NCBI GenBank assembly: GCA_003022435.1 | Contig: PXUA01000006.1 | Coordinates: 1-64,000, forward strand | Source: Bacteroidetes bacterium SW_9_63_38 | GTDB taxonomy: Bacteria; Bacteroidota; Rhodothermia; Rhodothermales; Salinibacteraceae | Reading direction: 5' to 3' | Length of the DNA: 64,000 nt | Part shown: piece by piece, positions 1 through 64,000 of the stretch | How the letters are laid out: each line of letters opens with the position of its first letter | Numbering within the stretch: the first letter of the stretch is position 1 | Notes under the pieces: model-generated | The model's database searches: none | Seen by the model: only the letters and a program-made list of their open reading frames with translations | What the model was told of the DNA's origin: nothing | Translations under genes and position numbers: made by a program

Positions 1-63
1 CGCCGGTCGCTCCAATCGTCTTGTTCGTTGCCGAAAGCGCCGATTCTGGAAATCTCAGATTTC

Positions 64-187
64 CTAGTGCAGCTTCAACGGGTCCGTTGTGCAATCGAGC
101 TTTGGACGGACCTCGTCCGTCCCTCAAGCTGGAGCGTGGAGCAATAGCAAACTGCTTTCCCCAAAAGATCGTTTGAAGCTGCACTAG
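64..187 (+). mobile_element. MITE-like element, copy 1
   Basis: A 124-bp non-coding element bounded by 15-bp perfect terminal inverted repeats (CTAGTGCAGCTTCAA and its complement). It contains an internal hairpin with an 8-bp stem and 3-base loop (GGACGGAC-CTC-GTCCGTCC, about 104-122). A second copy lies inverted at 52545-52672 and differs by about three substitutions and one 4-bp indel. No transposase is encoded. CTAG at both outer ends could be a 4-bp target duplication, as made by some IS5-group elements, or part of the repeat. The element is seen directly; its mobilisation by a transposase elsewhere is inferred. Confidence 0.75.
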
Positions 188-344
188 GTTACATTTGGGC
201 GCTATTTTGCAGCTTCGCCCACTGTGTCTCGGCTCCGCATCTGCTCACAAAACAGGCTCTCATGTGCCCATGCCCGTACGCTACGGCGCCAACCCCAAAC
301 GTTGCTCCTCGACCTGGTATCAGCGTCGACGCGCTCGCCCCGAC

Positions 345-380
345 AAAAAACGGCGGACCCGCCGTGAGGCCGGTCCGCCG
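345..380 (-). terminator. intrinsic terminator of the PKD/OmpA lipoprotein gene
   Basis: Read on the minus strand this is a perfect 9-bp stem (CGGCGGACC paired with GGTCCGCCG, 351-359 with 372-380) with a 12-base loop, followed by a run of six T. It lies about 60 bp after the stop codon of the lipoprotein gene, where a Rho-independent terminator is expected. Confidence 0.8.
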
Positions 381-442
381 GAAAGCCAGGACGGGAAAAG
401 TCCACGAAAAGACTTAACCGTCCAGCAGAATGTCGAGGCGTG

Positions 443-1408
443 TTACCGCTGCGGGATGGAGTCGGCACGGCGGAATTGACGCGTGCCGCCCTTCTTGCTC
501 GTCACACCGCTGGCAGCACCTTCGCCGCTCGTGTTGATGCGGTTGCTGTCGATGCCGTTGTCGTCCGCGTAGTAATCCGCGACGGCCTGCGCCCGGTCGT
601 TCGAGAGCGACTGCGAGTTGCGCTCGCCCGGAGCTGCGAAGCCCTCCACGCGCACCGTGAGGTTCGGGCACTTGTTCAGGATGTCCGCGTTCTCGTTGAG
701 GCTCTGCTTGGCCTCGTCGGTGAGGGTGCTGGAGTTCCGCCCGAAGAAGGCCGAGTTGAACTCGCTCACCGTCGTGCAGATCTCCGGAAGCGCGCTCTCA
801 ACCTCGAGCGAGATGGAACGGGAGTCCGTGCCGTCCCGGTTGGAGACCGCCAGTTCGACGTCGTACGTTCCCGGCTCGTTGTAGGTGTGGGAGGGAGAGC
901 TGCCCGAGCTTCGAGTGTCGTCGCCGAAGCTCCAGGAGTATCCGATGGGCGTGGCTCCCTGTACGTTGCTGCTAAAGCGAACGCGCTCGCCGGCCTCTGC
1001 CGGGTTCGGGGTGGCGTTAAGGGACGAAATGCTGGCCGGCTTCGGCGAGCGGACCACCTGCACCGTAGCGCTTGCCGAATCGGCGCCTCCCGAGTTACTG
1101 GCTGTGAAGGTAACCGTGTATTTGCCGGTCGAGTTGTAGACGTGGTTGGTGAGGAGTCCGGAGCCGCCGGACTCGTCTCCGAATTCCCAGCTGTAAGACA
1201 GTTCTTCCTGGCCGACCTCGTCCTGGTTCTCGATGGTGGCTTCAAACGTGCCTGACTCGCCCGTTTCGAGCTCATCCGGCGTGTTGATGGTGCCTACGGT
1301 TGGGGCGGTTGCAGTACAGCCCGCTAAGAGAAGACCACCGAGGACGAGAAAGACGGGAAGCCAGAATGAAGAGTAGTATCGTGCGTTCACAAGTGTTGAG
1401 GGTTTCAT
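443..1408 (-). CDS. PKD-domain and OmpA-family lipoprotein
   Basis: Predicted 321-residue outer-membrane lipoprotein. The start at 1408 is chosen because it puts a signal peptide directly before the lipobox LAGC (Cys31); the open frame upstream is not signal-like. Two PKD-type beta-sandwich repeats follow (about 45-115 and 120-200, each with a YSWxFGD motif). Then comes an OmpA-type peptidoglycan-binding domain (about 210-315) with the helix SNDRAQAVADYY and an RI-x-T-x-GEG-like end. The likely role is tethering the outer membrane to peptidoglycan while presenting PKD domains. It stands alone, with its own terminator. The OmpA domain is clear; the partner of the PKD repeats is unknown. Confidence 0.85.
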   Translation of the reverse strand: MKPSTLVNARYYSSFWLPVFLVLGGLLLAGCTATAPTVGTINTPDELETGESGTFEATIENQDEVGQEELSYSWEFGDESGGSGLLTNHVYNSTGKYTVTFTASNSGGADSASATVQVVRSPKPASISSLNATPNPAEAGERVRFSSNVQGATPIGYSWSFGDDTRSSGSSPSHTYNEPGTYDVELAVSNRDGTDSRSISLEVESALPEICTTVSEFNSAFFGRNSSTLTDEAKQSLNENADILNKCPNLTVRVEGFAAPGERNSQSLSNDRAQAVADYYADDNGIDSNRINTSGEGAASGVTSKKGGTRQFRRADSIPQR

Positions 1409-2057
1409 AGCGTAGGATGGTTGCGCTGCGTCAGAGGGAGCGAAGACCGAAAAGGGAGTGCGGGCACCTTCGTCAGGCACCTCCATGGGAGGATGCACCT
1501 TCGAAAAAAGGGATCGAGGATGCCGCCCTCGCGGCGTCGTGCGTTAAGAAACAGAATGAGCCACGAACACGCAATTCAGTGCGGAGGCGCCCATTCCGTA
1601 GTGGGAACTCGTGCACGTGGAGGCACCAATTTCCATCCTCGGACTCCACGCGAGACGGCCTGCGGAGTACCTCGGAGGGGAAAGACGGGGCAGCGTTTGT
1701 ATCGAAGAGCTCAGGGCGAGCCCATCTCGTTCACAATCCTCCTCTGTGTGTTGCTGAAAAATAGGGGGACAGGAAAGAACTGCCCCAGTTTGAAAGAGAA
1801 TATTAGGGATACGCCCAGAAAAGCACAACTCGAACTGCTACGATGATGCGAAACGAGGTACACATTTTCAAGGAATCATTGACTTTTCGACCGTCAGCGC
1901 ACCCTGAATTGGGGAGAGGAATCCTCTTGTCGGAGGAATCGAGCCGGTTCTTAACAAATGACGGGACGTTTGATGTCCAAAATACGCCCTCAACGGTCCC
2001 CACACATTTCGGCGAAGGAAGGAGGAAAGCGCTGCACGCAACCGGGTGCCTTCGTTG
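1409..2057. other. intergenic region, no gene supported
   Basis: About 650 bp between the start of the lipoprotein gene and the end of rpsT. It holds several open frames on both strands, but none has recognisable protein character and they overlap each other. It must contain the promoter of the lipoprotein gene, but I cannot place it. No clear repeats or terminators were seen. Confidence 0.4.
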
Positions 2058-2315
2058 CTACTCGTCGAGGCTGTTCACGTGCTTTTCGAGCTTGCTCTTC
2101 TTGTTGGCCGCTCGATTTTTGTGGATGATGCCCTTTGCCGCAAGACGGTCGAGGGCTCCCTTCACGTCGTTGAGCAGGTCCTGGGCGGCCTCTTGGTCCT
2201 CCAGGGCTTTTAACTCTTTGATCTTCGTGCGGACCTTGGTCTTGCGCGACTTGTTGCGCTTGCGTCGTTTCTCGTTCTGTCGAATGCGCTTCTCGGCGGA
2301 CTGGTGCTGAGGCAT
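2058..2315 (-). CDS. rpsT: 30S ribosomal protein S20
   Basis: 85-residue basic protein that binds 16S rRNA in the small subunit body. The start at 2315 gives MPQHQSAEKRIRQNEK, the normal S20 N-terminus with its Lys/Arg-rich helix (KRRKRNKSRKTKVRT). The C-terminal part contains the family's AAKGIIHKNRAANKKSKL signature. Its length matches the family (about 85-90). It is a single-gene unit divergent from the M23 peptidase gene. Confidence 0.97.
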   Translation of the reverse strand: MPQHQSAEKRIRQNEKRRKRNKSRKTKVRTKIKELKALEDQEAAQDLLNDVKGALDRLAAKGIIHKNRAANKKSKLEKHVNSLDE

Positions 2316-2801
2316 GAGCGTGGGGAGCGTGAGTAAAAAGAGATTCGGAAGCAAGAACGCTGCACGATGAGCGTCGCGGGGAGATCCGCTGAATTCCAAA
2401 ATGGAAGATCATCCACGGAAGATTCGTTCTCATCGAATGGTTCCCGGCCTACCGGAAAATCAAACTTTGCTGCTGTGTCGGGGCGATTGGTACCGATACG
2501 TGAACAGGTTCGCAACCGCCGTTTCCTGCCTACGGCTCCACATGGTTCAGGAGATCTCGGCTCTCCAGCCTTTCGGGCGAAGTGATCCACGTATTGTCTC
2601 ACAGAGCGATTGTCTCACAGAGCGAGGTGTGATTGGGGGCTCTGTGGGAGGACTCTGGGGGCACATGTGTGCATGCCGAAAGCACACAAGAAACTGCAAT
2701 GCCGTTCGGGACGTAACGGGCCGGTACCTGCATCGTCTTCATACGGTCGTATTGCTCGGGACGATGCCTGCCGCACTCTCGCCTGCAGATGCCCATTGCC
2801 C
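2316..2801. other. divergent intergenic region with a 16-bp tandem duplication
   Basis: Spacer between rpsT (minus) and the M23 peptidase gene (plus). It contains a perfect tandem duplication, two head-to-tail copies of ATTGTCTCACAGAGCG at 2593-2608 and 2609-2624. Promoters for both genes must lie here. No coding sequence is supported; open frames reading in from upstream of the peptidase start lack protein-like character. Confidence 0.5.
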
Positions 2802-3704
2802 ATGTGGTCGTTTTTGGTTGATCTCCTGCGCCGGCCGGGGTCCACGCACACCGTTGTGGTCATGGACGAGGAGAAGGTGGGACGCACGCGACGCTATCAG
2901 GTGCAGCCGAAGTGGCTCCTGGCGGTGTGGGGGGGAAGCCTGTTTGTCATTGCCGTTGCGGGCGCGAGCCTGCTGGCGCTTACGCCGCTCCGGACGTTCG
3001 TTCCGGGGTACGGAATGGAGCAATTGCGGCGGAATGCGCGGCTCAACGCGATTCGGGTGGCCGCTCTTCAGGATTCGGTGGCGGCACAGCGCCAGTACAT
3101 CAAGCGGTTTCAGCAACTGGTCACCGGACGGGTCGATTCCGTGGCTCGGACCGCGACGCAAGAGGCATCGGACGTTGCGCCGGCTCCGACGGCCGATCGC
3201 CGGCCCGTTCCGGAGCCCGCCCCGGCGAAGGGGGGAGATCCCTCGGAGCGGCAGGTGCACAACCAGCCGGCGATTGCGGTCTCGGGTTTTTCGGCGACGG
3301 GCGGCGAGGACTACGTTCGGCCCACCATGTCGCTGCCCATCCAGTCGCCGGTCGAGACGGGGTTTACGACTCGTGGGTTCGACGCCGACGATTCGCATTT
3401 TGGCACTGACCTCGCCGTCTCGGAGGGGACGCGCGTCCGAGCCATGAGCGAGGGGTACGTCGTTCTGGCCGACTGGACGCGGGAGGGCGGATTCACGGTT
3501 GCCGTCCAGCACACCGACGGGTACCTATCGGTATACAAGCACAACAAGCGATTGCTGAAGCAAACCGGCGATCACGTGAAGGCGCGGGAGACCCTGGCTG
3601 TGACCGGAAACTCCGGAGAGGTGACGACGGGCCCCCACCTCCACTTTGAATTGTGGAGGAACGGGCTTGCGCAGGATCCGCGCCCCTACGTCATCGGTTG
3701 GTGA
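2802..3704 (+). CDS. M23 family cell-wall endopeptidase, membrane-anchored
   Basis: Predicted 300-residue zinc metalloendopeptidase that cleaves peptidoglycan cross-bridges or stem peptides. A short N-terminal cytoplasmic segment is followed by one transmembrane helix (about residues 38-60), a coiled, proline-rich linker, and a C-terminal LytM/M23 domain. Zinc-ligand motifs are visible: HFGTD (HxGxD type) and GPHLHFEL (HxH). The start at 2802 was chosen because it gives a compact N-terminus before the membrane helix. The next gene, 89 bp downstream, encodes a bactofilin; in other bacteria bactofilins scaffold M23 peptidases for cell-shape control, so a functional pair is likely. Confidence 0.92.
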   Translation: MWSFLVDLLRRPGSTHTVVVMDEEKVGRTRRYQVQPKWLLAVWGGSLFVIAVAGASLLALTPLRTFVPGYGMEQLRRNARLNAIRVAALQDSVAAQRQYIKRFQQLVTGRVDSVARTATQEASDVAPAPTADRRPVPEPAPAKGGDPSERQVHNQPAIAVSGFSATGGEDYVRPTMSLPIQSPVETGFTTRGFDADDSHFGTDLAVSEGTRVRAMSEGYVVLADWTREGGFTVAVQHTDGYLSVYKHNKRLLKQTGDHVKARETLAVTGNSGEVTTGPHLHFELWRNGLAQDPRPYVIGW

Positions 3705-3793
3705 GGGACGGGACGCGCCGAGCTCCCCTTTCACATCCCGGCACCGGGGGGATTGACCCCACTACGCTGTTCGTTTGTCGCTGCTACGTTCCT

Positions 3794-4288
3794 ATGGGAC
3801 TGTTCAATACTACCACCAAAGAGAGCGAGTCGTCTTCCATGTCCAATCAACAGAGTCCTGGTCAAGATCAAATCAACCTTGTCGGCAAGGAGACTGTCTT
3901 TGAAGGCACGGTCCGCGCCGAGAGCGATGTCCGGGCGAGCGGGCAGATCATTGGCACGCTGAAGGTGGAGGGCAAGGCGATGATTGCCGAGAGCGGCTCC
4001 GTCGACGGCGAGATCATTGCCACCAACGCCGATATTGCCGGGCGCGTGCAGGGAGAAATTGAGGTGGAGGAGCGTCTCGTGTTGAAAGAGACAGCCCAGG
4101 TGGACGGCAACATCACGACGGATCGGCTGGTCGTGGAGGAGGGGGCCGAGTTTACGGGCGAGTGCCGAATGGGAACTTCGGTTTCCGTCAACGGCGAGCC
4201 CGACGACGAGGTCATCGAGGAGGCCGCCGACGACGTGGACGACCAACAGGCCGACGAGGCACCCTCTCCTCAGGGGGCCGCGGGGTAG
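3794..4288 (+). CDS. bactofilin (polymer-forming cytoskeletal protein)
   Basis: Predicted 164-residue bactofilin. The central part (about 25-130) is a regular right-handed beta-helix pattern of short hydrophobic strands (VFEGTVRAESDV, IIGTLKVEGK, VDGEIIATNADI, VQGEIEVEE), as in BacA. A flexible N-terminus and a very acidic C-terminal tail flank it. Bactofilins self-assemble without nucleotide into filaments that localise wall enzymes. The start at 3794 gives MGLFNTTTK; a start 48 bp downstream (MSNQQSPGQ) is also possible. Its position between an M23 peptidase and AtpZ suggests a cell-shape module next to the ATP synthase operon. Confidence 0.9.
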   Translation: MGLFNTTTKESESSSMSNQQSPGQDQINLVGKETVFEGTVRAESDVRASGQIIGTLKVEGKAMIAESGSVDGEIIATNADIAGRVQGEIEVEERLVLKETAQVDGNITTDRLVVEEGAEFTGECRMGTSVSVNGEPDDEVIEEAADDVDDQQADEAPSPQGAAG

Positions 4289-4336
4289 CGGGCCGCAGGA
4301 CTGGGAGGCTCTGCTTCCTGACGCACCGTCAGCGTT

Positions 4337-4657
4337 ATGAGTTCGGAGGACGAGACATCTGCATCGAGCCCCCCGGCCGAAAACCCGGCGGCGGACCGAG
4401 ACTCCGGTGCGCCCCGGTCGGACGAATCGTCCTCGGGCGGGATGAGCGACTGGACGGAGGCCCTTCGAGACGTGGCCCCGTATCTGGACCTGGGATGGCG
4501 CTTGGCCGTCTCCGCCGCCGCTCCGCCCATTCTCGGACACCTGCTCGTCGATCGCTGGTGGGGAACGACGCCGTGGGGCGTGCTCGTCGGGGCCGGCATT
4601 GGAATTGTTGGGGCTGTCGTTCAACTCCGTCGCCTGCAGATAGAACTGGATCGATAG
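4337..4657 (+). CDS. atpZ: AtpZ/AtpI family F0F1 ATPase assembly protein
   Basis: 106-residue protein with a low-complexity, acidic Ser/Pro/Glu-rich N-terminus (1-35) and two closely spaced membrane helices (about 53-72 and 80-98). This is the AtpZ pattern, with an RWWGTTPWG-type loop between helices. AtpZ/AtpI proteins help assemble the c-ring or supply Mg2+ to the ATP synthase. Placement as the first membrane gene ahead of subunit a supports this. It lies 48 bp after the bactofilin gene, so the two may be co-transcribed. Confidence 0.8.
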   Translation: MSSEDETSASSPPAENPAADRDSGAPRSDESSSGGMSDWTEALRDVAPYLDLGWRLAVSAAAPPILGHLLVDRWWGTTPWGVLVGAGIGIVGAVVQLRRLQIELDR

Positions 4658-4828
4658 GGAACGCGAACGGTCCGCCGTGCGGCGGCCCCGGCCCGTTACG
4701 CGTGTTTCATGGGTGTTTCATTTCTTCTCATAAGTTCCTCAGCGATCGGATTCCTACCTTCGTCGAGTGCGCCGTGACGAAAGGCGAAAAGGCAGAATCC
4801 GCGATCACGAAGTGCCCCTCGGAACGGA

Positions 4829-5134
4829 ATGGACGGGTGGCTCGCAGTAGCCGTTGGCGTTGGGGTAATGGCCGGCCAAGCGGCGCTTCGGGTCTGCACG
4901 CACCGCCTGTCGCGGCGGGCGTCGGACGCCCACACGGCGTTGGCGGTAGAGGTCGGCGGGGTTGTTGTCCGCATGGGGGGAGTGCTGGCAGGGATGGCGC
5001 TGGTCTTCATCTTTACGCCCGTCCATGAGGAAGCGTTTGCAGGAACCGTCCTGGCGCTTCTGGTGCTGAGTCTCGTCGTCGAAATCTGGGTGTTTTCGCG
5101 TCGAGAGGCGCTCAGTGCTCCAGGGCGCGAATGA
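4829..5134 (+). CDS. small membrane protein of the atp operon
   Basis: 101-residue protein with about three hydrophobic segments (about 5-17, 37-62 and 68-88). It sits between AtpZ and subunit a, where many Bacteroidota encode an unnamed ATP-synthase-associated membrane protein comparable in place to AtpR/AtpI. I recognise no sequence motif that decides between these. Position and topology are seen; a role in F0 assembly is inferred. Confidence 0.6.
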   Translation: MDGWLAVAVGVGVMAGQAALRVCTHRLSRRASDAHTALAVEVGGVVVRMGGVLAGMALVFIFTPVHEEAFAGTVLALLVLSLVVEIWVFSRREALSAPGRE

Positions 5135-5200
5135 CGAGGCTCCACACCACTGCTTCGACTGGTTTCATCGTTCACCGTGCCTGCTACAGCCACGCGTATC

Positions 5201-6418
5201 ATGATCACCCGCATTCGCTCTGTTGCCGTGGCCGCTCTCCTTCTGCTGGGAGTGGGCGCGGCGCTGTCGCCCGGGTCTGCTTACGCCGCCGGGGGAGACG
5301 GAGAGATGACCCTGGAAGGGATTGTCAATAACACCATCATCGGGCACGCCACGGACGGGAATTACTACAATTTGAAGCCGTTCGGGACGGTGGAGCTTCC
5401 CCGCCTCATGCTGGCGCGCACGGCAGAGGGACGCCTTACGCTGGACGTGTATGGGAGCACGAAGAGCCTGCTCAAGAGTGGGCCCTACGGTCTTGTGACG
5501 CACGGGGAGGGAAAACACAAAGCGCTCACCACAGGAGAGGAGAGGTTGAAGGAGGCTTTCGCCACCAAGAAGCATCTGCACAGCTCGGTGGCCCGCACGA
5601 GCGGGCACGTCGTGATGGACTTCTCGATCACGAAGCATTTTGTGCTGTCCTTCATTGCGCTTCTCATCGTTACCGGGGTGTTCGTGACGCTCGCTCAGCG
5701 CTACGAGAAGGGGATAGGGCGAACGAAGGCACCACGGGGCATTCTCCAGAACATGATGGAGGTCATGGTGGTCTTCATTCGCGACGAGATCGCGAAGCCG
5801 AACATTCAGGGCGACAAGTGGAAGAAATTTCTGCCCTACCTCCTGACAGCGTTTTTCTTCATCCTGGTGGCCAACATCCTTGGCCTTATCCCCTTCTTCG
5901 GGGCCGCGACCTCCAACATTGCGGTAACGGGCGTGATGGCCGTCATGACGTTTGCCATCGGGCTCCTGTATGGATCCAAGGATCACTACCTTGAGCTGTT
6001 GACGGGGCCGCCGGACGCGCCGGTGTTCGTTCGAATCATTCTGGTGCCGATCGAGATCATCGGTCTCGTGATGCGCCACCTTGCACTGGCGATTCGTCTC
6101 TTTGCCAACATGCTCGGCGGCTCGCTAATCATCTTTAGCCTCCTGGGTCTCATCTTCATCATGAATGTGGTCTTCGGGGCGACCGCCGCCTGGGCGTCAA
6201 CCGTCATTAGCATAGGATTCACGGTTTTCATCTTGCTGGTGAAGCTGCTTGTTGCCTTCATTCAAGCGTACGTCTTTACTGCCTTGTCGGCTTTGTTTAT
6301 CGGGATGTCCGTCGAGGAGCATCATCACGACGGTCACGAGTCGGAGACGGCCTCTAAGGGCGACCTTGAGAGTCGCCTCGACGCCGTAGAAGAAGTTGTG
6401 GAGCCGACATCCGCATGA
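5201..6418 (+). CDS. atpB: ATP synthase F0 subunit a
   Basis: Proton-channel subunit of F0, about 405 residues. Starting at the ATG at 5201 gives a cleavable signal peptide (ITRIRSVAVAALLLLG to AYAAG) and a long periplasmic N-terminal extension of about 120 residues, typical of Bacteroidota subunit a. The membrane part begins near residue 140. The essential arginine is in ALAIRLFANMLGG (Arg299), and the last helix contains FIQAYVFTALSALFIG. A GTG 24 bp upstream is an alternative start. The C-terminus is His- and Glu-rich (EEHHHDGHE). It is followed by atpE after 95 bp. Confidence 0.95.
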   Translation: MITRIRSVAVAALLLLGVGAALSPGSAYAAGGDGEMTLEGIVNNTIIGHATDGNYYNLKPFGTVELPRLMLARTAEGRLTLDVYGSTKSLLKSGPYGLVTHGEGKHKALTTGEERLKEAFATKKHLHSSVARTSGHVVMDFSITKHFVLSFIALLIVTGVFVTLAQRYEKGIGRTKAPRGILQNMMEVMVVFIRDEIAKPNIQGDKWKKFLPYLLTAFFFILVANILGLIPFFGAATSNIAVTGVMAVMTFAIGLLYGSKDHYLELLTGPPDAPVFVRIILVPIEIIGLVMRHLALAIRLFANMLGGSLIIFSLLGLIFIMNVVFGATAAWASTVISIGFTVFILLVKLLVAFIQAYVFTALSALFIGMSVEEHHHDGHESETASKGDLESRLDAVEEVVEPTSA

Positions 6419-6513
6419 CGCGGTTTGGGCCTTCGTCCCTCTCGGGACAGGGCCTCTTTCTTTGCAACACTACTATCGTAGCTACAACCCTACTCTACTA
6501 AGAAACGCTCATC

Positions 6514-6744
6514 ATGGAAGCTGCTGCTCTTGCGTATCTCGCTGCAGGTCTCGGTGCTGGAATCGCGGCCATCGGGGCTGGAATCGGAATTGGTTGGCTC
6601 GCAAGCTCCTCGATGGAGGGAGCGGCTCGTCAGCCGGACGCTGCTGGGGATATTCGAGGTCTTATGATTGTATCGGCCGCCCTGATTGAGGGCGTGGCGC
6701 TCTTTGCACTCATCATTTGCCTGTTGCTGGTCGTGTTGGTCTGA
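6514..6744 (+). CDS. atpE: ATP synthase F0 subunit c
   Basis: 76-residue two-helix proteolipid forming the rotor ring. Helix 1 has the glycine-rich packing motif GAGIGIG, the loop has ARQP, and helix 2 carries the ion-carrying acid Glu59 in AALIEGVALFA. Known Na+-coupled rings usually show Gln in helix 1 and a Ser or Thr directly after the Glu; here the Glu is followed by Gly, so proton coupling is the better guess even though the organism looks halophilic. Confidence 0.97.
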   Translation: MEAAALAYLAAGLGAGIAAIGAGIGIGWLASSSMEGAARQPDAAGDIRGLMIVSAALIEGVALFALIICLLLVVLV

Positions 6745-7012
6745 GCCCATTCCCCGCGCTTTCGGGGCTGGCTCGGCCGCCGTGTCGGCAGAACCGTTCC
6801 ACGATGCTGGTCGGACGCACCGCACCGCTCCCTGTCCCGGCTGATGGCGTGAGCATGAGCGGGACCACTCTTGCTGGACGAACTCCGTCGGGGAAGGCCC
6901 GCTCCCCGATGGAAAAACCACGACCTTTTCGTCGGACGAAGGCGGGGGATGCCGAGCACTGGTCTGAACCCGCCTTCTCCTCGTCGTCTCCTGCACAAGC
7001 TGACTCGTTCTC

Positions 7013-7504
7013 ATGGATTTGATTGCTCCCGAGCCCGGACTCATCTTCTGGAAGTCCGTCGCGTTTCTTATCTTCCTTTATGTGCTCTACCGGTTCGGAT
7101 GGGGACCGATTACCGAATCGCTCGAACAGCGGGAAGAGGAGATCGCGAGCTCTATCCAGCGGGCGGAGAACGCCCTGGAAGAAGCCAAGGAGATGCAGGC
7201 CGAGAACAAGGAGGCCCGCCGCGAGGCAGAGCAGGAGGCGCAGAAGATCTTGCGAGAGGCCCGAGAGTCAGCCGAAGAGCTCCGTGAGGAAGAAGAGGCC
7301 GAGACCCGCAAGCGCATCCAGAAGATGAAGGAGCAGGCTCAGGAGGAGATCAAGCGCGAAAAGCAGGCGGCCCTTCAGGAGTTGCGGGACGAGGTGGCCG
7401 ACCTTGCGATTGAGGCTGCCGAGAAGATCATCGAGCACGACCTCGACGAAGACCAGCACCGCCAGCTGGTGCAGGATGCGCTCGACGACTTCCCGAAGAA
7501 TTAA
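7013..7504 (+). CDS. atpF: ATP synthase F0 subunit b
   Basis: 163-residue peripheral stalk protein. One N-terminal membrane helix (about 10-28, IFWKSVAFLIFLYVLYRF) is followed by a long charged amphipathic helix rich in Glu, Lys, Gln and Arg, and a C-terminal segment (AIEAAEKIIEHDLDEDQHRQLV) that binds delta. The length is normal for single-gene b subunits. The 268-bp spacer from atpE is longer than other spacers in this operon and has no clear terminator. atpH follows after 59 bp. Confidence 0.95.
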   Translation: MDLIAPEPGLIFWKSVAFLIFLYVLYRFGWGPITESLEQREEEIASSIQRAENALEEAKEMQAENKEARREAEQEAQKILREARESAEELREEEEAETRKRIQKMKEQAQEEIKREKQAALQELRDEVADLAIEAAEKIIEHDLDEDQHRQLVQDALDDFPKN

Positions 7505-7563
7505 CTCCGTGCGGAGGGGCGCCCTCATCGCGTCCACCGCCAACGGTCCAACCCCTCAGTTGT

Positions 7564-8136
7564 ATGAGTCAAAGCACTGTTGCCCGGCGCTACGCGACTG
7601 CCCTGTACGAAGAGGCCGATGACACCGGCGTGCTTGAGGACGTGGACGACGATGTCCTCATGCTGCGTGAGAGTCTGGGGTCGACCGGCGAACTGTCGCG
7701 CTTCTTCAGAAGCCCGGTCATTTCTAAGGAGAAGAAGGAGGCGGTCATCCAGAGGCTTCTGGGCGATCGCGTCGGCGAATTGATCGTCCGATTTCTCCGG
7801 CTGCTGGTTCATAAAGACCGGGAGACGATGACTAAGGAGGTGCTCGACGCCTACCAGTCGCTTCGAGACGAGCAGCAGGGAGTCGTCAATGCGCACGTGA
7901 CGGTTGCGCATCCGATTCCTGAGGAGGACCGTGAGGCCCTGATTGACACGCTGGAGACGCAGACCGGGAAGTCGGTGCGTCTGCATCTGCAGGAGAATCC
8001 GGAGTTGGTGGGAGGCGTAGTGATCCGGATTGGGGACCACGTCTACGACGGAAGTGTGCGCAACAAGCTCTCCAACCTGCACGATCGTCTGCAGCAGTCC
8101 GCCCTGGAAGGGGACCTGGACGGCCACGAGGCATGA
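7564..8136 (+). CDS. atpH: ATP synthase F1 subunit delta
   Basis: 190-residue OSCP/delta protein linking b to the alpha3beta3 head. The N-terminal helical domain opens with VARRYATALYEEA, the family signature. The C-terminal domain has the conserved NPELVGGVVIRIGDHVYDGSVRNKLSNL block. Length and position between b and alpha are canonical. Confidence 0.95.
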   Translation: MSQSTVARRYATALYEEADDTGVLEDVDDDVLMLRESLGSTGELSRFFRSPVISKEKKEAVIQRLLGDRVGELIVRFLRLLVHKDRETMTKEVLDAYQSLRDEQQGVVNAHVTVAHPIPEEDREALIDTLETQTGKSVRLHLQENPELVGGVVIRIGDHVYDGSVRNKLSNLHDRLQQSALEGDLDGHEA

Positions 8137-8204
8137 GTGGCTGCCGACGGGACGACGGTCCCGGTGATTGACAACATCTGTATCACTCGATTCCGAGTAC
8201 TTTT

Positions 8205-9836
8205 ATGTCCAACGGCTCTATTCGACCCGACGAAGTTACCGATGTTCTTCGCCGCGAACTCGGCGGTTTTGAGACCGAGGCGGAGGAGTACGAGGCCGGT
8301 ACGGTTTTGCAGGCCGGTGACGGCATCGCGACGCTGTACGGTCTGAGCAGCGTCCAGGCCGGCGAGCTTGTGGAGTTTCCCGAGCAGGATGTGGACGGCA
8401 TGGTCCTGAACCTTGAGGAAGACAGCGTTGGCGTGATTCTCTTCGGCGACGTAGATGCCGTCAGCGAGGGCGACGAGGCGCGCCGGACCGGCGAGATTGC
8501 GTCGGTCGGCGTCAACGAGAACATGCTCGGCCGCGTGATCGACCCGCTCGGGCGCCCGCTTGACGGTAGAGGGCCCATTGAGGGCGAAAAAATGACGCTG
8601 CCCTTGGAGCGGAAGGCGCCCGGTGTGATTTACCGGGAGCCCGTGGAAGAGCCCCTCCAGACGGGAATCAAGGCCATCGACTCGATGATTCCGATCGGGC
8701 GGGGCCAGCGAGAACTCATTGTTGGAGACCGGCAGACCGGGAAGACAGCGCTGCAGATCGACACGATCATCAATCAGAAAAGTACGCACGACCCGGATAC
8801 GGACAGCGACCCGGTTTACTGCGTGTATGTGGCCGTTGGACAGAAGGCCTCGACCGTTGCCCAGGTCCAGCGTGACCTGGAGCGCAACGGCGCCATGGAG
8901 TACACGGTGATCATCAACGCCTCGGCGTCCATGCCGACGCCGTTGCAGTACATTGCGCCGTTCGCCGGGGCCTGCATCGGGGAGTACTTCCGGGACACCG
9001 GGCGTCACTCCCTTGTCTGCTTCGACGACCTCTCGAAGCAGGCCGTTGCCTACCGCGAGCTCTCGCTCCTGTTGCGCCGCCCGCCTGGACGAGAGGCGTA
9101 CCCGGGAGACGTGTTCTACCTCCACAGCCGTCTGCTGGAGCGGGCCGCGAAGATCATCGAGAACGATGAGGTGGCTGCTCAGATGAATAACCTGTCGGAA
9201 CCGCTGGAGGACGAGATCGAGGGCGGGGGGTCGCTCACGGCCCTGCCGATCATTGAGACGCAGGCGGGCGACGTGTCGGCCTACATTCCGACCAATGTCA
9301 TCTCGATTACGGACGGGCAGATTTACCTGGAGACCGACCTCTTCAACTCGGGCGTGCGCCCGGCCATCGACGTTGGGGCGTCGGTGTCGCGGGTCGGCGG
9401 GTCGGCGCAGGTGGATGCCATGAAGGAAGTGGCCGGAACGCTTCGCATCGACCTGTCGCAGTATCGGGAGCTGGAGGCCTTCGCCAAGTTCGGGTCCGAC
9501 CTCGACGAGTCCACGCAGCAGCAGCTGAATCGAGGGGAGCGCCTGGTCGAGATCCTGAAGCAGAACGAGTTCTCCCCGGTCCCGGTGGAGGAGCAGGTGG
9601 CCGTCATCTACGCGGCCATTAACGGCTTCCTCGACGCCATCCCGGTTGACAATATTGAGGACTTTGAAGAGGAGTATGTCGAACGACTGCGGCTGCGCCA
9701 CGAGGAGGCGCTGGCCGAGGTGCGGGAGACGGAAGAGATTTCCGAGGGCACCGAGGAGGTCTTCGAAACGGTCGCCGAGGACCTGGCCGAGGTGTACGCC
9801 GAGGAGGAAGAGAAGGAGCAGGAGGATGTGCTCTAA
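8205..9836 (+). CDS. atpA: ATP synthase F1 subunit alpha
   Basis: 543-residue non-catalytic nucleotide-binding subunit. An N-terminal beta-barrel ([20 protein letters not shown]) is followed by the P-loop GDRQTGKTA. The conserved PYSGCTIGE-like region is present as [17 protein letters not shown], the signature [20 protein letters not shown] is complete, and the tail is strongly acidic. It is slightly longer than the 513-residue E. coli subunit because of the acidic C-terminus. It is followed by the gamma gene after 192 bp; the beta gene is absent from this locus. Confidence 0.98.
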
Positions 9837-10028
9837 CCCTGTCCCTTCGTCGGTATGCGCGGACGACGGCATTCGGGGCAGCTCTCCGCAATCCCGGTTA
9901 CGTCGTGGGTCGTCGGCGTTTCGGAGTGCGGCCCCATAATTGGACCCCGCGAGACGGCCGGGGGCTGCGCATGAGCCGGTCCGGCTCGCTCTCGGCATCA
10001 CTGATCAGCTGTTTCAACTGCCCACGCT

Positions 10029-10955
10029 ATGGCGAATCTCCGCGAAATCCGAAATCGGATCGATTCTGTCGAAAACACCAAACAGGTAACCCGCGCCATG
10101 AAGATGGTGGCGGCGGCGAAGCTGCGACGGGCCCAGGATCGCATTTTCCAGACGCGCCCGTACGCCTACAAGATTGGGGAGCTGATCAGTCACCTGAAGA
10201 GGGAGTTGTCTCCGACGGCGCACCCGTTTTTTCAGGCCCCTGAGGACAGCGAGGGCGTGCTCGTGATCCTGGTGACGGCCGACCGAGGGCTCTGCGGCGG
10301 GTTCAACAGCAACGTCATCAAGCGGGCCGAAGAGCTGATCCGGACGGAGTACCCGAATAAGAAGGAGGCCGACGATCTTTACATGCTGTGCGTGGGGGAG
10401 AAGGGACGCACCCACTTCCAGAAGCGGGACTACCGCCTCGTCGGGAACTACGCAGGGGTGTTCGACGACCTCAGCTTCGATCATGCTCAGCAGGTGATCC
10501 AGGACGCCGTCGAAGGATTTGAGCGCGGCATCTGGGGCGAGGTGAAGCTCGTCTACAACGAGTTCAAAAACACCATTGTCCAGAACCAGATCGTGGAGCC
10601 GCTGCTCCCGATTCTGGGGGAACGCTTCCAGACGCCGGTAATGGAGGAGGAGTACGACCTCTACAACCTCTTGGAGAACGGGCAGGCTGTCGACTACCTC
10701 TTTGAACCGGGTCCGCGCGGCCTGCTGGATGAGCTCGTGCCCCGCTACCTGAACTACCAGATGTGGAGGGCCCTTCTGGAGTCGAACGCCGCCGAGCAGG
10801 GGGCCCGCATGGTGGCGATGGACAACGCCACGAGCAACGCCGAAGAGGTCATCGAAGACCTCACGCTTGAATACAACCGGGCCCGTCAGAACGCGATCAC
10901 GATGGAGCTCCTCGACATCGCCAGCGGGGCGGAGGCGCTTGAGGACTCCGGGTAA
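10029..10955 (+). CDS. atpG: ATP synthase F1 subunit gamma
   Basis: 308-residue central rotor shaft. The N-terminal helix begins MANLREIRNRIDSVENTKQ followed by KMVAAAKLRRAQ, both diagnostic. The Rossmann-like middle has TADRGLCGGFNSN. The C-terminal helix ends ARQNAITMELLDIASGAEAL. It is the last gene of the locus. The subsequent 246 bp up to the tRNA contain no beta or epsilon genes. Confidence 0.97.
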   Translation: MANLREIRNRIDSVENTKQVTRAMKMVAAAKLRRAQDRIFQTRPYAYKIGELISHLKRELSPTAHPFFQAPEDSEGVLVILVTADRGLCGGFNSNVIKRAEELIRTEYPNKKEADDLYMLCVGEKGRTHFQKRDYRLVGNYAGVFDDLSFDHAQQVIQDAVEGFERGIWGEVKLVYNEFKNTIVQNQIVEPLLPILGERFQTPVMEEEYDLYNLLENGQAVDYLFEPGPRGLLDELVPRYLNYQMWRALLESNAAEQGARMVAMDNATSNAEEVIEDLTLEYNRARQNAITMELLDIASGAEALEDSG

Positions 10956-11201
10956 CGGGCAATTGAGGGAGCGCCGCCGGCGCGCAGAGCGGGGTTGCAA
11001 CACTATGCCGGCACTGGCATACGACCTAAGAGACTGTTTTGATTTCACGCGGCGGGAGTCCAAGCAGAACGTGACGATTGCAGACCGGTGATTCCCGTCC
11101 GACTGATTCCGGCTCCGAACGGCCCACAAGCAACCGGGCTGGACTGATCGACTCTCGATTTCAAGACGCTCAAAAATCAAAACAGTTTCTAAAACCGAGA
11201 C

Positions 11202-11291
11202 GGAGAGGTGGCCGAGCGGTCGAAGGCGCTCCCCTGCTAAGGGAGTAAACGGTTTAGCGCCGTTTCGGGGGTTCGAATCCCCCCCTCTCCG
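11202..11291 (+). tRNA. tRNA-Ser (anticodon GCU)
   Basis: A 90-nt class II tRNA. The acceptor stem GGAGAGG (11202-11208) pairs with CCTCTCC (11284-11290), with discriminator G. The D-arm region is GGCCGAGCGGTCGAAGGC. The anticodon loop CTGCTAA sits between CTCCC and GGGAG and gives anticodon GCU. A long variable arm (AACGGTTTAGCGCCGTT) and the T-arm GGGGGTTCGAATCCCCC follow. The long variable arm identifies it as serine. CCA is not encoded. A short GC-rich stretch followed by five T (about 11326-11340) may terminate it, but the stem there is weak. Confidence 0.97.
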
Positions 11292-11493
11292 CTGCTGCTG
11301 GTTCCGATGGACGGAGGCGTCCACCCGGGGCCGGCTTTTTCTATGGGCCTCACTGCCCCTTCTGAGACGCTGTAACTCGGGGGCACGTTACCGATCCGTG
11401 AGGACCGGTCGGAGAACGGAAACGCGTTGTCGCGCGGAAGTTCAGCCCTTACAGAGGTCCGTTGCATTTTGCACATCGAAGTCACAGATCGGT

Positions 11494-12951
11494 ATGGCCG
11501 ATCGGCCAACGGCCGCTATTGCGGGGGCGACCGGACTTGTTGGAACGGCGGTGCGGGCATTCCTGGCGGACGCCTACGACTTGGTCTGTCTGACGCGGTC
11601 GCCGGTTCGGGCGCAGGTCAACGACTCGCCGTCGGCCCGCGAGACATGGCGCCACTGCGACCTCTTCGATCCGTACGCCGTGCGGGAGGGACTGGAGGGG
11701 GCCGACTATGCCATCTATCTCGTCCACTCCATGCTGCCGTCGGCCCGTCTCACACAGGGCACCGTGGCGGATCTGGACCTGCTGCAGGCCGATAACTTTG
11801 CCCGCGCGGCCGAGGCGCAGGGGGTGCAGCAGCTTCTGTACCTTGGGGCCCTTGTGCCCGAGACCGACGAAGCGTTGCCGGGGCCGCTCCGTCGCCGGGT
11901 GGAGGTGGAGCAGACGCTCGCGTCGACTGACGTTCCCCTGACCGTCCTCCGCGCCGGTCTCGTGGTGGGACCGGGTGGCACTCGGCTCCGGCTCCTGCTC
12001 AACCTGGTGCGGCGGCTGCCAGTGATGATCCTGCCGTCCTGGACCAAGGCCGTCACGCAGCCCATTGCTCGTGACGACATTGTGCGGGGGTTGGAACGAT
12101 GCCTCGGCAACGAGCACACGTACGGAGAGACATACGATGTGGGCGGGCCCGACGTGATGAGCTACCGGGAGATGCTGCTCCACACGGCCCGCGTCTTGGG
12201 GCTGACGCGGTACACAACAACCGTGCAGATGGAATCGCCGCGGTTGTCGAAGCTGTGGGTGCGCCTCTTCGGTGGGGTCCGATGGGCGCTCGTGAGTCCC
12301 ATCATCGACAGCCTGCGGTATCAGACCCGCGTGTCGACGAATGAGATGCAGGACTGGTTGCAGAAGGAGGCCACTTCGTTCGAGGACGCCCTCGCCGCGG
12401 CGGTGGACGAACGGGGGCATCCCCTCCCCAACCCGCGCGACGAGCTGCGGCCCCAAGAGGATGTCGTGATCCGCGAGCAGAGCGTGGCCCGGTCGGTCCA
12501 GCGCATGCCCTGTCCGCCCGCGTTCGACGTGCACGACGTCGCCAACGAGTACCTGCGCTGGCTGCCCCGCCTCGGGTGGCCCCTTCTGAAGGTGCGCGTG
12601 GAATACGGGCGTGTGGCCCGCTTCAAGCTTCGGCTCACGGGACACACACTCCTCAGACTTCGCTTCGACGCCGATCGGAGTCCGAAGGGGCGCCAGTTGT
12701 TCTTCGTAACCGGCGGACTGCTGGTGGGAGAGAGCGACCGGCCCGGCCGGCTGGAATTTCGGGAGGTGATGGGGGGGGACGCGGTCCTGGCGGCCGTGCA
12801 CGACTTTCCGCCGCGTCTGCCCTGGTATATTTACAACAGTACGCAGGCCCAGGTGCACCTCCTCGTCATGGGACAGTTTCGCCGCCATCTGGCCGGGCTG
12901 GCTGAACAACAGGGCGCCTCGGAAACGGCCCACCCGTCGGTGTCACGGTGA
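11494..12951 (+). CDS. NAD(P)-binding SDR/NmrA-like oxidoreductase
   Basis: Predicted 485-residue protein. The N-terminal Rossmann domain (about 1-250) has the atypical-SDR motif GATGLVGTAV, and blocks DLFDPYAVREGLEGADYAIYLVHSM and LLYLGALVP typical of YwnB/NmrA-like and complex I NDUFA9-like proteins. The C-terminal half (about 330-470) is a separate domain resembling the DUF2867-type region found behind such SDRs (ending PRLPWYIYNSTQAQVHLLVMGQFRRH). The substrate is unknown. The start at 11494 is chosen because the nucleotide-binding motif must begin within about 10 residues. Domain assignment is fairly sure, function is not. Confidence 0.8.
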   Translation: MADRPTAAIAGATGLVGTAVRAFLADAYDLVCLTRSPVRAQVNDSPSARETWRHCDLFDPYAVREGLEGADYAIYLVHSMLPSARLTQGTVADLDLLQADNFARAAEAQGVQQLLYLGALVPETDEALPGPLRRRVEVEQTLASTDVPLTVLRAGLVVGPGGTRLRLLLNLVRRLPVMILPSWTKAVTQPIARDDIVRGLERCLGNEHTYGETYDVGGPDVMSYREMLLHTARVLGLTRYTTTVQMESPRLSKLWVRLFGGVRWALVSPIIDSLRYQTRVSTNEMQDWLQKEATSFEDALAAAVDERGHPLPNPRDELRPQEDVVIREQSVARSVQRMPCPPAFDVHDVANEYLRWLPRLGWPLLKVRVEYGRVARFKLRLTGHTLLRLRFDADRSPKGRQLFFVTGGLLVGESDRPGRLEFREVMGGDAVLAAVHDFPPRLPWYIYNSTQAQVHLLVMGQFRRHLAGLAEQQGASETAHPSVSR

Positions 12952-13151
12952 GGACGAATCGGGTCCCTCATTCCCGGAGCGTCCCGTACGTGTTGACACG
13001 TGTGAGAAGCATGTGTATCTTTTGGAAGGGAAGGATCGAACGGTCCGTGTGTTCGGGCCCCGACATCTTCCGGCGAGTCTCGGAAGAGGGAGAACGGTTT
13101 TATCCGACCTGTTTGCTTCGTTTCTCCATCTGCGGTTCCCTTTTGTCCCCA

Positions 13152-14420
13152 ATGGTGACCTTCACCGACGCGCCCTTCACCGAGGATCAGGAAGCGGCCT
13201 ACGATGAGGTGTACGACCGGCTTGCGCGAGGCGAGCGCTACACTGGACTTCGCGGGTACGCCGGAACCGGCAAGACGTACCTCGTGAGTCGCCTCGTGGA
13301 GCAGCTGGTCGAGGAGGACTGCACGGTGACGGTGTGTGCTCCGACCCACAAGGCCGTGCAGGTGCTGAGCGAGGAGCTCGGGGATGCCCCCGTCGATGTC
13401 CAGACGCTCCATTCGTTTTTGGGGCTGCGGCTGGAGCCGACCGAGGACGGCGAGTACGAACTGGTGCCCGACGAAGCGCGCGACTTTGCGGAGGGCATCG
13501 TGATCGTCGACGAGGCCTCCATGATTGGGCGAGAGGAATGGCAACACATTGAGGAGTCGCCTTTCTGGGTGCAGTGGCTGTTTGTGGGCGATCCCGCCCA
13601 GCTGCCGCCGGTGAACGAGGACCCGTCGCCGGCCCTGGAGGTGCCGGGGCCCACGCTGGAGACGATCCACCGGCAGGCCGCCGACAATCCCATCCTGGAG
13701 CTCGCTACGAAGATTCGGACGGGCGCCGACGGCCGCTTTGGCAGTATGTTCGAAGACGGTGAGGGGGTGGCCGTGACCCACAATCGCGAAGAGTTTCTTG
13801 ACAGCGTGCTCCGGGCCTTCGACACGGAGGCGTTCGCCGAGGACGCCACGCATGCTCGCATGCTGGCCTACCGCAACAAGACGGTGCGTCGCTACAACCG
13901 GGAGATTCGCACGGCCCGTTACGGCGCCGACGCCGATCGGTTTGTAGAGGGGGAGTGGCTGGTGGCCACCGAGACGTGGCTCCACGACGGCGTGCCGCGC
14001 CTCACCAACAGCCAGGAGGTGCGCGTCAAGAAGGCGACTGTGGACACCTTTGAGGCTGATGACCAGAGCGAGTGGAAGGTGTGGACCCTGAAGGTGCGCT
14101 CGCCGGGCCGCGGCCTCACGCGCACTGCCTACGTGCTGCACAAGGACGAACGGGAGCGCTACGAAAATGAGTTGCAGAACCGGCGTGAGCGGGCAAAGGA
14201 GGACGGCTCGAAGTGGGATCGATTCTTCGATCTCCGCGAGCGGTTTGCCCGGGTGGACTACGCGTACGCAACGACCGTGCACCGCGCACAGGGATCAACA
14301 TTCGACACCGTGTTTGTGGACCGCCGCGATTTGCAGGCCTGCCGCGATCGCGAGGAGCGGCGCGCCCTCCTCTACGTGGCCGTTACGCGTCCGTCTCGAC
14401 GGCTGGCCCTCCTGGTCTGA
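13152..14420 (+). CDS. RecD/Dda-like superfamily 1 DNA helicase
   Basis: 422-residue ATP-dependent helicase. Visible motifs in order: Walker A GYAGTGKTY (near residue 35), motif Ia CAPTHKAV, Walker B IVIVDEASMI, motif III FVGDPAQLPPV, a UvrD_C_2-type motif V/VI region YAYATTVHRAQGSTFDTVFVD, and VAVTRPSRRL at the end. This arrangement is that of T4 Dda and RecD2-like 5'-3' helicases. It lacks the long N-terminal domains of RecD2. The start at 13152 is the first Met before a conserved TxDQ-like motif (FTEDQEAAYDEV). It probably acts in recombination or fork repair. Confidence 0.88.
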   Translation: MVTFTDAPFTEDQEAAYDEVYDRLARGERYTGLRGYAGTGKTYLVSRLVEQLVEEDCTVTVCAPTHKAVQVLSEELGDAPVDVQTLHSFLGLRLEPTEDGEYELVPDEARDFAEGIVIVDEASMIGREEWQHIEESPFWVQWLFVGDPAQLPPVNEDPSPALEVPGPTLETIHRQAADNPILELATKIRTGADGRFGSMFEDGEGVAVTHNREEFLDSVLRAFDTEAFAEDATHARMLAYRNKTVRRYNREIRTARYGADADRFVEGEWLVATETWLHDGVPRLTNSQEVRVKKATVDTFEADDQSEWKVWTLKVRSPGRGLTRTAYVLHKDERERYENELQNRRERAKEDGSKWDRFFDLRERFARVDYAYATTVHRAQGSTFDTVFVDRRDLQACRDREERRALLYVAVTRPSRRLALLV

Positions 14421-14534
14421 GCGTCTGACGCCGAGATCTGCATGTGGAGCACACTCGTCCCACGCCTGTACGGATTCTCAGGTGGTTCTTTACGACCACT
14501 TTCGCAACACTCGTCACCGGTAGGAAGGGCTGCA

Positions 14535-14819
14535 ATGGACTCGATCCATGTTGAACTTGAGGTGTCCCGCGATCTTCTGGAGCTGCTGAACGTGCCGGAG
14601 CAGGCACTGGGCCCGCGGCTGAAGCAATTGATCGCGCTGGAGTTTTGTCGCGAGGATCGGATGTCGCCGGAACGGGCGGCCGAACTGCTCGGCCTCCCCC
14701 GGACGGAGGTGATCGAGTTGCTGGAGCGGAGCGATATCGACTATTCCACGCGTGTGCACGAGGAGGCGGCGGCCCAGATAGAGGAGGTGTGGGAGAAACT
14801 GAAGGATCAGGCGTCCTGA
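14535..14819 (+). CDS. UPF0175 family protein (orphan antitoxin-like)
   Basis: 94-residue protein with the UPF0175 layout: an N-terminal strand (IHVELEVSRDLLELL), a helix IALEFCREDRMSPERAAELLGLPRTEVIELL that forms the characteristic HTH-like segment, and a charged C-terminal helix. Members are often antitoxins paired with PIN-domain (DUF3368) toxins. No such partner is encoded on either side here, so it may be orphan or act as a regulator. The start at 14535 gives the family N-terminus. Confidence 0.75.
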   Translation: MDSIHVELEVSRDLLELLNVPEQALGPRLKQLIALEFCREDRMSPERAAELLGLPRTEVIELLERSDIDYSTRVHEEAAAQIEEVWEKLKDQAS

Positions 14820-15315
14820 TCGGGGCCGGCAGCCCAGGCCTGCCGACGTGGCGGAGTCGTTGCCCTTGTGGGGCGGACAGGCAGGACCGTCGGTAGCGGA
14901 GGGGCACAGCAATTGCATCTTGCCTCGACTGATCAGCAGGCGCGGAAGTCAGAGGCGACTTCTGCCACTCACACACCCCGACAGAGGCAATCCCGACAGC
15001 TGTCGGAATGCCACCGGGACACTGCTCACAAACGCACATACGATCCCGGCAATACCGGTGGGAAGAGGCAGATGAGCGGATTCGCTCTCGATAGAAGTTG
15101 AACAACCGATTGCCCTGTAGTGGAGGGGCAATCGGTTGTCCCCTCGCCCACGATTTGGTGGATTGGGCGCGGGTCGGGACGCGTCGATCTGCCAGCGTGC
15201 CACCACGCGATCTTTGCGGCATCCGACCCGCCGCGCCGGACCCTCGTCCGACCGTTCGGATACGGTCCGTGGACGTACCACGACGACTGCTCCTGCTCAT
15301 CAACTTCGGTCTTCC
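14820..15315. other. intergenic region with two palindromes
   Basis: About 500 bp without a supportable gene. It contains a 14-base perfect palindrome CCGACAGCTGTCGG (14993-15006) and a long hairpin at 15102-15139. GC content is lower than in flanking genes. Open frames on both strands have no protein-like features, so the DUF4286 gene start at 15316 is taken as the next coding boundary. Confidence 0.5.
15102..15139. repeat. 14-bp stem hairpin
   Basis: Perfect inverted repeat ACAACCGATTGCCC (15102-15115) and GGGCAATCGGTTGT (15126-15139) with a 10-base loop. No T-run follows on either strand, so it is not a classical intrinsic terminator. It could be an operator, a remnant of a mobile repeat or an RNA-processing structure. 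Confidence 0.7.
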
Positions 15316-15654
15316 ATGCTCATCTACGAAGTTAACTACACCGTCGCCGGCAGTGCTGCGCCTCGTTTCAGTCCCTGGGTGCGCGAGCACGTCCGCGAGA
15401 TGCTGGACCTCGACGGCTTTGAGGCTGCCGTCTGGCTTAACCGGCACGACGACGCCGAGGCGGTGCCCGAAGAGGACGAGCCCACCGATCCGCGCGGGTG
15501 GACGGTCCACTATCAGGTGCGCGACCGGGAGGCTCTGCAGGCCTACCTCGGCGAGCACGCCGACGCGATGCAGCGGGAGGGCGTCGATAAGTTCGGTGAA
15601 CACGTTGAAAGCAGTCGCCGCCTGTTCGAGCAGAAGCGGCTCTTCCAGGGATAA
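15316..15654 (+). CDS. DUF4286 family protein
   Basis: 112-residue protein of the DUF4286 type: begins MLIYEVNYTVAG, continues with a ferredoxin-like alpha/beta pattern (WVREHVREMLDLDGFEAAVWL) and ends with YLGEHADAMQREGVDKFGE and a helix rich in Arg and Gln. The family is small, cytosolic and common in Bacteroidota; its function is unknown. The start at 15316 matches the conserved family N-terminus; longer frames upstream are noise. Confidence 0.8.
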   Translation: MLIYEVNYTVAGSAAPRFSPWVREHVREMLDLDGFEAAVWLNRHDDAEAVPEEDEPTDPRGWTVHYQVRDREALQAYLGEHADAMQREGVDKFGEHVESSRRLFEQKRLFQG

Positions 15655-15765
15655 GAAGAAGAGTCCGGAACGGCTGTGGGAGGAGGGACGAGGGGGAGAT
15701 TGGCCGATCAGCGATGATAACTGTCCGGTAGCCCGGGGGTCGGAGAGAGACAAGGGGAAAACAGC

Positions 15766-16590
15766 ATGTCGGAGGTGGAGAATCAAAGTGAGCCGTCGGT
15801 ACGAGCACGGATTTCGAATCGCATCGATCAGCTGGAGGCGGCCCGCGGCGTTACGGTGCTGTACACCTGCGAATCCGGCAGCCGGGCGTGGGGGTTTCCG
15901 TCGATCGATAGCGACTACGACGTGCGGCTGATTTACGCGCACCCGCGCGACTGGTATCTGTCCATCGACGTGGAGCAGCGCGACGACACGGTGGATCCGC
16001 CCATCGACGGCGAGATCGACCTGCACGGGTGGGACCTCCGGAAGGCGCTCAGGCTGTTCCGGGCTGCCAATCCCACGTTGCTGGAGTGGCTGCGGTCGCC
16101 GATCGTGTACCGGGCAAACGAGGTTGTGATGGCCCGGTGGCGGTCCCTCCTTTCGGACTACCACACGCCGGCCGCGGTTGGGCCCGCCTATCGGGGCATG
16201 GCGCAAAGCGTCGCCGAGCAGAATCGTACCGACGACACGATGTCCCACAAGGCGTCCCTCTACGTCCTACGCGCCCTGCTGGCGGTGCGCTGGATTGAGC
16301 GGGGCGAGGACGGACCGCCGCCAGTGCGGTTTGAGCGACTCGTGGATGCCACCGTTGACCGGACGGACCTGCGCGAGGCCGTCGAGGCCCTTCTGGCCCA
16401 CAAGCGCGCCGGACGAGAGCAGGACGAGGGGCCGTGCCTACCGGCGCTGCACAACTTTATTGAGGCGGAGCTGGACCGACAGGCGGGACTTTCGTTTGCC
16501 GACTCCCCTGCTCGCCCAGGCATCGCTCCCCTCAATTCTTTTTTCCGATGGGTGCTCACCCACCACGTTCCTGAAGAGGAAGGGGAATAG
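15766..16590 (+). CDS. predicted nucleotidyltransferase, YcgL/COG3541 type
   Basis: 274-residue protein with a polymerase-beta-like nucleotidyltransferase motif. ESGSRAWGFPSIDSDYDVRLIY contains the GS and DxD elements, followed by HPRDWYLSI, a block characteristic of COG3541 proteins. The remainder is helical. Such proteins are related to MNT-type enzymes that transfer nucleotides to proteins or RNA, but the substrate of this family is not established. A HEPN partner is not evident nearby. The C-terminal half contains a SHKASLYVLRALLAVRWI helix. Confidence 0.8.
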   Translation: MSEVENQSEPSVRARISNRIDQLEAARGVTVLYTCESGSRAWGFPSIDSDYDVRLIYAHPRDWYLSIDVEQRDDTVDPPIDGEIDLHGWDLRKALRLFRAANPTLLEWLRSPIVYRANEVVMARWRSLLSDYHTPAAVGPAYRGMAQSVAEQNRTDDTMSHKASLYVLRALLAVRWIERGEDGPPPVRFERLVDATVDRTDLREAVEALLAHKRAGREQDEGPCLPALHNFIEAELDRQAGLSFADSPARPGIAPLNSFFRWVLTHHVPEEEGE

Positions 16591-16760
16591 GAGCCCGTCT
16601 TCCGTCGTCACGGCATCGTCAATGCTCGTCGGGGCGACCTCGGATCCTTGCGGGACGGTATTGGTGTGATACAGGGCCGGTGACAAAGTGGCAGTGCCGA
16701 CCGGTCGGGATCGGCCCACACCGGTTCGCCTTGTGTCGTACGCAGTCGTTGGTTTGCATT

Positions 16761-18224
16761 ATGGATCGCGCGTCCATTCAGGAACGCTTCGGGATCGTCG
16801 GATCGTCCGGCGCCATCAAGAATGTCATCGACCGGGCCCGCCAGGTCGCCCAGACCGACATCACGGTCTTGTTGCAGGGCGAGAGCGGGGTGGGGAAGGA
16901 ACTGATCGCGCAGGCCCTGCACGAGCTGTCGATGCGCCGCCACGAGCGCATGGTGGTCGTGAATTGCGGCGCCATTCCGGAGGGGCTCATCGAGAGCGAG
17001 CTGTTCGGGGCCGAGAAAGGGGCCTACACCGGTGCCGTCGAGAAGCGGGTGGGCTACTTCGAGGAGGCAGACGGCAGTACCATCTTTCTCGACGAGATCG
17101 GCGAGATGCCGAAGGAGGCGCAGGTGCGGCTGCTCCGCGTGCTGGAAACCGGCCGGTTTAGCCGGGTCGGGGCGTCCCAGCAGCAACAGGTGGACGTACG
17201 CATTGTCGCGGCGACGAACAAGAACCTCGCCGAGGAGGTGCAGGCGGGGCGCTTCCGGAAGGACCTGTACTACCGCCTGAGTACGGTCCTTATCGACATT
17301 CCGCCGCTGCGCGAGCGTCCGGACGACGTCCTGCCGATCTTTGACAACTTTCTGCACGAGTTCTCGAAGGAGTACAACTCCTCGCACAAGACGCTCACGT
17401 CGGAGGCGGAGGAGATTTTAACCTCCTACCGGTGGCCGGGCAACGTGCGAGAATTGCGCAACGTGGCCGAGCAGGTGACGGTCCTGCTGCGTGAGGAAGA
17501 GGTGACGGCCGACGAGTTGCGGCCTCTGCTACGCGATGTGGGGCAGGCGGCGCCGTCCACGGATCTCATGCGCGTCGATCAGGAGGAACAGCAGGACGAA
17601 GACCGCTCCGGGTCGGATGACATTCGCCAGCGCGAACTGTTGTATCGGGCCGTTTTGGAGATGCGGATGGACCTGCGCGAGTTGAAGGATCAGATCGGCT
17701 CGTTCATGTCGAACGTGGGCGTGGTCGTGCCGCGGGACGTCGCGGAACGTGGTGACTTTCCGAGCGACTACGACGACTTCGTGGTTGTGCGCAATGCGGG
17801 GGAGGGCGAGCCCGATGCGTACGGCGACCCGTCTGAGCGGTCCCGGGAGGGAGGCGAGGTCGACTCGCTGATTCGCGATGTCGTGTACGAGGTGGACGAG
17901 GAGGGGCCGGCCCGGCCGACCCCGCGGGAGGCACCGCCCGATCGGCCACCGGGAGAGGGGGGCGGCGTGCCGGAGCCAACCTCTGCCCGCGGCGGCGAAC
18001 CAGCCCCGCCGTCGGAGACGGGCCGCCGCCCGCCGGCGTCCGCCGAACCGGTGGAGGCGGAAGAGGACGAGGAGGAGCTTCCGACCTTGGAGAAGGCCGA
18101 GAAGCAACTCATTAGCCGAGCCCTCAAGCAGTTCGACGGGAATCGTCGCAAGACGGCCGAGGCCCTCGGCATCAGTGAACGCACCCTTTACCGCAAGCTG
18201 AAGGACATGGATGAAGACCTTTGA
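16761..18224 (+). CDS. sigma-54-dependent Fis-family transcriptional activator
   Basis: 487-residue AAA+ enhancer-binding protein. There is no receiver or other sensory domain ahead of the AAA+ core. Walker A is GESGVGKE (residues 40-47), the sigma-54 contact loop is GAYTGA (87-92, the common Phe-to-Tyr variant), and Walker B is TIFLDEIGEMP. An arginine-finger region and RWPGNVRELRN follow. A 150- to 190-residue acidic, proline-rich linker separates the core from a C-terminal Fis-type HTH (NRRKTAEALGISERTLYRKLK). The start at 16761 is the first Met before the core. Its 3' end overlaps the lptE gene by 14 bp, so the two are co-transcribed; this pairing is common in Bacteroidota. Confidence 0.93.
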   Translation: MDRASIQERFGIVGSSGAIKNVIDRARQVAQTDITVLLQGESGVGKELIAQALHELSMRRHERMVVVNCGAIPEGLIESELFGAEKGAYTGAVEKRVGYFEEADGSTIFLDEIGEMPKEAQVRLLRVLETGRFSRVGASQQQQVDVRIVAATNKNLAEEVQAGRFRKDLYYRLSTVLIDIPPLRERPDDVLPIFDNFLHEFSKEYNSSHKTLTSEAEEILTSYRWPGNVRELRNVAEQVTVLLREEEVTADELRPLLRDVGQAAPSTDLMRVDQEEQQDEDRSGSDDIRQRELLYRAVLEMRMDLRELKDQIGSFMSNVGVVVPRDVAERGDFPSDYDDFVVVRNAGEGEPDAYGDPSERSREGGEVDSLIRDVVYEVDEEGPARPTPREAPPDRPPGEGGGVPEPTSARGGEPAPPSETGRRPPASAEPVEAEEDEEELPTLEKAEKQLISRALKQFDGNRRKTAEALGISERTLYRKLKDMDEDL

Positions 18225-18837
18225 TTCGAACAGAACGGCATGGAAGCGTGAGCGCATGGACGCTCAAGAAGCCTCCGAGCCCCCACGCCTCCACGCCCAT
18301 TCCCAGACGAATAGGGCAACGCGGCTGAGAGGGATCGTACAGGCGTTGGGGCTGGTTTTAATCGTGGGCGGAATGCTTACGGGCTGTGCCTTCTACGGCT
18401 TTTCCGGGGCCAGCATTCCGTCGCATCTCAACACCATCGCCATCCCGATTGCGGGGGACAATACGGCCAGTCCGCTCCCCACGCTCGGGCGCGACCTCAC
18501 GAACCGGCTCACCGACCGGTTTCCCGGCCGCACGCGGCTCTCGCTCGACAACAACGAATCGGAGGCGGACGCCGTGCTCACGGCTACGGTTCGGGCGTAC
18601 GAGAACACCCCTACCGGCGTGAGTGGCGACGAGCGAGCCACCACCAACGAGGTGCGAATCGAGGTGAACGCGCGCTACTACGACCAGGTGAAGGACTCGA
18701 CGATGATGGACCAATCCTTTACAGGCACCACGACCTACGATCCCACGCAGGGCCTCGGGGGCGAAGAGGAGGCGGCCCGCACCGCTCTCGAAAACGTGTC
18801 GGATGACATCTTCACCACCGCCACCTCTAACTGGTAG
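18211..18837 (+). CDS. lptE: LptE-like LPS-assembly lipoprotein
   Basis: 208-residue lipoprotein. A hydrophobic signal segment (GIVQALGLVLIVGGMLTGC) ends in the lipobox LTGC, followed by YGFSGASIPSHLNTIAIPIAGDN, the hallmark of LptE proteins of Bacteroidota (YSFTGASxPPxxKTI). LptE plugs LptD in the outer membrane. The ATG at 18211 overlaps the preceding stop region, suggesting translational coupling, but leaves an unusually long n-region; an ATG at 18256 is an alternative. Confidence 0.85.
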   Translation: MKTFDSNRTAWKRERMDAQEASEPPRLHAHSQTNRATRLRGIVQALGLVLIVGGMLTGCAFYGFSGASIPSHLNTIAIPIAGDNTASPLPTLGRDLTNRLTDRFPGRTRLSLDNNESEADAVLTATVRAYENTPTGVSGDERATTNEVRIEVNARYYDQVKDSTMMDQSFTGTTTYDPTQGLGGEEEAARTALENVSDDIFTTATSNW

Positions 18838-18838
18838 G

Positions 18839-18867
18839 TCCTCATGTGTCCCGGCGACACAGGAGGG
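18839..18867. terminator. hairpin after lptE
   Basis: Just after the lptE stop, CCTC-TGTGTC can pair with GACACA-GAGG around the loop CCGGC. No T-run follows, so termination efficiency is uncertain; it may stabilise the 3' end of the mRNA. Confidence 0.35.
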
Positions 18868-19057
18868 CCACCCCGTCTACGATCTTCGTTCTCGCAGCGT
18901 TCTGACGGGTGCCGTTTTTCGTCGGAACGCCCGATGTACCGTTCGCGCTCTCGGGAACAGCATCTGTTCCCGCAGTCCGGCAGTGCGGCTGGGGGCCGCC
19001 GCGTCCGGCTGTCGGCGGTATCCGACGGACTCACGCATCACAGTTCCCGCATCACGC

Positions 19058-20116
19058 TCAGTACATCGCCGTGGAGCGGACATCGGCGTGGTGCTTCAGG
19101 TACTCGACCATCTTTGGAGCGTAGGTGGGCAGAGAGGGACAGCGAATCTCGGTGTTTTCAAGGGCCCGCTGGGTATGGGTGCTGTCGTAGCGGGAGGGAT
19201 AGTCGAAGTAGTCGATTAGCTCCGGGGCGATTCCAAGGTAGCGCCCCACGCCTGTGTTCAGGAGGGCCCGGGCCATGCCGGGCGGAATAGGGACGTATGC
19301 CACCTCTTTATCCAGCAACTCCCCGAAGAGCGTCAGGATGGACTGCGTCGTAAGGGGCTGCGGATCGGTCAGGTGGAAGACGGTTCCGACGTGTTCGTCC
19401 TGTCCCAAGAGATGCGTCATCGCCGCAATGGCAAAGTCGACCGGCACAAGGTTGACCGGCTCGGTGCCGGAGCCGATCTGCGTCATGAGCGTATACTTCG
19501 GCAGGCGCCGCAGGGCATTGAGCACGAAGTAGGGACCGTCAAACTTTTCCGTTTCGCCGGTGTTGGAGTCCCCCACCACGATGCCGGGACGGAAGATCAT
19601 CGTCGGAATCTCATCCAGGCGGTCCTGCACCAGCACCTCGGCGTGGTATTTCGTCTCCTCGTAGAAATTCTTGAACCCGGCGTTGTGCACGAGTTCGTCC
19701 TCGCGGATGGTGCTGGTGCGACGGCCGGACACGTAGGCCGTGCTCATGTAGCCGAAGCGGTCCAGGTTCGGACTGTCGGCGAGAAGGTCAAGCACGTGCC
19801 GCGTGCCGGTTACGTTGACGCGCCAGCCAATGTCGCGGGGGATGCTGAGGTCGTAGACGGCGGCGAGGTGGCAGGCCATTGTGATCTGGTCGGCCACGGC
19901 GTCGTACCGATCGCCGAGCCCGAGGTCCGGTTTCGTAATGTCCCCCGGCAGCACCTCGGTGCGGTCCGCGAGGCCGAGGGCGCCGAGCACCTGTCGGGTG
20001 GTCTCCTCAAATTTGGGCTGAACGAGAAGGCCGAAGGAGGCACCGGCATGCGTCTCAGCCAGTGAGCGCAGGAGGCGAGTGCCCAAAAAGCCTGGAACCC
20101 CTGTGAGAAAAATCAT
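19058..20116 (-). CDS. SDR family acyl/thioester reductase-like protein (NAD_binding_4)
   Basis: 352-residue extended SDR. It begins MIFLTGVPGFLGTRLLRSL, an NAD(P)-binding GxxGFLG motif. The active-site tyrosine and lysine are in NFYEETKYHAE. The layout (MACHLAAVYDLSI, NVTGTRHVLDLL, IFRPGIVVGDS) is that of the fatty-acyl reductase/thioester reductase branch. These enzymes reduce acyl thioesters or oxidise sterol-like substrates; no acyl-carrier domain is present, so the substrate is unknown. The start at 20116 places the nucleotide-binding strand at the N-terminus. It is divergent from the histidine kinase gene. Confidence 0.85.
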   Translation of the reverse strand: MIFLTGVPGFLGTRLLRSLAETHAGASFGLLVQPKFEETTRQVLGALGLADRTEVLPGDITKPDLGLGDRYDAVADQITMACHLAAVYDLSIPRDIGWRVNVTGTRHVLDLLADSPNLDRFGYMSTAYVSGRRTSTIREDELVHNAGFKNFYEETKYHAEVLVQDRLDEIPTMIFRPGIVVGDSNTGETEKFDGPYFVLNALRRLPKYTLMTQIGSGTEPVNLVPVDFAIAAMTHLLGQDEHVGTVFHLTDPQPLTTQSILTLFGELLDKEVAYVPIPPGMARALLNTGVGRYLGIAPELIDYFDYPSRYDSTHTQRALENTEIRCPSLPTYAPKMVEYLKHHADVRSTAMY

Positions 20117-20425
20117 GGCGCGCGGTGCAGACAATGGGACAGGAGAAAAGGGAAGATGTGCAACGCATAGAGACGACGGAGGCTCCAGGGGCGCCGTCAG
20201 GGACACCGCCGAACACGCGTTTTGGGAACGGCTCTGGACTGCTGAACGCGGACGGGGCGGCATTGAGGCTGTAACGCTGTGCTCAAATCGTCCTCCTGTG
20301 TGCCGTGGAGAGCAAGATCCGACTGCCATGGGGAGGGGCGGTGGGTAGGAACCACTATGTGGACGTGCCGTAAAGACGACTCCAGCTAAAAAGCGTGTAG
20401 ACGGACGGTTCTTGTACACACCCTC
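20117..20425. other. divergent intergenic region
   Basis: About 310 bp between the SDR gene (minus) and the kinase gene (plus). It becomes AT-richer near 20385-20395. It presumably holds two divergent promoters. I see no repeat, hairpin or reading frame I can support. Confidence 0.35.
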
Positions 20426-22423
20426 ATGCCTGCGTCCGTATCCGAGCGTGTACGTCTCGACGCCCTCGCGTCGTACGACATTCTGGACACTGCGCCGGAG
20501 GAATCGTTCGACCGGATTGCCCGGCTTATGAGAGCGTGCTTCGACGTGCCGGTCGCCACCGTGGCGTTCGTGGACGCCAAGCGCACCTGGGGAAAAGCCT
20601 TTGTGGGATTCGATCCCACGATTGAGCGGGAGCACTCCTTCTGCCTGCACGTGGTCGCCGACAATGAGGCGCTCGTCCTGGAGGACGTGCGGCGGCACCC
20701 TCAGTTCAACAACAACCCGCTCGTGACGGGCGCGCCCGGGGTGCGCTTCTACGCCGGGGTGCCGGTGCGGACGCCCGACGGGATTCCCATCGGCACGGTG
20801 TGCATTTACGACCGGGAACCGCGGTCCTTTTCCGAAGATGCGTTGGCACGGCTTCGGGACTTTGCGGCCCTCGTCGTGGAAACGCTGGAGCGTCGGCGTA
20901 CCTCCGCGGGGTCGGAAGAGGCGGCGACTGCCGATACGGAAGAGAGACGCTCAGATGCCGACGAGATGTCCGAGCGCGCCTCCGACGGAGTGCTGTGGCT
21001 GGACGCGAATATGCGCATCCGGCGGGCCGACACGCGATTTGTCCAGATGTCGGGGTACACCCGGAATGAACTGGAGGGCAAATGTCCGGGCCGGCTTCTG
21101 TACGGGCCGGCGACGGATGACGAGACGATTGCGGCGATTAACCGCCACCTCGATCGGGGCGAGGCCTTTTCGCTGCCGCTTCTGCTGTACCGCAAGTCCG
21201 GCGCGCAGTACTGGGTCCAGGTGGAGGCGACGCCTCGGTACGACGGCGATACGTGCACCGGATTCCGGCTCGATCTGGTCGACAGTACCGAGGCGCGTCA
21301 GCGCGAGGACGCCCTGTCGGCCCTCACCTCGTTTTACGAGCAGGCACTCAAGGAGCTGCCTATCGAGGTGGCGGTGATGGACCCGGACGGGCAGTACCTG
21401 TTCTTGACCCCGGAGGCCGTGGACGACGACGAGATGCGGGAGTGGCTTATCGGCAAAACGGCGGTTGACTATGCGCGACGGCGCGGCCTGGACCCGGCCC
21501 CGTTTGAGCGGCGGTTGGACCGGGTATGGTCCGTGGCGGAGACCGGAGAGCCGGAGTCGCTGGAGGATCCCGTCGCGACTGACGACGGGGAGACGCGGTA
21601 CATTCAGCGTGAGCTCCATCCCGTCACGGACGACTCGGGCGAAGTGGTGCGTGTATTCGGCTACGGCGTCGACATTACGGAGCGCAAGGAGCGCGAGCAG
21701 AGCCTGAGGGAGGCGAAGGAGCAGGCCGAGAAAATGAATCGACTCAAGACCGCCTTTCTGGCGAACATGAGCCACGAAATCCGCACCCCACTTACGTCGA
21801 TCATTGGTTTTGCGGAGGTGCTGGCCGAGGAGGCATCCGGGCCTCGGGAGGAAATGGCCGCCCTCATTCAGCGGAGCGGCGGACGACTCAAAGAAACGCT
21901 GACATCGGTGCTCGACTTTGCGCGATTGGAGGGGAAGGAGATGCCCCTATCGCCGGAGCGGCTGGATCTGTGCGACCGCGTTCGTGAGACGGTCGATCTG
22001 TTGCGTCCCCAGATCCGAGAGAAGGATTTGGCGCTGACGCTGGACCTGCCGTCCCCTCCCGTGGAGGCGTGCATGGACGGCGCGGCGCTCGACCGGGTGG
22101 TCACCAATCTGCTTACCAACGCCATCAAGTTTACCGAGGAGGGACAGATTACGGTGGCCCTGCAGGCCGAAGACGGCACCGTGACGCTGACGGTTCGGGA
22201 CACGGGCACCGGCATCAGTGAGGAGTTTCTGGAGCGCATCTACGACGCCTTCGAGCAGGAGTCTACGGGTACGGCCCGCACGCATGAGGGCATCGGGCTC
22301 GGCCTCACTATCACCCAGCGGCTGGTGGACCTCATGGAGGGACGGATCGACATTGAGAGTACGGACGGGGAGGGCACGACCGTCGTCGTGCGGCTGCCCC
22401 GCCCCCAATCCGCCGCGGAGTGA
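20426..22423 (+). CDS. GAF-PAS-PAS sensor histidine kinase
   Basis: 665-residue soluble kinase without membrane helices. Domains: GAF (about 20-155, DVPVATVAFVDAKRTWGKA and GTVCIYD), a LOV-like PAS (about 180-290), a second PAS/PAC (about 300-420, ending YGVDITERKE), HisKA with phospho-acceptor His450 in NMSHEIRTPL, and HATPase_c (555-660) with NLLTNAIKF and GIGLGLTITQRL. The first PAS has GPATDDET and YRKSGAQYW, as LOV domains do, but the flavin-adduct cysteine position (NCRFLQGP in LOV) is Gly here (PGRLLYGP), so it is not a canonical photoreceptor. No response regulator is adjacent. It ends 10 bp from a convergent ArsR gene. Confidence 0.93.
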   Translation: MPASVSERVRLDALASYDILDTAPEESFDRIARLMRACFDVPVATVAFVDAKRTWGKAFVGFDPTIEREHSFCLHVVADNEALVLEDVRRHPQFNNNPLVTGAPGVRFYAGVPVRTPDGIPIGTVCIYDREPRSFSEDALARLRDFAALVVETLERRRTSAGSEEAATADTEERRSDADEMSERASDGVLWLDANMRIRRADTRFVQMSGYTRNELEGKCPGRLLYGPATDDETIAAINRHLDRGEAFSLPLLLYRKSGAQYWVQVEATPRYDGDTCTGFRLDLVDSTEARQREDALSALTSFYEQALKELPIEVAVMDPDGQYLFLTPEAVDDDEMREWLIGKTAVDYARRRGLDPAPFERRLDRVWSVAETGEPESLEDPVATDDGETRYIQRELHPVTDDSGEVVRVFGYGVDITERKEREQSLREAKEQAEKMNRLKTAFLANMSHEIRTPLTSIIGFAEVLAEEASGPREEMAALIQRSGGRLKETLTSVLDFARLEGKEMPLSPERLDLCDRVRETVDLLRPQIREKDLALTLDLPSPPVEACMDGAALDRVVTNLLTNAIKFTEEGQITVALQAEDGTVTLTVRDTGTGISEEFLERIYDAFEQESTGTARTHEGIGLGLTITQRLVDLMEGRIDIESTDGEGTTVVVRLPRPQSAAE

Positions 22424-22433
22424 GGAGCGGGGG

Positions 22434-22742
22434 CTACGAAGCGTCCGCCTCTCTGAGCTGGGTGGACACGAGCAAACAGAGCGCCGGGAGGGTAGGGTCG
22501 CTGACCGAGTAGTAGACGTAGACCCCCTCCCGGCGGCGGGTGAGAACGCCCTCGTCGGCCATCAGGCCCAGGTGCTTGCTCACGTTGGCCTGCTGCTGGC
22601 CGGTGGCCTCCACGAGGTTTCCCACCGTCATTTCGCCGTGCTCCGCAAGCACGTTGAGTAGCCGGAGCCGCACCGGCTCGCCGAGGAGGCGGAAGCGACG
22701 GGCGACGGCGCCGATCTGGTCGGACGGGACGAGCGCATCCAT
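22434..22742 (-). CDS. ArsR-family HTH transcriptional regulator
   Basis: 102-residue winged-helix repressor: ARRFRLLGEPVRLRLLNVLAEHGEMTVGNL, recognition helix QQANVSKHLGLMADEGVL, and wing RRREGVYVYYSVSD. The metal-binding ELCVCDL site of ArsR/SmtB is replaced by EMTVGNL with no cysteines, so it probably does not sense metal through that site. It lies 31 bp downstream of the TonB receptor gene on the same strand and may be co-transcribed with it. Confidence 0.88.
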   Translation of the reverse strand: MDALVPSDQIGAVARRFRLLGEPVRLRLLNVLAEHGEMTVGNLVEATGQQQANVSKHLGLMADEGVLTRRREGVYVYYSVSDPTLPALCLLVSTQLREADAS

Positions 22743-22773
22743 CGGGGCACGAAGAGCAGCGGGAAAGAAAGCG

Positions 22774-25299
22774 CTAAAAGGTGAGGTGGGCCCGGAGGTT
22801 GAGGGTGCGGGGAGTAAGCCGTTGCGGGATGCGAGTGATGTCCGCCCCGCTTCCGGTCCACGCGTACGCCACCGTGTTGTCCATGTCGAAGAGATTGAGC
22901 ACCTCCAGCGTCAGTTCCAGCTTGACGGGGTGGGCAATGCCCTCCTCGGCCAACTCGACGATTTTCGTCGCCCCCACGTCCACTCGTCGATAGGCGGGGA
23001 GGCGTCCTCCCATGCGCTGACCCGGCACGCGCACGCTCGTGCCGCCACTCGGGGTGGCTCGGGGGCCGGGATTGGTCGTCGTGTACGGAAACCCGCTGCC
23101 ATACAGGAGCCGCATGTGGAGCTTCCACGACTTGCTGCCCGGCACGTAATCCTGGACGAATGCCGAGAATGTGTGGCGCTGATCCGCGGGACGCGGGAGA
23201 AGGCCCTTTCGGTTTTCGCGAGGCGAGGGGCCGGAGCCCTCCCACTCTTCGGCACCGGTGAAGTCTGAAAGTGCCTCGTCCGTGAAACGCTCACGGGAGA
23301 TCATGAAGCTGTAGTTGAACCAGCTTTCGAGGCCCGGCACGAACTCGCCGCGGAGCTGCAGGTCGAAGCCGTAGGTGTACCCGTGGGTATCGTTGTCTCC
23401 GGAGTAGTTGACGCGAATGTTCTCGATCGTGTAGGGAATGATGTTGTCGAGGTCCTTGTAGTAGGCCTCGGCCCGGAGGTAGAGCCGATTGTCCGGCAGG
23501 AAGTACTCCCCGCCGAGGACGAACTGCATCGAGCGCTGCGACTTCAGGTCCCGGTTGAGCGCGTCCTCGATCGAGCGTACGTCGTTGGTCTGCCCGATTG
23601 AATCCGGCGTGCCCCGAAGCTCGCGGTAGGTCGGCTGCTGGTGATAGATGCCCCAGGAGCCGTTGAGGGTGAGCCGGTCGCTGTACTTGAACCGGGCGGA
23701 GAGGCGGGGGGAGAGGGTGAACTCGTCGTTGAAGGTGTAGTAGTCGCCCCGAAGGCCGCCGGTGACGATGAGGCGGTCGCGGGTGGGAAGCACGTCGTAC
23801 GAATCCTGCAGGTAAAAGCCAGTCTGCTGTTCATTGAAGGTAGCACGGTCTCGGAGGCTGTCGACGGTGACCCGCCGGTCCTTTTCTTCCGCGACGAGGA
23901 CGTTCTTTTCGTCGAGACGATCGTCGAAATGCATGCTGCGCAGGCTCCAGCCGGCCTCCAGGGCGTGTCGGTTGAGGTGCCACTGGTAGCGGCCCCCGCC
24001 GGTAAGCCGCTGCACCTCCACGGCGTTGTCCGCGAAGCGGATACGCTTCGTAGAAACGAGCTTGTCGCAGTTGTCGGCACTGGCGTCACCACTGGGATTG
24101 ACCTGGCAGACCCGCCCCGTGCTCGTGATGTCGAACGATTCCGTTTCCCTGGTGCGGAAGTATGCGAGATCGTGGGAGACGGAAATCCGGTCGGTCGGGT
24201 CCGTGTGGAGGCGCAGGCCGCCGACGGTGGTGGTGTAGCCGTCCTCGCGGGCCCCGGTAAAGTTGGCCTGGAGCGCCTGAAAATCCACTAGCTGCGGGCT
24301 GACGACGCCGAAGTGGGTGGTCCGCTCCTTGGGGTCGAGCTCGAAGGTGTGGTCGGCCCAGATGCCGAGCGCCTCTACCGAGACACGGTCCGAGAAGCGG
24401 TACGTGAGGCTGGTCTGCACGTCCTGGAAGCGCGGCTCGTAGTCGCCCTTCAGGTCCTGGGTACCGAAGAAGCGTCCGGGTTGGGCCCGGCGCGCGCCCA
24501 CCGACCAGCCGAGGTCGCCGTCGAGGGCGGAGGACTGGGCGTGCACGTTGGCGTCGAGGGTCGAGATCGCCGCCGAGCCGGTGAGGGGCTGGTCCTCCGG
24601 CTGCGCGTACTGCACGTCGAGGGCCGATGAGAGCTTGCCCCCATACTTCGGCGGGAAGCCGCCGGTGTAGAAGGTGATGTCCGACGCGAGGGCCGGATTG
24701 AGCAGTCCCAGGCCTTCCTGCTCGCCCTGCCGCGCCCGGAACGGCATGAACACCTCGAAGCCGTTGATGAAAATGAGGTTCTCGTTGTAGCCGCCCCCGC
24801 GCACGGAGTACTGCTGCGACAACTCATTGTTGGTCGCCACGCCCGGCACGGTCTTAAGCGCCCGGAAGCCGTCTTTGAACGGGGTGGGAATGTTTTGCAC
24901 GTCCTCCGGGTCGACCTCGTAGACGCCGGCCTCCGGCGCTACGTGCTCGTCGGTCACCGTCAGTTCCTCCATCTCCTGAATGCCCGCGGCCATCGTCACG
25001 TCGAGCTGGGCCGTCGTTCCCTCCGTCACCGTTACCGAATCGGCACGGGTCTGAAAGCCGACCGAGGAAAAGCGAAGTGCGTACCGGCCCACCGGCAGGC
25101 GGAGGCTGTACTGCCCATCTTTGTCCGTAGCGGTGCCGAAGTCGGTGCCTTTTACCACCACCGTCACTCCTACCAGCGGGGTGCCGCTCGTCGAGTCTGT
25201 GACGGTGCCGCTCACCGTGCTCCACGTCTGGGCCTGAGCGGGGAGGACAACGGCGGTGACCACCGTGCCGAGGAGAAGCGCAAGCAGCGAGCGCGTCAC
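22774..25299 (-). CDS. TonB-dependent outer-membrane receptor with CarboxypepD_reg domain
   Basis: 841-residue outer-membrane transporter. A signal peptide (MTRSLLALLLGTVVTAVVLPAQA) is followed by a carboxypeptidase-regulatory-like domain (about 27-110, GTVTDSTSGTPLVGVTVVVKGTDFGTATDKDG written in short as the usual TxD-G pattern), a plug domain (PxxKDGFRALKTVPGV, YSVRGGGYNENLIFINGFEV) and a long beta-barrel ending in Phe (LRAHLTF). It resembles CirA/FhuA-like receptors of Bacteroidota that lack a SusD partner; none is encoded nearby. The substrate cannot be told from sequence; siderophore, vitamin or peptide are possible. Confidence 0.92.
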   Translation of the reverse strand: MTRSLLALLLGTVVTAVVLPAQAQTWSTVSGTVTDSTSGTPLVGVTVVVKGTDFGTATDKDGQYSLRLPVGRYALRFSSVGFQTRADSVTVTEGTTAQLDVTMAAGIQEMEELTVTDEHVAPEAGVYEVDPEDVQNIPTPFKDGFRALKTVPGVATNNELSQQYSVRGGGYNENLIFINGFEVFMPFRARQGEQEGLGLLNPALASDITFYTGGFPPKYGGKLSSALDVQYAQPEDQPLTGSAAISTLDANVHAQSSALDGDLGWSVGARRAQPGRFFGTQDLKGDYEPRFQDVQTSLTYRFSDRVSVEALGIWADHTFELDPKERTTHFGVVSPQLVDFQALQANFTGAREDGYTTTVGGLRLHTDPTDRISVSHDLAYFRTRETESFDITSTGRVCQVNPSGDASADNCDKLVSTKRIRFADNAVEVQRLTGGGRYQWHLNRHALEAGWSLRSMHFDDRLDEKNVLVAEEKDRRVTVDSLRDRATFNEQQTGFYLQDSYDVLPTRDRLIVTGGLRGDYYTFNDEFTLSPRLSARFKYSDRLTLNGSWGIYHQQPTYRELRGTPDSIGQTNDVRSIEDALNRDLKSQRSMQFVLGGEYFLPDNRLYLRAEAYYKDLDNIIPYTIENIRVNYSGDNDTHGYTYGFDLQLRGEFVPGLESWFNYSFMISRERFTDEALSDFTGAEEWEGSGPSPRENRKGLLPRPADQRHTFSAFVQDYVPGSKSWKLHMRLLYGSGFPYTTTNPGPRATPSGGTSVRVPGQRMGGRLPAYRRVDVGATKIVELAEEGIAHPVKLELTLEVLNLFDMDNTVAYAWTGSGADITRIPQRLTPRTLNLRAHLTF

Positions 25300-25625
25300 G
25301 AGTCGGGAGGCGCGTTAGGCGAAAATGGAGACGAGGAGGAGTAGCGAGTCGGTCAGAGGCGGGGGGCGAGATGTGTCGGGAACAGTGGCGAGCGACGGAG
25401 AAAGTCTCAGAGCGAGACAGGCAAACGCCTTCTGCCCCGGCGTAAGTTCCGGGAACGGGTCGTCATCAACATTAAGGGTGGCCGACTTCGTACGTGTATT
25501 CGCGGTAGTGAGCGTTACGTCGTTCGGTACAGAGACGCCGTGTCGATCCGGTGCCGTCCCGAAACGGCAGACGGAAGCGTCGCGCATTCACGGCCAGAGT
25601 CCGACGTCGTAGGCGACACGAATCG
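25300..25625. other. intergenic region upstream of the TonB receptor
   Basis: About 326 bp between the start of the TonB receptor gene and the end of the PAP2-like gene, both on the minus strand. Small open frames exist on both strands but have no recognised features. It should contain the receptor promoter. No binding-site repeat that would point to Fur-like control was visible to me. Confidence 0.35.
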
Positions 25626-26327
25626 CTACGACAGGCCCACCAGGGAAAGGACGGCGTAGAGCTCCGCGTACGGGGCTACGAGGCCGAGGACAGTGCCCGC
25701 CGTGGCCTGCGCGGCCGTGTGGGCTCGACTCCGCACCCGTGCCCACAGCAACAGCGGCACCAGCACGGCGCCGACGCTGAGGATGAGGCGGCCCCATCCG
25801 GCCGTGCCCAGCAGAGTGCCGGGCACCTGGGTGTGCAGGAAGACCAGTGTGCCGAGGGCGCCGGCCGCCGACGCGCAGTGAATCGAGATTTTCCACCAGC
25901 GCGTGATGCCCATCAGCAGCATCGTGTTGATGAGGTGGCACCCCAGCAGGGCGGCCAGCAGTCCCTGTCCGTGTACGTTGAGGAGGCCGACCACGCCCAG
26001 AGCCAATCCCGCAGCCCCGAGCGACACGAGGAACGGCCCGGTGCGCTTGCGGCGGTCGCGGATTTCGAGAGAGCCGATGGCGCCGCGCCATCGCATCCAG
26101 CCGACGTGGAGGAGGGGCACGGCCCCCAGAAAGAACGCGCCGACGCCGACGCCGAGGGCCACATCTTTCGCTGGAGCGCCCACGTGTGTGAGCGCCAGGC
26201 CGTACACCAGCGGCGGGAAGACGAGCGGATTCACGACGTAGCTCACGATCGCAGCGACGACGAGTCCAGTTCCCGCCGGGGCCTCGACGCTGGACGAGGA
26301 GGCCAGGGCGGACGACTCAGACGGCAT
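25626..26327 (-). CDS. PAP2-like integral membrane protein
   Basis: 233-residue protein with about six hydrophobic helices. It resembles the Bacteroidota PAP2-related proteins: a FPPLVYGL start after a short N-terminus, a charged loop EIRDRRKRTGPFL, then KISIHCASAAGALGTL and a late RVRSRAHTAAQATAGTVLGL, which correspond to the conserved K-S-H and R-H positions of lipid phosphatases. It may act on lipid phosphates or undecaprenyl phosphate. The start at 26327 was chosen to remove a non-hydrophobic, unrelated upstream extension. Family membership is moderately certain. Confidence 0.65.
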   Translation of the reverse strand: MPSESSALASSSSVEAPAGTGLVVAAIVSYVVNPLVFPPLVYGLALTHVGAPAKDVALGVGVGAFFLGAVPLLHVGWMRWRGAIGSLEIRDRRKRTGPFLVSLGAAGLALGVVGLLNVHGQGLLAALLGCHLINTMLLMGITRWWKISIHCASAAGALGTLVFLHTQVPGTLLGTAGWGRLILSVGAVLVPLLLWARVRSRAHTAAQATAGTVLGLVAPYAELYAVLSLVGLS

Positions 26328-26740
26328 ATCGAATCGGGGGAAGGGCGAGAAGGAGCGAAGGTCCGCTCGGTGCGAGGACATCGAGATCCATGAGAAGAAC
26401 GACAGCCTCGTCGGGATGATTCCCGGGGAGGAGGTGGAGCGGCGTGGAGGCATCCGCGCGTTTCCCCGTAGAACCCGTCATCGATAACACCAAGGAGCAT
26501 GTGTGCAAGACGCGGTGAACGAGACCTGACAGGTCGTTCCAGTATCTCTTTCACCGCTTCGCACATCGCTACTCATCGAAGTGATCTCCGCCGGGCCGTC
26601 GCGATGGCACAGCCGCTCCGGGAGATCCGGTGCAGAGCACACGTCAGTGTCAGGGCGCCGACGGCCTCCACCGCTCCGTCGACGCGAAACACAAAAGCGC
26701 GCCAACGCACAACGCGAAACGCAAAACGCCCGACGCAAAA
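26328..26740. other. intergenic region with ACGC-rich low-complexity repeat
   Basis: About 410 bp between proS and the PAP2-like gene, both on the minus strand. At 26685-26735, just after the proS stop, is a degenerate repeat with the words ACGCGAAAC, AACGCACAACGCG and AAACGCAAAACGC. Similar AACGC or CACGCAA words occur at other 3' ends in this window. No gene is supported. Confidence 0.5.
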
Positions 26741-28216
26741 TCAGTACGCCTGCGCGAAGAGCACGCGGCCTTCCGACGGCTCGCCGGTGACCATGTCTTC
26801 GCCGGGATCGTCCTCGTCGCGGTCGAAGGGGATGAGCCGGATCGTGGCGGAGGTCTCCTCCTGAATGCGGGCCTCCGTCTCCTCGGTGCCGTCCCAGTGG
26901 GCCCACACGAAGCCGCCCTCCTCGTTGATGACCTCCTTGAAGGCGTCGTAGTCGTCCACGACGTGGGTGTAGGTCTCCTGTCGTTCCTGGGCCTGGTCGT
27001 ACAGATTCTGCTGCACGTCGTCGAGGAGGTCCTCCACGTGATCCACGACGCCGTCCTGCGGCACCGTTTCTTTCTCCTGCGTGTCGCGGCGCGCCACCTC
27101 CACCACGTCGTTGCCGAGGTCGCGCGGGCCGAGGGCCAGCCGCACCGGCACACCCCGCAGCTCGTGCTCGGTGAAGCGCCAGCCCGGGCTTTCCGTCTGG
27201 TCGTCGTCCATCTTCACGCGGATGCCTCGGTCCTCCAACTCTTCCTGCATATGCTCACAGACTGGCAGCACGTCCCCCTCCTGCTCGTCGTCGAAGTAGA
27301 TGGGCACGATCACGACCTGGTGCGGCGCCAGCTTGGGCGGCAGCACGAGGCCTTGGTCGTCGGAGTGCGTCATGATGAGGGCCCCGATGAGACGGGTCGA
27401 GACGCCCCACGAGGTCGCCCAGACGTGCGTTTCCTCGTTGTTTTCGTCGGTGAAGGTGCAGTCGAACGCCTTCGCGAAGTTCTGGCCGAGGAAGTGGCTG
27501 GTCCCGGCCTGGAGGGCCTTGCCGTCCTGCATCAGCGCCTCAATGCAGTAGGTGTTCACGGCGCCCGGGAACCGCTCGCGTTCCGACTTGCGGCCCTTGC
27601 GGACCGGCATCGCCATGTACTCTTCGGCGAACGTCTCGTACACGTCGAGCATGCGCTCGGCCTCGTCCACGGCCGCGTCCTTCGTGGCGTGGGCGGTGTG
27701 GCCCTCCTGCCACAAAAACTCGGCGGTGCGGAGGAAGAGGCGCGTGCGCATCTCCCAGCGGACGACGTTGGCCCATTGGTTGTACAGCAGCGGCAGGTCG
27801 CGGTACGACTGGATCCACTTGCTGTACGTGTCCCAGATGAGGGTCTCGGAGGTGGGACGCACGATATAGTTCTCCCCGAGCTCCGATTCCGGGTCCGGAA
27901 TCAGGTCGCCCTCCTCGTCGGTCTTCAGGCGCGAGTGAGTGACCACGGCGCACTCCTTGGCGAAGCCCTCCACGTGCTCGGCCTCCCGCTCCAGAAAGCG
28001 TTCCGGAATAAAGAGCGGGAAGTAGAAGTTCTCGTGGCCCGTGTCCTTGAACATCTGGTCCAACTGGTCGCGCATGTTTTCCCAGAGGGCCATGCCGTTG
28101 GGCTTGATGATCATGCATCCGCGGGCAGGGGAGTTTTCGGCCAGCTGGCCGTTGCGGACCACGTCCTGATACCACTGCGCGTAATCGTCGTCGCGAGGGG
28201 TGACTGCGTCTGCCAT
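26741..28216 (-). CDS. proS: prolyl-tRNA synthetase, archaeal/eukaryotic type
   Basis: 491-residue class II synthetase charging tRNA-Pro. Motif 2 is visible as [26 protein letters not shown] and motif 3 as [17 protein letters not shown]; the anticodon-binding domain follows. The protein ends in a C-terminal tyrosine (RVLFAQAY), a hallmark of the type-3 enzymes that lack the bacterial editing insertion. The C-terminal domain, which in several relatives carries a four-cysteine zinc site, has no such cysteines here ([13 protein letters not shown] and EDMVTGEP). It is divergent from the RS-repeat lipoprotein gene. Confidence 0.97.
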
Positions 28217-28504
28217 GTTCGGGAAGAAAAGGAGGTCTAGAAGAAAAATGACGAACCGGCGGGAGAGGCCGACCGACCAGCGACCAGTCGGCCCGGCGGC
28301 ACCTAGCCGTTACTTTTGGCGGGCCGCTCACGGCTCACTGAATGACACGCGTTGTGTATGCAAGAGCACGTACGACGCGCAATATACCCGGCCTGGAAGG
28401 AAGTTCAAAGGGGCGGTTTTTGGAGAAGCCCAAACTTTTTGGTTCTGTGCAGCGTTTAACACGTGCGCACATTCTCACAAATCCGTCGAGCCGAGGGAGC
28501 ACCC

Positions 28505-29632
28505 ATGTATACGAACCGACACACACGTCACTCACAGGTTGGGGAGACAATCGGGCTCCTTCTCATCGTCGGCGGGCTTCTGATGGGACTGACGGGCTGT
28601 TATACGCAGCTCCAGACGGCCGATACGTCGTCCCCGCGGGCGGAGCAATCGGAGCCGTCGGCCCAGGAAGAGACGACAGCCGACGAGCCGACCTACGCCG
28701 ACGAGTACCGCCGCGAGAACCGGCGGACGGGCTACGACGACGGCGTGGGTGTGGCCTACGACAACGGCGGCTTCCGGGACTACCGGTACGAGTATGGGTA
28801 CACGTACCAGTACAAATACAAGTACGGGGCGCCCTCCCGGTATCGGGATCATTACCACTACGACGGGTGGTACTACGACTCCTTCTACGACGCGCATGCC
28901 TACGACCCGTTTTACGCCCACCACCCGTATCCCAGCTCTCGCGTGCGTTTCAGCGTGACGTTCCACGCCGGCTCGCCGTACTACCATCACCGGCCCTACT
29001 ACGCCCGGCACTATTACCACCACGGGTACTCGTACGGTCCCCGACGCGCGAATTACTACTGGGATGTATATTACTCCGGGACCGGGAAGTCTCACTCCGG
29101 CGGGGTGAATGCTGGAGATGCCTCTGGAAGCTCACGGACTTATCGACCGAGGGGGGCTACGATGGGACGGGGGACAAAAACACCTGGTGCGACGACCCGA
29201 GCACGAAGCTCCCAATCAGAATCCTCTCAGGGACGCATCGGGCGGTCGCGTGCGTCCGACGACTACGGACGCACGACGCGAACCCGAAGCCGTGCGGCAG
29301 ATACGGAGCGGACTCGATCGACATCTCGAACGCGGAGCCGTGCTGACGTGGAGCGGGGGCGGTCCCCCTCTCGGACCCGAAGCCGGTCGTCCGATGGAGA
29401 ATGGAGTCGGTCCACACGGACGCGAAGTCGTTCCTCCGATGATGGGCGCTACGACGCTCCTGCTCGAACCCGGAGTCGCTCGTCTCGCAGCGACCGAAAC
29501 CGGTCTACGACCCGAACGCGAAGCCGGTCCTCAGACAATGAGCGGTCCCGATCGAAATCCCGGACCCGAAGCCGGTCGTCCGACGATAACGAGAGCCGGT
29601 CGCGTTCTCGAACACGGAGCCGATCGGATTGA
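28505..29632 (+). CDS. lipoprotein with Tyr/His-rich core and Arg-Ser repeat tail
   Basis: 375-residue predicted lipoprotein of unknown function. Signal segment GLLLIVGGLLMGLTGC gives lipidated Cys32. Residues 75-195 are extremely rich in Tyr, His, Arg, Asp and Gly, with tracts such as YRYEYGYTYQYKYKYG and YYHHRPYYARHYYHHGY. From about 255 to the end are roughly eight imperfect 15-16-residue repeats built on RTRSRSSD, giving a strongly basic RS-type tail. This is unusual among the acidic proteins of this genome. The repeats differ at synonymous codon positions, suggesting selection on the amino-acid sequence. The start at 28505 fits the signal peptide. Possible roles such as DNA, polyanion or metal binding at the cell surface are speculation. 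Confidence 0.8.
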   Translation: MYTNRHTRHSQVGETIGLLLIVGGLLMGLTGCYTQLQTADTSSPRAEQSEPSAQEETTADEPTYADEYRRENRRTGYDDGVGVAYDNGGFRDYRYEYGYTYQYKYKYGAPSRYRDHYHYDGWYYDSFYDAHAYDPFYAHHPYPSSRVRFSVTFHAGSPYYHHRPYYARHYYHHGYSYGPRRANYYWDVYYSGTGKSHSGGVNAGDASGSSRTYRPRGATMGRGTKTPGATTRARSSQSESSQGRIGRSRASDDYGRTTRTRSRAADTERTRSTSRTRSRADVERGRSPSRTRSRSSDGEWSRSTRTRSRSSDDGRYDAPARTRSRSSRSDRNRSTTRTRSRSSDNERSRSKSRTRSRSSDDNESRSRSRTRSRSD

Positions 29633-29726
29633 GAATTGGGGGCGGCGATGAGCGTGCGTTCCGATTTTCTGCTCGGCCGCGTCGACAGAATGGGTGTTTC
29701 GTTTGTCTGTGATCCCTATGTATTGC

Positions 29727-31334
29727 ATGATCGCTTCCCGGTTGCTTCGGACCGCCCTATTGGTGATATGTCTGGGCGTCGTACTCTTCGGATCAGTCTC
29801 GTCCGCCTCGGGGCAGGTGCTGGACGACGTGATTCGGTACTCACAGCGGTTTCCGGCTCCATCTGGCCCTGTGATGGGCACGGCGGGGGCTGGACTCATG
29901 GCCGGACGGGAAGAGCTTGGAACACTCGTCGGGAATCCGGCCGGGCTGGGATGGATGTCGACGTCTATGGTCGGCGGGGACTTTGCGGCGCAGCGAGCCC
30001 GCAACAATTCTCGGTTTCTGACACCGGACGATAACGCGACCGCCGAACGGACGGCAAGCGACTATCGACTGGGACGCCTTGGCGGAGCGTACGTCTTTCC
30101 CACCGAGCAAGGTTCTGCTGTGATTGGGGTGGCATATCACCAGATCAATACCTACGAGCGGGGCTTTGACGTGGCAGGCACGAACGCCTCGAACTCGATT
30201 ACCCCCACGTTTCTTCCGAGTAGCGCCGGCTTCTCGGCGGAAGAAGTGGAAGAAGACGGTGTCTACAACCTTGCGTTCGACAGGGTGCGCTCGCGCATCG
30301 CATACGATGCTGGGGCGATTCGATTTTCGTCGTCGGACTTTGAAGGCGGAAACTTTCCGTTTGCTGAAGCCGCTACTCCCGGAGGGGGCCAGACGATTCA
30401 ACAGCAGGACGATGTCTTTGAGTCCGGCCAGATGAATGAAATCAATATTGGAGGGGCGGTTGAGGTAGCGCCCGGGGTAATGGTAGGAGGTGGTCTGAAT
30501 ATTGCCTTCGGCTCGTACCGGTTCGAGCGTTTCTACCGGGAAACCGACCTGCGAAGCGTAAACAGCCGGTCCCAGCTTAATGACACTTACTCTCCGGATG
30601 GAACTGATCTGGAGGGGTTCAAGGAGCTTCGGTTTGAGAGGCGTATCGATACCGACCTAAGCGGGGCGAACTTCCGTATGGGAGTCTCCGCTGAACTCAC
30701 CGATGGGCTTCGATCAGGACTGCTGATCGAGTCGCCGACCTGGTACAGTGTTACCGAGGTGTTCGGTGCCCGAATCGAAACCGCGTTCGACTGTAACGGT
30801 CAGGGCTGTGATCCGAATGGGGTGCCCGGTCTTTCCAGCGGCTCGCTGACCGGCAACGAGTTCGAGTATCGCCTCCAAACTCCCTGGCGAATTGGTGCCG
30901 GCCTACAGTACACGCAGTCCGGGTTGATGATTGCCGCGGATGTGGAGTTTGTCGACTGGACCCAAACAAGCGTAACCGCCGACAATGAGTCCTTCAGTGA
31001 GCTCAATCGGGAGATTCGAGCACTCGACGCGACGGTGAATGCGAGTGCCGGGATTGAATATGCCTTCGACCAGGTTGCGGTGCGGGGCGGGGCGGCCTAC
31101 CGACCGGACGCGCGCGGAGAATCTTTCTCGGATGTCAACGGAGAGTCAACAGACCGTAACCGGCTGTTTTTCTCTGCGGGCGTGAGTTATACGCCCACCG
31201 AGACGTTTGCGTTGCACCTGAACTGGCTTCAAGAGCGGGTCGATGATCAGTCGGCCTCCTACGACGGAGGGCCGTCGATCCGTGAGCAGCTCCAGCGCAA
31301 TCGCTTCGTGCTTGGCATGACGTTCCGGTTCTGA
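29727..31334 (+). CDS. OMPP1/FadL/TodX-type outer-membrane protein
   Basis: 535-residue beta-barrel protein. Signal peptide IASRLLRTALLVICLGVVLFGSVSSASG is followed by an N-terminal hatch-like region GTAGAGLMAGREELGTLVGNPAGLGW, the FadL family motif for hydrophobic-compound channels (NPAG). Alternating barrel strands end in FVLGMTFRF with terminal Phe. It probably takes up hydrophobic compounds across the outer membrane. ATG codons at 29718 and 29727 both give a signal peptide; the second gives the cleaner one. It follows the RS-repeat lipoprotein after 94 bp on the same strand. Confidence 0.85.
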   Translation: MIASRLLRTALLVICLGVVLFGSVSSASGQVLDDVIRYSQRFPAPSGPVMGTAGAGLMAGREELGTLVGNPAGLGWMSTSMVGGDFAAQRARNNSRFLTPDDNATAERTASDYRLGRLGGAYVFPTEQGSAVIGVAYHQINTYERGFDVAGTNASNSITPTFLPSSAGFSAEEVEEDGVYNLAFDRVRSRIAYDAGAIRFSSSDFEGGNFPFAEAATPGGGQTIQQQDDVFESGQMNEINIGGAVEVAPGVMVGGGLNIAFGSYRFERFYRETDLRSVNSRSQLNDTYSPDGTDLEGFKELRFERRIDTDLSGANFRMGVSAELTDGLRSGLLIESPTWYSVTEVFGARIETAFDCNGQGCDPNGVPGLSSGSLTGNEFEYRLQTPWRIGAGLQYTQSGLMIAADVEFVDWTQTSVTADNESFSELNREIRALDATVNASAGIEYAFDQVAVRGGAAYRPDARGESFSDVNGESTDRNRLFFSAGVSYTPTETFALHLNWLQERVDDQSASYDGGPSIREQLQRNRFVLGMTFRF

Positions 31335-31513
31335 TGCGTGAATCGTGATGCGGGACGCGGGGGCGTTTACGTATCACGTCCCGTCCTTACTGATCTGTGC
31401 ACGGGTCGATAAACAATACTCTCCGTCTGAGGAGATCTGAGATCTACAGGACCGTGTTTTGTTGTCAGCGGAGGTCGCCTTTACGAACCCATTCACGTAT
31501 CAGTGGTCACGCG

Positions 31514-32536
31514 TCACTTTCTCCGCTTATCGAGCATTCGGTGGTACTCCTCGGCGGCGCGGTTGTGCTCGCGCAGGGTGCGGCTGAAGGTGTGCCCGCC
31601 GCTGCCGTCGGCCGCAAAGTAGAAGTACTCGTGTTGCCCGGGCGCAACGGCGGCCCGCAGGGAGGTCGGAGACGGGTTTGTGATGGGGCCGGGCGGCAGA
31701 CCGCTGTTTTTGTAGGTGTTGTAGGGGTGGTCAATTTCCAGGTCCCGGTAGAGCACGCGGCCCGTGCGCTCGCCCTCCGTCTGGAGGAGCACGTACTGGA
31801 TGGTGGGGTCGGCCTGCAGGTGCCAGCCTTCCCGGAGTCGGTTGACGTACACGCCGGCAATGGTGGGTTTCTCCGCGTCGTGAATGGCTTCCCACTCCAC
31901 GATGGAGGCGAGCGTCACCACCTCCTGTTTCGTAAAGCCGAGGCTGTCGGCCCCTGCTTTGAGGTGTTGGGCGTAGTACCGATCGAACGACTCCTTGATG
32001 CGACGCACGACCGTGCGGGCGGGCGTCTGCCAGTAGAACTCGTATGTCTCCGGCAGCATGTAGCCGAAGAGGCGACCGGGCGCAGTGCCGAGCTCGCGGG
32101 CGAGAGCGGTGTCGCGAAGTGCTGCGTGGGCGGCCGCGGAATCGAGCTTCAGGCGCCTCGCGACGGCGTGGGCGATGTGGGAGGAGCGGGAGCCGGGGGG
32201 GATCGTCACGCGGATCGGCGTCTGGAGCCCGCGCCGCAGCATGTCGAGCAGGTGGTAATTGGAGCGAGCGCCCTCCACGTCGTAGTGGCCGGCTTTGAGT
32301 TGGGCGCCCCAGCCCGTCATCCGCCCAACGAAGCGAAAAGTGGCGGGTGACACCAGAACGTGCTCGGTTTGCAGCGTATCGATCGCCTGCTCCAGCGTAG
32401 CGTCCTCGGGTAGGACAAAGTCGCGAGAGCCGTCGTACGGGGCCGTGTTGGGAGCAAAGAGAAGTGCCCCTCCGACCCCGGTGCCCAGCCCGGCCAGGAG
32501 CAGGACGAGGAACGCGGGGACGTAGGTCGTGCGCAT
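31514..32536 (-). CDS. mltG: endolytic murein transglycosylase MltG
   Basis: 340-residue inner-membrane YceG-family protein that cuts nascent glycan strands to terminate their growth. An N-terminal membrane helix (about 6-28) is followed by a LysM-like region (DFVLPEDATLEQAIDTL, VTIPPGSRSSHIA) and the catalytic domain. The catalytic glutamate is Glu214 in LASIVEWEA. The conserved blocks EGWHLQADPTIQYVL, YNTYKNSGLPPGPITNPS and YFYFAADGSGGHTFSRTLREHN follow. Its length matches the family. It is followed upstream by the SGNH hydrolase and tsaD genes on the same strand. Confidence 0.96.
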   Translation of the reverse strand: MRTTYVPAFLVLLLAGLGTGVGGALLFAPNTAPYDGSRDFVLPEDATLEQAIDTLQTEHVLVSPATFRFVGRMTGWGAQLKAGHYDVEGARSNYHLLDMLRRGLQTPIRVTIPPGSRSSHIAHAVARRLKLDSAAAHAALRDTALARELGTAPGRLFGYMLPETYEFYWQTPARTVVRRIKESFDRYYAQHLKAGADSLGFTKQEVVTLASIVEWEAIHDAEKPTIAGVYVNRLREGWHLQADPTIQYVLLQTEGERTGRVLYRDLEIDHPYNTYKNSGLPPGPITNPSPTSLRAAVAPGQHEYFYFAADGSGGHTFSRTLREHNRAAEEYHRMLDKRRK

Positions 32537-32581
32537 GGTCGTTATGGAGTTGCAGAGAAAGCAGCCGCCGAGGACCGAAAA

Positions 32582-33232
32582 CTAGTCCAACTGCTCCCGA
32601 AACGCGGAGAGCCAGGCCTGAGCCATGCGGTGATGGCCCGCCGGGGTGGGATGCACCCCGTCGTCGGCCCAGTACGGCCCCGGGGCTTCGTCCAACGCCT
32701 CGTCGAAGACCGACTGGTACGGAATCCAGGCCGCCCCGACATCGTCCGCGACGCGTCGGGCGGCGGCCTGGTAGGGCCGAAGTTCCGCGCGCCAGCGATC
32801 ATCGACCGCCGTGCCGCCGGTAAGAAAGAACGGCTCACCCAGCAGCAGCGTTACGTCCGGCAGGGCCGTGCGGGTTCGGTTGAGGAGAGCGCGGTAGGTG
32901 TCCTCGTACTGCGCCGGGGTGCCGTCGTGATCCCCGGAGCGGCGGTACCAGTAGTCGTTGACGCCCACCAGAATGCTGAGCACGTCCGGCGACAGGGACA
33001 GTGTGTCCGCGTCCCATCGGGCGGCGAGGTCGGTGACCTTGTCGCCGCCGACTCCGCGGTTGTGACAGACCCAGCCCACGCCCGGCTGTTCGCTCAAAAC
33101 GGCCGAGGCGGCCAGGACGGCGTAGCCGCTGCCCAGGCTGTGAGGGTGGTTTGGGGCGGCCTCCCGGCGCTGGCGGCCTGCATCCGTGATCGAATCGCCC
33201 TGAAAGAGCAACACGCGACGGTCGGATGGCAT
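32582..33232 (-). CDS. SGNH/GDSL-family hydrolase
   Basis: 216-residue esterase/lipase-like protein with all four SGNH blocks: block I FQGDSITDAG with the nucleophilic Ser, block II NRGVGGDKV with Gly, block III VGVNDYW with Asn, and block V DGVHPTPAGH with Asp and His. No signal peptide at the chosen start, so it is probably cytoplasmic. It may act as an acyl or acetyl esterase; the substrate is unknown. The ATG at 33232 places the first strand right before block I. Confidence 0.88.
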   Translation of the reverse strand: MPSDRRVLLFQGDSITDAGRQRREAAPNHPHSLGSGYAVLAASAVLSEQPGVGWVCHNRGVGGDKVTDLAARWDADTLSLSPDVLSILVGVNDYWYRRSGDHDGTPAQYEDTYRALLNRTRTALPDVTLLLGEPFFLTGGTAVDDRWRAELRPYQAAARRVADDVGAAWIPYQSVFDEALDEAPGPYWADDGVHPTPAGHHRMAQAWLSAFREQLD

Positions 33233-33313
33233 GGCAACGACAACGTTCTGCAAGAGAGTGCGGCCGCAGGCGAGAATGAGGCGGTGCGGCACTGACGGGA
33301 AGAGGGCGGAGCG

Positions 33314-34321
33314 TCAGTCGAGCGACAGCTGAGGGGCTACGTCCAGGGTCGGGGGCGAGGTCTCCCCGCGGGTGAGGCGCAGGGCGCCCGCCTTCGCGAT
33401 CATGGCCCCGTTGTCCATGCAGTACGAGAGGGCAGGCACCGACACGTCGAAACCGTCCTCATCCCCGGCGGCAGTCACGCGACGGCGCAGTTCGCTGTTG
33501 GCAGCTACGCCCCCAACCACCGCCACGTGCTCGGCCCCCGTTTCGGCCACCCCGCGCCGAACGGCCTCGACGAGCACGTCCACAATGGCGGTCTGGACCG
33601 ACGCACAGAAGTCGGCCCGGTGCTCGCTCAGCAGCCGCTCGCGCTCGGCGTCGGCGTAGTCGCGCAGATGGTAGAGCACCGACGTTTTGAGGCCGCTGAA
33701 CGAGAAGTCGAAATTGTCCAACTGGGCCCGCGGAAAGTCGTGGAACGTCGGGTCCCCGTCGGCGGCGTGGCGGTCGATGGCGGGGCCGCCGGGGTACCCG
33801 AGGCCGAAAAGCTGCGCGATCTTGTCGAACGCTTCGCCGGCGGCATCGTCGCGGGTGCGGCCGAGGACCGTGTGCTGGAGGTCGGGCTCGACGACCACGA
33901 GCTCGGTGTGGCCGCCGCTTACGATGAGGCAGAGGTAGGGCCGAGACGGGGAGGGAGCATCCAGGGCCACTGAGTACAGGTGCCCCTCCAGGTGATTGAC
34001 GCCGATTAGGGGGACGCTCAGTCCGCGCGCAAGCGCCTTCGCGAAGCTGAGGCCCACGATCAGCGAGCCGGGCAGGCCTGGGCCGTGGGTGACGGCCACG
34101 GCGTCGAGGGCGTCGGCGGTCGTGTTGCCCTCATCGAGGGCCGCTTCGACGACCGGCACGATGAAGCGCTGATGGTCGCGGGAGGCCAACTCGGGCACCA
34201 CCCCGCCGTACTCCTCGTGCAGGTCGTGCTGCGAGGACCGGACGCTGGACCGCACGACATTGCCGTCCAGGACGGCAGCGGCCGTGTCGTCACACGAGCT
34301 TTCGATGCCGAGCACGCGCAT
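33314..34321 (-). CDS. tsaD: tRNA N6-adenosine threonylcarbamoyltransferase
   Basis: 335-residue ASKHA-fold enzyme that transfers the threonylcarbamoyl group to A37 of ANN-decoding tRNAs, working with TsaB, TsaE and TsaC. It starts MRVLGIESSCDDTAAAV. Metal-binding histidines are in VNHLEGHLYS. Nucleotide-binding blocks are LIVSGGHTEL, GRTRDDAAGEAFDK and VVGGVAANSELR. The start at 34321 matches the universal family N-terminus. Confidence 0.97.
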   Translation of the reverse strand: MRVLGIESSCDDTAAAVLDGNVVRSSVRSSQHDLHEEYGGVVPELASRDHQRFIVPVVEAALDEGNTTADALDAVAVTHGPGLPGSLIVGLSFAKALARGLSVPLIGVNHLEGHLYSVALDAPSPSRPYLCLIVSGGHTELVVVEPDLQHTVLGRTRDDAAGEAFDKIAQLFGLGYPGGPAIDRHAADGDPTFHDFPRAQLDNFDFSFSGLKTSVLYHLRDYADAERERLLSEHRADFCASVQTAIVDVLVEAVRRGVAETGAEHVAVVGGVAANSELRRRVTAAGDEDGFDVSVPALSYCMDNGAMIAKAGALRLTRGETSPPTLDVAPQLSLD

Positions 34322-34521
34322 GCGGGACACAGGACGATTGACGGAAGGGAAGACGGGGAAGAATATCCGCAGCGAAGCACTCTCACGGGCAGGGCAGGTC
34401 CTGGATCCGGCCCCCGCGTCAAGTGCGAACAAAATGAGGGCTGCAAGGTATTGTGTGACGACGAGCACCGTTCCCCTTTTAGGATCCGAACATCCTTCCA
34501 CACAGACGCCCGACGGCCCTC

Positions 34522-35046
34522 ATGCGCACCTCGTTCCTGCTCCTGTGTTTCGTGCTTATGCTGAGCCTGACCGTCCCGGCGGAGGCGCAATTCCGCGAGA
34601 CGGCCCAGCGCAGCCAGTCGGTCCGGACGCAGCTATACGACTCCGGATCGGCAGGCACCAATGCCTTCGACGCCCTGTTCGGGGACAACTTCCGGATGGG
34701 ACACAGCTACGAGGCCTCGTTCTCGTCCTTCGGCGGGCAGTCGGCGTCGAGGGGCATGTACACCAACACGATGATGTGGCAGTTCAACTCCGACTGGGCC
34801 GCCCGGATGGACGTGAGCGTGTCGCACCCCTTCACGCAGGGAGGCAATGGGGCGTTCGGCAGTCAGGAGACACAGGTCTTTCTCCGGAACGCCGAGGTGG
34901 CGTACAAGCCGTCCGATCAGTTCCAGGTTCGCTTCCAGGTGCGCCAGAGTCCGTACGGCCGCTACGCGAGTCCCTACGGCTTTGCCCCGAACTCCCACAG
35001 CGGCTTTCGCCCAACCCCGACCGGGGATCTCTTCTGGAAAAATTAG
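34522..35046 (+). CDS. secreted hypothetical protein, barrel-like
   Basis: 174-residue protein with a clear signal peptide (RTSFLLLCFVLMLSLTVPAEAQ). The mature part is rich in aromatic and polar residues with alternating strands (SYEASFSSFGG, TNTMMWQFNSDWAARMDVSVSHPF, NAEVAYKPSDQFQVRFQVRQSPYG), as seen in small outer-membrane-associated proteins. I do not recognise a named family. It precedes the LytR_C protein by 100 bp on the same strand. Confidence 0.7.
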   Translation: MRTSFLLLCFVLMLSLTVPAEAQFRETAQRSQSVRTQLYDSGSAGTNAFDALFGDNFRMGHSYEASFSSFGGQSASRGMYTNTMMWQFNSDWAARMDVSVSHPFTQGGNGAFGSQETQVFLRNAEVAYKPSDQFQVRFQVRQSPYGRYASPYGFAPNSHSGFRPTPTGDLFWKN

Positions 35047-35146
35047 CGCGCCGGGCCGCCGACGGGCATCTCGCAGCGTTGGAGCGCGGCATGCCCAGAC
35101 GCATGTCGCGCTTTTGCATTGGTCGGACCGTCGCTCACAATCGTCT

Positions 35147-35614
35147 ATGGCTTCGTGGCTGGACCGCGCTCAAAACGGCCTCCTGAACGCCGCTCTGCTC
35201 GTCGGGGGACTCGTGGTCGTGGTACTGCTCTACGGGCTCGTGACGCGCACCCTCGTTCCCCCGGCCACTCCGAAGCGGTCCACCGACTCGACGACCGAGC
35301 TGGTGGGCACGATTATCCAGGTCGAGGTGCGCAACGGGGCGGGGGTCGACCACCTCGCCGCCGAAGCCACTCACTACCTTCGCGACCGGGGGTTCGATGT
35401 CGTCGATGTCGGGAACTACAAGACGTTTCACCAGGAGCGCTCAGTCGTCATCGACCGGGTGGGCGATCCCGAGGCCGCCCGCAGGGTGGCCGAGGCGCTG
35501 GGCCTGCCCGAAAGCCGCGTCCGCCAGGAGATTCGCCGGCAGTACTACCTCGACGCCTCCGTCATCATCGGCCACGACTACAAGCAGCTTCGCCCGTTTC
35601 AGGGCGACGACTAG
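35147..35614 (+). CDS. LytR_C domain protein, membrane-anchored
   Basis: 155-residue protein with one N-terminal membrane helix (about 13-33) and a C-terminal LytR_C domain (VEVRNGAGVDHLAAEATHYLRDRGFDVVDVGNY, then DPEAARRVAEAL). The domain is found behind LytR-CpsA-Psr proteins but here stands alone. The pair LytR_C protein plus RsfS is a common neighbourhood in Bacteroidota, often followed by ftsH, which is not present here. Function unknown; it likely faces the periplasm. Confidence 0.82.
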   Translation: MASWLDRAQNGLLNAALLVGGLVVVVLLYGLVTRTLVPPATPKRSTDSTTELVGTIIQVEVRNGAGVDHLAAEATHYLRDRGFDVVDVGNYKTFHQERSVVIDRVGDPEAARRVAEALGLPESRVRQEIRRQYYLDASVIIGHDYKQLRPFQGDD

Positions 35615-35889
35615 TGATCGTGCACACCTGCTCTGACGGCTTCGGGGCTCGGTCCCGGACGCCACAACCGCTAGCGTTTGCCGGCGGCGGGCGAATCGAG
35701 CGTATTCCCCGCAGGAAATCTGGACGGAGATCGCGTCACGAAATTTGCGGTTGCTATCGTTTCAGTTGTGCCGCATGGCTTAGCTGTGCAAGCCCACTGG
35801 TGCTGTCCGGTTCGCAGCGGGGCAGCGGGACGAACGACACAGTGTTCTCACACTCCTTCACGCATACCCACAACCAATGTCCTGACTGT

Positions 35890-36360
35890 ATGGCTTCCCC
35901 CGATCAATCCTCCTCGACTGCCGACCCCTCCCTCCGCCGCCCCCCTGAGAACGCGCCGTACGTCCTGGCCGCGCACGCCGTAAATGCGATGGCGGACAAA
36001 AAGGCCAAAGACATCACGGTGATCGACCTGCGTGAGATTAGCAACATGGCGGATTTTTTTGTCATCGCGACCGGCGAGTCCGATCTTCAGGTCCGGGCCA
36101 TCGCCGACGGCGTTATGGAGCGCCTCGACGAAGAATGCGGGGAGCAGCCCTGGAAGCGGGAAGGCATGGAGCACCTCCGCTGGGTGCTTCTCGATTACGT
36201 CGACGTGGTGATGCACGTCCTGCTGCCCGAGCGACGCGAGCACTACCGCATCGAGCGGCTCTGGGGCGAGGCCGATCGGGAAACGGTGCCGGAGGACGGG
36301 GATGGCTCCGACGTGGAGCTCCTGCAGAACCTGATGGCGTCGTCGGATGAGGACGAGTGA
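35890..36360 (+). CDS. rsfS: ribosome silencing factor RsfS
   Basis: 156-residue protein with the Iojap/RsfS fold: DKKAKDITVIDLREISNMADFFVIATGESDLQVRAIADGV and W-KREGMEHLRWVLLDYVDVVMHVLLPERREHYRIERLW, written here as separate blocks. It binds L14 of the large subunit and blocks subunit joining during starvation. The acidic C-terminal tail is longer than in E. coli. The start at 35890 follows a 275-bp spacer. Confidence 0.95.
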   Translation: MASPDQSSSTADPSLRRPPENAPYVLAAHAVNAMADKKAKDITVIDLREISNMADFFVIATGESDLQVRAIADGVMERLDEECGEQPWKREGMEHLRWVLLDYVDVVMHVLLPERREHYRIERLWGEADRETVPEDGDGSDVELLQNLMASSDEDE

Positions 36361-36536
36361 CGGGGAAGATTGGGGAGATGGGGAGGAGCGTTTGTAGGCT
36401 GCCCAGTGCTGGATGAGCAGGGGGGAAGGCGTGAACAGTGATGCGGGAGCGTTGACCAGAGCCTTCTCACGCAACACGCCTCACGCAACACGAAATACAC
36501 GACACTCCTCATGCAAATTCGATCAGCCCTCCCAGG

Positions 36537-36911
36537 ATGATGACACGACTCTTTTTTGTGGCCGGGGCCCTGTTGGCGGGACTCGGGGTGGCGGCGGGGG
36601 CATTCGGCGCACACGGGCTTGAAGGACGGGTCTCGCCGGACCGGCTTGACACCTTTCACACGGCGGTGACCTACCAGATGTACCACGCGCTGGCGCTCAT
36701 CGCCGTAGGGTGGGCCGCGGCGCAGGGGTGGGGCGGCCTCGTGCCCGCAGCCGGCTACTGCTTCATCGCGGGCACGCTCGTCTTCTCCGGCAGTCTTTAC
36801 GTGCTAGTGCTCACCGATACGCCGTGGCTGGGGGCCGTGACCCCGTTCGGCGGCACGGCTCTCATCGTGGGCTGGGGCCTGCTGGCGTGGGGCGTGTGGC
36901 AGGGCGGGTGA
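36537..36911 (+). CDS. DUF423 family membrane protein
   Basis: 124-residue protein with four membrane helices and the family's opening pattern (GALLAGLGVAAGAFGAHGLEGR), a conserved YHALALI helix, and AVTPFGGTALIVGW. It is a YgdD/TMEM256-like protein whose function is unknown. ATG at 36537 and 36540 are adjacent; either may be used. The 176-bp spacer before it contains CACGCAACACG-type repeats at about 36468-36506. Confidence 0.88.
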   Translation: MMTRLFFVAGALLAGLGVAAGAFGAHGLEGRVSPDRLDTFHTAVTYQMYHALALIAVGWAAAQGWGGLVPAAGYCFIAGTLVFSGSLYVLVLTDTPWLGAVTPFGGTALIVGWGLLAWGVWQGG

Positions 36912-37007
36912 TCGGGGCTGCCTCCGAGCGGACGGGTCCGCTGCTGCCGTTTTCGGTGGGGACGAAGATTGGAAAATTAGAAGAGTGGGGCTGTTCGGAG
37001 TCGGTGG

Positions 37008-38012
37008 TTATGTCTGGGGGCGTCCCGGTGTGGCCGGGTGGGCGGCCGTGGCGAGGAAGGAGGCGGTGCGGCGTTCCGACCAGTACTCGCCAGCCTCGTT
37101 AAACGTCACGAACCCGACGTGTCCGCCTTGTCTCGGCATCTCCAGCGTGAGGTCGGGATGATCGACGGCGATATCGGTCGGGTAGCACGCGTCGGCCAGG
37201 AACGGGTCGTTGGTCGCGTTCACGAGTAGTGTGGGCACTGCGATGTCGGGGAGAAGCGGTCGGCTGCTGGCCGCGCGGTAGTACGTGTCGGCGTCGTCGA
37301 AGCCGTTGAGCGGGGCTGTGTAGGCGTCATCGAAGTCGCGCAGCGTGCGCACATCTTGCAACGGGGCGGTGGACACGGTGTCGGGATGCCGCTCGGCCTT
37401 CCGGCGGATTTTGGCCTGAAGGGAGCGGAGGAAATACTGGGTGTAGTGCCAGTTTGTGGGGTGCCCAATTTGGTGAGACGAGGCGTTCAGGTCGACGGGC
37501 ACCGAGAAGGTGGCGGCGCCGCGAACGGGCGGGGGCAAGTCCGAGCCGCGTTCGCCGAGATATTTGAGCGTCAGGTTGCCGCCGAGGCTGAAGCCGACGA
37601 GGACGACAGTGTCGTAGCCGTGGGATTGCACGTGGTCGATCACGCACGCGAGGTCTTCCGTTTTGCCGCTGTGGTAGGTGGCGGGCCGGCGGTCGGGGGC
37701 ATCGCTGCAGCCGCGCAGGTTCCAGGCGCATACGTCCCAGCCGCGCCGCGTGAGGGCCCGTGCCATCCCGCGCACGTAGTGCGCATCGGTGCTGCCTTCC
37801 AGTCCGTGCGTGAGGACCGCAACGCGGGACGACGCGTCCGAGGGGCGCGTCGCGGCCCAGTCGAGGTCCAGAAAGTCGCCGTCGGGCGTGTCGATGCGCT
37901 CACGACGGTCGTACGAAAAGTCGACCTGCCGGAAGAGCGTCCCGTAGAGGGTTTGCAGGTGTCCCCCGACGAGGGGGAGGGGCGGCGAGTAGGAGGAGGA
38001 GACGACGGGCAC
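37008..38012 (-). CDS. YheT-family alpha/beta hydrolase
   Basis: 334-residue hydrolase of the YheT/ABHD1-3 group. It opens with LVGGHLQTLYGTLFR, has HGLEGSTDAHYVRGMARAL, and a nucleophile elbow GFSLGGN with Ser. The acid is in NATNDPFLA (Asp) and the catalytic His in RQGGHVGFV. The likely start is the GTG at 38012, because further upstream the frame overlaps the adjacent pgeF gene. It sits 40 bp after pgeF on the same strand. These enzymes act on lipids or medium-chain esters. Confidence 0.85.
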   Translation of the reverse strand: MPVVSSSYSPPLPLVGGHLQTLYGTLFRQVDFSYDRRERIDTPDGDFLDLDWAATRPSDASSRVAVLTHGLEGSTDAHYVRGMARALTRRGWDVCAWNLRGCSDAPDRRPATYHSGKTEDLACVIDHVQSHGYDTVVLVGFSLGGNLTLKYLGERGSDLPPPVRGAATFSVPVDLNASSHQIGHPTNWHYTQYFLRSLQAKIRRKAERHPDTVSTAPLQDVRTLRDFDDAYTAPLNGFDDADTYYRAASSRPLLPDIAVPTLLVNATNDPFLADACYPTDIAVDHPDLTLEMPRQGGHVGFVTFNEAGEYWSERRTASFLATAAHPATPGRPQT

Positions 38013-38052
38013 GGCGGCAAATCCAGGGAACGAGGACGAGCAGACGAACGCG

Positions 38053-38820
38053 CTAATGACGGAGGACGATGGCGCTGAACATGCGACCGGTCGCGCCGTC
38101 GGCGGCGCGGTGCGAGAAGAAGGTATCGGGGGCGGACATCGTGCAGTGCTCCGACACTTCAATAGCGTCGGACGATAGGCCGGCGTCGGCAAGCTGACGG
38201 CGCAGGGAGGCTTTGAGGTCGACGTGCGGACGGTCCCAGTCGGCTTTTTCGTGGACGACCGCATCGTCAAAGTGGGCAGCGACTTCCGGACCCACCTCGA
38301 AGGCAGGACACGAGATACAGGGCCCGACATAGGCGTAGAGAGAGTCGGGGGCGGCCCCGAGGTCCGTCATCGTATCGATGGTGCGGGGCACGATGCCGGC
38401 CACTGTGCCGCGCCAGCCCGCGTGACAAGCGCCCACCACACCGTGTTCGGGGTCGCCAAGGAGCACGGCCGCGCAGTCGGCTGTGGCAATGGCGATAAGC
38501 AGTTCCGGCGTCGTCGTCACCAGCCCGTCGCAGAACGGCTCGTGACGGGGCGCGTCGATGACCTGCACCGTCGTCCCGTGGACCTGCCCGGCGGTGGCCA
38601 GCCAGGCGGGATCGGCGTCGAGGGCCGCACAAAACCGGCGCCGGTTTTCCTCCACAGAACTCGGGTCGTCGTCTACATGGCGACCCAGATTGAGTGTGTC
38701 ATACGGTGGTCCGCTCACACCGCCCTGTCGGGTGCTCACGCCTGCCGACACGGACGGAAGGCCCGAAAAAATGTTCGGGCGAAGTACGGGGGCGCGGGTT
38801 TGCATGGGAGACGGCGGCAT
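38053..38820 (-). CDS. pgeF: PgeF/YfiH purine nucleoside phosphorylase-like copper/zinc protein
   Basis: 255-residue member of the YfiH/LACC1 family, shown in other organisms to act as a purine nucleoside phosphorylase/adenosine deaminase and linked to peptidoglycan editing. Zinc-ligand motifs QVHG, ATADCA and CHAGWRG are all present, as is VGPCISCPAFEVG. The ATG at 38820 is used; a Met five codons later is also possible. It is followed 40 bp later by the YheT-type hydrolase. Confidence 0.92.
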   Translation of the reverse strand: MPPSPMQTRAPVLRPNIFSGLPSVSAGVSTRQGGVSGPPYDTLNLGRHVDDDPSSVEENRRRFCAALDADPAWLATAGQVHGTTVQVIDAPRHEPFCDGLVTTTPELLIAIATADCAAVLLGDPEHGVVGACHAGWRGTVAGIVPRTIDTMTDLGAAPDSLYAYVGPCISCPAFEVGPEVAAHFDDAVVHEKADWDRPHVDLKASLRRQLADAGLSSDAIEVSEHCTMSAPDTFFSHRAADGATGRMFSAIVLRH

Positions 38821-38854
38821 GAGCCCGGACGATGTTGGAAAAGAGAGGATATAA

Positions 38855-39074
38855 GAAGCTGTTTGGTGGATGGATGAGAAAGCTGAGACACAGTGATCGA
38901 CGTTGCAAAATGGTGCTCAAGCGAGCCTTGTATACCGAAAGCTTTCGGTACAGGCGAGTGCAGAAACCATTTTGCACGAGATCCACGCAGTCGCAGCGCT
39001 GGGAGCAGGGCCATCTAAATGGCCGCGACCGAGTACTCGCCGAGTGGCCTCAGACAACCCGCCAAACAGCTTCT
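38855..39074. mobile_element. MITE-like element with TAA target duplication
   Basis: A 220-bp non-coding element bounded by 15-bp inverted repeats, GAAGCTGTTTGGTGG and CCGCCAAACAGCTTC (one mismatch), each flanked by TAA (38852-38854 and 39075-39077), a probable 3-bp target duplication. It contains an 18-base perfect palindrome TACCGAAAGCTTTCGGTA (38933-38950) inside a longer imperfect inverted repeat (TTGCAAAATGGT at 38903, ACCATTTTGCA at 38966), and a GGCCAT/ATGGCC hairpin (39009-39024). TNA duplication and GA-x-GCTGTTTG ends resemble IS5-family IS1031/IS427 groups; that link is inferred. No transposase is encoded. Confidence 0.7.
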
Positions 39075-39077
39075 AAG

Positions 39078-39870
39078 AGCGTCATCCGATACGGTCGGAA
39101 GGCCGGAGGCTTTCCACAGATGTGCGAAGGGTCCCGTTACGGTCTTGCTGATACGTGAATAGGCTTCCAACGACGGTTCCGACTGGGAGCAGATCACGGT
39201 CCCCCTGAATGAAAGAGAGGTTCTTATGCACGGATCAGTACAAGAGCGAGGCATTCCATCCGGACAGTGGGGGCAAGGCCCCTTTCAAAATAGCTGCAGC
39301 GAGTCTATCGAGTCCAGGAAATCTTGGGGCGGCGCACAATCGGAACCGTGCTCTCCCGCAACGCAAGCACGGGACAATTCAACCGTGACGGCCCAGGTCG
39401 GTTCGACCCTGAATGTCCGTCGAAAGGAGGCAGTCCCGCTTGCGGAACGGGCGTTGCGAAGGCAGGTCGACGGGGCGGGTATGGTCTTTGTCATCGTAAT
39501 CAGCACGAATGCGTCTGAAATTTGAATTTTCGAAACAAGTAGCAGGCGGAGTTCATCGATAATGAGCACGAGAACTAGTTAAAAAACAGTTTTCGGTGCC
39601 TAAACCCTAGTTTTCTAAAATTTCGCTTTGGATTGTCCGGGACGAGTACTGGCGGGTGGAGACAAGCGGATGAGAGAAGGATGACCCACCTGCACCCGGC
39701 ACGCAGGATTCGTGTTGTCGGAGGAAGGACAGTCGCCTCGTCGTTCGCAGTGAAGCGGAATTTGCATTCAACAGGTCCCTCGTGGATCCCATGGGGTTCT
39801 TGCGCATTTCACACCTCGGAAGCGATTCCGACGACCATCGGCTCTGTTTGACCGACCTACCTCTACGATC
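39078..39870. other. accessory-looking intergenic region, no supported gene
   Basis: About 790 bp between the MITE-like element and the DivIVA-domain gene. It has lower GC than the genes. An AT-rich island with A and T tracts spans about 39515-39650. Overlapping open frames on both strands (about 39226-39525 plus and 39285-39569 minus) have no recognisable motifs; neither is convincing. The promoter for the DivIVA gene probably lies near 39600-39850. Confidence 0.45.
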
Positions 39871-40635
39871 ATGGAGTATTCAGCGTCTGACATTCGACAT
39901 CGTTCATTCTCGAAAGGGCTCCGTGGCTTCAAGACGGGAGAAGTGCAGTCCTTCCTGAATGGGCTCGCCGATGCGTGGGAATCGAAGAATGAGCGCATCG
40001 AAACGCTCGAGTTCAAGCTTGAGAAGACGGAAGAGCGAGTGGAGAAGCGGGAGGAACAACTGGACATGAAGGACGAGAGCCTCACCCAGCTTGAACAGTC
40101 GCTGAATGAGCGCGAGAAAGAGCTGGAGCAGAGGGAGAAGGAGCTTCAGGCCATCACCCAGCGTCTGAAGAACACACTCCAAAACGAATCGGATGCGCTC
40201 GCGTCGCTCGAGGACGAGGAGGGCACGGCGACGGAAGAGTTCGAGCTCGACGACAGCGCAACGCAGCCGGCGTCTGCCCGGACCAACGGCACGTCCGGCG
40301 CCTCCTCCAGCCCGTCCCCCGACAGCGGGGCGTCCAAAAGCAGTGCGGCCGCCGACTCCGAAGAAAAAACCTCCGAGGAGTGGGTCGACTCCCTGTTTCC
40401 GAATCGGTTGCCCGGCGCCGATGACGAGGAGGCAGAGACGTCCGAGAGCGACGAGCCAGAGAAGGAAGAGAAGTCGGCCAGCGAGTCGCAGTTCGAGGCC
40501 ATCAAGGAGGACGTGCAGGGGATGGACGCCGACGGATCGAATGGGGCTTCGACCGCCGAGGAGGAAGGCGACGACACGGCTCCGCCCACCGACGAGATGG
40601 AACGAATCTGGGATGTCTTCGACGACCCGGCGTAG
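39871..40635 (+). CDS. DivIVA-domain coiled-coil protein
   Basis: 254-residue protein. The N-terminus (residues 1-40, ASDIRHRSFSKGLRGFKTGEVQSFLNGLAD) matches the DivIVA/GpsB lipid-binding domain with its F and R/G-FK-EV-FL pattern. A long coiled coil (about 40-115, heptads of Glu, Lys and Leu) follows, then a disordered acidic Ser/Glu-rich tail ending ERIWDVFDDPA. DivIVA proteins sense membrane curvature and recruit division or growth proteins. It is a monocistronic gene by spacing. Confidence 0.85.
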   Translation: MEYSASDIRHRSFSKGLRGFKTGEVQSFLNGLADAWESKNERIETLEFKLEKTEERVEKREEQLDMKDESLTQLEQSLNEREKELEQREKELQAITQRLKNTLQNESDALASLEDEEGTATEEFELDDSATQPASARTNGTSGASSSPSPDSGASKSSAAADSEEKTSEEWVDSLFPNRLPGADDEEAETSESDEPEKEEKSASESQFEAIKEDVQGMDADGSNGASTAEEEGDDTAPPTDEMERIWDVFDDPA

Positions 40636-40733
40636 CGCGCGGGACGAGGGAGGAACGAGGCCCCCGCAGCGGTAAACGCACACCGGCCGTTTTCGTAGGA
40701 GCCGCCGCGTACTCTGTCTCTCGTCTCGACTCC

Positions 40734-41261
40734 ATGAGCCCGACACCTGCTTGGTGGATGCTCGGCGGCTGGCGGCATTGCGCGCCTGTCTCTCCGCCAA
40801 ATGTCGTTGTACGGTCCCTTCGGCTCCTCCTGCTGATCAGCATGGCCTGGATGCTCCTGTCGAATCCCGCCCAGGCCCAGATGGACAACATCGACACGGT
40901 GGAGGGTCCCCGCGGCGCAGAAACGACCCTCACTGCCCAGCCGCACGGCGTTGCCGATGGGCTTTCGGTACGGGCCTTGGGCATCGCGGCCCCAGACACC
41001 ACCCGCTGGGCCCTGAGTTTGATTGGGGCCGAGTCCGGGGACGAGATCTCGCTCCGGCACGGGAACGAATCGCTTCCCCGTCTCGCCGTCCAGCGGCCCG
41101 ACGACGGCGTCGGTCCCACCCGCGTCTATGTGTCGCAGCAGACCTTTCTCACGATGGCCGAATCGTCGTCGGTCACCCTGCAGGTTGGGACGGTGTCAGC
41201 CTCCCTCCCCGATCCTCTGCGCCGGGAGATGAGTGTCGTTTTTGAGCGGACGGCTCAGTGA
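40734..41261 (+). CDS. secreted hypothetical protein
   Basis: 175-residue protein with a hydrophobic segment (VRSLRLLLLISMAWMLLSNPAQAQ) that fits a signal peptide cleaved after AQA, so the first 25 residues may not be translated and the start may be further in. The mature domain (about 120 residues) is beta-rich (GLSVRALGIAAPDTTRWALSLIGAES, LTMAESSSVTLQVGTVSASLP). I do not recognise a family. It is followed by the M1 peptidase on the same strand after 128 bp. Confidence 0.6.
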   Translation: MSPTPAWWMLGGWRHCAPVSPPNVVVRSLRLLLLISMAWMLLSNPAQAQMDNIDTVEGPRGAETTLTAQPHGVADGLSVRALGIAAPDTTRWALSLIGAESGDEISLRHGNESLPRLAVQRPDDGVGPTRVYVSQQTFLTMAESSSVTLQVGTVSASLPDPLRREMSVVFERTAQ

Positions 41262-41389
41262 ACGCAGGACGAGCAGGCGCATCGGAAGATGCGATTGCCG
41301 TAATGTCCAAGGCACTCTGCTTCCAATTGGGCGGAGCGTCCGCTATCCTTCAGAACTCGACGTTCTTCCCGTCCAGTTTCCGTCCTTCT

Positions 41390-43375
41390 ATGCTCCGCCG
41401 CGCATTCGCATCCCTATGCATCATCGTGGGGGTGGGGCTGACGGCCCTTCCCGTTGCCGGACAGAACCTTCCGAAGCACAACCTTGAATCGTTTGAGCCG
41501 CTCGACCTGCCCGCTCCGGATGCCCATCGCGCTGCCGACGGGCGTCCGGGCGCGCAGTACTGGCAGAACGAGGCCGACTACCGCATCAACGTCACGCTCG
41601 ACGCGGAGACGGACCGGCTCACGGGCGAGCAGCTCGTCCGCTACACCAACAACTCGCCGGACGAGTTGGAGCGGCTCTGGGTGCAGCTGGAGCAGAACTA
41701 CTTCAAGCCCAACAGCCGGGGGGCGAAGGTGGTGCCGTCCGACGCCCGCTTCAGCGGCTTCTTCGAGGGCGCCGGCTACACGCTGTCGAGCGTAAAAGTC
41801 GAGCACGAGGGAGAGACGTACACCCCCGACTACTCGGTGGACGGCACCCGGCTGATTGTGCCGCTTGAGGAGGCCCTGGCGGCCGAGGGGGGCACGCTGG
41901 ATCTCAAGATCAAGTGGTCGTTTGAGATTCCGGAGTTTGGGGCCGACCGACATGGCATCCTGGACGTGGAGCAGGGCACCGTCTACCAGCTGGCGCAGTG
42001 GTACCCCCGGATGTACGTCCACGACGATGTAAACGGCTGGAATGCGCTTCCCTACCTGGGCCAGGGCGAGTACTACCTGGAATACGGCACCTTCCACGTC
42101 AACATCACCGCGCCGCGCGACATGATCGTGGGAGCGACTGGGACCCTGCTCAACCCTGAAGACGTGCTCACCGACAAGCAACGCGAGCGCCTGGACGAGG
42201 CCCGCACGAGCCGGGAAACGATCCCCATCATCGAGAAGAGCGAGGTGGGAAACGACGATACGCGGCCCGAGGGCGAGGGGCCGCTCACCTGGCGCTACCG
42301 GGCCGAAAAGGTGCGAGACTTCTCCTGGGCGGCCTCCGAGGCGTTCCTCTGGGATGCCGCGATGGCGAAAGCTGGACAAGACACGGTGCTCGCGCAGTCG
42401 CTTTATCCGAAAGAAGGGATCGGCGGTGACAAAAAACCAGGGTGGGAGAAGTCGACCGAGTACGTGCAGCACTCCGTCGAATTCTATTCCGATTTCGTGG
42501 CGCCGTATCCGTACGACACCGCCGTCAACGTAGCCGGGACGGTGGCCGGCATGGAGTACCCGCAGATCATGTTTTGCGATGTCGAATCCCGGGGACGGGA
42601 CCTCTTCGGCGTCACCGACCACGAGTTCGGGCACAGCTGGTTTCCCATGGTCGTGGGCACCGACGAGCGGCGCTGGGCCTGGATGGACGAGGGCCTGAAC
42701 ACGTTCATGAACCAGTACTCGGAGGATGCCTACTACGACGAAAACAACCGGCAGAGCCTGCAACGGGCGTCGACGCTCATCGGGCAGCGGTTTGCGCCGT
42801 CGCCGTTTTCCGACCAGCCCATCATGACCCACGCCGATCATGTTCGGGACCGGGCTCTCGGCTTCCTGGCCTACCTGAAGCCTGCTGACGGCCTCATGCT
42901 GCTGCGTGACTACGTGGTGGGGCCGGAGCGCTTCGACGTGGCCTTCAAGGCCTTCTTCGACCGATGGGCCTACAAGCATCCGCAGCCGGCGGACTTCTTC
43001 CGCACCATCGAGGACGTGACCGGCGAGGACCTCGACTGGTTCTGGCGCAGCTGGTTCTACGAGACCGACGACGTGGACCAGGCCGTTGCGGAGGTTGCAA
43101 CCGGCGACACGACCGAGGTCACCGTCGAGCAGAAGGGGGAGCTGATGCTCCCGGTGACGGTGGGGATCACGTATGAAGACGAGTCGACCACACAGCGCCG
43201 CATTCCCACAGAGGCGTTCTTTACGAAAGACACGCACGCCGTCGCGGTACCGGGAGGAAATGTGACGACGGTCCAGGTCGATCCCAATCAGCTCCTGCCG
43301 GACATCAAGCGCGGCAACAACACGTGGACGGCGAGCGGCTCGACGGAGACGGGGACGTCGTCCGGGAGGCAGTGA
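41390..43375 (+). CDS. M1-family zinc metallopeptidase, secreted
   Basis: 661-residue aminopeptidase-like enzyme. Signal peptide RRAFASLCIIVGVGLTALPVAGQ; N-terminal beta domain; catalytic domain with VAGMEYP (the GxMEN-type exopeptidase motif, variant) and HEFGH (His411, Glu412, His415) followed by a second-shell glutamate in WMDEGLNTFMNQY. A C-terminal all-helical/beta region ends with a poorly conserved acidic tail. It is probably periplasmic or outer-membrane-associated and digests peptides. A terminator follows the stop by about 27 bp. Confidence 0.93.
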   Translation: MLRRAFASLCIIVGVGLTALPVAGQNLPKHNLESFEPLDLPAPDAHRAADGRPGAQYWQNEADYRINVTLDAETDRLTGEQLVRYTNNSPDELERLWVQLEQNYFKPNSRGAKVVPSDARFSGFFEGAGYTLSSVKVEHEGETYTPDYSVDGTRLIVPLEEALAAEGGTLDLKIKWSFEIPEFGADRHGILDVEQGTVYQLAQWYPRMYVHDDVNGWNALPYLGQGEYYLEYGTFHVNITAPRDMIVGATGTLLNPEDVLTDKQRERLDEARTSRETIPIIEKSEVGNDDTRPEGEGPLTWRYRAEKVRDFSWAASEAFLWDAAMAKAGQDTVLAQSLYPKEGIGGDKKPGWEKSTEYVQHSVEFYSDFVAPYPYDTAVNVAGTVAGMEYPQIMFCDVESRGRDLFGVTDHEFGHSWFPMVVGTDERRWAWMDEGLNTFMNQYSEDAYYDENNRQSLQRASTLIGQRFAPSPFSDQPIMTHADHVRDRALGFLAYLKPADGLMLLRDYVVGPERFDVAFKAFFDRWAYKHPQPADFFRTIEDVTGEDLDWFWRSWFYETDDVDQAVAEVATGDTTEVTVEQKGELMLPVTVGITYEDESTTQRRIPTEAFFTKDTHAVAVPGGNVTTVQVDPNQLLPDIKRGNNTWTASGSTETGTSSGRQ

Positions 43376-43401
43376 ATCCGGGTCGACGGAGGCGGACACG
43401 C

Positions 43402-43440
43402 GAGGGCGTCTGGCATTGAGCCGGGCGCCCTCTTTCTGTT
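43402..43440 (+). terminator. intrinsic terminator after the M1 peptidase gene
   Basis: Stem GAGGGCG (43402-43408) with CGCCCTC (43426-43432), loop of 17 bases, then a T-rich stretch TTTCTGTT. It lies just after the peptidase stop codon. Confidence 0.65.
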
Positions 43441-43696
43441 GGCATTTTCGCGTTGAACGTTAATACGTTAAACGTTGTGTGCGAAGGGGTTTGAGTGGTC
43501 CTGGATGCCGTGCAAGTCACGAAGCCCTCTCCACTTGGAAAACGGGGTCAGGGGAGAAGGCCTTTTCGTTCTGCCCGCGTGGTCGACACCGAAACGGAAA
43601 TACTGAACGCGAGCACGCGACATCGCTTGTGATTCTATGCTGAGTGGCTATCTTACGCGTGGCTCGCTTGCGTAGACGCATCGTGTTCGTGTCGGT
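43441..43696. other. intergenic region with AACGTT-rich palindromes
   Basis: Short spacer before the nucleoside transporter gene. At 43453-43475 it has AACGTTAATACGTTAAACGTT, which contains two AACGTT palindromes and resembles the ACGTAT/ACGCAAT-type words at other 3' ends. No gene supported. Confidence 0.4.
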
Positions 43697-45007
43697 ATGT
43701 CGTTTCCCGTTGCCCTGCTTCGCGGTTGTCTCGGCCTGGCCGTCTTTCTCGGGATTGCCGTGCTTTTCTCCACAAACCGCCGGGCCATCAACGGGCGGCT
43801 GGTGGCGACCGGGATCGGGCTGCAGGTCGTCTTCGCGGTGCTCGTGCTCAAGACGGGGCCGGGCGCGGTACTCTTCGACGCGCTCGCCACCTTCTTTGAG
43901 ACGCTGCTCTCGTTCACGTACGAGGGGTCGACATTCATTTTCGGCGAGCTCGGAGACCCGGACAAGGGGCACAACTTCGCCTTTCAGGTACTGCCCACGA
44001 TTATCTTTTTTGCCTCGCTGATGGGAGTGCTGTATCACCTGCGGGTCGTGCAGCCGCTGGTGCGGGGGATGGGGTGGTTGATGCAGCGGACCCTGCGCAT
44101 CTCCGGGGCGGAGTCGCTGGCGGCCTCGGCCAACGTGTTCATCGGGCAGACGGAGGCGCCCCTGGCGATCAAGCCGTACGTGGAGGGCATGACGCGCAGT
44201 GAGCTTATGACGCTTATGACGGGCGGCATGGCGACAATCGCCGGAAGTGTGCTGGCGGCCTACATCGGGTTTCTCGGGGGCGAGTCGGAGGCTTCGCGGC
44301 AGCTGTTTGCAAAGCATCTGCTATCGGCCTCGGTGATGAGCGCGCCCGCTGCGATTGTCATGGCGAAGATCCTCATTCCGGAGACCGAGACGCCGGAGAC
44401 GCAGGGCGGCGCCGAGATTACGACGGATCACGGCGCCGACAACGTGATCGAGGCGGCGGCGGAGGGGGCCACCGACGGGCTGCGGCTGGCCCTGAACGTC
44501 GGCGCCATGCTGCTTGCGTTCGTGGCTCTCATCGGGACGATCAATGCGGGCTTCGAGTGGCTGGGGTCCCCGACGGTGACCGGGACGCAGCTGTACGACC
44601 TGAACGCGGGGGTGGCGCAGGCCTCCGGGGGGCGCTTTGAGACGCTGTCGCTGGAAGCGGTGTTTGGGTTTGTCTTTGCGCCGCTGGCCTGGGCGATGGG
44701 CGTGGAGGCGGCCGATGTCCTGACGGTCGGCACGCTTCTCGGGGAGAAGGTGGCCGTGAACGAGTTCGTCGCGTACGCCTCGCTCCGCGACCTCAAGGGA
44801 ACGCTCAGCGAGCGCTCGGTGCTCATCAGTACCTACGCCCTCTGCGGCTTCGCCAACTTCGCGTCAATCGCCATCCAGATCGGCGGCATCGGCGGCATTG
44901 CGCCGTCGCGGAAGGGGGAGGTGGCGGCGCTGGGCCTGCGGGCGGTGCTGGGGGGCGCGCTGGCCTCCTGGACGACGGCGACGATTGCGGGGGTGTTGGT
45001 GGGGTGA
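43697..45007 (+). CDS. NupC-family (CNT) nucleoside transporter
   Basis: 436-residue concentrative nucleoside transporter with about 10 hydrophobic helices. Family motifs are present: GQTEAPLAIKPY in the substrate/Na+ site, GGMATIAGSVLAAYIGFLG, LGEKVAVNEFVAY, and STYALCGFANFASIAIQIGGIGG. A long charged loop (ETETPETQGGAEITTDHGADN) follows the fifth helix. It imports nucleosides with Na+ or H+. It is monocistronic by spacing. Confidence 0.93.
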   Translation: MSFPVALLRGCLGLAVFLGIAVLFSTNRRAINGRLVATGIGLQVVFAVLVLKTGPGAVLFDALATFFETLLSFTYEGSTFIFGELGDPDKGHNFAFQVLPTIIFFASLMGVLYHLRVVQPLVRGMGWLMQRTLRISGAESLAASANVFIGQTEAPLAIKPYVEGMTRSELMTLMTGGMATIAGSVLAAYIGFLGGESEASRQLFAKHLLSASVMSAPAAIVMAKILIPETETPETQGGAEITTDHGADNVIEAAAEGATDGLRLALNVGAMLLAFVALIGTINAGFEWLGSPTVTGTQLYDLNAGVAQASGGRFETLSLEAVFGFVFAPLAWAMGVEAADVLTVGTLLGEKVAVNEFVAYASLRDLKGTLSERSVLISTYALCGFANFASIAIQIGGIGGIAPSRKGEVAALGLRAVLGGALASWTTATIAGVLVG

Positions 45008-45223
45008 AGAGGGGCAGACTGATAAATGGCGGATTTGCAGGTTGGGGATTGGGGCCTTTTCGCCCGCTGTCTTCAGCCCAAAGCTCCCCTCATACCAAAT
45101 CCGGCTGCAAAGTTGGTAGCACTCCCACACCCACAAACGCCCACACGTTCACGGAAAAACTGGAAGAGACCTGGCAACGGAGCCCCCTCGTTCGCCTGCA
45201 CGGTTCCTGTAGAGTTGCTCTCA

Positions 45224-45940
45224 CTATCGCGGTGCGGGAATGTCGACGGGGAGGCGGGCCCAGCCGGAGTAGGGCACCTGGGTTTGGCCTTCGGTGACGT
45301 AGGCGGGGGTCCACGTCGTGCTCGTGACGGCCCGCATGACGATGGCGTTGAGGGTAGGATGGGTGCCTTCGACCACCTCGATGGCGTCGATCGTGCCGGT
45401 CGAGTCCACGTGGACCTGCGCCGTAACGCGCCCGCTGTTCTCTTGGGTGTGGAGGCTGTCCGGCAGCGGAAGCCCCCTGATGCCCTCCTTGAGAGAGGGC
45501 GGCTGGTAGTGCTCGTCGACGGCCTTGAACGCCTTTTTCCTGTACTGCCGCAGCAAGGGATCCTTCAGGCGCCCATCCTGCACGGCACCGCCCAGGGAGA
45601 CGTCTTGGAGGACCGGCACGGCGTGCTGCTCAAAGAGCGAGTCGACGAGGGCGGGATTGCTCCGGTACAGCTCCTCCAGGCTGCGCTTGACGGCCTTCTG
45701 AAACTGGCCCTGCGTGATGCCGCCGGCACTGAGTGCAAACTCCTGCTCCACGATGCCCATGCCCGGGAGACTGCTCAGGTCGCGAAAGACGGCCGCCGTG
45801 TCGACGCCGGTCTTCCACATGCGGTCCTGGATGCCCGTCCAGCCGGACGGTGGGGCGGATGGGGAGTCGCTCCCGCCCCCGCATCCGGTGAGACAGAACA
45901 GGCCGAGGAGGGGGAGCGCAATCCAGCGGGCAGCGGTCAT
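45224..45940 (-). CDS. lipoprotein with TonB C-terminal domain
   Basis: 238-residue predicted lipoprotein: signal ALPLLGLFCLTGCGGG with lipobox LTGC. A helical middle (ITQGQFQKAVKRSLEELYR) leads to a TonB_C-type domain (GRVTAQVHVDSTGTIDAIEVVEGTHPTLNAIVMRAVTSTTWTPA, shown in two blocks in the protein), with the GxV-xV-xxxG-I pattern. Unlike TonB it has no N-terminal transmembrane anchor or proline spacer, so it is unlikely to be an energy transducer. It follows the L,D-transpeptidase gene by 64 bp. Confidence 0.72.
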   Translation of the reverse strand: MTAARWIALPLLGLFCLTGCGGGSDSPSAPPSGWTGIQDRMWKTGVDTAAVFRDLSSLPGMGIVEQEFALSAGGITQGQFQKAVKRSLEELYRSNPALVDSLFEQHAVPVLQDVSLGGAVQDGRLKDPLLRQYRKKAFKAVDEHYQPPSLKEGIRGLPLPDSLHTQENSGRVTAQVHVDSTGTIDAIEVVEGTHPTLNAIVMRAVTSTTWTPAYVTEGQTQVPYSGWARLPVDIPAPR

Positions 45941-46004
45941 GGACGATACAGCAGCATGAGAAAACCGTCTACGGAGAGGCCGACGGGCACCGCGACGGAC
46001 GCCT

Positions 46005-46847
46005 CTACTCGATCAGCACCGGGGTGCCGACCAGCACCTGCGTCCAGAGCTCGTTCATGACCCGATTGTGCACGGCCACGCAGCCCTGGGTCCAGTTGGT
46101 AGCATCGCCGGTGCCTTCGCCGTGGATCTCGATCCAGCCGCCGAGGGCCGTGTTCATCGGCGGCAGCCGAAACTCGTCCTGCGCCTCCACGATGGCGTCG
46201 TGCTCAGCCTCCGAGATAAGGTCGTTCCGGCGTCCGCGTCGCGCATCAGCAACCGTAGGATAGTTCAAAACCAGGGCCTTATAAAAGCGGCTCCGGGGAT
46301 TCTTTTCGATAACATAAAACGTGCCCTCCGGGGTGCGCCAGTGGTCGCGCCGGGTGCGGGAGCCGCGCCGCTGCTTGTCGGCGAACGTGTTGTAGCCGAT
46401 GTCGATGTTGAAGGTCTCGACCAGGCGGGGGCCGCGGTAGAGGTAGAGGAGGCGGTCGGCCTTCGAGACGCGGAGCCAGACGTTGGAGAGGGCGTCAGCG
46501 GGGACGAAGCCGGTTCGGCCCTTCTCTGTGCGTACGCGGCACCAGTCGTCCTCGCAGCCGAGTCGGCGCAGCGGGGTCCGGACAGGCAGGCGGCCGACGG
46601 GGGTAGAGGCATTCGGGCGGTTGTAGAGGGTCGTCTCGCCGCCGACGATGTGGCTGAGGGGGGCGTCGGACGGGGCCGGACGCTCCGGGACGACCGCCGT
46701 CGAGTCTTCGTCGGAGCCGCGGGGCGGGAGGTCGTCGTTTTGCACCGACGGTACGTGGGCAAGCTGGGCCGCGACCGGGGCGGAAGCGCTCCCGGCCAGT
46801 AGGAGGAGACCGCCGAGGACCACAATGAGGCGTCCGAGAACGTGCAT
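46005..46847 (-). CDS. L,D-transpeptidase (YkuD) with SH3-like domain
   Basis: 280-residue periplasmic enzyme. A signal peptide (MHVLGRLIVVLGGLLLLAGSASAPVAAQ in two parts) and a bacterial SH3-like domain (TLYNRPNASTPVGRLPVRTPLRR, GCEDDWCRVRTEKGRTGFV) precede the YkuD domain. The catalytic pair lies in EIHGEGTGDATNWTQGCVAV (His and Cys); the residue normally written S-x-G-C is T-Q-G-C here. It forms 3-3 peptidoglycan crosslinks or attaches proteins. The start at 46847 gives the signal peptide. Confidence 0.9.
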   Translation of the reverse strand: MHVLGRLIVVLGGLLLLAGSASAPVAAQLAHVPSVQNDDLPPRGSDEDSTAVVPERPAPSDAPLSHIVGGETTLYNRPNASTPVGRLPVRTPLRRLGCEDDWCRVRTEKGRTGFVPADALSNVWLRVSKADRLLYLYRGPRLVETFNIDIGYNTFADKQRRGSRTRRDHWRTPEGTFYVIEKNPRSRFYKALVLNYPTVADARRGRRNDLISEAEHDAIVEAQDEFRLPPMNTALGGWIEIHGEGTGDATNWTQGCVAVHNRVMNELWTQVLVGTPVLIE

Positions 46848-46900
46848 GGACAGCAAGGGCAGTCGTAGGAGAGCGGCGGGTGGACCCCGCTGGGCGGGGA

Positions 46901-47653
46901 CTACGAGGCGTTGGCGTCCAGGCAATGCCGGTAGGCCGCCAGGGTCCCATCGAGCACGAGGGCGTCCGTCACGTGGTCGACGGCCTCGCGCACTGTCTCG
47001 TTGGCATTGGCCGGTGCAAACGAGGTGCCAACGGCCTGCAGGGCCTCCAGGTCGGAGCCCGTGTCGCCGATGTAGGCCACCTCGTCCATGTCCAGGCCCA
47101 GGTGATCCGTAAGCCACTGCAGGCCGCTTCGTTTCGTAATACCCGGTGGCAGCACGTCGACCGACACGTCCGTGTCGAACACGCGGAGGTCGGGGCCGCG
47201 ATCGGCCACGAACTGCTCCGTGCGCCCCCGGACCTCTACGATTTCGTCGGGGTCCGGCGACACGACGCCGGCCTGCGTGCGCTTGGCGTGGTCGAGGGAG
47301 AGCTTGGTGCCGGGAATGCACTCGGTGGTGAACCAGTGCCGCACCTTCTTGATTTCCGCCTCGATCTCGTCGGTGAGGACGGGATTCCAGGTCGTCTGCG
47401 CCTCGACCGGGTCGAAGCGGCCCCCGCCGGCCTCGAAGAGTACCGGCACGGTAAGGTCGAGCATCTGGGTCAACGCCTCGACGTACGGGTAGGGACGCCC
47501 CGAGCAAATGGACACGGCCGGCGTTGGGGCCGGTGCCGTGGGTGGCCCCGCGTCGTGGGCGTAGCGGCGAAGCGTCGCCAGGCCGTCAAGGTTGTAGGGC
47601 ATGTACGGCTCTCCCAGGCACCCGTCGATGTCGCTGACGAAGAGCTTGATCAT
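46901..47653 (-). CDS. HAD-superfamily (IIB) phosphatase
   Basis: 250-residue hydrolase. Motif I SDIDGCLG carries both aspartates, motif II is CSGRPYPY, motif III lysine is in ITKRSGLQWL, and motif IV YIGDTGSDLEAL. This layout is that of type IIB enzymes such as sugar or phosphoglycolate phosphatases. The substrate is not apparent. The start 69 bp before fabI on the same strand suggests co-transcription with fabI. Confidence 0.85.
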   Translation of the reverse strand: MIKLFVSDIDGCLGEPYMPYNLDGLATLRRYAHDAGPPTAPAPTPAVSICSGRPYPYVEALTQMLDLTVPVLFEAGGGRFDPVEAQTTWNPVLTDEIEAEIKKVRHWFTTECIPGTKLSLDHAKRTQAGVVSPDPDEIVEVRGRTEQFVADRGPDLRVFDTDVSVDVLPPGITKRSGLQWLTDHLGLDMDEVAYIGDTGSDLEALQAVGTSFAPANANETVREAVDHVTDALVLDGTLAAYRHCLDANAS

Positions 47654-47722
47654 AGCAAAGCGATGGGATAGGGAGAGGTAAAGGCGTCCCGGCGGGACGC
47701 CCTTACGCGGCTCTACTCGGGG

Positions 47723-48559
47723 CTACTCGTCCTCCTGCTCCTTCCGGAAGGACTCTTCCAGGGCCTCGACGATCTCGTCGGAGATGCCCATGCGGGAGAA
47801 GCCGCCGTCGTGGTAGAGCGTCTGCATAGTGACCTTGCGCGTAAGGTCGCTGAGGAGGGTCACGGCGTAGTCGGCGCACTCCTCGGCGCTGGCGTTGCCG
47901 AGGGGGGCGGCCTTTTCGGCGAACTCGTACATCGCGTCGAAGCCCTCGATGCCGGACCCGGCGGTCGTCTTGGTCGGACTCTGCGAGATCGCGTTGATGC
48001 GGATGTCGCGCTTGCCGAGCCGGTAGCCGAACGAGCGCACGATGCTCTCGAGAAGGGCCTTCGCGTCGCCCATCTCCGAGTACTTAGAAAAGATGCGCTG
48101 CCCGCCGATGTAGCTCATCGTGATGATCGAGCCGCCGTCGTCGATCGCCTCGGTGGCGAGGGCGTGCTGAATGATGCGATGCAGGCTCACCGCCGAGATG
48201 TCGAGCGTCTGCTCGTACCAGTTGTAGTTGAGGTCCTCGTAGGGCACGTCCTTGCGTACGTTCACGCCCATCCCGATGGAGTGGACGATGAAGTCGATGG
48301 TGCCGTACTCGTCCTTGACCTCTTCGAAGAGGTCCTCCAGCTCCTCGTCGTCGGTGGCGTCGGCCCAGATGACGGAGCTGTCGGTCTCCTCGGCCAGCTC
48401 GTCGAGGCTGCCGAGGCGGCGGGCCACCGGAGCGTTGGAGAGGGCGAAGTCGGCGCCTTCGCGGTCGCAAGCCTGAGCGATGGACCAGGCGATGCTGTCC
48501 TCGTTGAGGGCGCCGAAGATGATGCCGGTTTTTTCGTCGAGCAGGTCGTGTCCAGACAT
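47723..48559 (-). CDS. fabI: enoyl-[acyl-carrier-protein] reductase (NADH)
   Basis: 278-residue SDR enzyme catalysing the last step of fatty-acid elongation. It starts with a variant of the FabI N-terminus (DEKTGIIFGALNEDSIAWSIAQ). The catalytic Tyr-Tyr-Lys layout is intact: YIGGQRIFSKYSEMGDAK has the spacing of E. coli Y146/Y156/K163. The conserved INAISQSPTKTTAGSGI and MGMGVNVRKD (SIGxGVNV in relatives) are present. It is the target of triclosan in bacteria that use FabI. The start at 48559 follows from the family N-terminus. Confidence 0.95.
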   Translation of the reverse strand: MSGHDLLDEKTGIIFGALNEDSIAWSIAQACDREGADFALSNAPVARRLGSLDELAEETDSSVIWADATDDEELEDLFEEVKDEYGTIDFIVHSIGMGVNVRKDVPYEDLNYNWYEQTLDISAVSLHRIIQHALATEAIDDGGSIITMSYIGGQRIFSKYSEMGDAKALLESIVRSFGYRLGKRDIRINAISQSPTKTTAGSGIEGFDAMYEFAEKAAPLGNASAEECADYAVTLLSDLTRKVTMQTLYHDGGFSRMGISDEIVEALEESFRKEQEDE

Positions 48560-48662
48560 AAGATCGAAAGTTGAAAGTTGAGAGCTTGGAAGATGAGAGG
48601 GAAGAACGGTTATCGGCCGGGCACCGGGCAGTTGTCCGTGCCGGAGGAATCGGGGGCGGTCG

Positions 48663-49499
48663 TTACAGCCGAACGTCCTGCATGGACGCCAGGCGGTCGA
48701 GGAGCGTACGGTGGATGCGGCCGTTGGTGGCGCACACCTGTCGCTCGAAGACCGGCGTGAGGCCGCCCGTATCGCGGTAGTCGGTGACGCGCCCGCCGGC
48801 CTCGCGCACAAGGAGGACGCCCGCCGCGACGTCCCAGGGACGAAGGCCCGTTTCGAAGAACCCGTCGAAGCGCCCGCAGGCCAGCCGGGCCAAGTCGACG
48901 GAGGCCGAGCCGTGGCGGCGCACCGAGCGGGAGGTGCGCAGGATCGTGTCCAGCACGTCGAGGTACTGATCGGTGTGCTCGAAGCGGCGGTACGGAAAGC
49001 CGGTGGCGAGAAACGCGTCGCCGAAATCGTCGGTATCGGCCCTCTGAATGGGAGTGCCGTTGAGTTGCGCGCCGTGTCCGGCCACCGCCGTGAAGAGTTC
49101 ATCGTGCGGGACGTCGAGCACCACGCCGACCACGATCTCGTCTTCCCCCTGCAGGGCGATGCTGACGGCGTAGGGCGGCACCTGCTGGATGAAGTTCGTC
49201 GTGCCGTCGATCGGATCGACGATCCAGCGTGTGCCGTCGACGTGGATGTCGTGTCCCGCGTCTTCGTCGTCCTCTTCCGCGAGGACGCCGATGTCATCGT
49301 CGCCGTCGAGCAGTACGTCCAGGATGGTGTCCTGGGCTGCCTCGTCGACTTCAGTGACAAAGTCATTGGTCTGTTTGGCCCGCATCCGGCCGAGCTGTCC
49401 CGTGCGGTCCCGAATAAGAGCGGTGCCCCGCCGGGCGGCCTGGACGGCCCGGGCCAGAACGTCGTCGTGCGGCGAATTGTGGGTTGGAAGGTCGTCCAT
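48663..49499 (-). CDS. suhB: inositol monophosphatase family protein (SuhB-like)
   Basis: 278-residue Mg2+-dependent phosphatase. Motifs: EED (GVLAEEDDEDAG), WIVDPIDGTTNF with the metal-binding Asp pair, and a C-terminal RPWDVAAGVLLVREAGGRVTDYRG-like block (here TDYRDTGG). The length is normal. The gene symbol is tentative, since close paralogues include CysQ-type enzymes. It is the first gene of the minus-strand block leading to fabI. Confidence 0.88.
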   Translation of the reverse strand: MDDLPTHNSPHDDVLARAVQAARRGTALIRDRTGQLGRMRAKQTNDFVTEVDEAAQDTILDVLLDGDDDIGVLAEEDDEDAGHDIHVDGTRWIVDPIDGTTNFIQQVPPYAVSIALQGEDEIVVGVVLDVPHDELFTAVAGHGAQLNGTPIQRADTDDFGDAFLATGFPYRRFEHTDQYLDVLDTILRTSRSVRRHGSASVDLARLACGRFDGFFETGLRPWDVAAGVLLVREAGGRVTDYRDTGGLTPVFERQVCATNGRIHRTLLDRLASMQDVRL

Positions 49500-49660
49500 G
49501 CGGAACCAGCGTCTGTCTCAGGCAGCGGTGCGAGAAGGGCGTCCGCTCGCCCGGGCAAAGCCGAAGACTGTGCGAAGCCGGTTCGTGGAGCCGAAACTTC
49601 TGGCCTGCGTCGGGCTAGCGATACAGCAGCCTACGCCAACATATAAATCGACGGCCACTG

Positions 49661-50497
49661 ATGCAGCCGCCCCGATCCAAACACGCCCGTTCTTTACACG
49701 CCCTGCTGGGAGTCCTTCTGCTCGTGGGGAGTGGCCTCGGCGGTGCTGGGTGCACGTCGTCGCCACAGCCGCCGGTTGCATCGTTTCAGCCGACAGATTC
49801 CCTCACGACGGCCGTGGGACGCGACTCGGCCCTCGCGGTGCTGGCGTCGATGCGACGGGCCGCGTTTGATTCGGCCTTCGCGGCGCTCAGCGACTACGCC
49901 GTAACGCGGACCGTGCGCACGGAGCGGCTTGAGCCGAACGGAACTGTCACTGCCCGTCGGCACTCTGTGCTCCGCTACCCGCCGGGCGACGCTGCCGGCA
50001 CCCTTCAGGAAAGCGACTCGACCGGGCACTTCCGCAGTGGCAGCCTCCTGGGCATGGTTGCTTCCGCGACATCCCGCACGGATCGTCCGCCGGATGGGGC
50101 CGCGCAGATGCTGGCCGACGATCCGCCGTACGTTGAACCGCGGACGCAGGAGGCGTACCGGTACGCGCTCGGGGCCGACGCGCTGTCGGACGGCACGCCG
50201 GTCTACGTGGTGGAGGCAACAGCCCGCGCGGACGAGGCGGGGCGCGATCAGAGTGTCCGATATGCGCGGCTCCTGCTGGACCGTTCGACGCGCGCCCTCG
50301 TGGGACTCACCCTCATCCGGATCGACGAGGGCCTGCTGTTCAGCGAGTACAGTCGCTCTGCGCTGCGGCTCCAGCGGGGACCGGACGGGACCTGGATGCC
50401 TCACGAAAAACGCGTGCGGGCCTTTCTGCACGTGCCGTTCCGAGCGCCCCGGTACGTGCGCACCGCGTCTACGTTTTCCGACTACACCGATCCGTGA
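49661..50497 (+). CDS. hypothetical lipoprotein
   Basis: 278-residue protein with a signal peptide and lipobox GGAGC (SLHALLGVLLLVGSGLGGAGC). The mature part is mainly beta-rich (TPVYVVEATARADEAGRDQSVRYARLLLDRSTRALVGLTLIRIDEGLLFSEYSR in parts), with an acidic, Arg-rich surface, and a LolA/outer-membrane-lipoprotein-sorting-like impression without a decisive motif. I do not recognise a family. It is divergent from the inositol monophosphatase gene and precedes birA by 105 bp. Confidence 0.65.
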   Translation: MQPPRSKHARSLHALLGVLLLVGSGLGGAGCTSSPQPPVASFQPTDSLTTAVGRDSALAVLASMRRAAFDSAFAALSDYAVTRTVRTERLEPNGTVTARRHSVLRYPPGDAAGTLQESDSTGHFRSGSLLGMVASATSRTDRPPDGAAQMLADDPPYVEPRTQEAYRYALGADALSDGTPVYVVEATARADEAGRDQSVRYARLLLDRSTRALVGLTLIRIDEGLLFSEYSRSALRLQRGPDGTWMPHEKRVRAFLHVPFRAPRYVRTASTFSDYTDP

Positions 50498-50602
50498 ACA
50501 CGTTCTTGACGGCCGCTGTTACTCGTAATCGAGCACGTCCCTCCGCGTGCGGAGGACCGCCGCTCCCGTCTGTACGGATCGATACGACCGCAGGAGGTTC
50601 GC

Positions 50603-51403
50603 ATGGGACTCGCCCTCGTTGACGACGTACAGCCCCAAATCGACACCGACCGCTTCGGCCGGTCGATGCGAGGGGTCGAGACGGTCGGGTCGACGAACAC
50701 CGCGGCCGCCGAGTGGGCCCGGAAGGGGGCGGAGGAGGGAAGCGTCGTTGTGACGGAGTACCAGTCCGAAGGTCGGGGGCGGCACGGGCGTACCTGGGAC
50801 GCCGAGAAAGGCACGAACCTGATGTTCTCAGTGGTGCTGTGTCCGACCCTGGAGGCCGATCGCCTGAGCCTTATCACGGTGGCGTCGAGCGTGGCGGTGG
50901 CAGAGGCCATCGACGCGTTCATGACGGGACACGAGGCGGCCCTCAAGTGGCCCAACGATGTGCTGCTGGAAGGGCGAAAGACGTGCGGCATGCTGCTGGA
51001 ATCGTCCCTCTCAGGCGCCCAGAACGCCGAGGTCGTCGTCCTCGGCGTGGGGCTGAACGTCAACCAGACCGCGTTCCCCGATGCGTTGGTCGATACTGCC
51101 ACCTCCTTGCACCTCGTCACAGGACGGGCAGTGCCGCGGGCCGCCCTTCTCGCTCGGGTGCTCGCCCGGCTGGAAGCTCAATACGACGCCGTGCAATCCG
51201 GACCGTCGGCGAGAGACGCCGTCCGGGCGGCCTTCCACGAGCGGCTCGCTGCGCTCCAGGAATCTATGACCTTCCGCGCGTCGGAGACGGGCGACACCAT
51301 CACGGGTGTCGTACAGGGCATTACCGACACCGGAGCGCTCCGCCTCGACACGCCGGACGGGCCGCGCATCGTCCACGCCGGCGAGGTCACGTCTCGCGTG
51401 TGA
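50603..51403 (+). CDS. birA: biotin-[acetyl-CoA-carboxylase] ligase
   Basis: 266-residue ligase without the N-terminal HTH, so it is a monofunctional enzyme. GSTN-type motif (VGSTNTAAAEWAR), GRGRHGRTWDAEKGTNL (the biotinyl-AMP loop), KWPNDVLLEGRKTCGMLLE and VLGVGLNVNQ are intact. AGGAGG occurs 6 bases before the ATG, one of the few clear Shine-Dalgarno sequences in this window. It biotinylates acyl-CoA carboxylase carriers. It is followed by coaX on the same strand. Confidence 0.96.
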   Translation: MGLALVDDVQPQIDTDRFGRSMRGVETVGSTNTAAAEWARKGAEEGSVVVTEYQSEGRGRHGRTWDAEKGTNLMFSVVLCPTLEADRLSLITVASSVAVAEAIDAFMTGHEAALKWPNDVLLEGRKTCGMLLESSLSGAQNAEVVVLGVGLNVNQTAFPDALVDTATSLHLVTGRAVPRAALLARVLARLEAQYDAVQSGPSARDAVRAAFHERLAALQESMTFRASETGDTITGVVQGITDTGALRLDTPDGPRIVHAGEVTSRV

Positions 51404-51709
51404 GCGCCTGGGAGGAGGCGGGAGAGAAAAAACAATTGGGGGAAGGCCAGCGAAGGGAGAGGCGGAAAGCAATCGGATATGGAGCGTCGTTCTGGAGAGA
51501 TATGCCGTCCGCCGGGGCGATGCGGCTCGGAGTGAACGGGGATCTGGAGGCATGGACGCTTTTGCGCATTGCCCTACACCCAGCCTCGTTCCGGTCTACA
51601 ACCACGCTGCGACTCCCGTTGAGCGGGGCGAACACAGCCATTTCGGGATTGGGATCCGTCCGGGTCGGGGGCCTTCTGCGCACACACGCAACCACGCACA
51701 TACACATTC
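51404..51709. other. spacer between birA and coaX
   Basis: 306 bp without a supportable gene. It carries no clear terminator, so the genes may still be co-transcribed, although the distance is larger than usual for this pair in Bacteroidota and Firmicutes. Confidence 0.4.
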
Positions 51710-52480
51710 ATGTTTCTCGCGGTCGATATTGGCAACAGTGCCGTGAAGGGGGGAGTCTTCGACGGAGCGACGCTGGAGCAGGTCTTTTCGGTTGCGAGTG
51801 CGGCGGAGGCGACGTGGCCGGAGGCACTGGCCCCGCACCTGAGTGATGTGTCGGTCGACGGGGTGGGCATTGCCTCGGTGGTCCCGGCCACCACCGAGGC
51901 GGTGACGGCGGCCCTGGAAGCGCGCACGGACGCGACGCCGGTGCACGTCCGGCCTGCGATGCCATTGCCGTTCCGACTCGACTACGAGACGCCCGACACG
52001 CTGGGCATGGATCGGCTGGCGGCCGCGGCGGCGGGGTGGACCCAGCACGGGCGTCGGGCCGATCCTGCACGGAGTGTGGTCGTCGTGGATGCCGGGACAG
52101 CCGTGACCGGCGAGGTTGTGCACCGCGACGGCGTCTATCGGGGGGGCGTGATCGCTGCGGGCCCGGCGCTGGTGCGACAGGCGCTTCGGGGGGGGACCGC
52201 CCAACTGCCGGACGTAGATCTTGAGCTTCCCGACGATCCGGTGGGACGCTCGACGCAGTCCGCCATTCAGAGCGGCATCATGTGGGGGCTCGTCGATCTC
52301 GTTCGCGGCATGACGGAGCGCCTCGCCAACCGCCTGCCCGACTCGCCGGTTCTCGTCCTCACCGGCGGCTGGAGCGCCCTGCTGGCCGACCACCTCGAGG
52401 CCGTCGACGCCGTCAGTCCCCACCTCGTACTGGAGGGCGTGCACACTCTGACGGCGGACGACGACATCGGGAGTATGTGA
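51710..52480 (+). CDS. coaX: type III pantothenate kinase
   Basis: 256-residue ASKHA enzyme catalysing the first step of CoA synthesis. It opens with [18 protein letters not shown], has [14 protein letters not shown], and [13 protein letters not shown] with the catalytic Asp. The GGVIAAGP motif follows. The birA-coaX order is common in Bacteroidota and Firmicutes. It requires no other cofactor gene nearby. Confidence 0.95.
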
Positions 52481-52502
52481 GTGTGGGAGTATGTGGGCAG
52501 TG

Positions 52503-52519
52503 TCCCGACTACTGTCGGG
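52503..52519. repeat. CCCGAC-TACT-GTCGGG hairpin
   Basis: Six-bp stem and four-base loop shortly after the coaX stop codon. Related palindromes occur at 14991-15007 and 58323-58340, all of the form TCCCGACNNCTGTCGG. No T-run follows. Confidence 0.6.
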
Positions 52520-52544
52520 GTATGTGGGCGACGCACGAGTGCGT

Positions 52545-52672
52545 CTAGTGCAGCTTCAAACGATCTTTTGGGGAAAGCAGTTTGCTATTGCTCCAAGCTC
52601 CAGCTTGAGGTATGGACGGACGAGGTCCGTCCAAAGCCCGATTGCACAACGGACCAGTTGAAGCTGCACTAG
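52545..52672 (-). mobile_element. MITE-like element, copy 2 (inverted)
   Basis: A 128-bp element that reads on the minus strand as the first MITE copy at 64-187, with about three substitutions and a 4-bp insertion. It has the same 15-bp inverted ends, the GGACGGAC/GTCCGTCC hairpin (52614-52632) and an additional perfect inverted repeat CAAGCT-GG-AGCTTG that is degenerate in copy 1. The two copies are 52 kb apart in inverted orientation and could act as recombination sites. CTAG borders both ends. Confidence 0.75.
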
Positions 52673-53187
52673 GCCCAAGTAGTTGGGACGCCGACTTTTA
52701 CTCCGACCCTGAACTTTGCAATTGGATTCGGTATAGGGCGGCGCGGGTATAGCCGGGACGGCTCTTCATGATGTATGACCGAAGTTGGGACCCAGGGCGA
52801 TCACATGTTGGAACGCGTTCGGAAAAGCAGGAGGCACTGTTGCCATTCATCGACTCATCTGTCCGAAATGAATGGACGCCTGGAGGCACGAACGCTGTGC
52901 TCTACTGCTTTCCTGCCCTGCACTCATCATAGAGCAAGATGCAATTGCTCCGAGTTGCGATCTACGTGCCCCGATTCGAATCGACGGCGGACGACAGACT
53001 GACGGGCATGACTTCGCTTCGCTCGGCCCCAGACCGCCGAATACAGCGCTTGAGGCGGCCTGTCGTCCGTCCGTAAAGGATGACCTCGCTGACTCGACCC
53101 CGGTCGGGCCATCCGTTCGGCACAACGGTCTGTACCTCGCCACTTGCGTCACGTATTCCCGTCCGGGTGCACCAACGCGCCAACGCG
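52673..53187. other. accessory-looking intergenic region
   Basis: About 515 bp between the second MITE copy and yaaA. It is less GC-rich than the genes. I see several short frames but no protein-like sequence. No gene supported. Confidence 0.4.
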
Positions 53188-54012
53188 CTACTCTTCCACA
53201 ACCACGATCGACCACGTCTTCGTCTCTTCGTCGTAGGTGGAGGCGCCTTCGTCGAAGGCAAACTGATCGGACTCCTCCTCGGCCCACTCCTGCAGGTCCT
53301 CCATTTCCTCGGCGGTTTCCTGCACGATGAAGTTGACGAACTCTCCGCGTTTGACCTCCAGGTCTTCGCCGGTGATCTCCTCGCGCTCGCCGTCCACCTC
53401 GCGCTCGAAGGTGACCTCGACGCGGGCCTCGTAGGTGTGCTCGTCGGTCCACGCGTCGCGGTGGGTGTCGGGCAGAAGGTCCCAGACCCATCGGTCCTCC
53501 AGGCTGTCGTTGAGGATGGGGCTTACCACGGGCCGCCAGTAATCGGCCACCGGGCCGATGTCGGGAATCTCGACATCTATGCCGAGCTGATAGTTCGGAA
53601 TGAGGTCGTCGGGGCGCAGGAGGCCGAAGAGGCCGGACAGAATGACCCCGTTTTCCAGCAGACGGCGCTGGGCCCCGGTGGGGAGGTTGGCAAAGTCCAT
53701 GGCGGCGTACATGACCCCCGGACTGTAGCGGTCGAGGGCCGACATGAGCGGGGCGTCGTAGATCTCGCTGTTGACCCGGAGGGCCTCCTCCAGCTCGTAG
53801 TCGTCCAGCCCGAAGAGGTCCGCAAGCATGTCCTCGTCCTCGTCGTCGATGGTGGTCTGCAACGCGTCGATGATTTCCCGGCGTTCGGGGTTCAGGTCGT
53901 CGAAGTAGTTGAACGTCCCGGACGTGCGATAGTCGAACATGTCCGGGGCGAACGGATTGCCTCCGGGTTGCTTCCGGTCGGCCGGAGACAGAAGAACGGT
54001 GAGGTTCGGCAT
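53188..54012 (-). CDS. yaaA: YaaA-family peroxide stress protein
   Basis: 274-residue protein of the DUF328/YaaA family, which limits intracellular iron during H2O2 stress in E. coli. It starts LTVLLSPADRKQPG (LLSPAKxK in relatives), has RRLLENGVILSGLFGLLRPDDLIPNYQLGIDVEIP, and ends in a very acidic region (EEMEDLQEWAEEESDQFAFDEG) beyond the FVNFIVQE block. Its length is typical. It is a single-gene unit. Confidence 0.88.
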   Translation of the reverse strand: MPNLTVLLSPADRKQPGGNPFAPDMFDYRTSGTFNYFDDLNPERREIIDALQTTIDDEDEDMLADLFGLDDYELEEALRVNSEIYDAPLMSALDRYSPGVMYAAMDFANLPTGAQRRLLENGVILSGLFGLLRPDDLIPNYQLGIDVEIPDIGPVADYWRPVVSPILNDSLEDRWVWDLLPDTHRDAWTDEHTYEARVEVTFEREVDGEREEITGEDLEVKRGEFVNFIVQETAEEMEDLQEWAEEESDQFAFDEGASTYDEETKTWSIVVVEE

Positions 54013-54091
54013 GTAGGAGGAAAACGGTCAGTAGAGATGCGAGCAGCGGGGGGCGGAGGCACCGGGCAGGCGCACGCCGAGACAGGGCGCG

Positions 54092-54433
54092 TTACTCCGC
54101 GTCGGCGTCGGTCGAGTCCCCGGCGCTCTGCTTGCGAAGCTCCTCGAGCAGGGCGTCGATATCGTCGCGGATGTGATCAGCTCGGGCCTGGGCGTCGGCC
54201 ACGAGTTCGTCGCCGGACTGACCGGGCTGGGGTTGCGGCCCGGATTCGAGGACGCGTCGCAGGAGATCTTCCGTCTGGGCGGCCAGGTGCTCCAGCTGAT
54301 AGGCCAGACGACGACGCGTGACGGGGCCGCGCTGGGGGGCGAACATCATCCCGAGCGTAAACCCGAGGGCCCCACCGGCCAGAGCGCTCCAGATCCCAGT
54401 CTGTACGGTACGATTTCGTGACGTTTTCTCCAT
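54092..54433 (-). CDS. YtxH-domain membrane-associated protein
   Basis: 113-residue protein. One N-terminal glycine-rich membrane helix (ALAGGALGFTLGMMFAPQRG) followed by the GxTRRRL-type turn of YtxH proteins and an amphipathic helix, then an acidic tail. YtxH proteins are general-stress-associated, with unknown function. The start at 54433 removes three residues of an alternative start at 54442. Confidence 0.75.
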   Translation of the reverse strand: MEKTSRNRTVQTGIWSALAGGALGFTLGMMFAPQRGPVTRRRLAYQLEHLAAQTEDLLRRVLESGPQPQPGQSGDELVADAQARADHIRDDIDALLEELRKQSAGDSTDADAE

Positions 54434-54965
54434 GGACCACATAGACGTTGGACGAAAAAGACCCGTAGAACGTACCTCTACCGAACGAAGAGGATCCGGT
54501 TTCTCGGTGGCGCCGACCCCACGGGGAGGGACGCCCGCAGGGGGGATGCCTCCCTATTCCCGGTTCAGCAAACCGTGTGCGTTTCGGATGTAGCGCTTCC
54601 GGCTCGGTCCTCTTTCGGTAGGACTGCTTTGAATGTTACCGACCTCGTACGTTTCTTGCAACATGCTCATGCAAAATGTACGAGGCCTTTCCGCGTAGCA
54701 ACCGGTACGCAGTCGCAGTAACACCATAATGATATGGGGCAACTCCTGACGGAACGCCATGACGGCAGGGTCAGCATCGGTCGATGGGGAAACGTCAGGC
54801 GGAGCACGAGACCACCGGCTCCCGACGCGCATCCGCGCCTGATCGGAGAAGACGACCTGTCGTCACGACTGTGCCGTTGTACCAGAGTCCTCATTTGTTC
54901 AACCGCGCACGGATTCGCTGAGAGCGTTGGTTCTCGAATCGGTGCCGGACGTCTGGCTCCCACTG
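54434..54965. other. intergenic region with a strong hairpin
   Basis: About 530 bp between the YtxH gene (minus) and the alpha/beta hydrolase gene (plus). Contains a hairpin: CCTCGTACGTTT (54643-54654) with AAATGTACGAGG (54674-54685), extended by TTGCA with TGCAA inside. One mismatch and a 2-base bulge. No T-run follows on the plus side. It may be a regulatory site or a small RNA structure. No gene supported. Confidence 0.5.
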
Positions 54966-55796
54966 ATGACGAGTCCACTCATGCACGAAACTCCATTTCC
55001 TGTTCACGAGAAAGGGGACTTTCAATACAACGATGAAGGCCCTTCCGATTCTCCGCTGCCGCCCATCGTGCTTTTGCACGGGATGCTCGGAGACCTGAGC
55101 AACTGGGTGGACACGGTGGAGGAACTTTCGGAGAGTGGCTACCGGGTAATCGCACCCATCATCCCGATCTACGATTTTCCGATTTCGGACACCGGGGTCC
55201 CGCGCCTCACGAGGTACGTCTACGAGTTTGTAGAGGCGATGGCCCTCGACAGCACGATCCTGGTGGGCAACTCCCTGGGGGGGCACATCGCGCTCCTGTA
55301 CACCCTGGAGTACCCTGATCTCGTCGATGCCCTCGTCCTGTCGGGCTCGTCCGGCATCTACGAGGCCACGATGGGATCGAGCTTCTTCAAGCGGCAGGAC
55401 CGGGAGTTTATTCGGGAGCGTACCGAGATGACGTTCTACGACCCGAAGTTTGCCACCGAGGAGCTGGTCGACGAGATGTTTGAGATCGTCAACGACCGGC
55501 CTCGGGCCCTGCGCCTGCTCAAGATTGCCCGTTCGGCCGATGAAGAGACGGTTACCGAGCAGTTGTCCGAGCTGGAGATGGAAACCCTTCTCATCTGGGG
55601 ACGGGACGACATCATCACGCCGCCGGAGGTGGCGGAGGAGTTTCGGGACCGAATGCCCAACGCGGAGCTGCACTTCATCGACAAGTGTGGGCATGCCCCG
55701 ATGATCGAGCACCCCGGCCCCTTCAACGAGTTAACGCTCGACTTTCTGAGCGAACTGGCCGAGACGCAGCACGTGACCTCCCCGTCCGGCCCCTAA
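54966..55796 (+). CDS. alpha/beta hydrolase fold protein
   Basis: 276-residue hydrolase. The oxyanion-hole motif is LLHGMLGD, the nucleophile elbow GNSLGGH (Ser), the acid GRDDIITPP (Asp) and the base CGHAPMIEHP (His). The catalytic triad is complete and the architecture is like proline iminopeptidase/BphD-type enzymes. The substrate is unknown. Start candidates are ATG at 54966 and 54981; the first is listed. Confidence 0.85.
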   Translation: MTSPLMHETPFPVHEKGDFQYNDEGPSDSPLPPIVLLHGMLGDLSNWVDTVEELSESGYRVIAPIIPIYDFPISDTGVPRLTRYVYEFVEAMALDSTILVGNSLGGHIALLYTLEYPDLVDALVLSGSSGIYEATMGSSFFKRQDREFIRERTEMTFYDPKFATEELVDEMFEIVNDRPRALRLLKIARSADEETVTEQLSELEMETLLIWGRDDIITPPEVAEEFRDRMPNAELHFIDKCGHAPMIEHPGPFNELTLDFLSELAETQHVTSPSGP

Positions 55797-56160
55797 CTGT
55801 GCGGGGCCGGCAGAACGGGCTCTGCCCATCTCTCATCTATGAAGCCGGCTTGCCTCCGTCTGTAGTCTTGGGGCTGGCTGCCCGTGCGATAGGAGCGCGG
55901 GGCCCTCAGCGGTCGAGGCATCCCTGTCTACTCACGCAGACACCTGTGTGGAGGATCGCACGCCGTCCGGGCCGCGGCGGCGGTGGCTTCGGCGGACATA
56001 CGGCGATATGTCGGAGGTGCGCCCCCTTGGCACGCCTGTTGCCGCGTACCTCCACTACGGGAGCGGGCCGGTCGGAAAGCTCAGAGTCGTACGGCGGCTC
56101 TGCACCGACGACGGTCCATTGCGTCCCCGGGGCTGTAGCACCGCGGGGGCCTCCGTATCG
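55797..56160 (+). ncRNA. candidate structured RNA, terminator-capped
   Basis: Non-coding interval ending at an intrinsic terminator. Its last 155 bases can form a closing arm of three blocks: GATA (56005-56008) with TATC (56156-56159), CGGAG (56012-56016) with CTCCG (56151-56155), and GCCCCC (56021-56026) with GGGGGC (56145-56150). A long apical arm is made of GGGCCG/CGGTCC (56065-56070/56112-56117), GTCGG/CCGAC (56071-56075/56105-56109) and CAGAG/CTCTG (56082-56086/56098-56102). This closing-arm, open-middle, apical-arm layout resembles 6S RNA, but I recognise no conserved sequence; the identity is a hypothesis. The 5' end is not known and may be near 55985. Confidence 0.45.
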
Positions 56161-56208
56161 GCCGGGCAGGTGCGTCCTCTGGGTGAGCGCGCCTGCCCGG
56201 CTTTTTTT
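56161..56208 (+). terminator. intrinsic terminator of the candidate RNA
   Basis: Strong: a 10-bp stem CCGGGCAGG with its complement (56162-56170 with 56192-56200, plus flanking G-C), a 20-base loop, then seven T at 56202-56208. It is not close to a protein-coding gene's stop codon: the nearest is the hydrolase stop at 55796, 365 bp upstream. It therefore suggests a separate transcript. Confidence 0.85.
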
Positions 56209-56453
56209 ATGGATCGGGCACAAGGAGTCGGGGAGAGCGGTTGAAACGTTATACTTTGCACGCCGCATGTGTCTAGCACATACATGCGTTCAGTGCAGGC
56301 GGGCCTGGCCCCGACGCGAGGAACGAGAGCGGCCCACTTCGGTGTCGTGGAAGTCGGGCGTAGGAAGTTCGGAAGCACGGGGCGGCGCACGCGATCGGTC
56401 CGTCGAGCACGCTGGACGCCCATCGTCCTCTTTCCTGACAACTTGCTTCTGTT
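56209..56453. promoter_or_regulatory. ssb upstream region with TATACT box
   Basis: 245 bp between the terminator and ssb. TATACT at 56250-56255 fits a -10 element at five of six positions, but the region 17 bases upstream (AGTCGG) does not match a -35 box. It also resembles a Bacteroidota-type TTTG element only loosely. Offered as a weak promoter candidate for ssb. Confidence 0.25.
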
Positions 56454-57008
56454 ATGGCACGCGGCGTAAACAAGGCGATTCTGATTGGAAATCTCGGGCA
56501 GGAGCCCGAGCTTCGATACACGGGGAGTGGCACCGCGGTCTGCAATATGCGGCTGGCCACTAACGAGTCCTACACGAACCGCGATGGCGAAGAAGTCCAG
56601 AAGACGGAGTGGCACAACGTCGTGGCGTGGGGGCGGCTCGGGGAGATCTGCAACGAGTACCTCGACAAGGGCTCGCAGGTCTATTTCGAAGGGTCGCTCC
56701 AGACCCGCTCCTGGGAGGACCGCGACGGCAATACGCGGTACACGACGGAGGTGAAGGCCCAGGAGATGATGTTTCTCGACGGCAACCGCGACCAGGCGCC
56801 GGGGCAGGGCGGCGAGTACCAGGACGAGAACTTCGACCAGCGGCCGCCGCAGCAACAGCCGGCGGGTCCGGGCGGCCAGCAGGGCAGCCAGTCGGGGCAA
56901 GACGGCTCCGGCGGCGGATCGCCGTCCGGGGGGGAATCGTCCGGCGGCGGCCAGTCGGGCAACGGCGAGGAGGAGACCTTCGAGCCGGACGACGAGCTCC
57001 CCTTCTGA
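56454..57008 (+). CDS. ssb: single-stranded DNA-binding protein
   Basis: 184-residue SSB. The OB-fold starts [30 protein letters not shown] and includes [31 protein letters not shown] Gly/Ser/Gln-rich linker follows and the C-terminal tip is DDELPF, the protein-interaction tail. Its length and domain pattern are standard. A weak terminator-like hairpin follows 70 bp after the stop. Confidence 0.97.
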
Positions 57009-57079
57009 ATACAACTAGCAACGGGCTGCACAATTTCTCCCCTGAAGAATAAGGGTATACGTTTGAAAGTGAAAGACTT

Positions 57080-57125
57080 AGCCGGAAGGCGGCGCTTGTA
57101 CAGGCGCTGCTTTCCGGCTTTCCTG
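57080..57125 (+). terminator. hairpin after ssb
   Basis: AGCCGGAA (57080-57087) pairs with TTCCGGCT (57112-57119), with a second inner GGCGC/GCGC stem, followed by TTTCCTGG. The T-tract is short, so it is a moderate terminator candidate. Confidence 0.5.
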
Positions 57126-57315
57126 GTTAGACTTTACAGTCGTATCTCCAGCTGCTTGGCAGAAGCGCTGGGCCGGGTCTGCTATTTCCTCTGAGGGGAG
57201 GAAGGGGCCGTAGAAATCCTCTGCAGAGTAGGACCTCAAAGTAGGGAGCGGGGCAGAATTACTCTCTTCTCGTCGTACGACTGCTTTACACAGCACCCCC
57301 ATGAGGAGGCCCACG
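57126..57315. other. intergenic spacer
   Basis: About 190 bp with no feature I can support. It precedes a short open frame with a Shine-Dalgarno sequence. Confidence 0.3.
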
Positions 57316-57633
57316 ATGGGAACGTTGCAGGTTGAACTTGATCTCCCGCGCGAGATCCACAACCGGGGTGGACCCGCCTTCGTGAGCTACACTCAGTACG
57401 ACACCAACGGCTGGCTTACGCTCGACCTCCGCGAGCCCGACGGGCACATTCCGGAGCCGACCCGCACGGGGGAATACACCGGCTTGCGTTACGTCGCCAA
57501 GGTCGTGTCTCCTCCGTGCGTGACGGTCTACTGGCTCGTCGAAACCATCTCCGGCTGGTCGTCGGCGGTGTTGTCCTGCAAGAGTTCGAGGGCGAAGGAG
57601 CGGAGACGTTGCGCAGCTCGGCCGTGGAGGTAG
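57316..57633 (+). CDS. short hypothetical ORF, doubtful
   Basis: 105-residue frame with AGGAGG seven bases before its ATG and GC-rich third positions over its first 70 codons (MGTLQVELDLPREIHNRG, LREPDGHIPEP). Its 3' part overlaps, in antisense, the remains of a methyltransferase gene on the minus strand, so the C-terminal third is probably not a real domain. It may be a truncated gene fused to unrelated sequence. I recognise no family. Confidence 0.3.
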   Translation: MGTLQVELDLPREIHNRGGPAFVSYTQYDTNGWLTLDLREPDGHIPEPTRTGEYTGLRYVAKVVSPPCVTVYWLVETISGWSSAVLSCKSSRAKERRRCAARPWR

Positions 57634-58064
57634 AATGGGCCGTGCGCTCGTCGTCGGGCGGGTGGGAGCGGAGGCCGAACACAAGGTGGCCACCCGGTTT
57701 GAGCAGAGCGGTGAGTTTGCGGAAGGCGCGCTCACGCCGGGACGGCGGCACGTGCATCCAGACCCCGTTCAGCAGGATGAGGTCGAACCGGTAGTCGAGG
57801 TCGTGGGGAGGCGGTCGTCGATCCACTGGATGCGGGGGGCGGTCCTGGGCCCGTGTCCCGGAGCGCATCGGCGGGCTCGACGGCCACGACCTCGTGCCCC
57901 TGCTCCGCGAACCACGCTGCGTCGCGGCCGGAGCCGGCGCCGACGTTGAGCACCAGCAGTTGCGTCGCTGGAAGAAGCGAGAGCCAGCTCTCATGGATCT
58001 CGTTTGCTGCAACGGACTCGTAGCGCGTCAGAAAGTCGCTGGGACGGCGGTCGTAGACGGACAT
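57530..58064 (-). pseudogene. frameshifted class I SAM-dependent methyltransferase
   Basis: Read on the minus strand from 58064, the first frame has the methyltransferase N-terminus YESVAANEIHESWLSLL and the SAM-binding motif LNVGAGSGRDAAW, then EVVAVEPADALRD. The homology then continues in another frame with FDLILLNGVWMHVPPSRRERAFRKL and LLKPGGHLVFGLR, and a C-terminal region is lost in a third frame. At least one, probably two, frame disruptions near 57840 and 57640. It lacks the usual C-terminal part of this family. Sequencing error cannot be excluded. Confidence 0.65.
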
Positions 58065-58630
58065 CGGGACGAGGACGCGGGGCGACGGACGCCGAAAGGG
58101 ATGAACGGTCTCGGAGGAACGTCACGGTATTCATGCAGGCAGACGTCAGAAGTTGCACCTGCGCTCGGGAATCGGAGGCAGGCAGAGGGCCTGCGAATCG
58201 GCGGATGTTCCTTCAACAAACCGCTCGAGAGGTCCATCGCCACTGGCAGTCGGTAGCCTCGTTCGGGGCACGCAGGAGCACTTCCTCACTGGCGGTCACT
58301 GACTGCCTCGGTCAGGGCGCACTCCCGACGGCTGTCGGAGTACTTCCTCCCTTCGGTCAGGGCGCACCCCAGGAGTACTTCCTCCCTTCGGTCGGGGCGC
58401 ACCGGGTGGGAATTCCGCGTCTGTTGTGGGGCGATGCTCTCGACGGGCGCGCCGCGGACACGTGGGGACGTTCCCCAATCTTGCCGATTTGTTGCAGCTT
58501 CGTTTGCAGATTTCGGACCTGCGTCTGATCTTCTGACCGTAACGCCCGTTACGGCAGTGTATTTTCGAGGGCGAAACGTCCGAATCTGGGGCCGTGTCGC
58601 CCGGCTGCTTTGTTGAGACCGCACAGCGTT
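58065..58630. repeat. intergenic region with tandem TTCGGTCAGGGCGCAC repeats
   Basis: About 565 bp without a gene. At 58305-58402 are three copies of a unit built on (C)TTCGGTCAGGGCGCAC, separated by ACTTCCTCC and, once, by the palindrome CCGACGGCTGTCGG (58325-58338). A fourth copy lies at 61161-61182 downstream of purQ. Copies are near-identical in the core. Function unknown; not CRISPR, as spacers are not of uniform length. Confidence 0.7.
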
Positions 58631-60163
58631 ATGAGCATTGCTTCGTACCTCTCCGAGGACCTTGGGGCGTCGGTGGAGTTCGACACGTTCCGAGACGCCT
58701 TTCGTGAAACCCTCCAGAACGTGTTTTCCCGACGCGCGGACTTTGATGAGCTCAGCACGTCGCGGGGCCTGCCGCCGTTCGTCATGCGGGAAATCCAATC
58801 GCTCACGCCGCTCTCCGTCTTTATCCCGGAGGAGTATGGCGGGCGCGGGGGGCATGTTCACGAATGCCAGGCCATCCTGGCGACCGCCTCCTATGAGTCC
58901 CTCGCCCTGTCGCTCACGCTCGGCATCAATGGGGCGCTGTTTCTACAGCCCCTGACCAAATACGGGCACGAAGAAGTAAAGGGGCCCATCTTCGAGCGGT
59001 TTACCGAGGACAAGAACATGGGCGGGCTCATGATCACGGAGCCCGACTATGGGACCGATGCCCTGAACATGAAGACCTCCTACACGAAGGAGGACGGCAC
59101 CTACCACGTGGACGGCACGAAGCACTGGGCGGGCCTCACGGGCTGGGCCGACTTCTGGCTCATTACGGCGCGTCGGCAGGGGAGCGACGGGGAGCTCGGG
59201 CGCGACATCGACTTCTTCGTGGCCGACATGAACCAGCCCGAGCAGCTGGTCGAGGTCGAGGAGTTCTACGAAAACCTCGGCCTCTACATGATTCCCTACG
59301 GCCGCAACAATGTCGATATTCGCGTGCCGGAGGAGCACCGTCTGCAGCCGAACAGTACGGGCATCAAGATGATGCTCGACACGCTGCACCGCAGCCGCAT
59401 CGAGTTCCCGGGCATGGGCATGGGCTTTCTGCAGCGCATCCTCGACGAAGCCATCAGTCACGCCCGCGAGCGCTCGGTGGGCGGACAGGCGCTCATCAAC
59501 TACGACCAGGTGCAGCGCCGGATCACAGAGATTCAGGCGGCCTTTACGGCCTGCTCGGCCATGTGCCTGCACACCAGCGAGCACGCCCACACCGACAACG
59601 ACCTCTCCGGTAAGGCCCTCTCGGCCAACGCCATCAAGACGGTGGTGACCGATCTCATGCAGGATGCGTCGCAGTCGCTTCTGCAGCTGATGGGGGGGAA
59701 GGGCTATCAGCTCGACAACGTGGCCGGGCGGTCGGTCGTCGACAGTCGCCCGTTCCAGATCTTTGAGGGCTCCAACGATGTCCTTTATCAGCAGATCTCG
59801 GAGGCGATGCTCAAGTCGATGCGGCAGCTGAAGGAGACGAACCTGGAGACGTTCCTGTCGGATCACGACCTCACCTCGCGGGCCGTGGAGTACTTCGACG
59901 ACACGCTCAACTTTGAGGTCGATCAGTCGCTCTCGCAGCGGAAGCTGGTGGAGCTCGGTCGCATTCTGGGGCGCATCGTGACCATGGAGCTCGTGATTGA
60001 GCTCGGCGATCGCGGCTTCCGGAGTGATCTGATTTCGAACTGCCTCCAGGTGTTCAAGACGAACGCAGAGGGGCTACTCGCGGGGTATCACGAAACGAAG
60101 CAGACCTCTGTCATCGAGGACTACGTCGAGGGCAGTGCCTGGATTGATTTCGTGCAGGCGTGA
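58631..60163 (+). CDS. acyl-CoA dehydrogenase family protein
   Basis: 510-residue flavoprotein. Acyl-CoA dehydrogenase motifs: PEEYGGRGG, an FAD/substrate region MITEPDYGTDALNMKTSY, WAGLTGWADFWLITARR, and the C-terminal helical bundle with QLMGGKGYQLDNVAGR and RPFQIFEGSNDVLYQQI, where the ending IFEGSND is close to the IFEGTxE hallmark. It is longer than classical enzymes (about 380 residues) and resembles the long ACAD-like proteins of Bacteroidota. The exact substrate is unknown. The start at 58631 was chosen before the conserved N-terminal helix. Confidence 0.85.
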   Translation: MSIASYLSEDLGASVEFDTFRDAFRETLQNVFSRRADFDELSTSRGLPPFVMREIQSLTPLSVFIPEEYGGRGGHVHECQAILATASYESLALSLTLGINGALFLQPLTKYGHEEVKGPIFERFTEDKNMGGLMITEPDYGTDALNMKTSYTKEDGTYHVDGTKHWAGLTGWADFWLITARRQGSDGELGRDIDFFVADMNQPEQLVEVEEFYENLGLYMIPYGRNNVDIRVPEEHRLQPNSTGIKMMLDTLHRSRIEFPGMGMGFLQRILDEAISHARERSVGGQALINYDQVQRRITEIQAAFTACSAMCLHTSEHAHTDNDLSGKALSANAIKTVVTDLMQDASQSLLQLMGGKGYQLDNVAGRSVVDSRPFQIFEGSNDVLYQQISEAMLKSMRQLKETNLETFLSDHDLTSRAVEYFDDTLNFEVDQSLSQRKLVELGRILGRIVTMELVIELGDRGFRSDLISNCLQVFKTNAEGLLAGYHETKQTSVIEDYVEGSAWIDFVQA

Positions 60164-60227
60164 GGCGGCGTCTCCTCACGGCGCAATCGCTCCTCTCTTG
60201 TGCAGGGACGCTCCGCCGCCGGATACT

Positions 60228-60262
60228 TTGTGTTGCGTATTGCGTAATCCGTATTCTGCAAG
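60228..60262. repeat. GTATTGCG-type degenerate repeat
   Basis: TTGCGTATTGCGTAATCCGTATT downstream of the acyl-CoA dehydrogenase gene and before purQ. Same words (TTGCGTATTACG, GATGCGTATTGCG) reappear at 61108-61148 after purQ. Confidence 0.6.
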
Positions 60263-60401
60263 CTCCTCCGAGCTCCGCCGCACGCGTCCGAAGCGCAGCG
60301 AAGACGTACGTGACAACCCGACACACGCCGCGCACTGGGTCGTGTAAGGCTGTCGAGGACGTACCCTTTGACGCTTTTCTCCCCGTCCGACTCTCGTTCC
60401 C

Positions 60402-61109
60402 ATGGCTGTTCAATTCGGCGTCGTCGTCTTCCCTGGGTCCAACTGCGACCACGACGCGTACCACGCCGCCAGGCACGTGTGTGGACAGGACGCCCGGTTT
60501 ATCTGGCACGAGGGGGAGAGGGTGGGGGATGTGGACGTGGTGATTGTGCCCGGCGGGTTTTCGTACGGGGACTATCTGCGGTCCGGAGCCATTGCCCGGT
60601 TCTCTCCCATCATGCAGGACGTGGTGCGGTTTGCCGAGGACGGCGGCCTCGTGTTCGGCATCTGCAATGGATTCCAGATTCTGTGCGAGGCCGGTCTGTT
60701 GCCGGGCACGCTCATGAAGAACGAGTCGCTCCGCTTTATCAGTCGGCCGACAACGCTTCGGGTCGAGAACACCGAGACGCCGTTTACCGGCGCCCTGCAG
60801 GAGGGGCAGGTCGTGACGTTCCCCATCGCGCACGGCGAGGGCCGCTACTTTGCGGAGGACGAGGTGCTCGACCGGCTGGAGGCCGACGATCAGGTGCTCT
60901 TCCGCTACAGCACGGACGGCGGGGCCGTGACGGCGGACGCCAATCCGAACGGGTCGGAGCGCAACATCGCGGGCATCGTCAACGCGGCGGGGAACGTCTG
61001 CGGTCTGATGCCGCACCCCGAACGCTGCGTGGAGGCCCTCATTGGGAGCGGCGACGGGCGCTTTGTCTTCGATTCGCTCATCGAGCACGTGTCGGCGGTG
61101 GCGGCGTAG
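60402..61109 (+). CDS. purQ: phosphoribosylformylglycinamidine synthase subunit PurQ
   Basis: 235-residue class I glutamine amidotransferase subunit supplying ammonia for FGAM synthesis in purine biosynthesis. Catalytic Cys88 is in GICNGFQIL; the His-Glu pair is in PHPERC near the end. [13 protein letters not shown] and [16 protein letters not shown] are family signatures. PurS and PurL are not in this window. Confidence 0.97.
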
Positions 61110-61183
61110 TTTGTATTGCGTATTACGTGATGCGTATTGCGTGATGCAGTCTAAAACTACTTCTTCCCTTCGGTCAGGGCGCG
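61108..61183. repeat. intergenic repeat pair after purQ
   Basis: Two repeat types abut: the TATTGCGTATTACG-GATGCGTATTGCG words (61108-61148) and one copy of CTTCGGTCAGGGCGC (61169-61182), which is tandemly repeated at 58305-58402. Confidence 0.6.
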
Positions 61184-61289
61184 TGAGACGTGATGCGCGA
61201 ATCGACGACGTGAGCGTGGGTGAACCCGTCCGGTAGAGAGTGAGTTCACATCGGGCGGCTTCTTCTCGTCTACTCTCGCCGCCATCGTC

Positions 61290-61766
61290 ATGAACATTTC
61301 TCGGCTCCGGGCGCAGAACTTCAAGAGCTTCGACACGGTCGATGTGGAGTTCGGGGACTTCAATGTCTTGATTGGGGCCAGCGCGTCCGGCAAGTCCGAC
61401 TTCCTCAGTCTCCTCACCTTCCTCCGTGACATTGCGAAGGACGGGGTGGAGGATGCCGTAGCGATGCAGAGTGGGGAGATCGAGTTGCTCAGGAACGTTC
61501 AGCTCAGAGAGGCCGAGCCGACGAATATCTGTGTGGAGGCGGGGTACGGGCTTGAGGATCTCGGAGGGACGCCGGAGTTCATGTTGAGAGCAGGGCTCGG
61601 CTCTGAGAAAGCTACGTTGAGCGGCTTTCGATATGAAATCGGACTCCAACACGAGAAATCCGACTTCTGGATTGAAGAAGAAAGCGCAAGTTGGGCGGGA
61701 TACTTCTGGGGAAGGGAGGAGGATTCTAGTGGTGCGTCAAGTTTTCCATGTCGGGCAGAGCGCTGA
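61290..61766 (+). pseudogene. truncated AAA/SMC-like ATPase (RecF-type)
   Basis: 158-residue N-terminal fragment of an AAA_21/AAA_15-type predicted ATPase (COG4637-like). It starts MNISRLRAQNFKSFDTVDVEFGDFNVLIGASASGKSD with a P-loop GASASGKS, and continues with LLTFLRDIAKDGVEDAV. The family normally is 350-400 residues with a distal Walker B/signature region, absent here. The C-terminal last 25 residues look unrelated (SSGASSFPCRAER). It is therefore probably truncated, though a short active form cannot be excluded. Confidence 0.6.
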
Positions 61767-61864
61767 CTGATGGATGGCCTTCAAGCTGTTGGAGACAGTA
61801 TTCAAAGCATTGTTCTCGATTCAGCACTCGCCATCTTCGGCTTGACTGACCACGAGCAGTGCAG

Positions 61865-62307
61865 TCACAGGTCGTAGATAACCTGCACCGTCCAGCCGTC
61901 GTCGGTTTGCTGCACGTCGAGACCGTGGAAGGTAATTGCCTTGATCTCCGTGTGCACGACGTGGCGGTCGGGATCGATGGGCTCGCCCCGGACCGTGGCC
62001 GTGAGGGTAAGGCCCTCGGTCGTGGCCGCAATGGCGTCGACCGCAAAGTCGCAGAAGGGGCGACGGTCGACCGTATGCCGGTAGTTGAGTTCCGAGAGCC
62101 GGTTCACCATCAGTGCCTCGCGGTCGCGCCCCTGGACCGTGAGGGGGTGTCCGTCTGCGCCCGTACGTCGCCGGGGTCGGTCAGGACGTGAAGCGTGCCC
62201 GCGGCGGCCCGATCGAAGAGCTGTGTGAGCGTGTGGGCGGTGATCCGAAGGCCGACGTCGCCGGTGTGGTCGATCTCGTGGAGCCAGGGTGGGGGAGAGG
62301 TGAGCAT
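61865..62307 (-). pseudogene. archease, interrupted by a single-base frameshift
   Basis: Archease activates the RtcB RNA ligase. The start at 62307 reads PWLHEIDHTGDVGLRITAHTLTQLFDRAAAGTLHVLTDPGDV and then leaves the frame. The other frame continues with LTVQGRDREALMVNRLSELNYRHTVD to the normal end ITFHGLDVQQTDDGWTVQVIYDL. The break maps to a run of five C (G on the plus strand, 62143-62147); a sixth C would restore one 147-codon frame. It is either a real mutation, a sequencing error in a homopolymer or, less likely, a recoding site. Confidence 0.75.
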
Positions 62308-62382
62308 ATACGGGGATCTCCTTGCTCGGACGGGCTTCGGGTCGGTGATCGAAGGGAGCCAGCGCACGGGGCGCCGGGCCTG

Positions 62383-63285
62383 CTACGGCGTCGACCCAGA
62401 GGGTTCGAGGGCGGGCACTTCCACCGTGAGGCCGTCGTAGGCCAGCTGCACGTCGTCGGGGAGGTGGGCGTTGGCCTCGGCGTGGCGCACATTGTGGGTC
62501 ATGTGCACGAAGTAGGTCCGCCGGGCCCCGATGCGGCGGGCGTTCGCGACGGCCTCATCGAACGAGAAGTGGGAGGGATGGGGCTCGGGGCGCAGGGCGT
62601 CGAGCACAAGCACATCGATCCCGTCGAGTCCGTCAAAGCTGGCGGGCGGGATGGTGCTCACGTCGGTCAGGTAGGCAAAGCCGCCGATGCGGTAGCCGTA
62701 GGCGGGCGTGGTGCCGTGATGGAGTAGGATGGGATCGACCGGGAGGGTTTCCGGATCGTCGTGGCGGCTCGTCACCGTAAAGGGGCCGTCGACCTCCTCC
62801 AGTGCCACGTTGGCGGCTCCGGGATAGGGATCGCTCCCAAAGATGTAGTCGTAGCCGCGGCGGAGGACGGCGGCGGTATCGGGATGCGCGTAGCAGGGCA
62901 TCACCGTTTTGTTCTGGAAAAAGAAGGGCCGCAGGTCGTCGAGTCCCACGACGTGGTCGAAGTGGTGGTGCGTGTAGCAGACCGCGTCGATGCGGTCGAT
63001 GTTTTCGCGGAAGGCCTGCTGGCGAAAGTCGGGCCCCGTGTCGATGAGGAGGCCGAGGGCCCCGGCGCGGATGTAGCAGGCACAGCGGGTGCGGGTGTCG
63101 CGCGGGTCGTCGGATGTGCAGACGTCACACCCGCAGCCGAGTACGGGCACGCCCGTCGATGTGCCGGTGCCGAGGAGGGTTACCGTCAGCGGCGGCGTGT
63201 CGGCGTGGCGGTGCCGGCCGGCCCCGTCGACGATGGACGCGGCATCCACGGCAGAATGGTTGGCGTTTCGGTTATTGCTCGGCAT
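62383..63285 (-). CDS. PhnP-like metallo-beta-lactamase-fold hydrolase
   Basis: 300-residue MBL-fold phosphodiesterase-like protein. Zinc-binding motif THHHFDH, a Cys-rich loop GCGCDVCTSDDPRDTRTRCAC typical of PhnP-like proteins, HPD, and HMTHN near the end. It probably cleaves cyclic phosphodiesters. The start at 63285 overlaps the end of the small gene downstream on the genome by 14 bp, indicating translational coupling. Confidence 0.88.
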   Translation of the reverse strand: MPSNNRNANHSAVDAASIVDGAGRHRHADTPPLTVTLLGTGTSTGVPVLGCGCDVCTSDDPRDTRTRCACYIRAGALGLLIDTGPDFRQQAFRENIDRIDAVCYTHHHFDHVVGLDDLRPFFFQNKTVMPCYAHPDTAAVLRRGYDYIFGSDPYPGAANVALEEVDGPFTVTSRHDDPETLPVDPILLHHGTTPAYGYRIGGFAYLTDVSTIPPASFDGLDGIDVLVLDALRPEPHPSHFSFDEAVANARRIGARRTYFVHMTHNVRHAEANAHLPDDVQLAYDGLTVEVPALEPSGSTP

Positions 63286-63565
63286 GGGAAGCCTCCTCCG
63301 GTTCGGCGTCTACCGCGGCCCAGGTTTCTTCGAGGGCCTCGCGCACCGCCGGTTTGAGATAAATGGTGTCGAGCGGAGCGTCTCGCAGGGCGTCGGCCAT
63401 CACGACGAGCTGGGTTTCAGGCTGGTGCCGCTTGTTGAGCATGATGAGCTCCTCACCACCCATGATGCACCGACCGCCTCGAAAGTTGCCCTTTTCGATG
63501 CGAACCTCGAACCCAAGCCGCTCGGCCACATTCTCAAGCTCTTCGATAATGGTCGTCGTGTCCAT
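63272..63565 (-). CDS. small conserved-looking hypothetical protein
   Basis: 97-residue protein. N-terminal region TTTIIEELENVAERLGFEVRIEKGNFRGGRCIMGGEELIMLNKRHQPETQL, shown as consecutive elements, is an alpha/beta pattern with a conserved-looking NFRGGRC-GGE motif and an acidic C-terminus. Its stop overlaps the PhnP-like gene by 14 bp, so the pair is an operon. I do not recognise a named family. Confidence 0.7.
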   Translation of the reverse strand: MDTTTIIEELENVAERLGFEVRIEKGNFRGGRCIMGGEELIMLNKRHQPETQLVVMADALRDAPLDTIYLKPAVREALEETWAAVDAEPEEASHAEQ

Positions 63566-63727
63566 GCGCAGGAAGAGAACGAGTCCAAAGGCGCTACAAC
63601 TCTCGTCAGAACGCTGTGCTAACATACTTCGCACAACAGCCCTGCGTGCTGACTTCCTCCTCATTCCGCTACGTCCGGTCGGTTGTTCCCGATCCCGAGG
63701 AGGTTGAATGCGGGGGACGGCTGTGCC
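63566..63727. other. short intergenic region
   Basis: About 160 bp between two minus-strand genes. No feature seen except probable promoter sequence for the small gene. Confidence 0.3.
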
Positions 63728-64000
63728 CTATGGCTGTGTGCATGCGGCTGGATTGTCGGCAGTGTGTTCGTCGAGCCAGCTCGTCATGACGTCGAGGGCC
63801 AGCCCCAGATTGCCGACCTGACAGTGCTGGTTGGCCTGTTCGTCCTCGGTGAAGACACGCGTCGTCACGGAGCGTGCCTGGGTGAGGGCGTCTGCCTGGA
63901 GCCGCAGCAGGGCGGGCGGCTGGAACGCGTCGTTCTCGCCGACCGTCAAGAGCACGTCCTGGGTGACCCGGTCGGAGTGGAGGTGGCCGTCGTTCATGGC
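63728..64000 (-). CDS. alpha/beta hydrolase, C-terminal part (cut by window edge)
   Basis: The last 90 residues of a larger protein. VLLTVGENDAFQPPALL carries the probable catalytic Asp and NQHCQVGNLGLALDVMTSWLDEH carries the catalytic His, a pattern seen in alpha/beta hydrolases of the QHCQVGN type. The frame runs past the window edge, so the apparent Met at 63997 is unlikely to be the true start. Confidence 0.75.
   Translation of the reverse strand, partial: AMNDGHLHSDRVTQDVLLTVGENDAFQPPALLRLQADALTQARSVTTRVFTEDEQANQHCQVGNLGLALDVMTSWLDEHTADNPAACTQP

Follow-up and report, generated by a model that had tools for sequence, protein, structure and literature searches.

A Bacteroidota lipoprotein family with a basic, apparently disordered tail and a genetically linked FadL-type barrel

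The window analysed here, a stretch of 64,000 nucleotides at the start of contig PXUA01000006.1 of Bacteroidetes bacterium SW_9_63_38, carries a gene for a predicted lipoprotein and, 85 bp downstream of it, a gene for an outer-membrane beta-barrel. Both lie in a gene block that is recognisable across the order. No terminator-like site was found between the lipoprotein and barrel genes, and a search for RNA families at the locus found none. The barrel gene is taken to start at an ATG at position 29718, where the list of open reading frames has a GTG at 29694. The features are as follows:

22774 to 34501, gene block: TonB receptor, membrane protein, proS (divergent), lipoprotein, barrel, mltG and tsaD
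28505 to 29632, plus strand, lipoprotein gene of 375 amino acids, ATG to TGA (open reading frame and orthologues)
28505 to 28597, plus strand, lipoprotein signal peptide, the lipobox LTGC ending at the Cys codon 28598 to 28600
28598 to 28612, plus strand, mature N-terminal lipopeptide CYTQL, where conservation is highest and the model is least poorly predicted
28694 to 29134, plus strand, Tyr/His-rich low-complexity core with a YADEYRRE motif (sequence and orthologue comparison)
29135 to 29629, plus strand, basic Arg/Ser-rich tail from a YRPRG hinge, net charge +30 (sequence composition)
29279 to 29629, plus strand, eight RTRSR units 15 to 16 residues apart (motif search)
29718 to 31334, plus strand, partner gene for a FadL-family outer-membrane beta-barrel (profile, fold model and linkage)

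The original prediction, made from the letters alone, described a lipoprotein with a Tyr/His-rich core and about eight repeats of 15 to 16 residues built on RTRSRSSD, which give it a strongly basic tail, and each of these points was borne out. The lipobox LTGC occupies residues 29-32, with the predicted lipidated Cys at residue 32, and the GCYTQ sequence is found at the same position in almost all family members. The tail, which begins at the YRPRG hinge at residue 211, is 165 residues long and consists of 28% Arg and 24% Ser. Its RTRSR units start at residues 259, 275, 290, 305, 321, 337, 353, and 369, with spacings of 16, 15, 15, 16, 16, 16, and 16; four of the eight are exact RTRSRSSD, and the rest read RTRSRAAD, RTRSRADV, RTRSRSSR, and RTRSRSD followed by the stop codon. 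In the C-terminal half of the protein, 44 RS/SR dipeptides were observed when 23.3 were expected from shuffles (z = 5.7), the second highest value among 69 family members. Tandem Repeats Finder reported no DNA-level tandem array in the tail, because the third codon positions have diverged; in other words, the repeat exists at the protein level and is degenerate in the DNA.

No family in Pfam, NCBIfam, or the PDB fits this lipoprotein or the profiles of its relatives. The NCBIfam model ser_rich_anae_1 was rejected at 17 bits, its cut-off being 650, as a match of composition only, and the search for relatives in the PDB with two profiles (A2 and A4) gave only weak low-complexity matches. A literature search on RS-tailed or FadL-linked lipoproteins found nothing relevant beyond two papers on the BAM complex (PMC12611786, PMC12578637).

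In the RTRSR unit all third codon positions vary, and comparison between the units gives a pS of 0.55 and a pN of 0. It should be mentioned that the latter is zero by construction, the units having been found by the RTRSR motif, and because they were picked by their amino acids this test is partly circular; the fair test of selection is made between orthologues. In six orthologue pairs, ranging from Salinivenus lutea and S. iranica (tail identity 0.93) to pairs at 0.53, the dN/dS of the tail is 0.21-0.39, close to the 0.19-0.40 of the core. The purifying selection originally proposed for the repeats is upheld by these values, and the finding that would have counted against it, a C-terminal frame broken in relatives, did not appear: all relatives that were read keep the tail in frame. 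The arginine-serine tail is real and is kept by selection.

The search for related lipoproteins, also suggested at the outset, found them well beyond the closest relatives. They are present in 14 of the 27 family genomes (protein search), in 37 of 114 genomes of the order, representing 16 of 49 genera (profile of 14 cores), and in 106 of 395 genomes of the phylum, representing 63 of 170 genera (profile of 26 cores). The matches include Salinibacter altiplanensis, Salinivenus, Longimonas halophila, Fodinibius salsisoli, and members of the Balneolaceae, Melioribacteraceae, and Ignavibacteria. Among the weakest matches in the phylum, 20 sequences were read, and nearly all of them combine a lipobox of the GCYTQ type with a Tyr-rich stretch and a basic tail, and have a barrel close by; the exceptions are one with CSTS in place of CYTQ (L166) and one cut by masked sequence (L176). 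Directly upstream of the first lipoprotein, Salinivenus lutea and S. iranica encode another of the GCYTQ type that is less basic (L018, 7788-9050, minus strand; L131 and L132, 2302-3564, plus strand).

These proteins share a Cys-Tyr-Thr-Gln-Leu lipopeptide at the N-terminus, a stretch rich in Tyr, and a basic tail in which Ser is usually abundant. Conservation is highest in CYTQL, and CYTQ is kept far beyond the rest of the protein. The family-wide invariance of CYT is overstated, since a CY[TS] pattern served to gather the later members; a CYTQ-type N-terminus is also seen in the matches collected by profile alone. Throughout the phylum, nearly every full-length member has the basic tail, and among 69 members its basic fraction is 0.24 +/- 0.06 and its Ser fraction 0.23 +/- 0.09. 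The share of Arg among Arg and Lys in the tail rises with GC content (Spearman 0.56, 69 members), and Lys makes up about half of the basic residues in the Melioribacteraceae. The repeats themselves vary by lineage: RGNNSRASSS in one genus (g9), RSRATNS in one genome (G004), a RTRSAPQTRSTQ-type repeat in L082, NRGTVNRNNSS in two Balneolaceae, and mixtures of Lys, Ser, and Arg in the Melioribacteraceae. One outlying tail (G009, L057 2339-3229, minus strand) is rich in Arg, Glu, and Asp and has little Ser, with its basic charge kept. Selection on the tail is on its composition, while its sequence and its repeats turn over.

This bears on the feature that had first drawn attention, an RS tail of the kind seen in eukaryotic splicing factors. 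The RS repeat is certainly present in the window, but alternation is strong (z > 3) in only 19% of the 69 members; the other 81% have z <= 3, the maximum is 7.7, and the family as a whole lacks the conserved RS/SR alternation that defines an SR protein or RS domain. As for the suggested phosphorylation of the tail, there is no kinase support, because the CotH kinase (PF08757) was missing from 26 of the 27 family genomes, including that of the window, which is only 84% complete. A CotH-family kinase gene was seen in a single family genome (L110, G025:C409:2529-3584) and is absent from the relatives of that genome. The RS comparison is a compositional resemblance in high-GC genomes, and the RS repeat of the window represents the Salinibacter type of a lipoprotein tail that in many Bacteroidota is positively charged and apparently unstructured.

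The AlphaFold model of the lipoprotein, built with 45 aligned members, has a mean pLDDT of 44.8 and contains no secondary structure or folded domain; its best-predicted part is the first ten residues (pLDDT 67). The protein thus appears to be disordered along its whole length, a low pLDDT being something that fits disorder without proving it. The confidence is also too low to argue against folding on binding, and such folding is possible. BamH, a folded lipoprotein of two domains, was considered as an identity for the lipoprotein and rejected, there being no PDB sequence match with profiles A2 and A4 and a pLDDT of 45.

The partner is modelled with far higher confidence. Its AlphaFold model has a pLDDT of 90.6, Foldseek places FadL first (E = 1.9e-16) and finds the BamG chain 9hiv_F at E = 2.2e-15, and the Pfam family Toluene_X matches 43 of 47 barrel members, the window member itself scoring 27.1 bits, under the cut-off of 29.7. 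By fold and profile together, it belongs to the FadL/OmpP1 family. BamG itself was rejected as its identity, because the BamG of this genome is elsewhere: the barrel scores 28 bits with NF053685, for which the equivalog cut-off is 250, and another gene, the BamG candidate of the genome (L186, G000:C12:104744-105976), scores 241, just under that cut-off.

For 69 lipoprotein genes, 1.5 kb or more of downstream sequence was available, and in 64 of them a barrel gene follows immediately on the same strand. The five exceptions are the upstream paralogue of a two-lipoprotein locus (L018), two from genus g5 (Longimonas halophila and a relative), one from G023, and L172. In g5 and G023 the barrel is elsewhere; L172 has no barrel nearby, and for G239 none was found close to the gene. 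In two genomes (G017 and G020), the pair is intact though neither proS nor mltG could be matched in its vicinity, and in two Balneolaceae genomes the whole pair is tandemly duplicated (L135, 168-2747 and 3044-6213; L136, 327-2854 and 3263-6420). The tails of these duplicated pairs differ in length and repeat. The gene pairing of lipoprotein and barrel is well supported. It had been missed in the original prediction, whose RS reading was too narrow, and it is the family and the linked barrel, not the RS repeats, that make the locus significant.

In sign, the charges of the two partners fit the mechanism proposed below. The C-terminal halves are positive in all 45 lipoproteins tested, and the barrels are negative in all 45; the window barrel has a net charge of -26 against -1 for the BamG of the same genome, and BamG is near neutral in the same genomes as the paired barrels. 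Matching of charge between tail and barrel was considered and rejected: the raw correlation (Spearman -0.43) is gone under independent contrasts (r = -0.11, p = 0.21), and it is not counted as support because it fails phylogenetic correction. As to the side of the membrane, surface export in Bacteroidota calls for two or more acidic residues among the six that follow the Cys (PMC12578637). Between +2 and +6, no acidic residue is found in 60 of 71 members and one in the other 11; the window protein reads YTQLQT, with Tyr, not Asp, at +2, so that the acidic export signal of surface-exposed lipoproteins is missing. This slightly favours the periplasmic face, by a rule established in other classes of Bacteroidota, which may not apply to this one.

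Taken together, these observations suggest that the lipoprotein and the FadL-type barrel probably work together as an undescribed envelope pair. We infer by analogy that they interact physically, and the reading that we prefer, to which we give a probability of about one half, is a conserved two-gene outer-membrane unit. In such a unit, the invariant lipidated CYTQL N-terminus would dock on the barrel, as BamH does on BamG, and the polycationic tail of 165-300 residues would serve as a flexible electrostatic tether or sensor. It would touch polyanions of the envelope, that is, LPS, peptidoglycan, or acidic protein surfaces, in the manner of the basic segment of RcsF. In this view the RS repeat is the form that the basic Ser-rich tail takes in this lineage, with Arg rather than Lys in high-GC genomes.

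Several other explanations have to be weighed against this two-gene unit. A possible one, though clearly less probable, is a purely structural tether, in which a periplasm-facing lipoprotein binds peptidoglycan non-covalently through its basic tail and so fastens the outer membrane to the wall, with the barrel as no more than a co-expressed anchor. Tails of 150-300 residues could reach the wall, and the 60 of 71 members without an acidic residue at +2 to +6 have no Bacteroidota-type export signal. Against it, no known peptidoglycan-binding domain and no Lpp-like C-terminal Lys were found, and a pure tether does not obviously need so consistent and specific a FadL-family partner. Somewhat more doubtful is an accessory subunit of a BAM-like or secretion machine, with the barrel as a BamG/PorV-type FadL paralogue and the lipoprotein in place of BamH or another surface lipoprotein. 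The NCBIfam models for BamG and PorV_fam match 38 and 32 of 47 barrels, the solved BamG is among the best fold matches, and the BamG2 and BamH2 genes of B. theta are also adjacent; the main objections are the separate and much better BamG of this genome (241 bits against 28) and a lipoprotein that matches no PDB BamH chain by sequence and has no predicted fold, whereas BamH is folded. We also regard as rather unlikely a Bacteroidota-wide undescribed outer-membrane machine in which the disordered Tyr/Arg-rich lipoprotein would be threaded through, or condensed around, its dedicated FadL-type barrel, with Tyr and Arg acting as stickers as in FUS-like proteins, and would sense or crosslink the envelope surface.

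Two further explanations concern the tail itself, and both are improbable. If it were a non-adaptive, low-complexity product of codon slippage and high GC, tolerated without serving a use, then the variation of lineage-specific repeats among genera and the tracking of GC by the Arg share would be expected, but not a dN/dS of 0.21-0.39, a basic charge that low-GC lineages hold through Lys, or a tail in almost every full-length member of the phylum. Slightly less probable still is a eukaryote-like RS domain, with binding of nucleic acid at the cell surface or control through phosphorylation of its serines: the strong RS alternation in the window genome and some relatives (z up to 7.7) speaks for it, and against it stand the lack of alternation in 81% of members, the use of Lys in some tails, and the absence of the CotH kinase noted above.

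The preferred two-gene unit would add a third arrangement of FadL-family proteins, beside BamG-BamH and PorV, in a phylum whose outer-membrane biology has lately proved unusual. The lipoprotein family is spread over many Bacteroidota genera and is genetically tied to its barrel, and it shows that a long, positively charged, apparently disordered tail can be selected for composition despite turnover of its sequence and repeats. It also offers a concrete, testable pair in a workable host that is not a pathogen (Rhodothermus). Lipoprotein-barrel pairs are known as a kind; what is new is this lipoprotein family, which has no description in Pfam, NCBIfam, or the PDB.

Among known proteins, the RS domains of eukaryotic SR proteins share with the window tail a long alternation of Arg and Ser, in a region of low model confidence that is presumably disordered. 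They differ in that the window protein is an extracytoplasmic lipoprotein whose alternation is not conserved among relatives, in that Lys replaces Arg in low-GC lineages, and in that there is no evidence of an SRPK-like or CotH kinase. The CotB and CotG proteins of the Bacillus spore coat likewise have bacterial repeat regions rich in Ser and basic residues, but they are CotH substrates, and CotH is missing in 26 of 27 family genomes here.

Another comparison is with RcsF and OmpA or other OMPs in enterobacteria, where a lipoprotein with a basic disordered segment works with a beta-barrel, as is proposed for the window pair. The RcsF segment depends on its barrel partner, and LPS sensing requires its positive charge (PMC4942254). 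In RcsF the C-terminal part is a folded signalling domain and the basic segment is N-terminal, whereas the window tail is C-terminal and much longer, and the window partner is of the FadL type. A further comparison is with the Bacteroidota BAM complex described in 2025, in which the FadL-family BamG holds the lipoprotein BamH, whose lipidated N-terminus packs in a groove of BamG, and with the BamG2-BamH2 paralogues of B. theta, which form a putative operon (PMC12611786, PMC12578637). As is predicted for the window, a FadL-family barrel is combined with an outer-membrane lipoprotein; the paralogous genes are adjacent, as in the window, and the lipidated N-terminus that anchors BamH corresponds to the most conserved stretch of the window family. 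The window barrel is a distinct FadL paralogue, however, and BamH is folded, surface-exposed, and equipped with an acidic export signal, unlike the window lipoprotein with neither a predicted fold nor such a signal. In other words, BamG-BamH provides a working principle for the pair, not membership.
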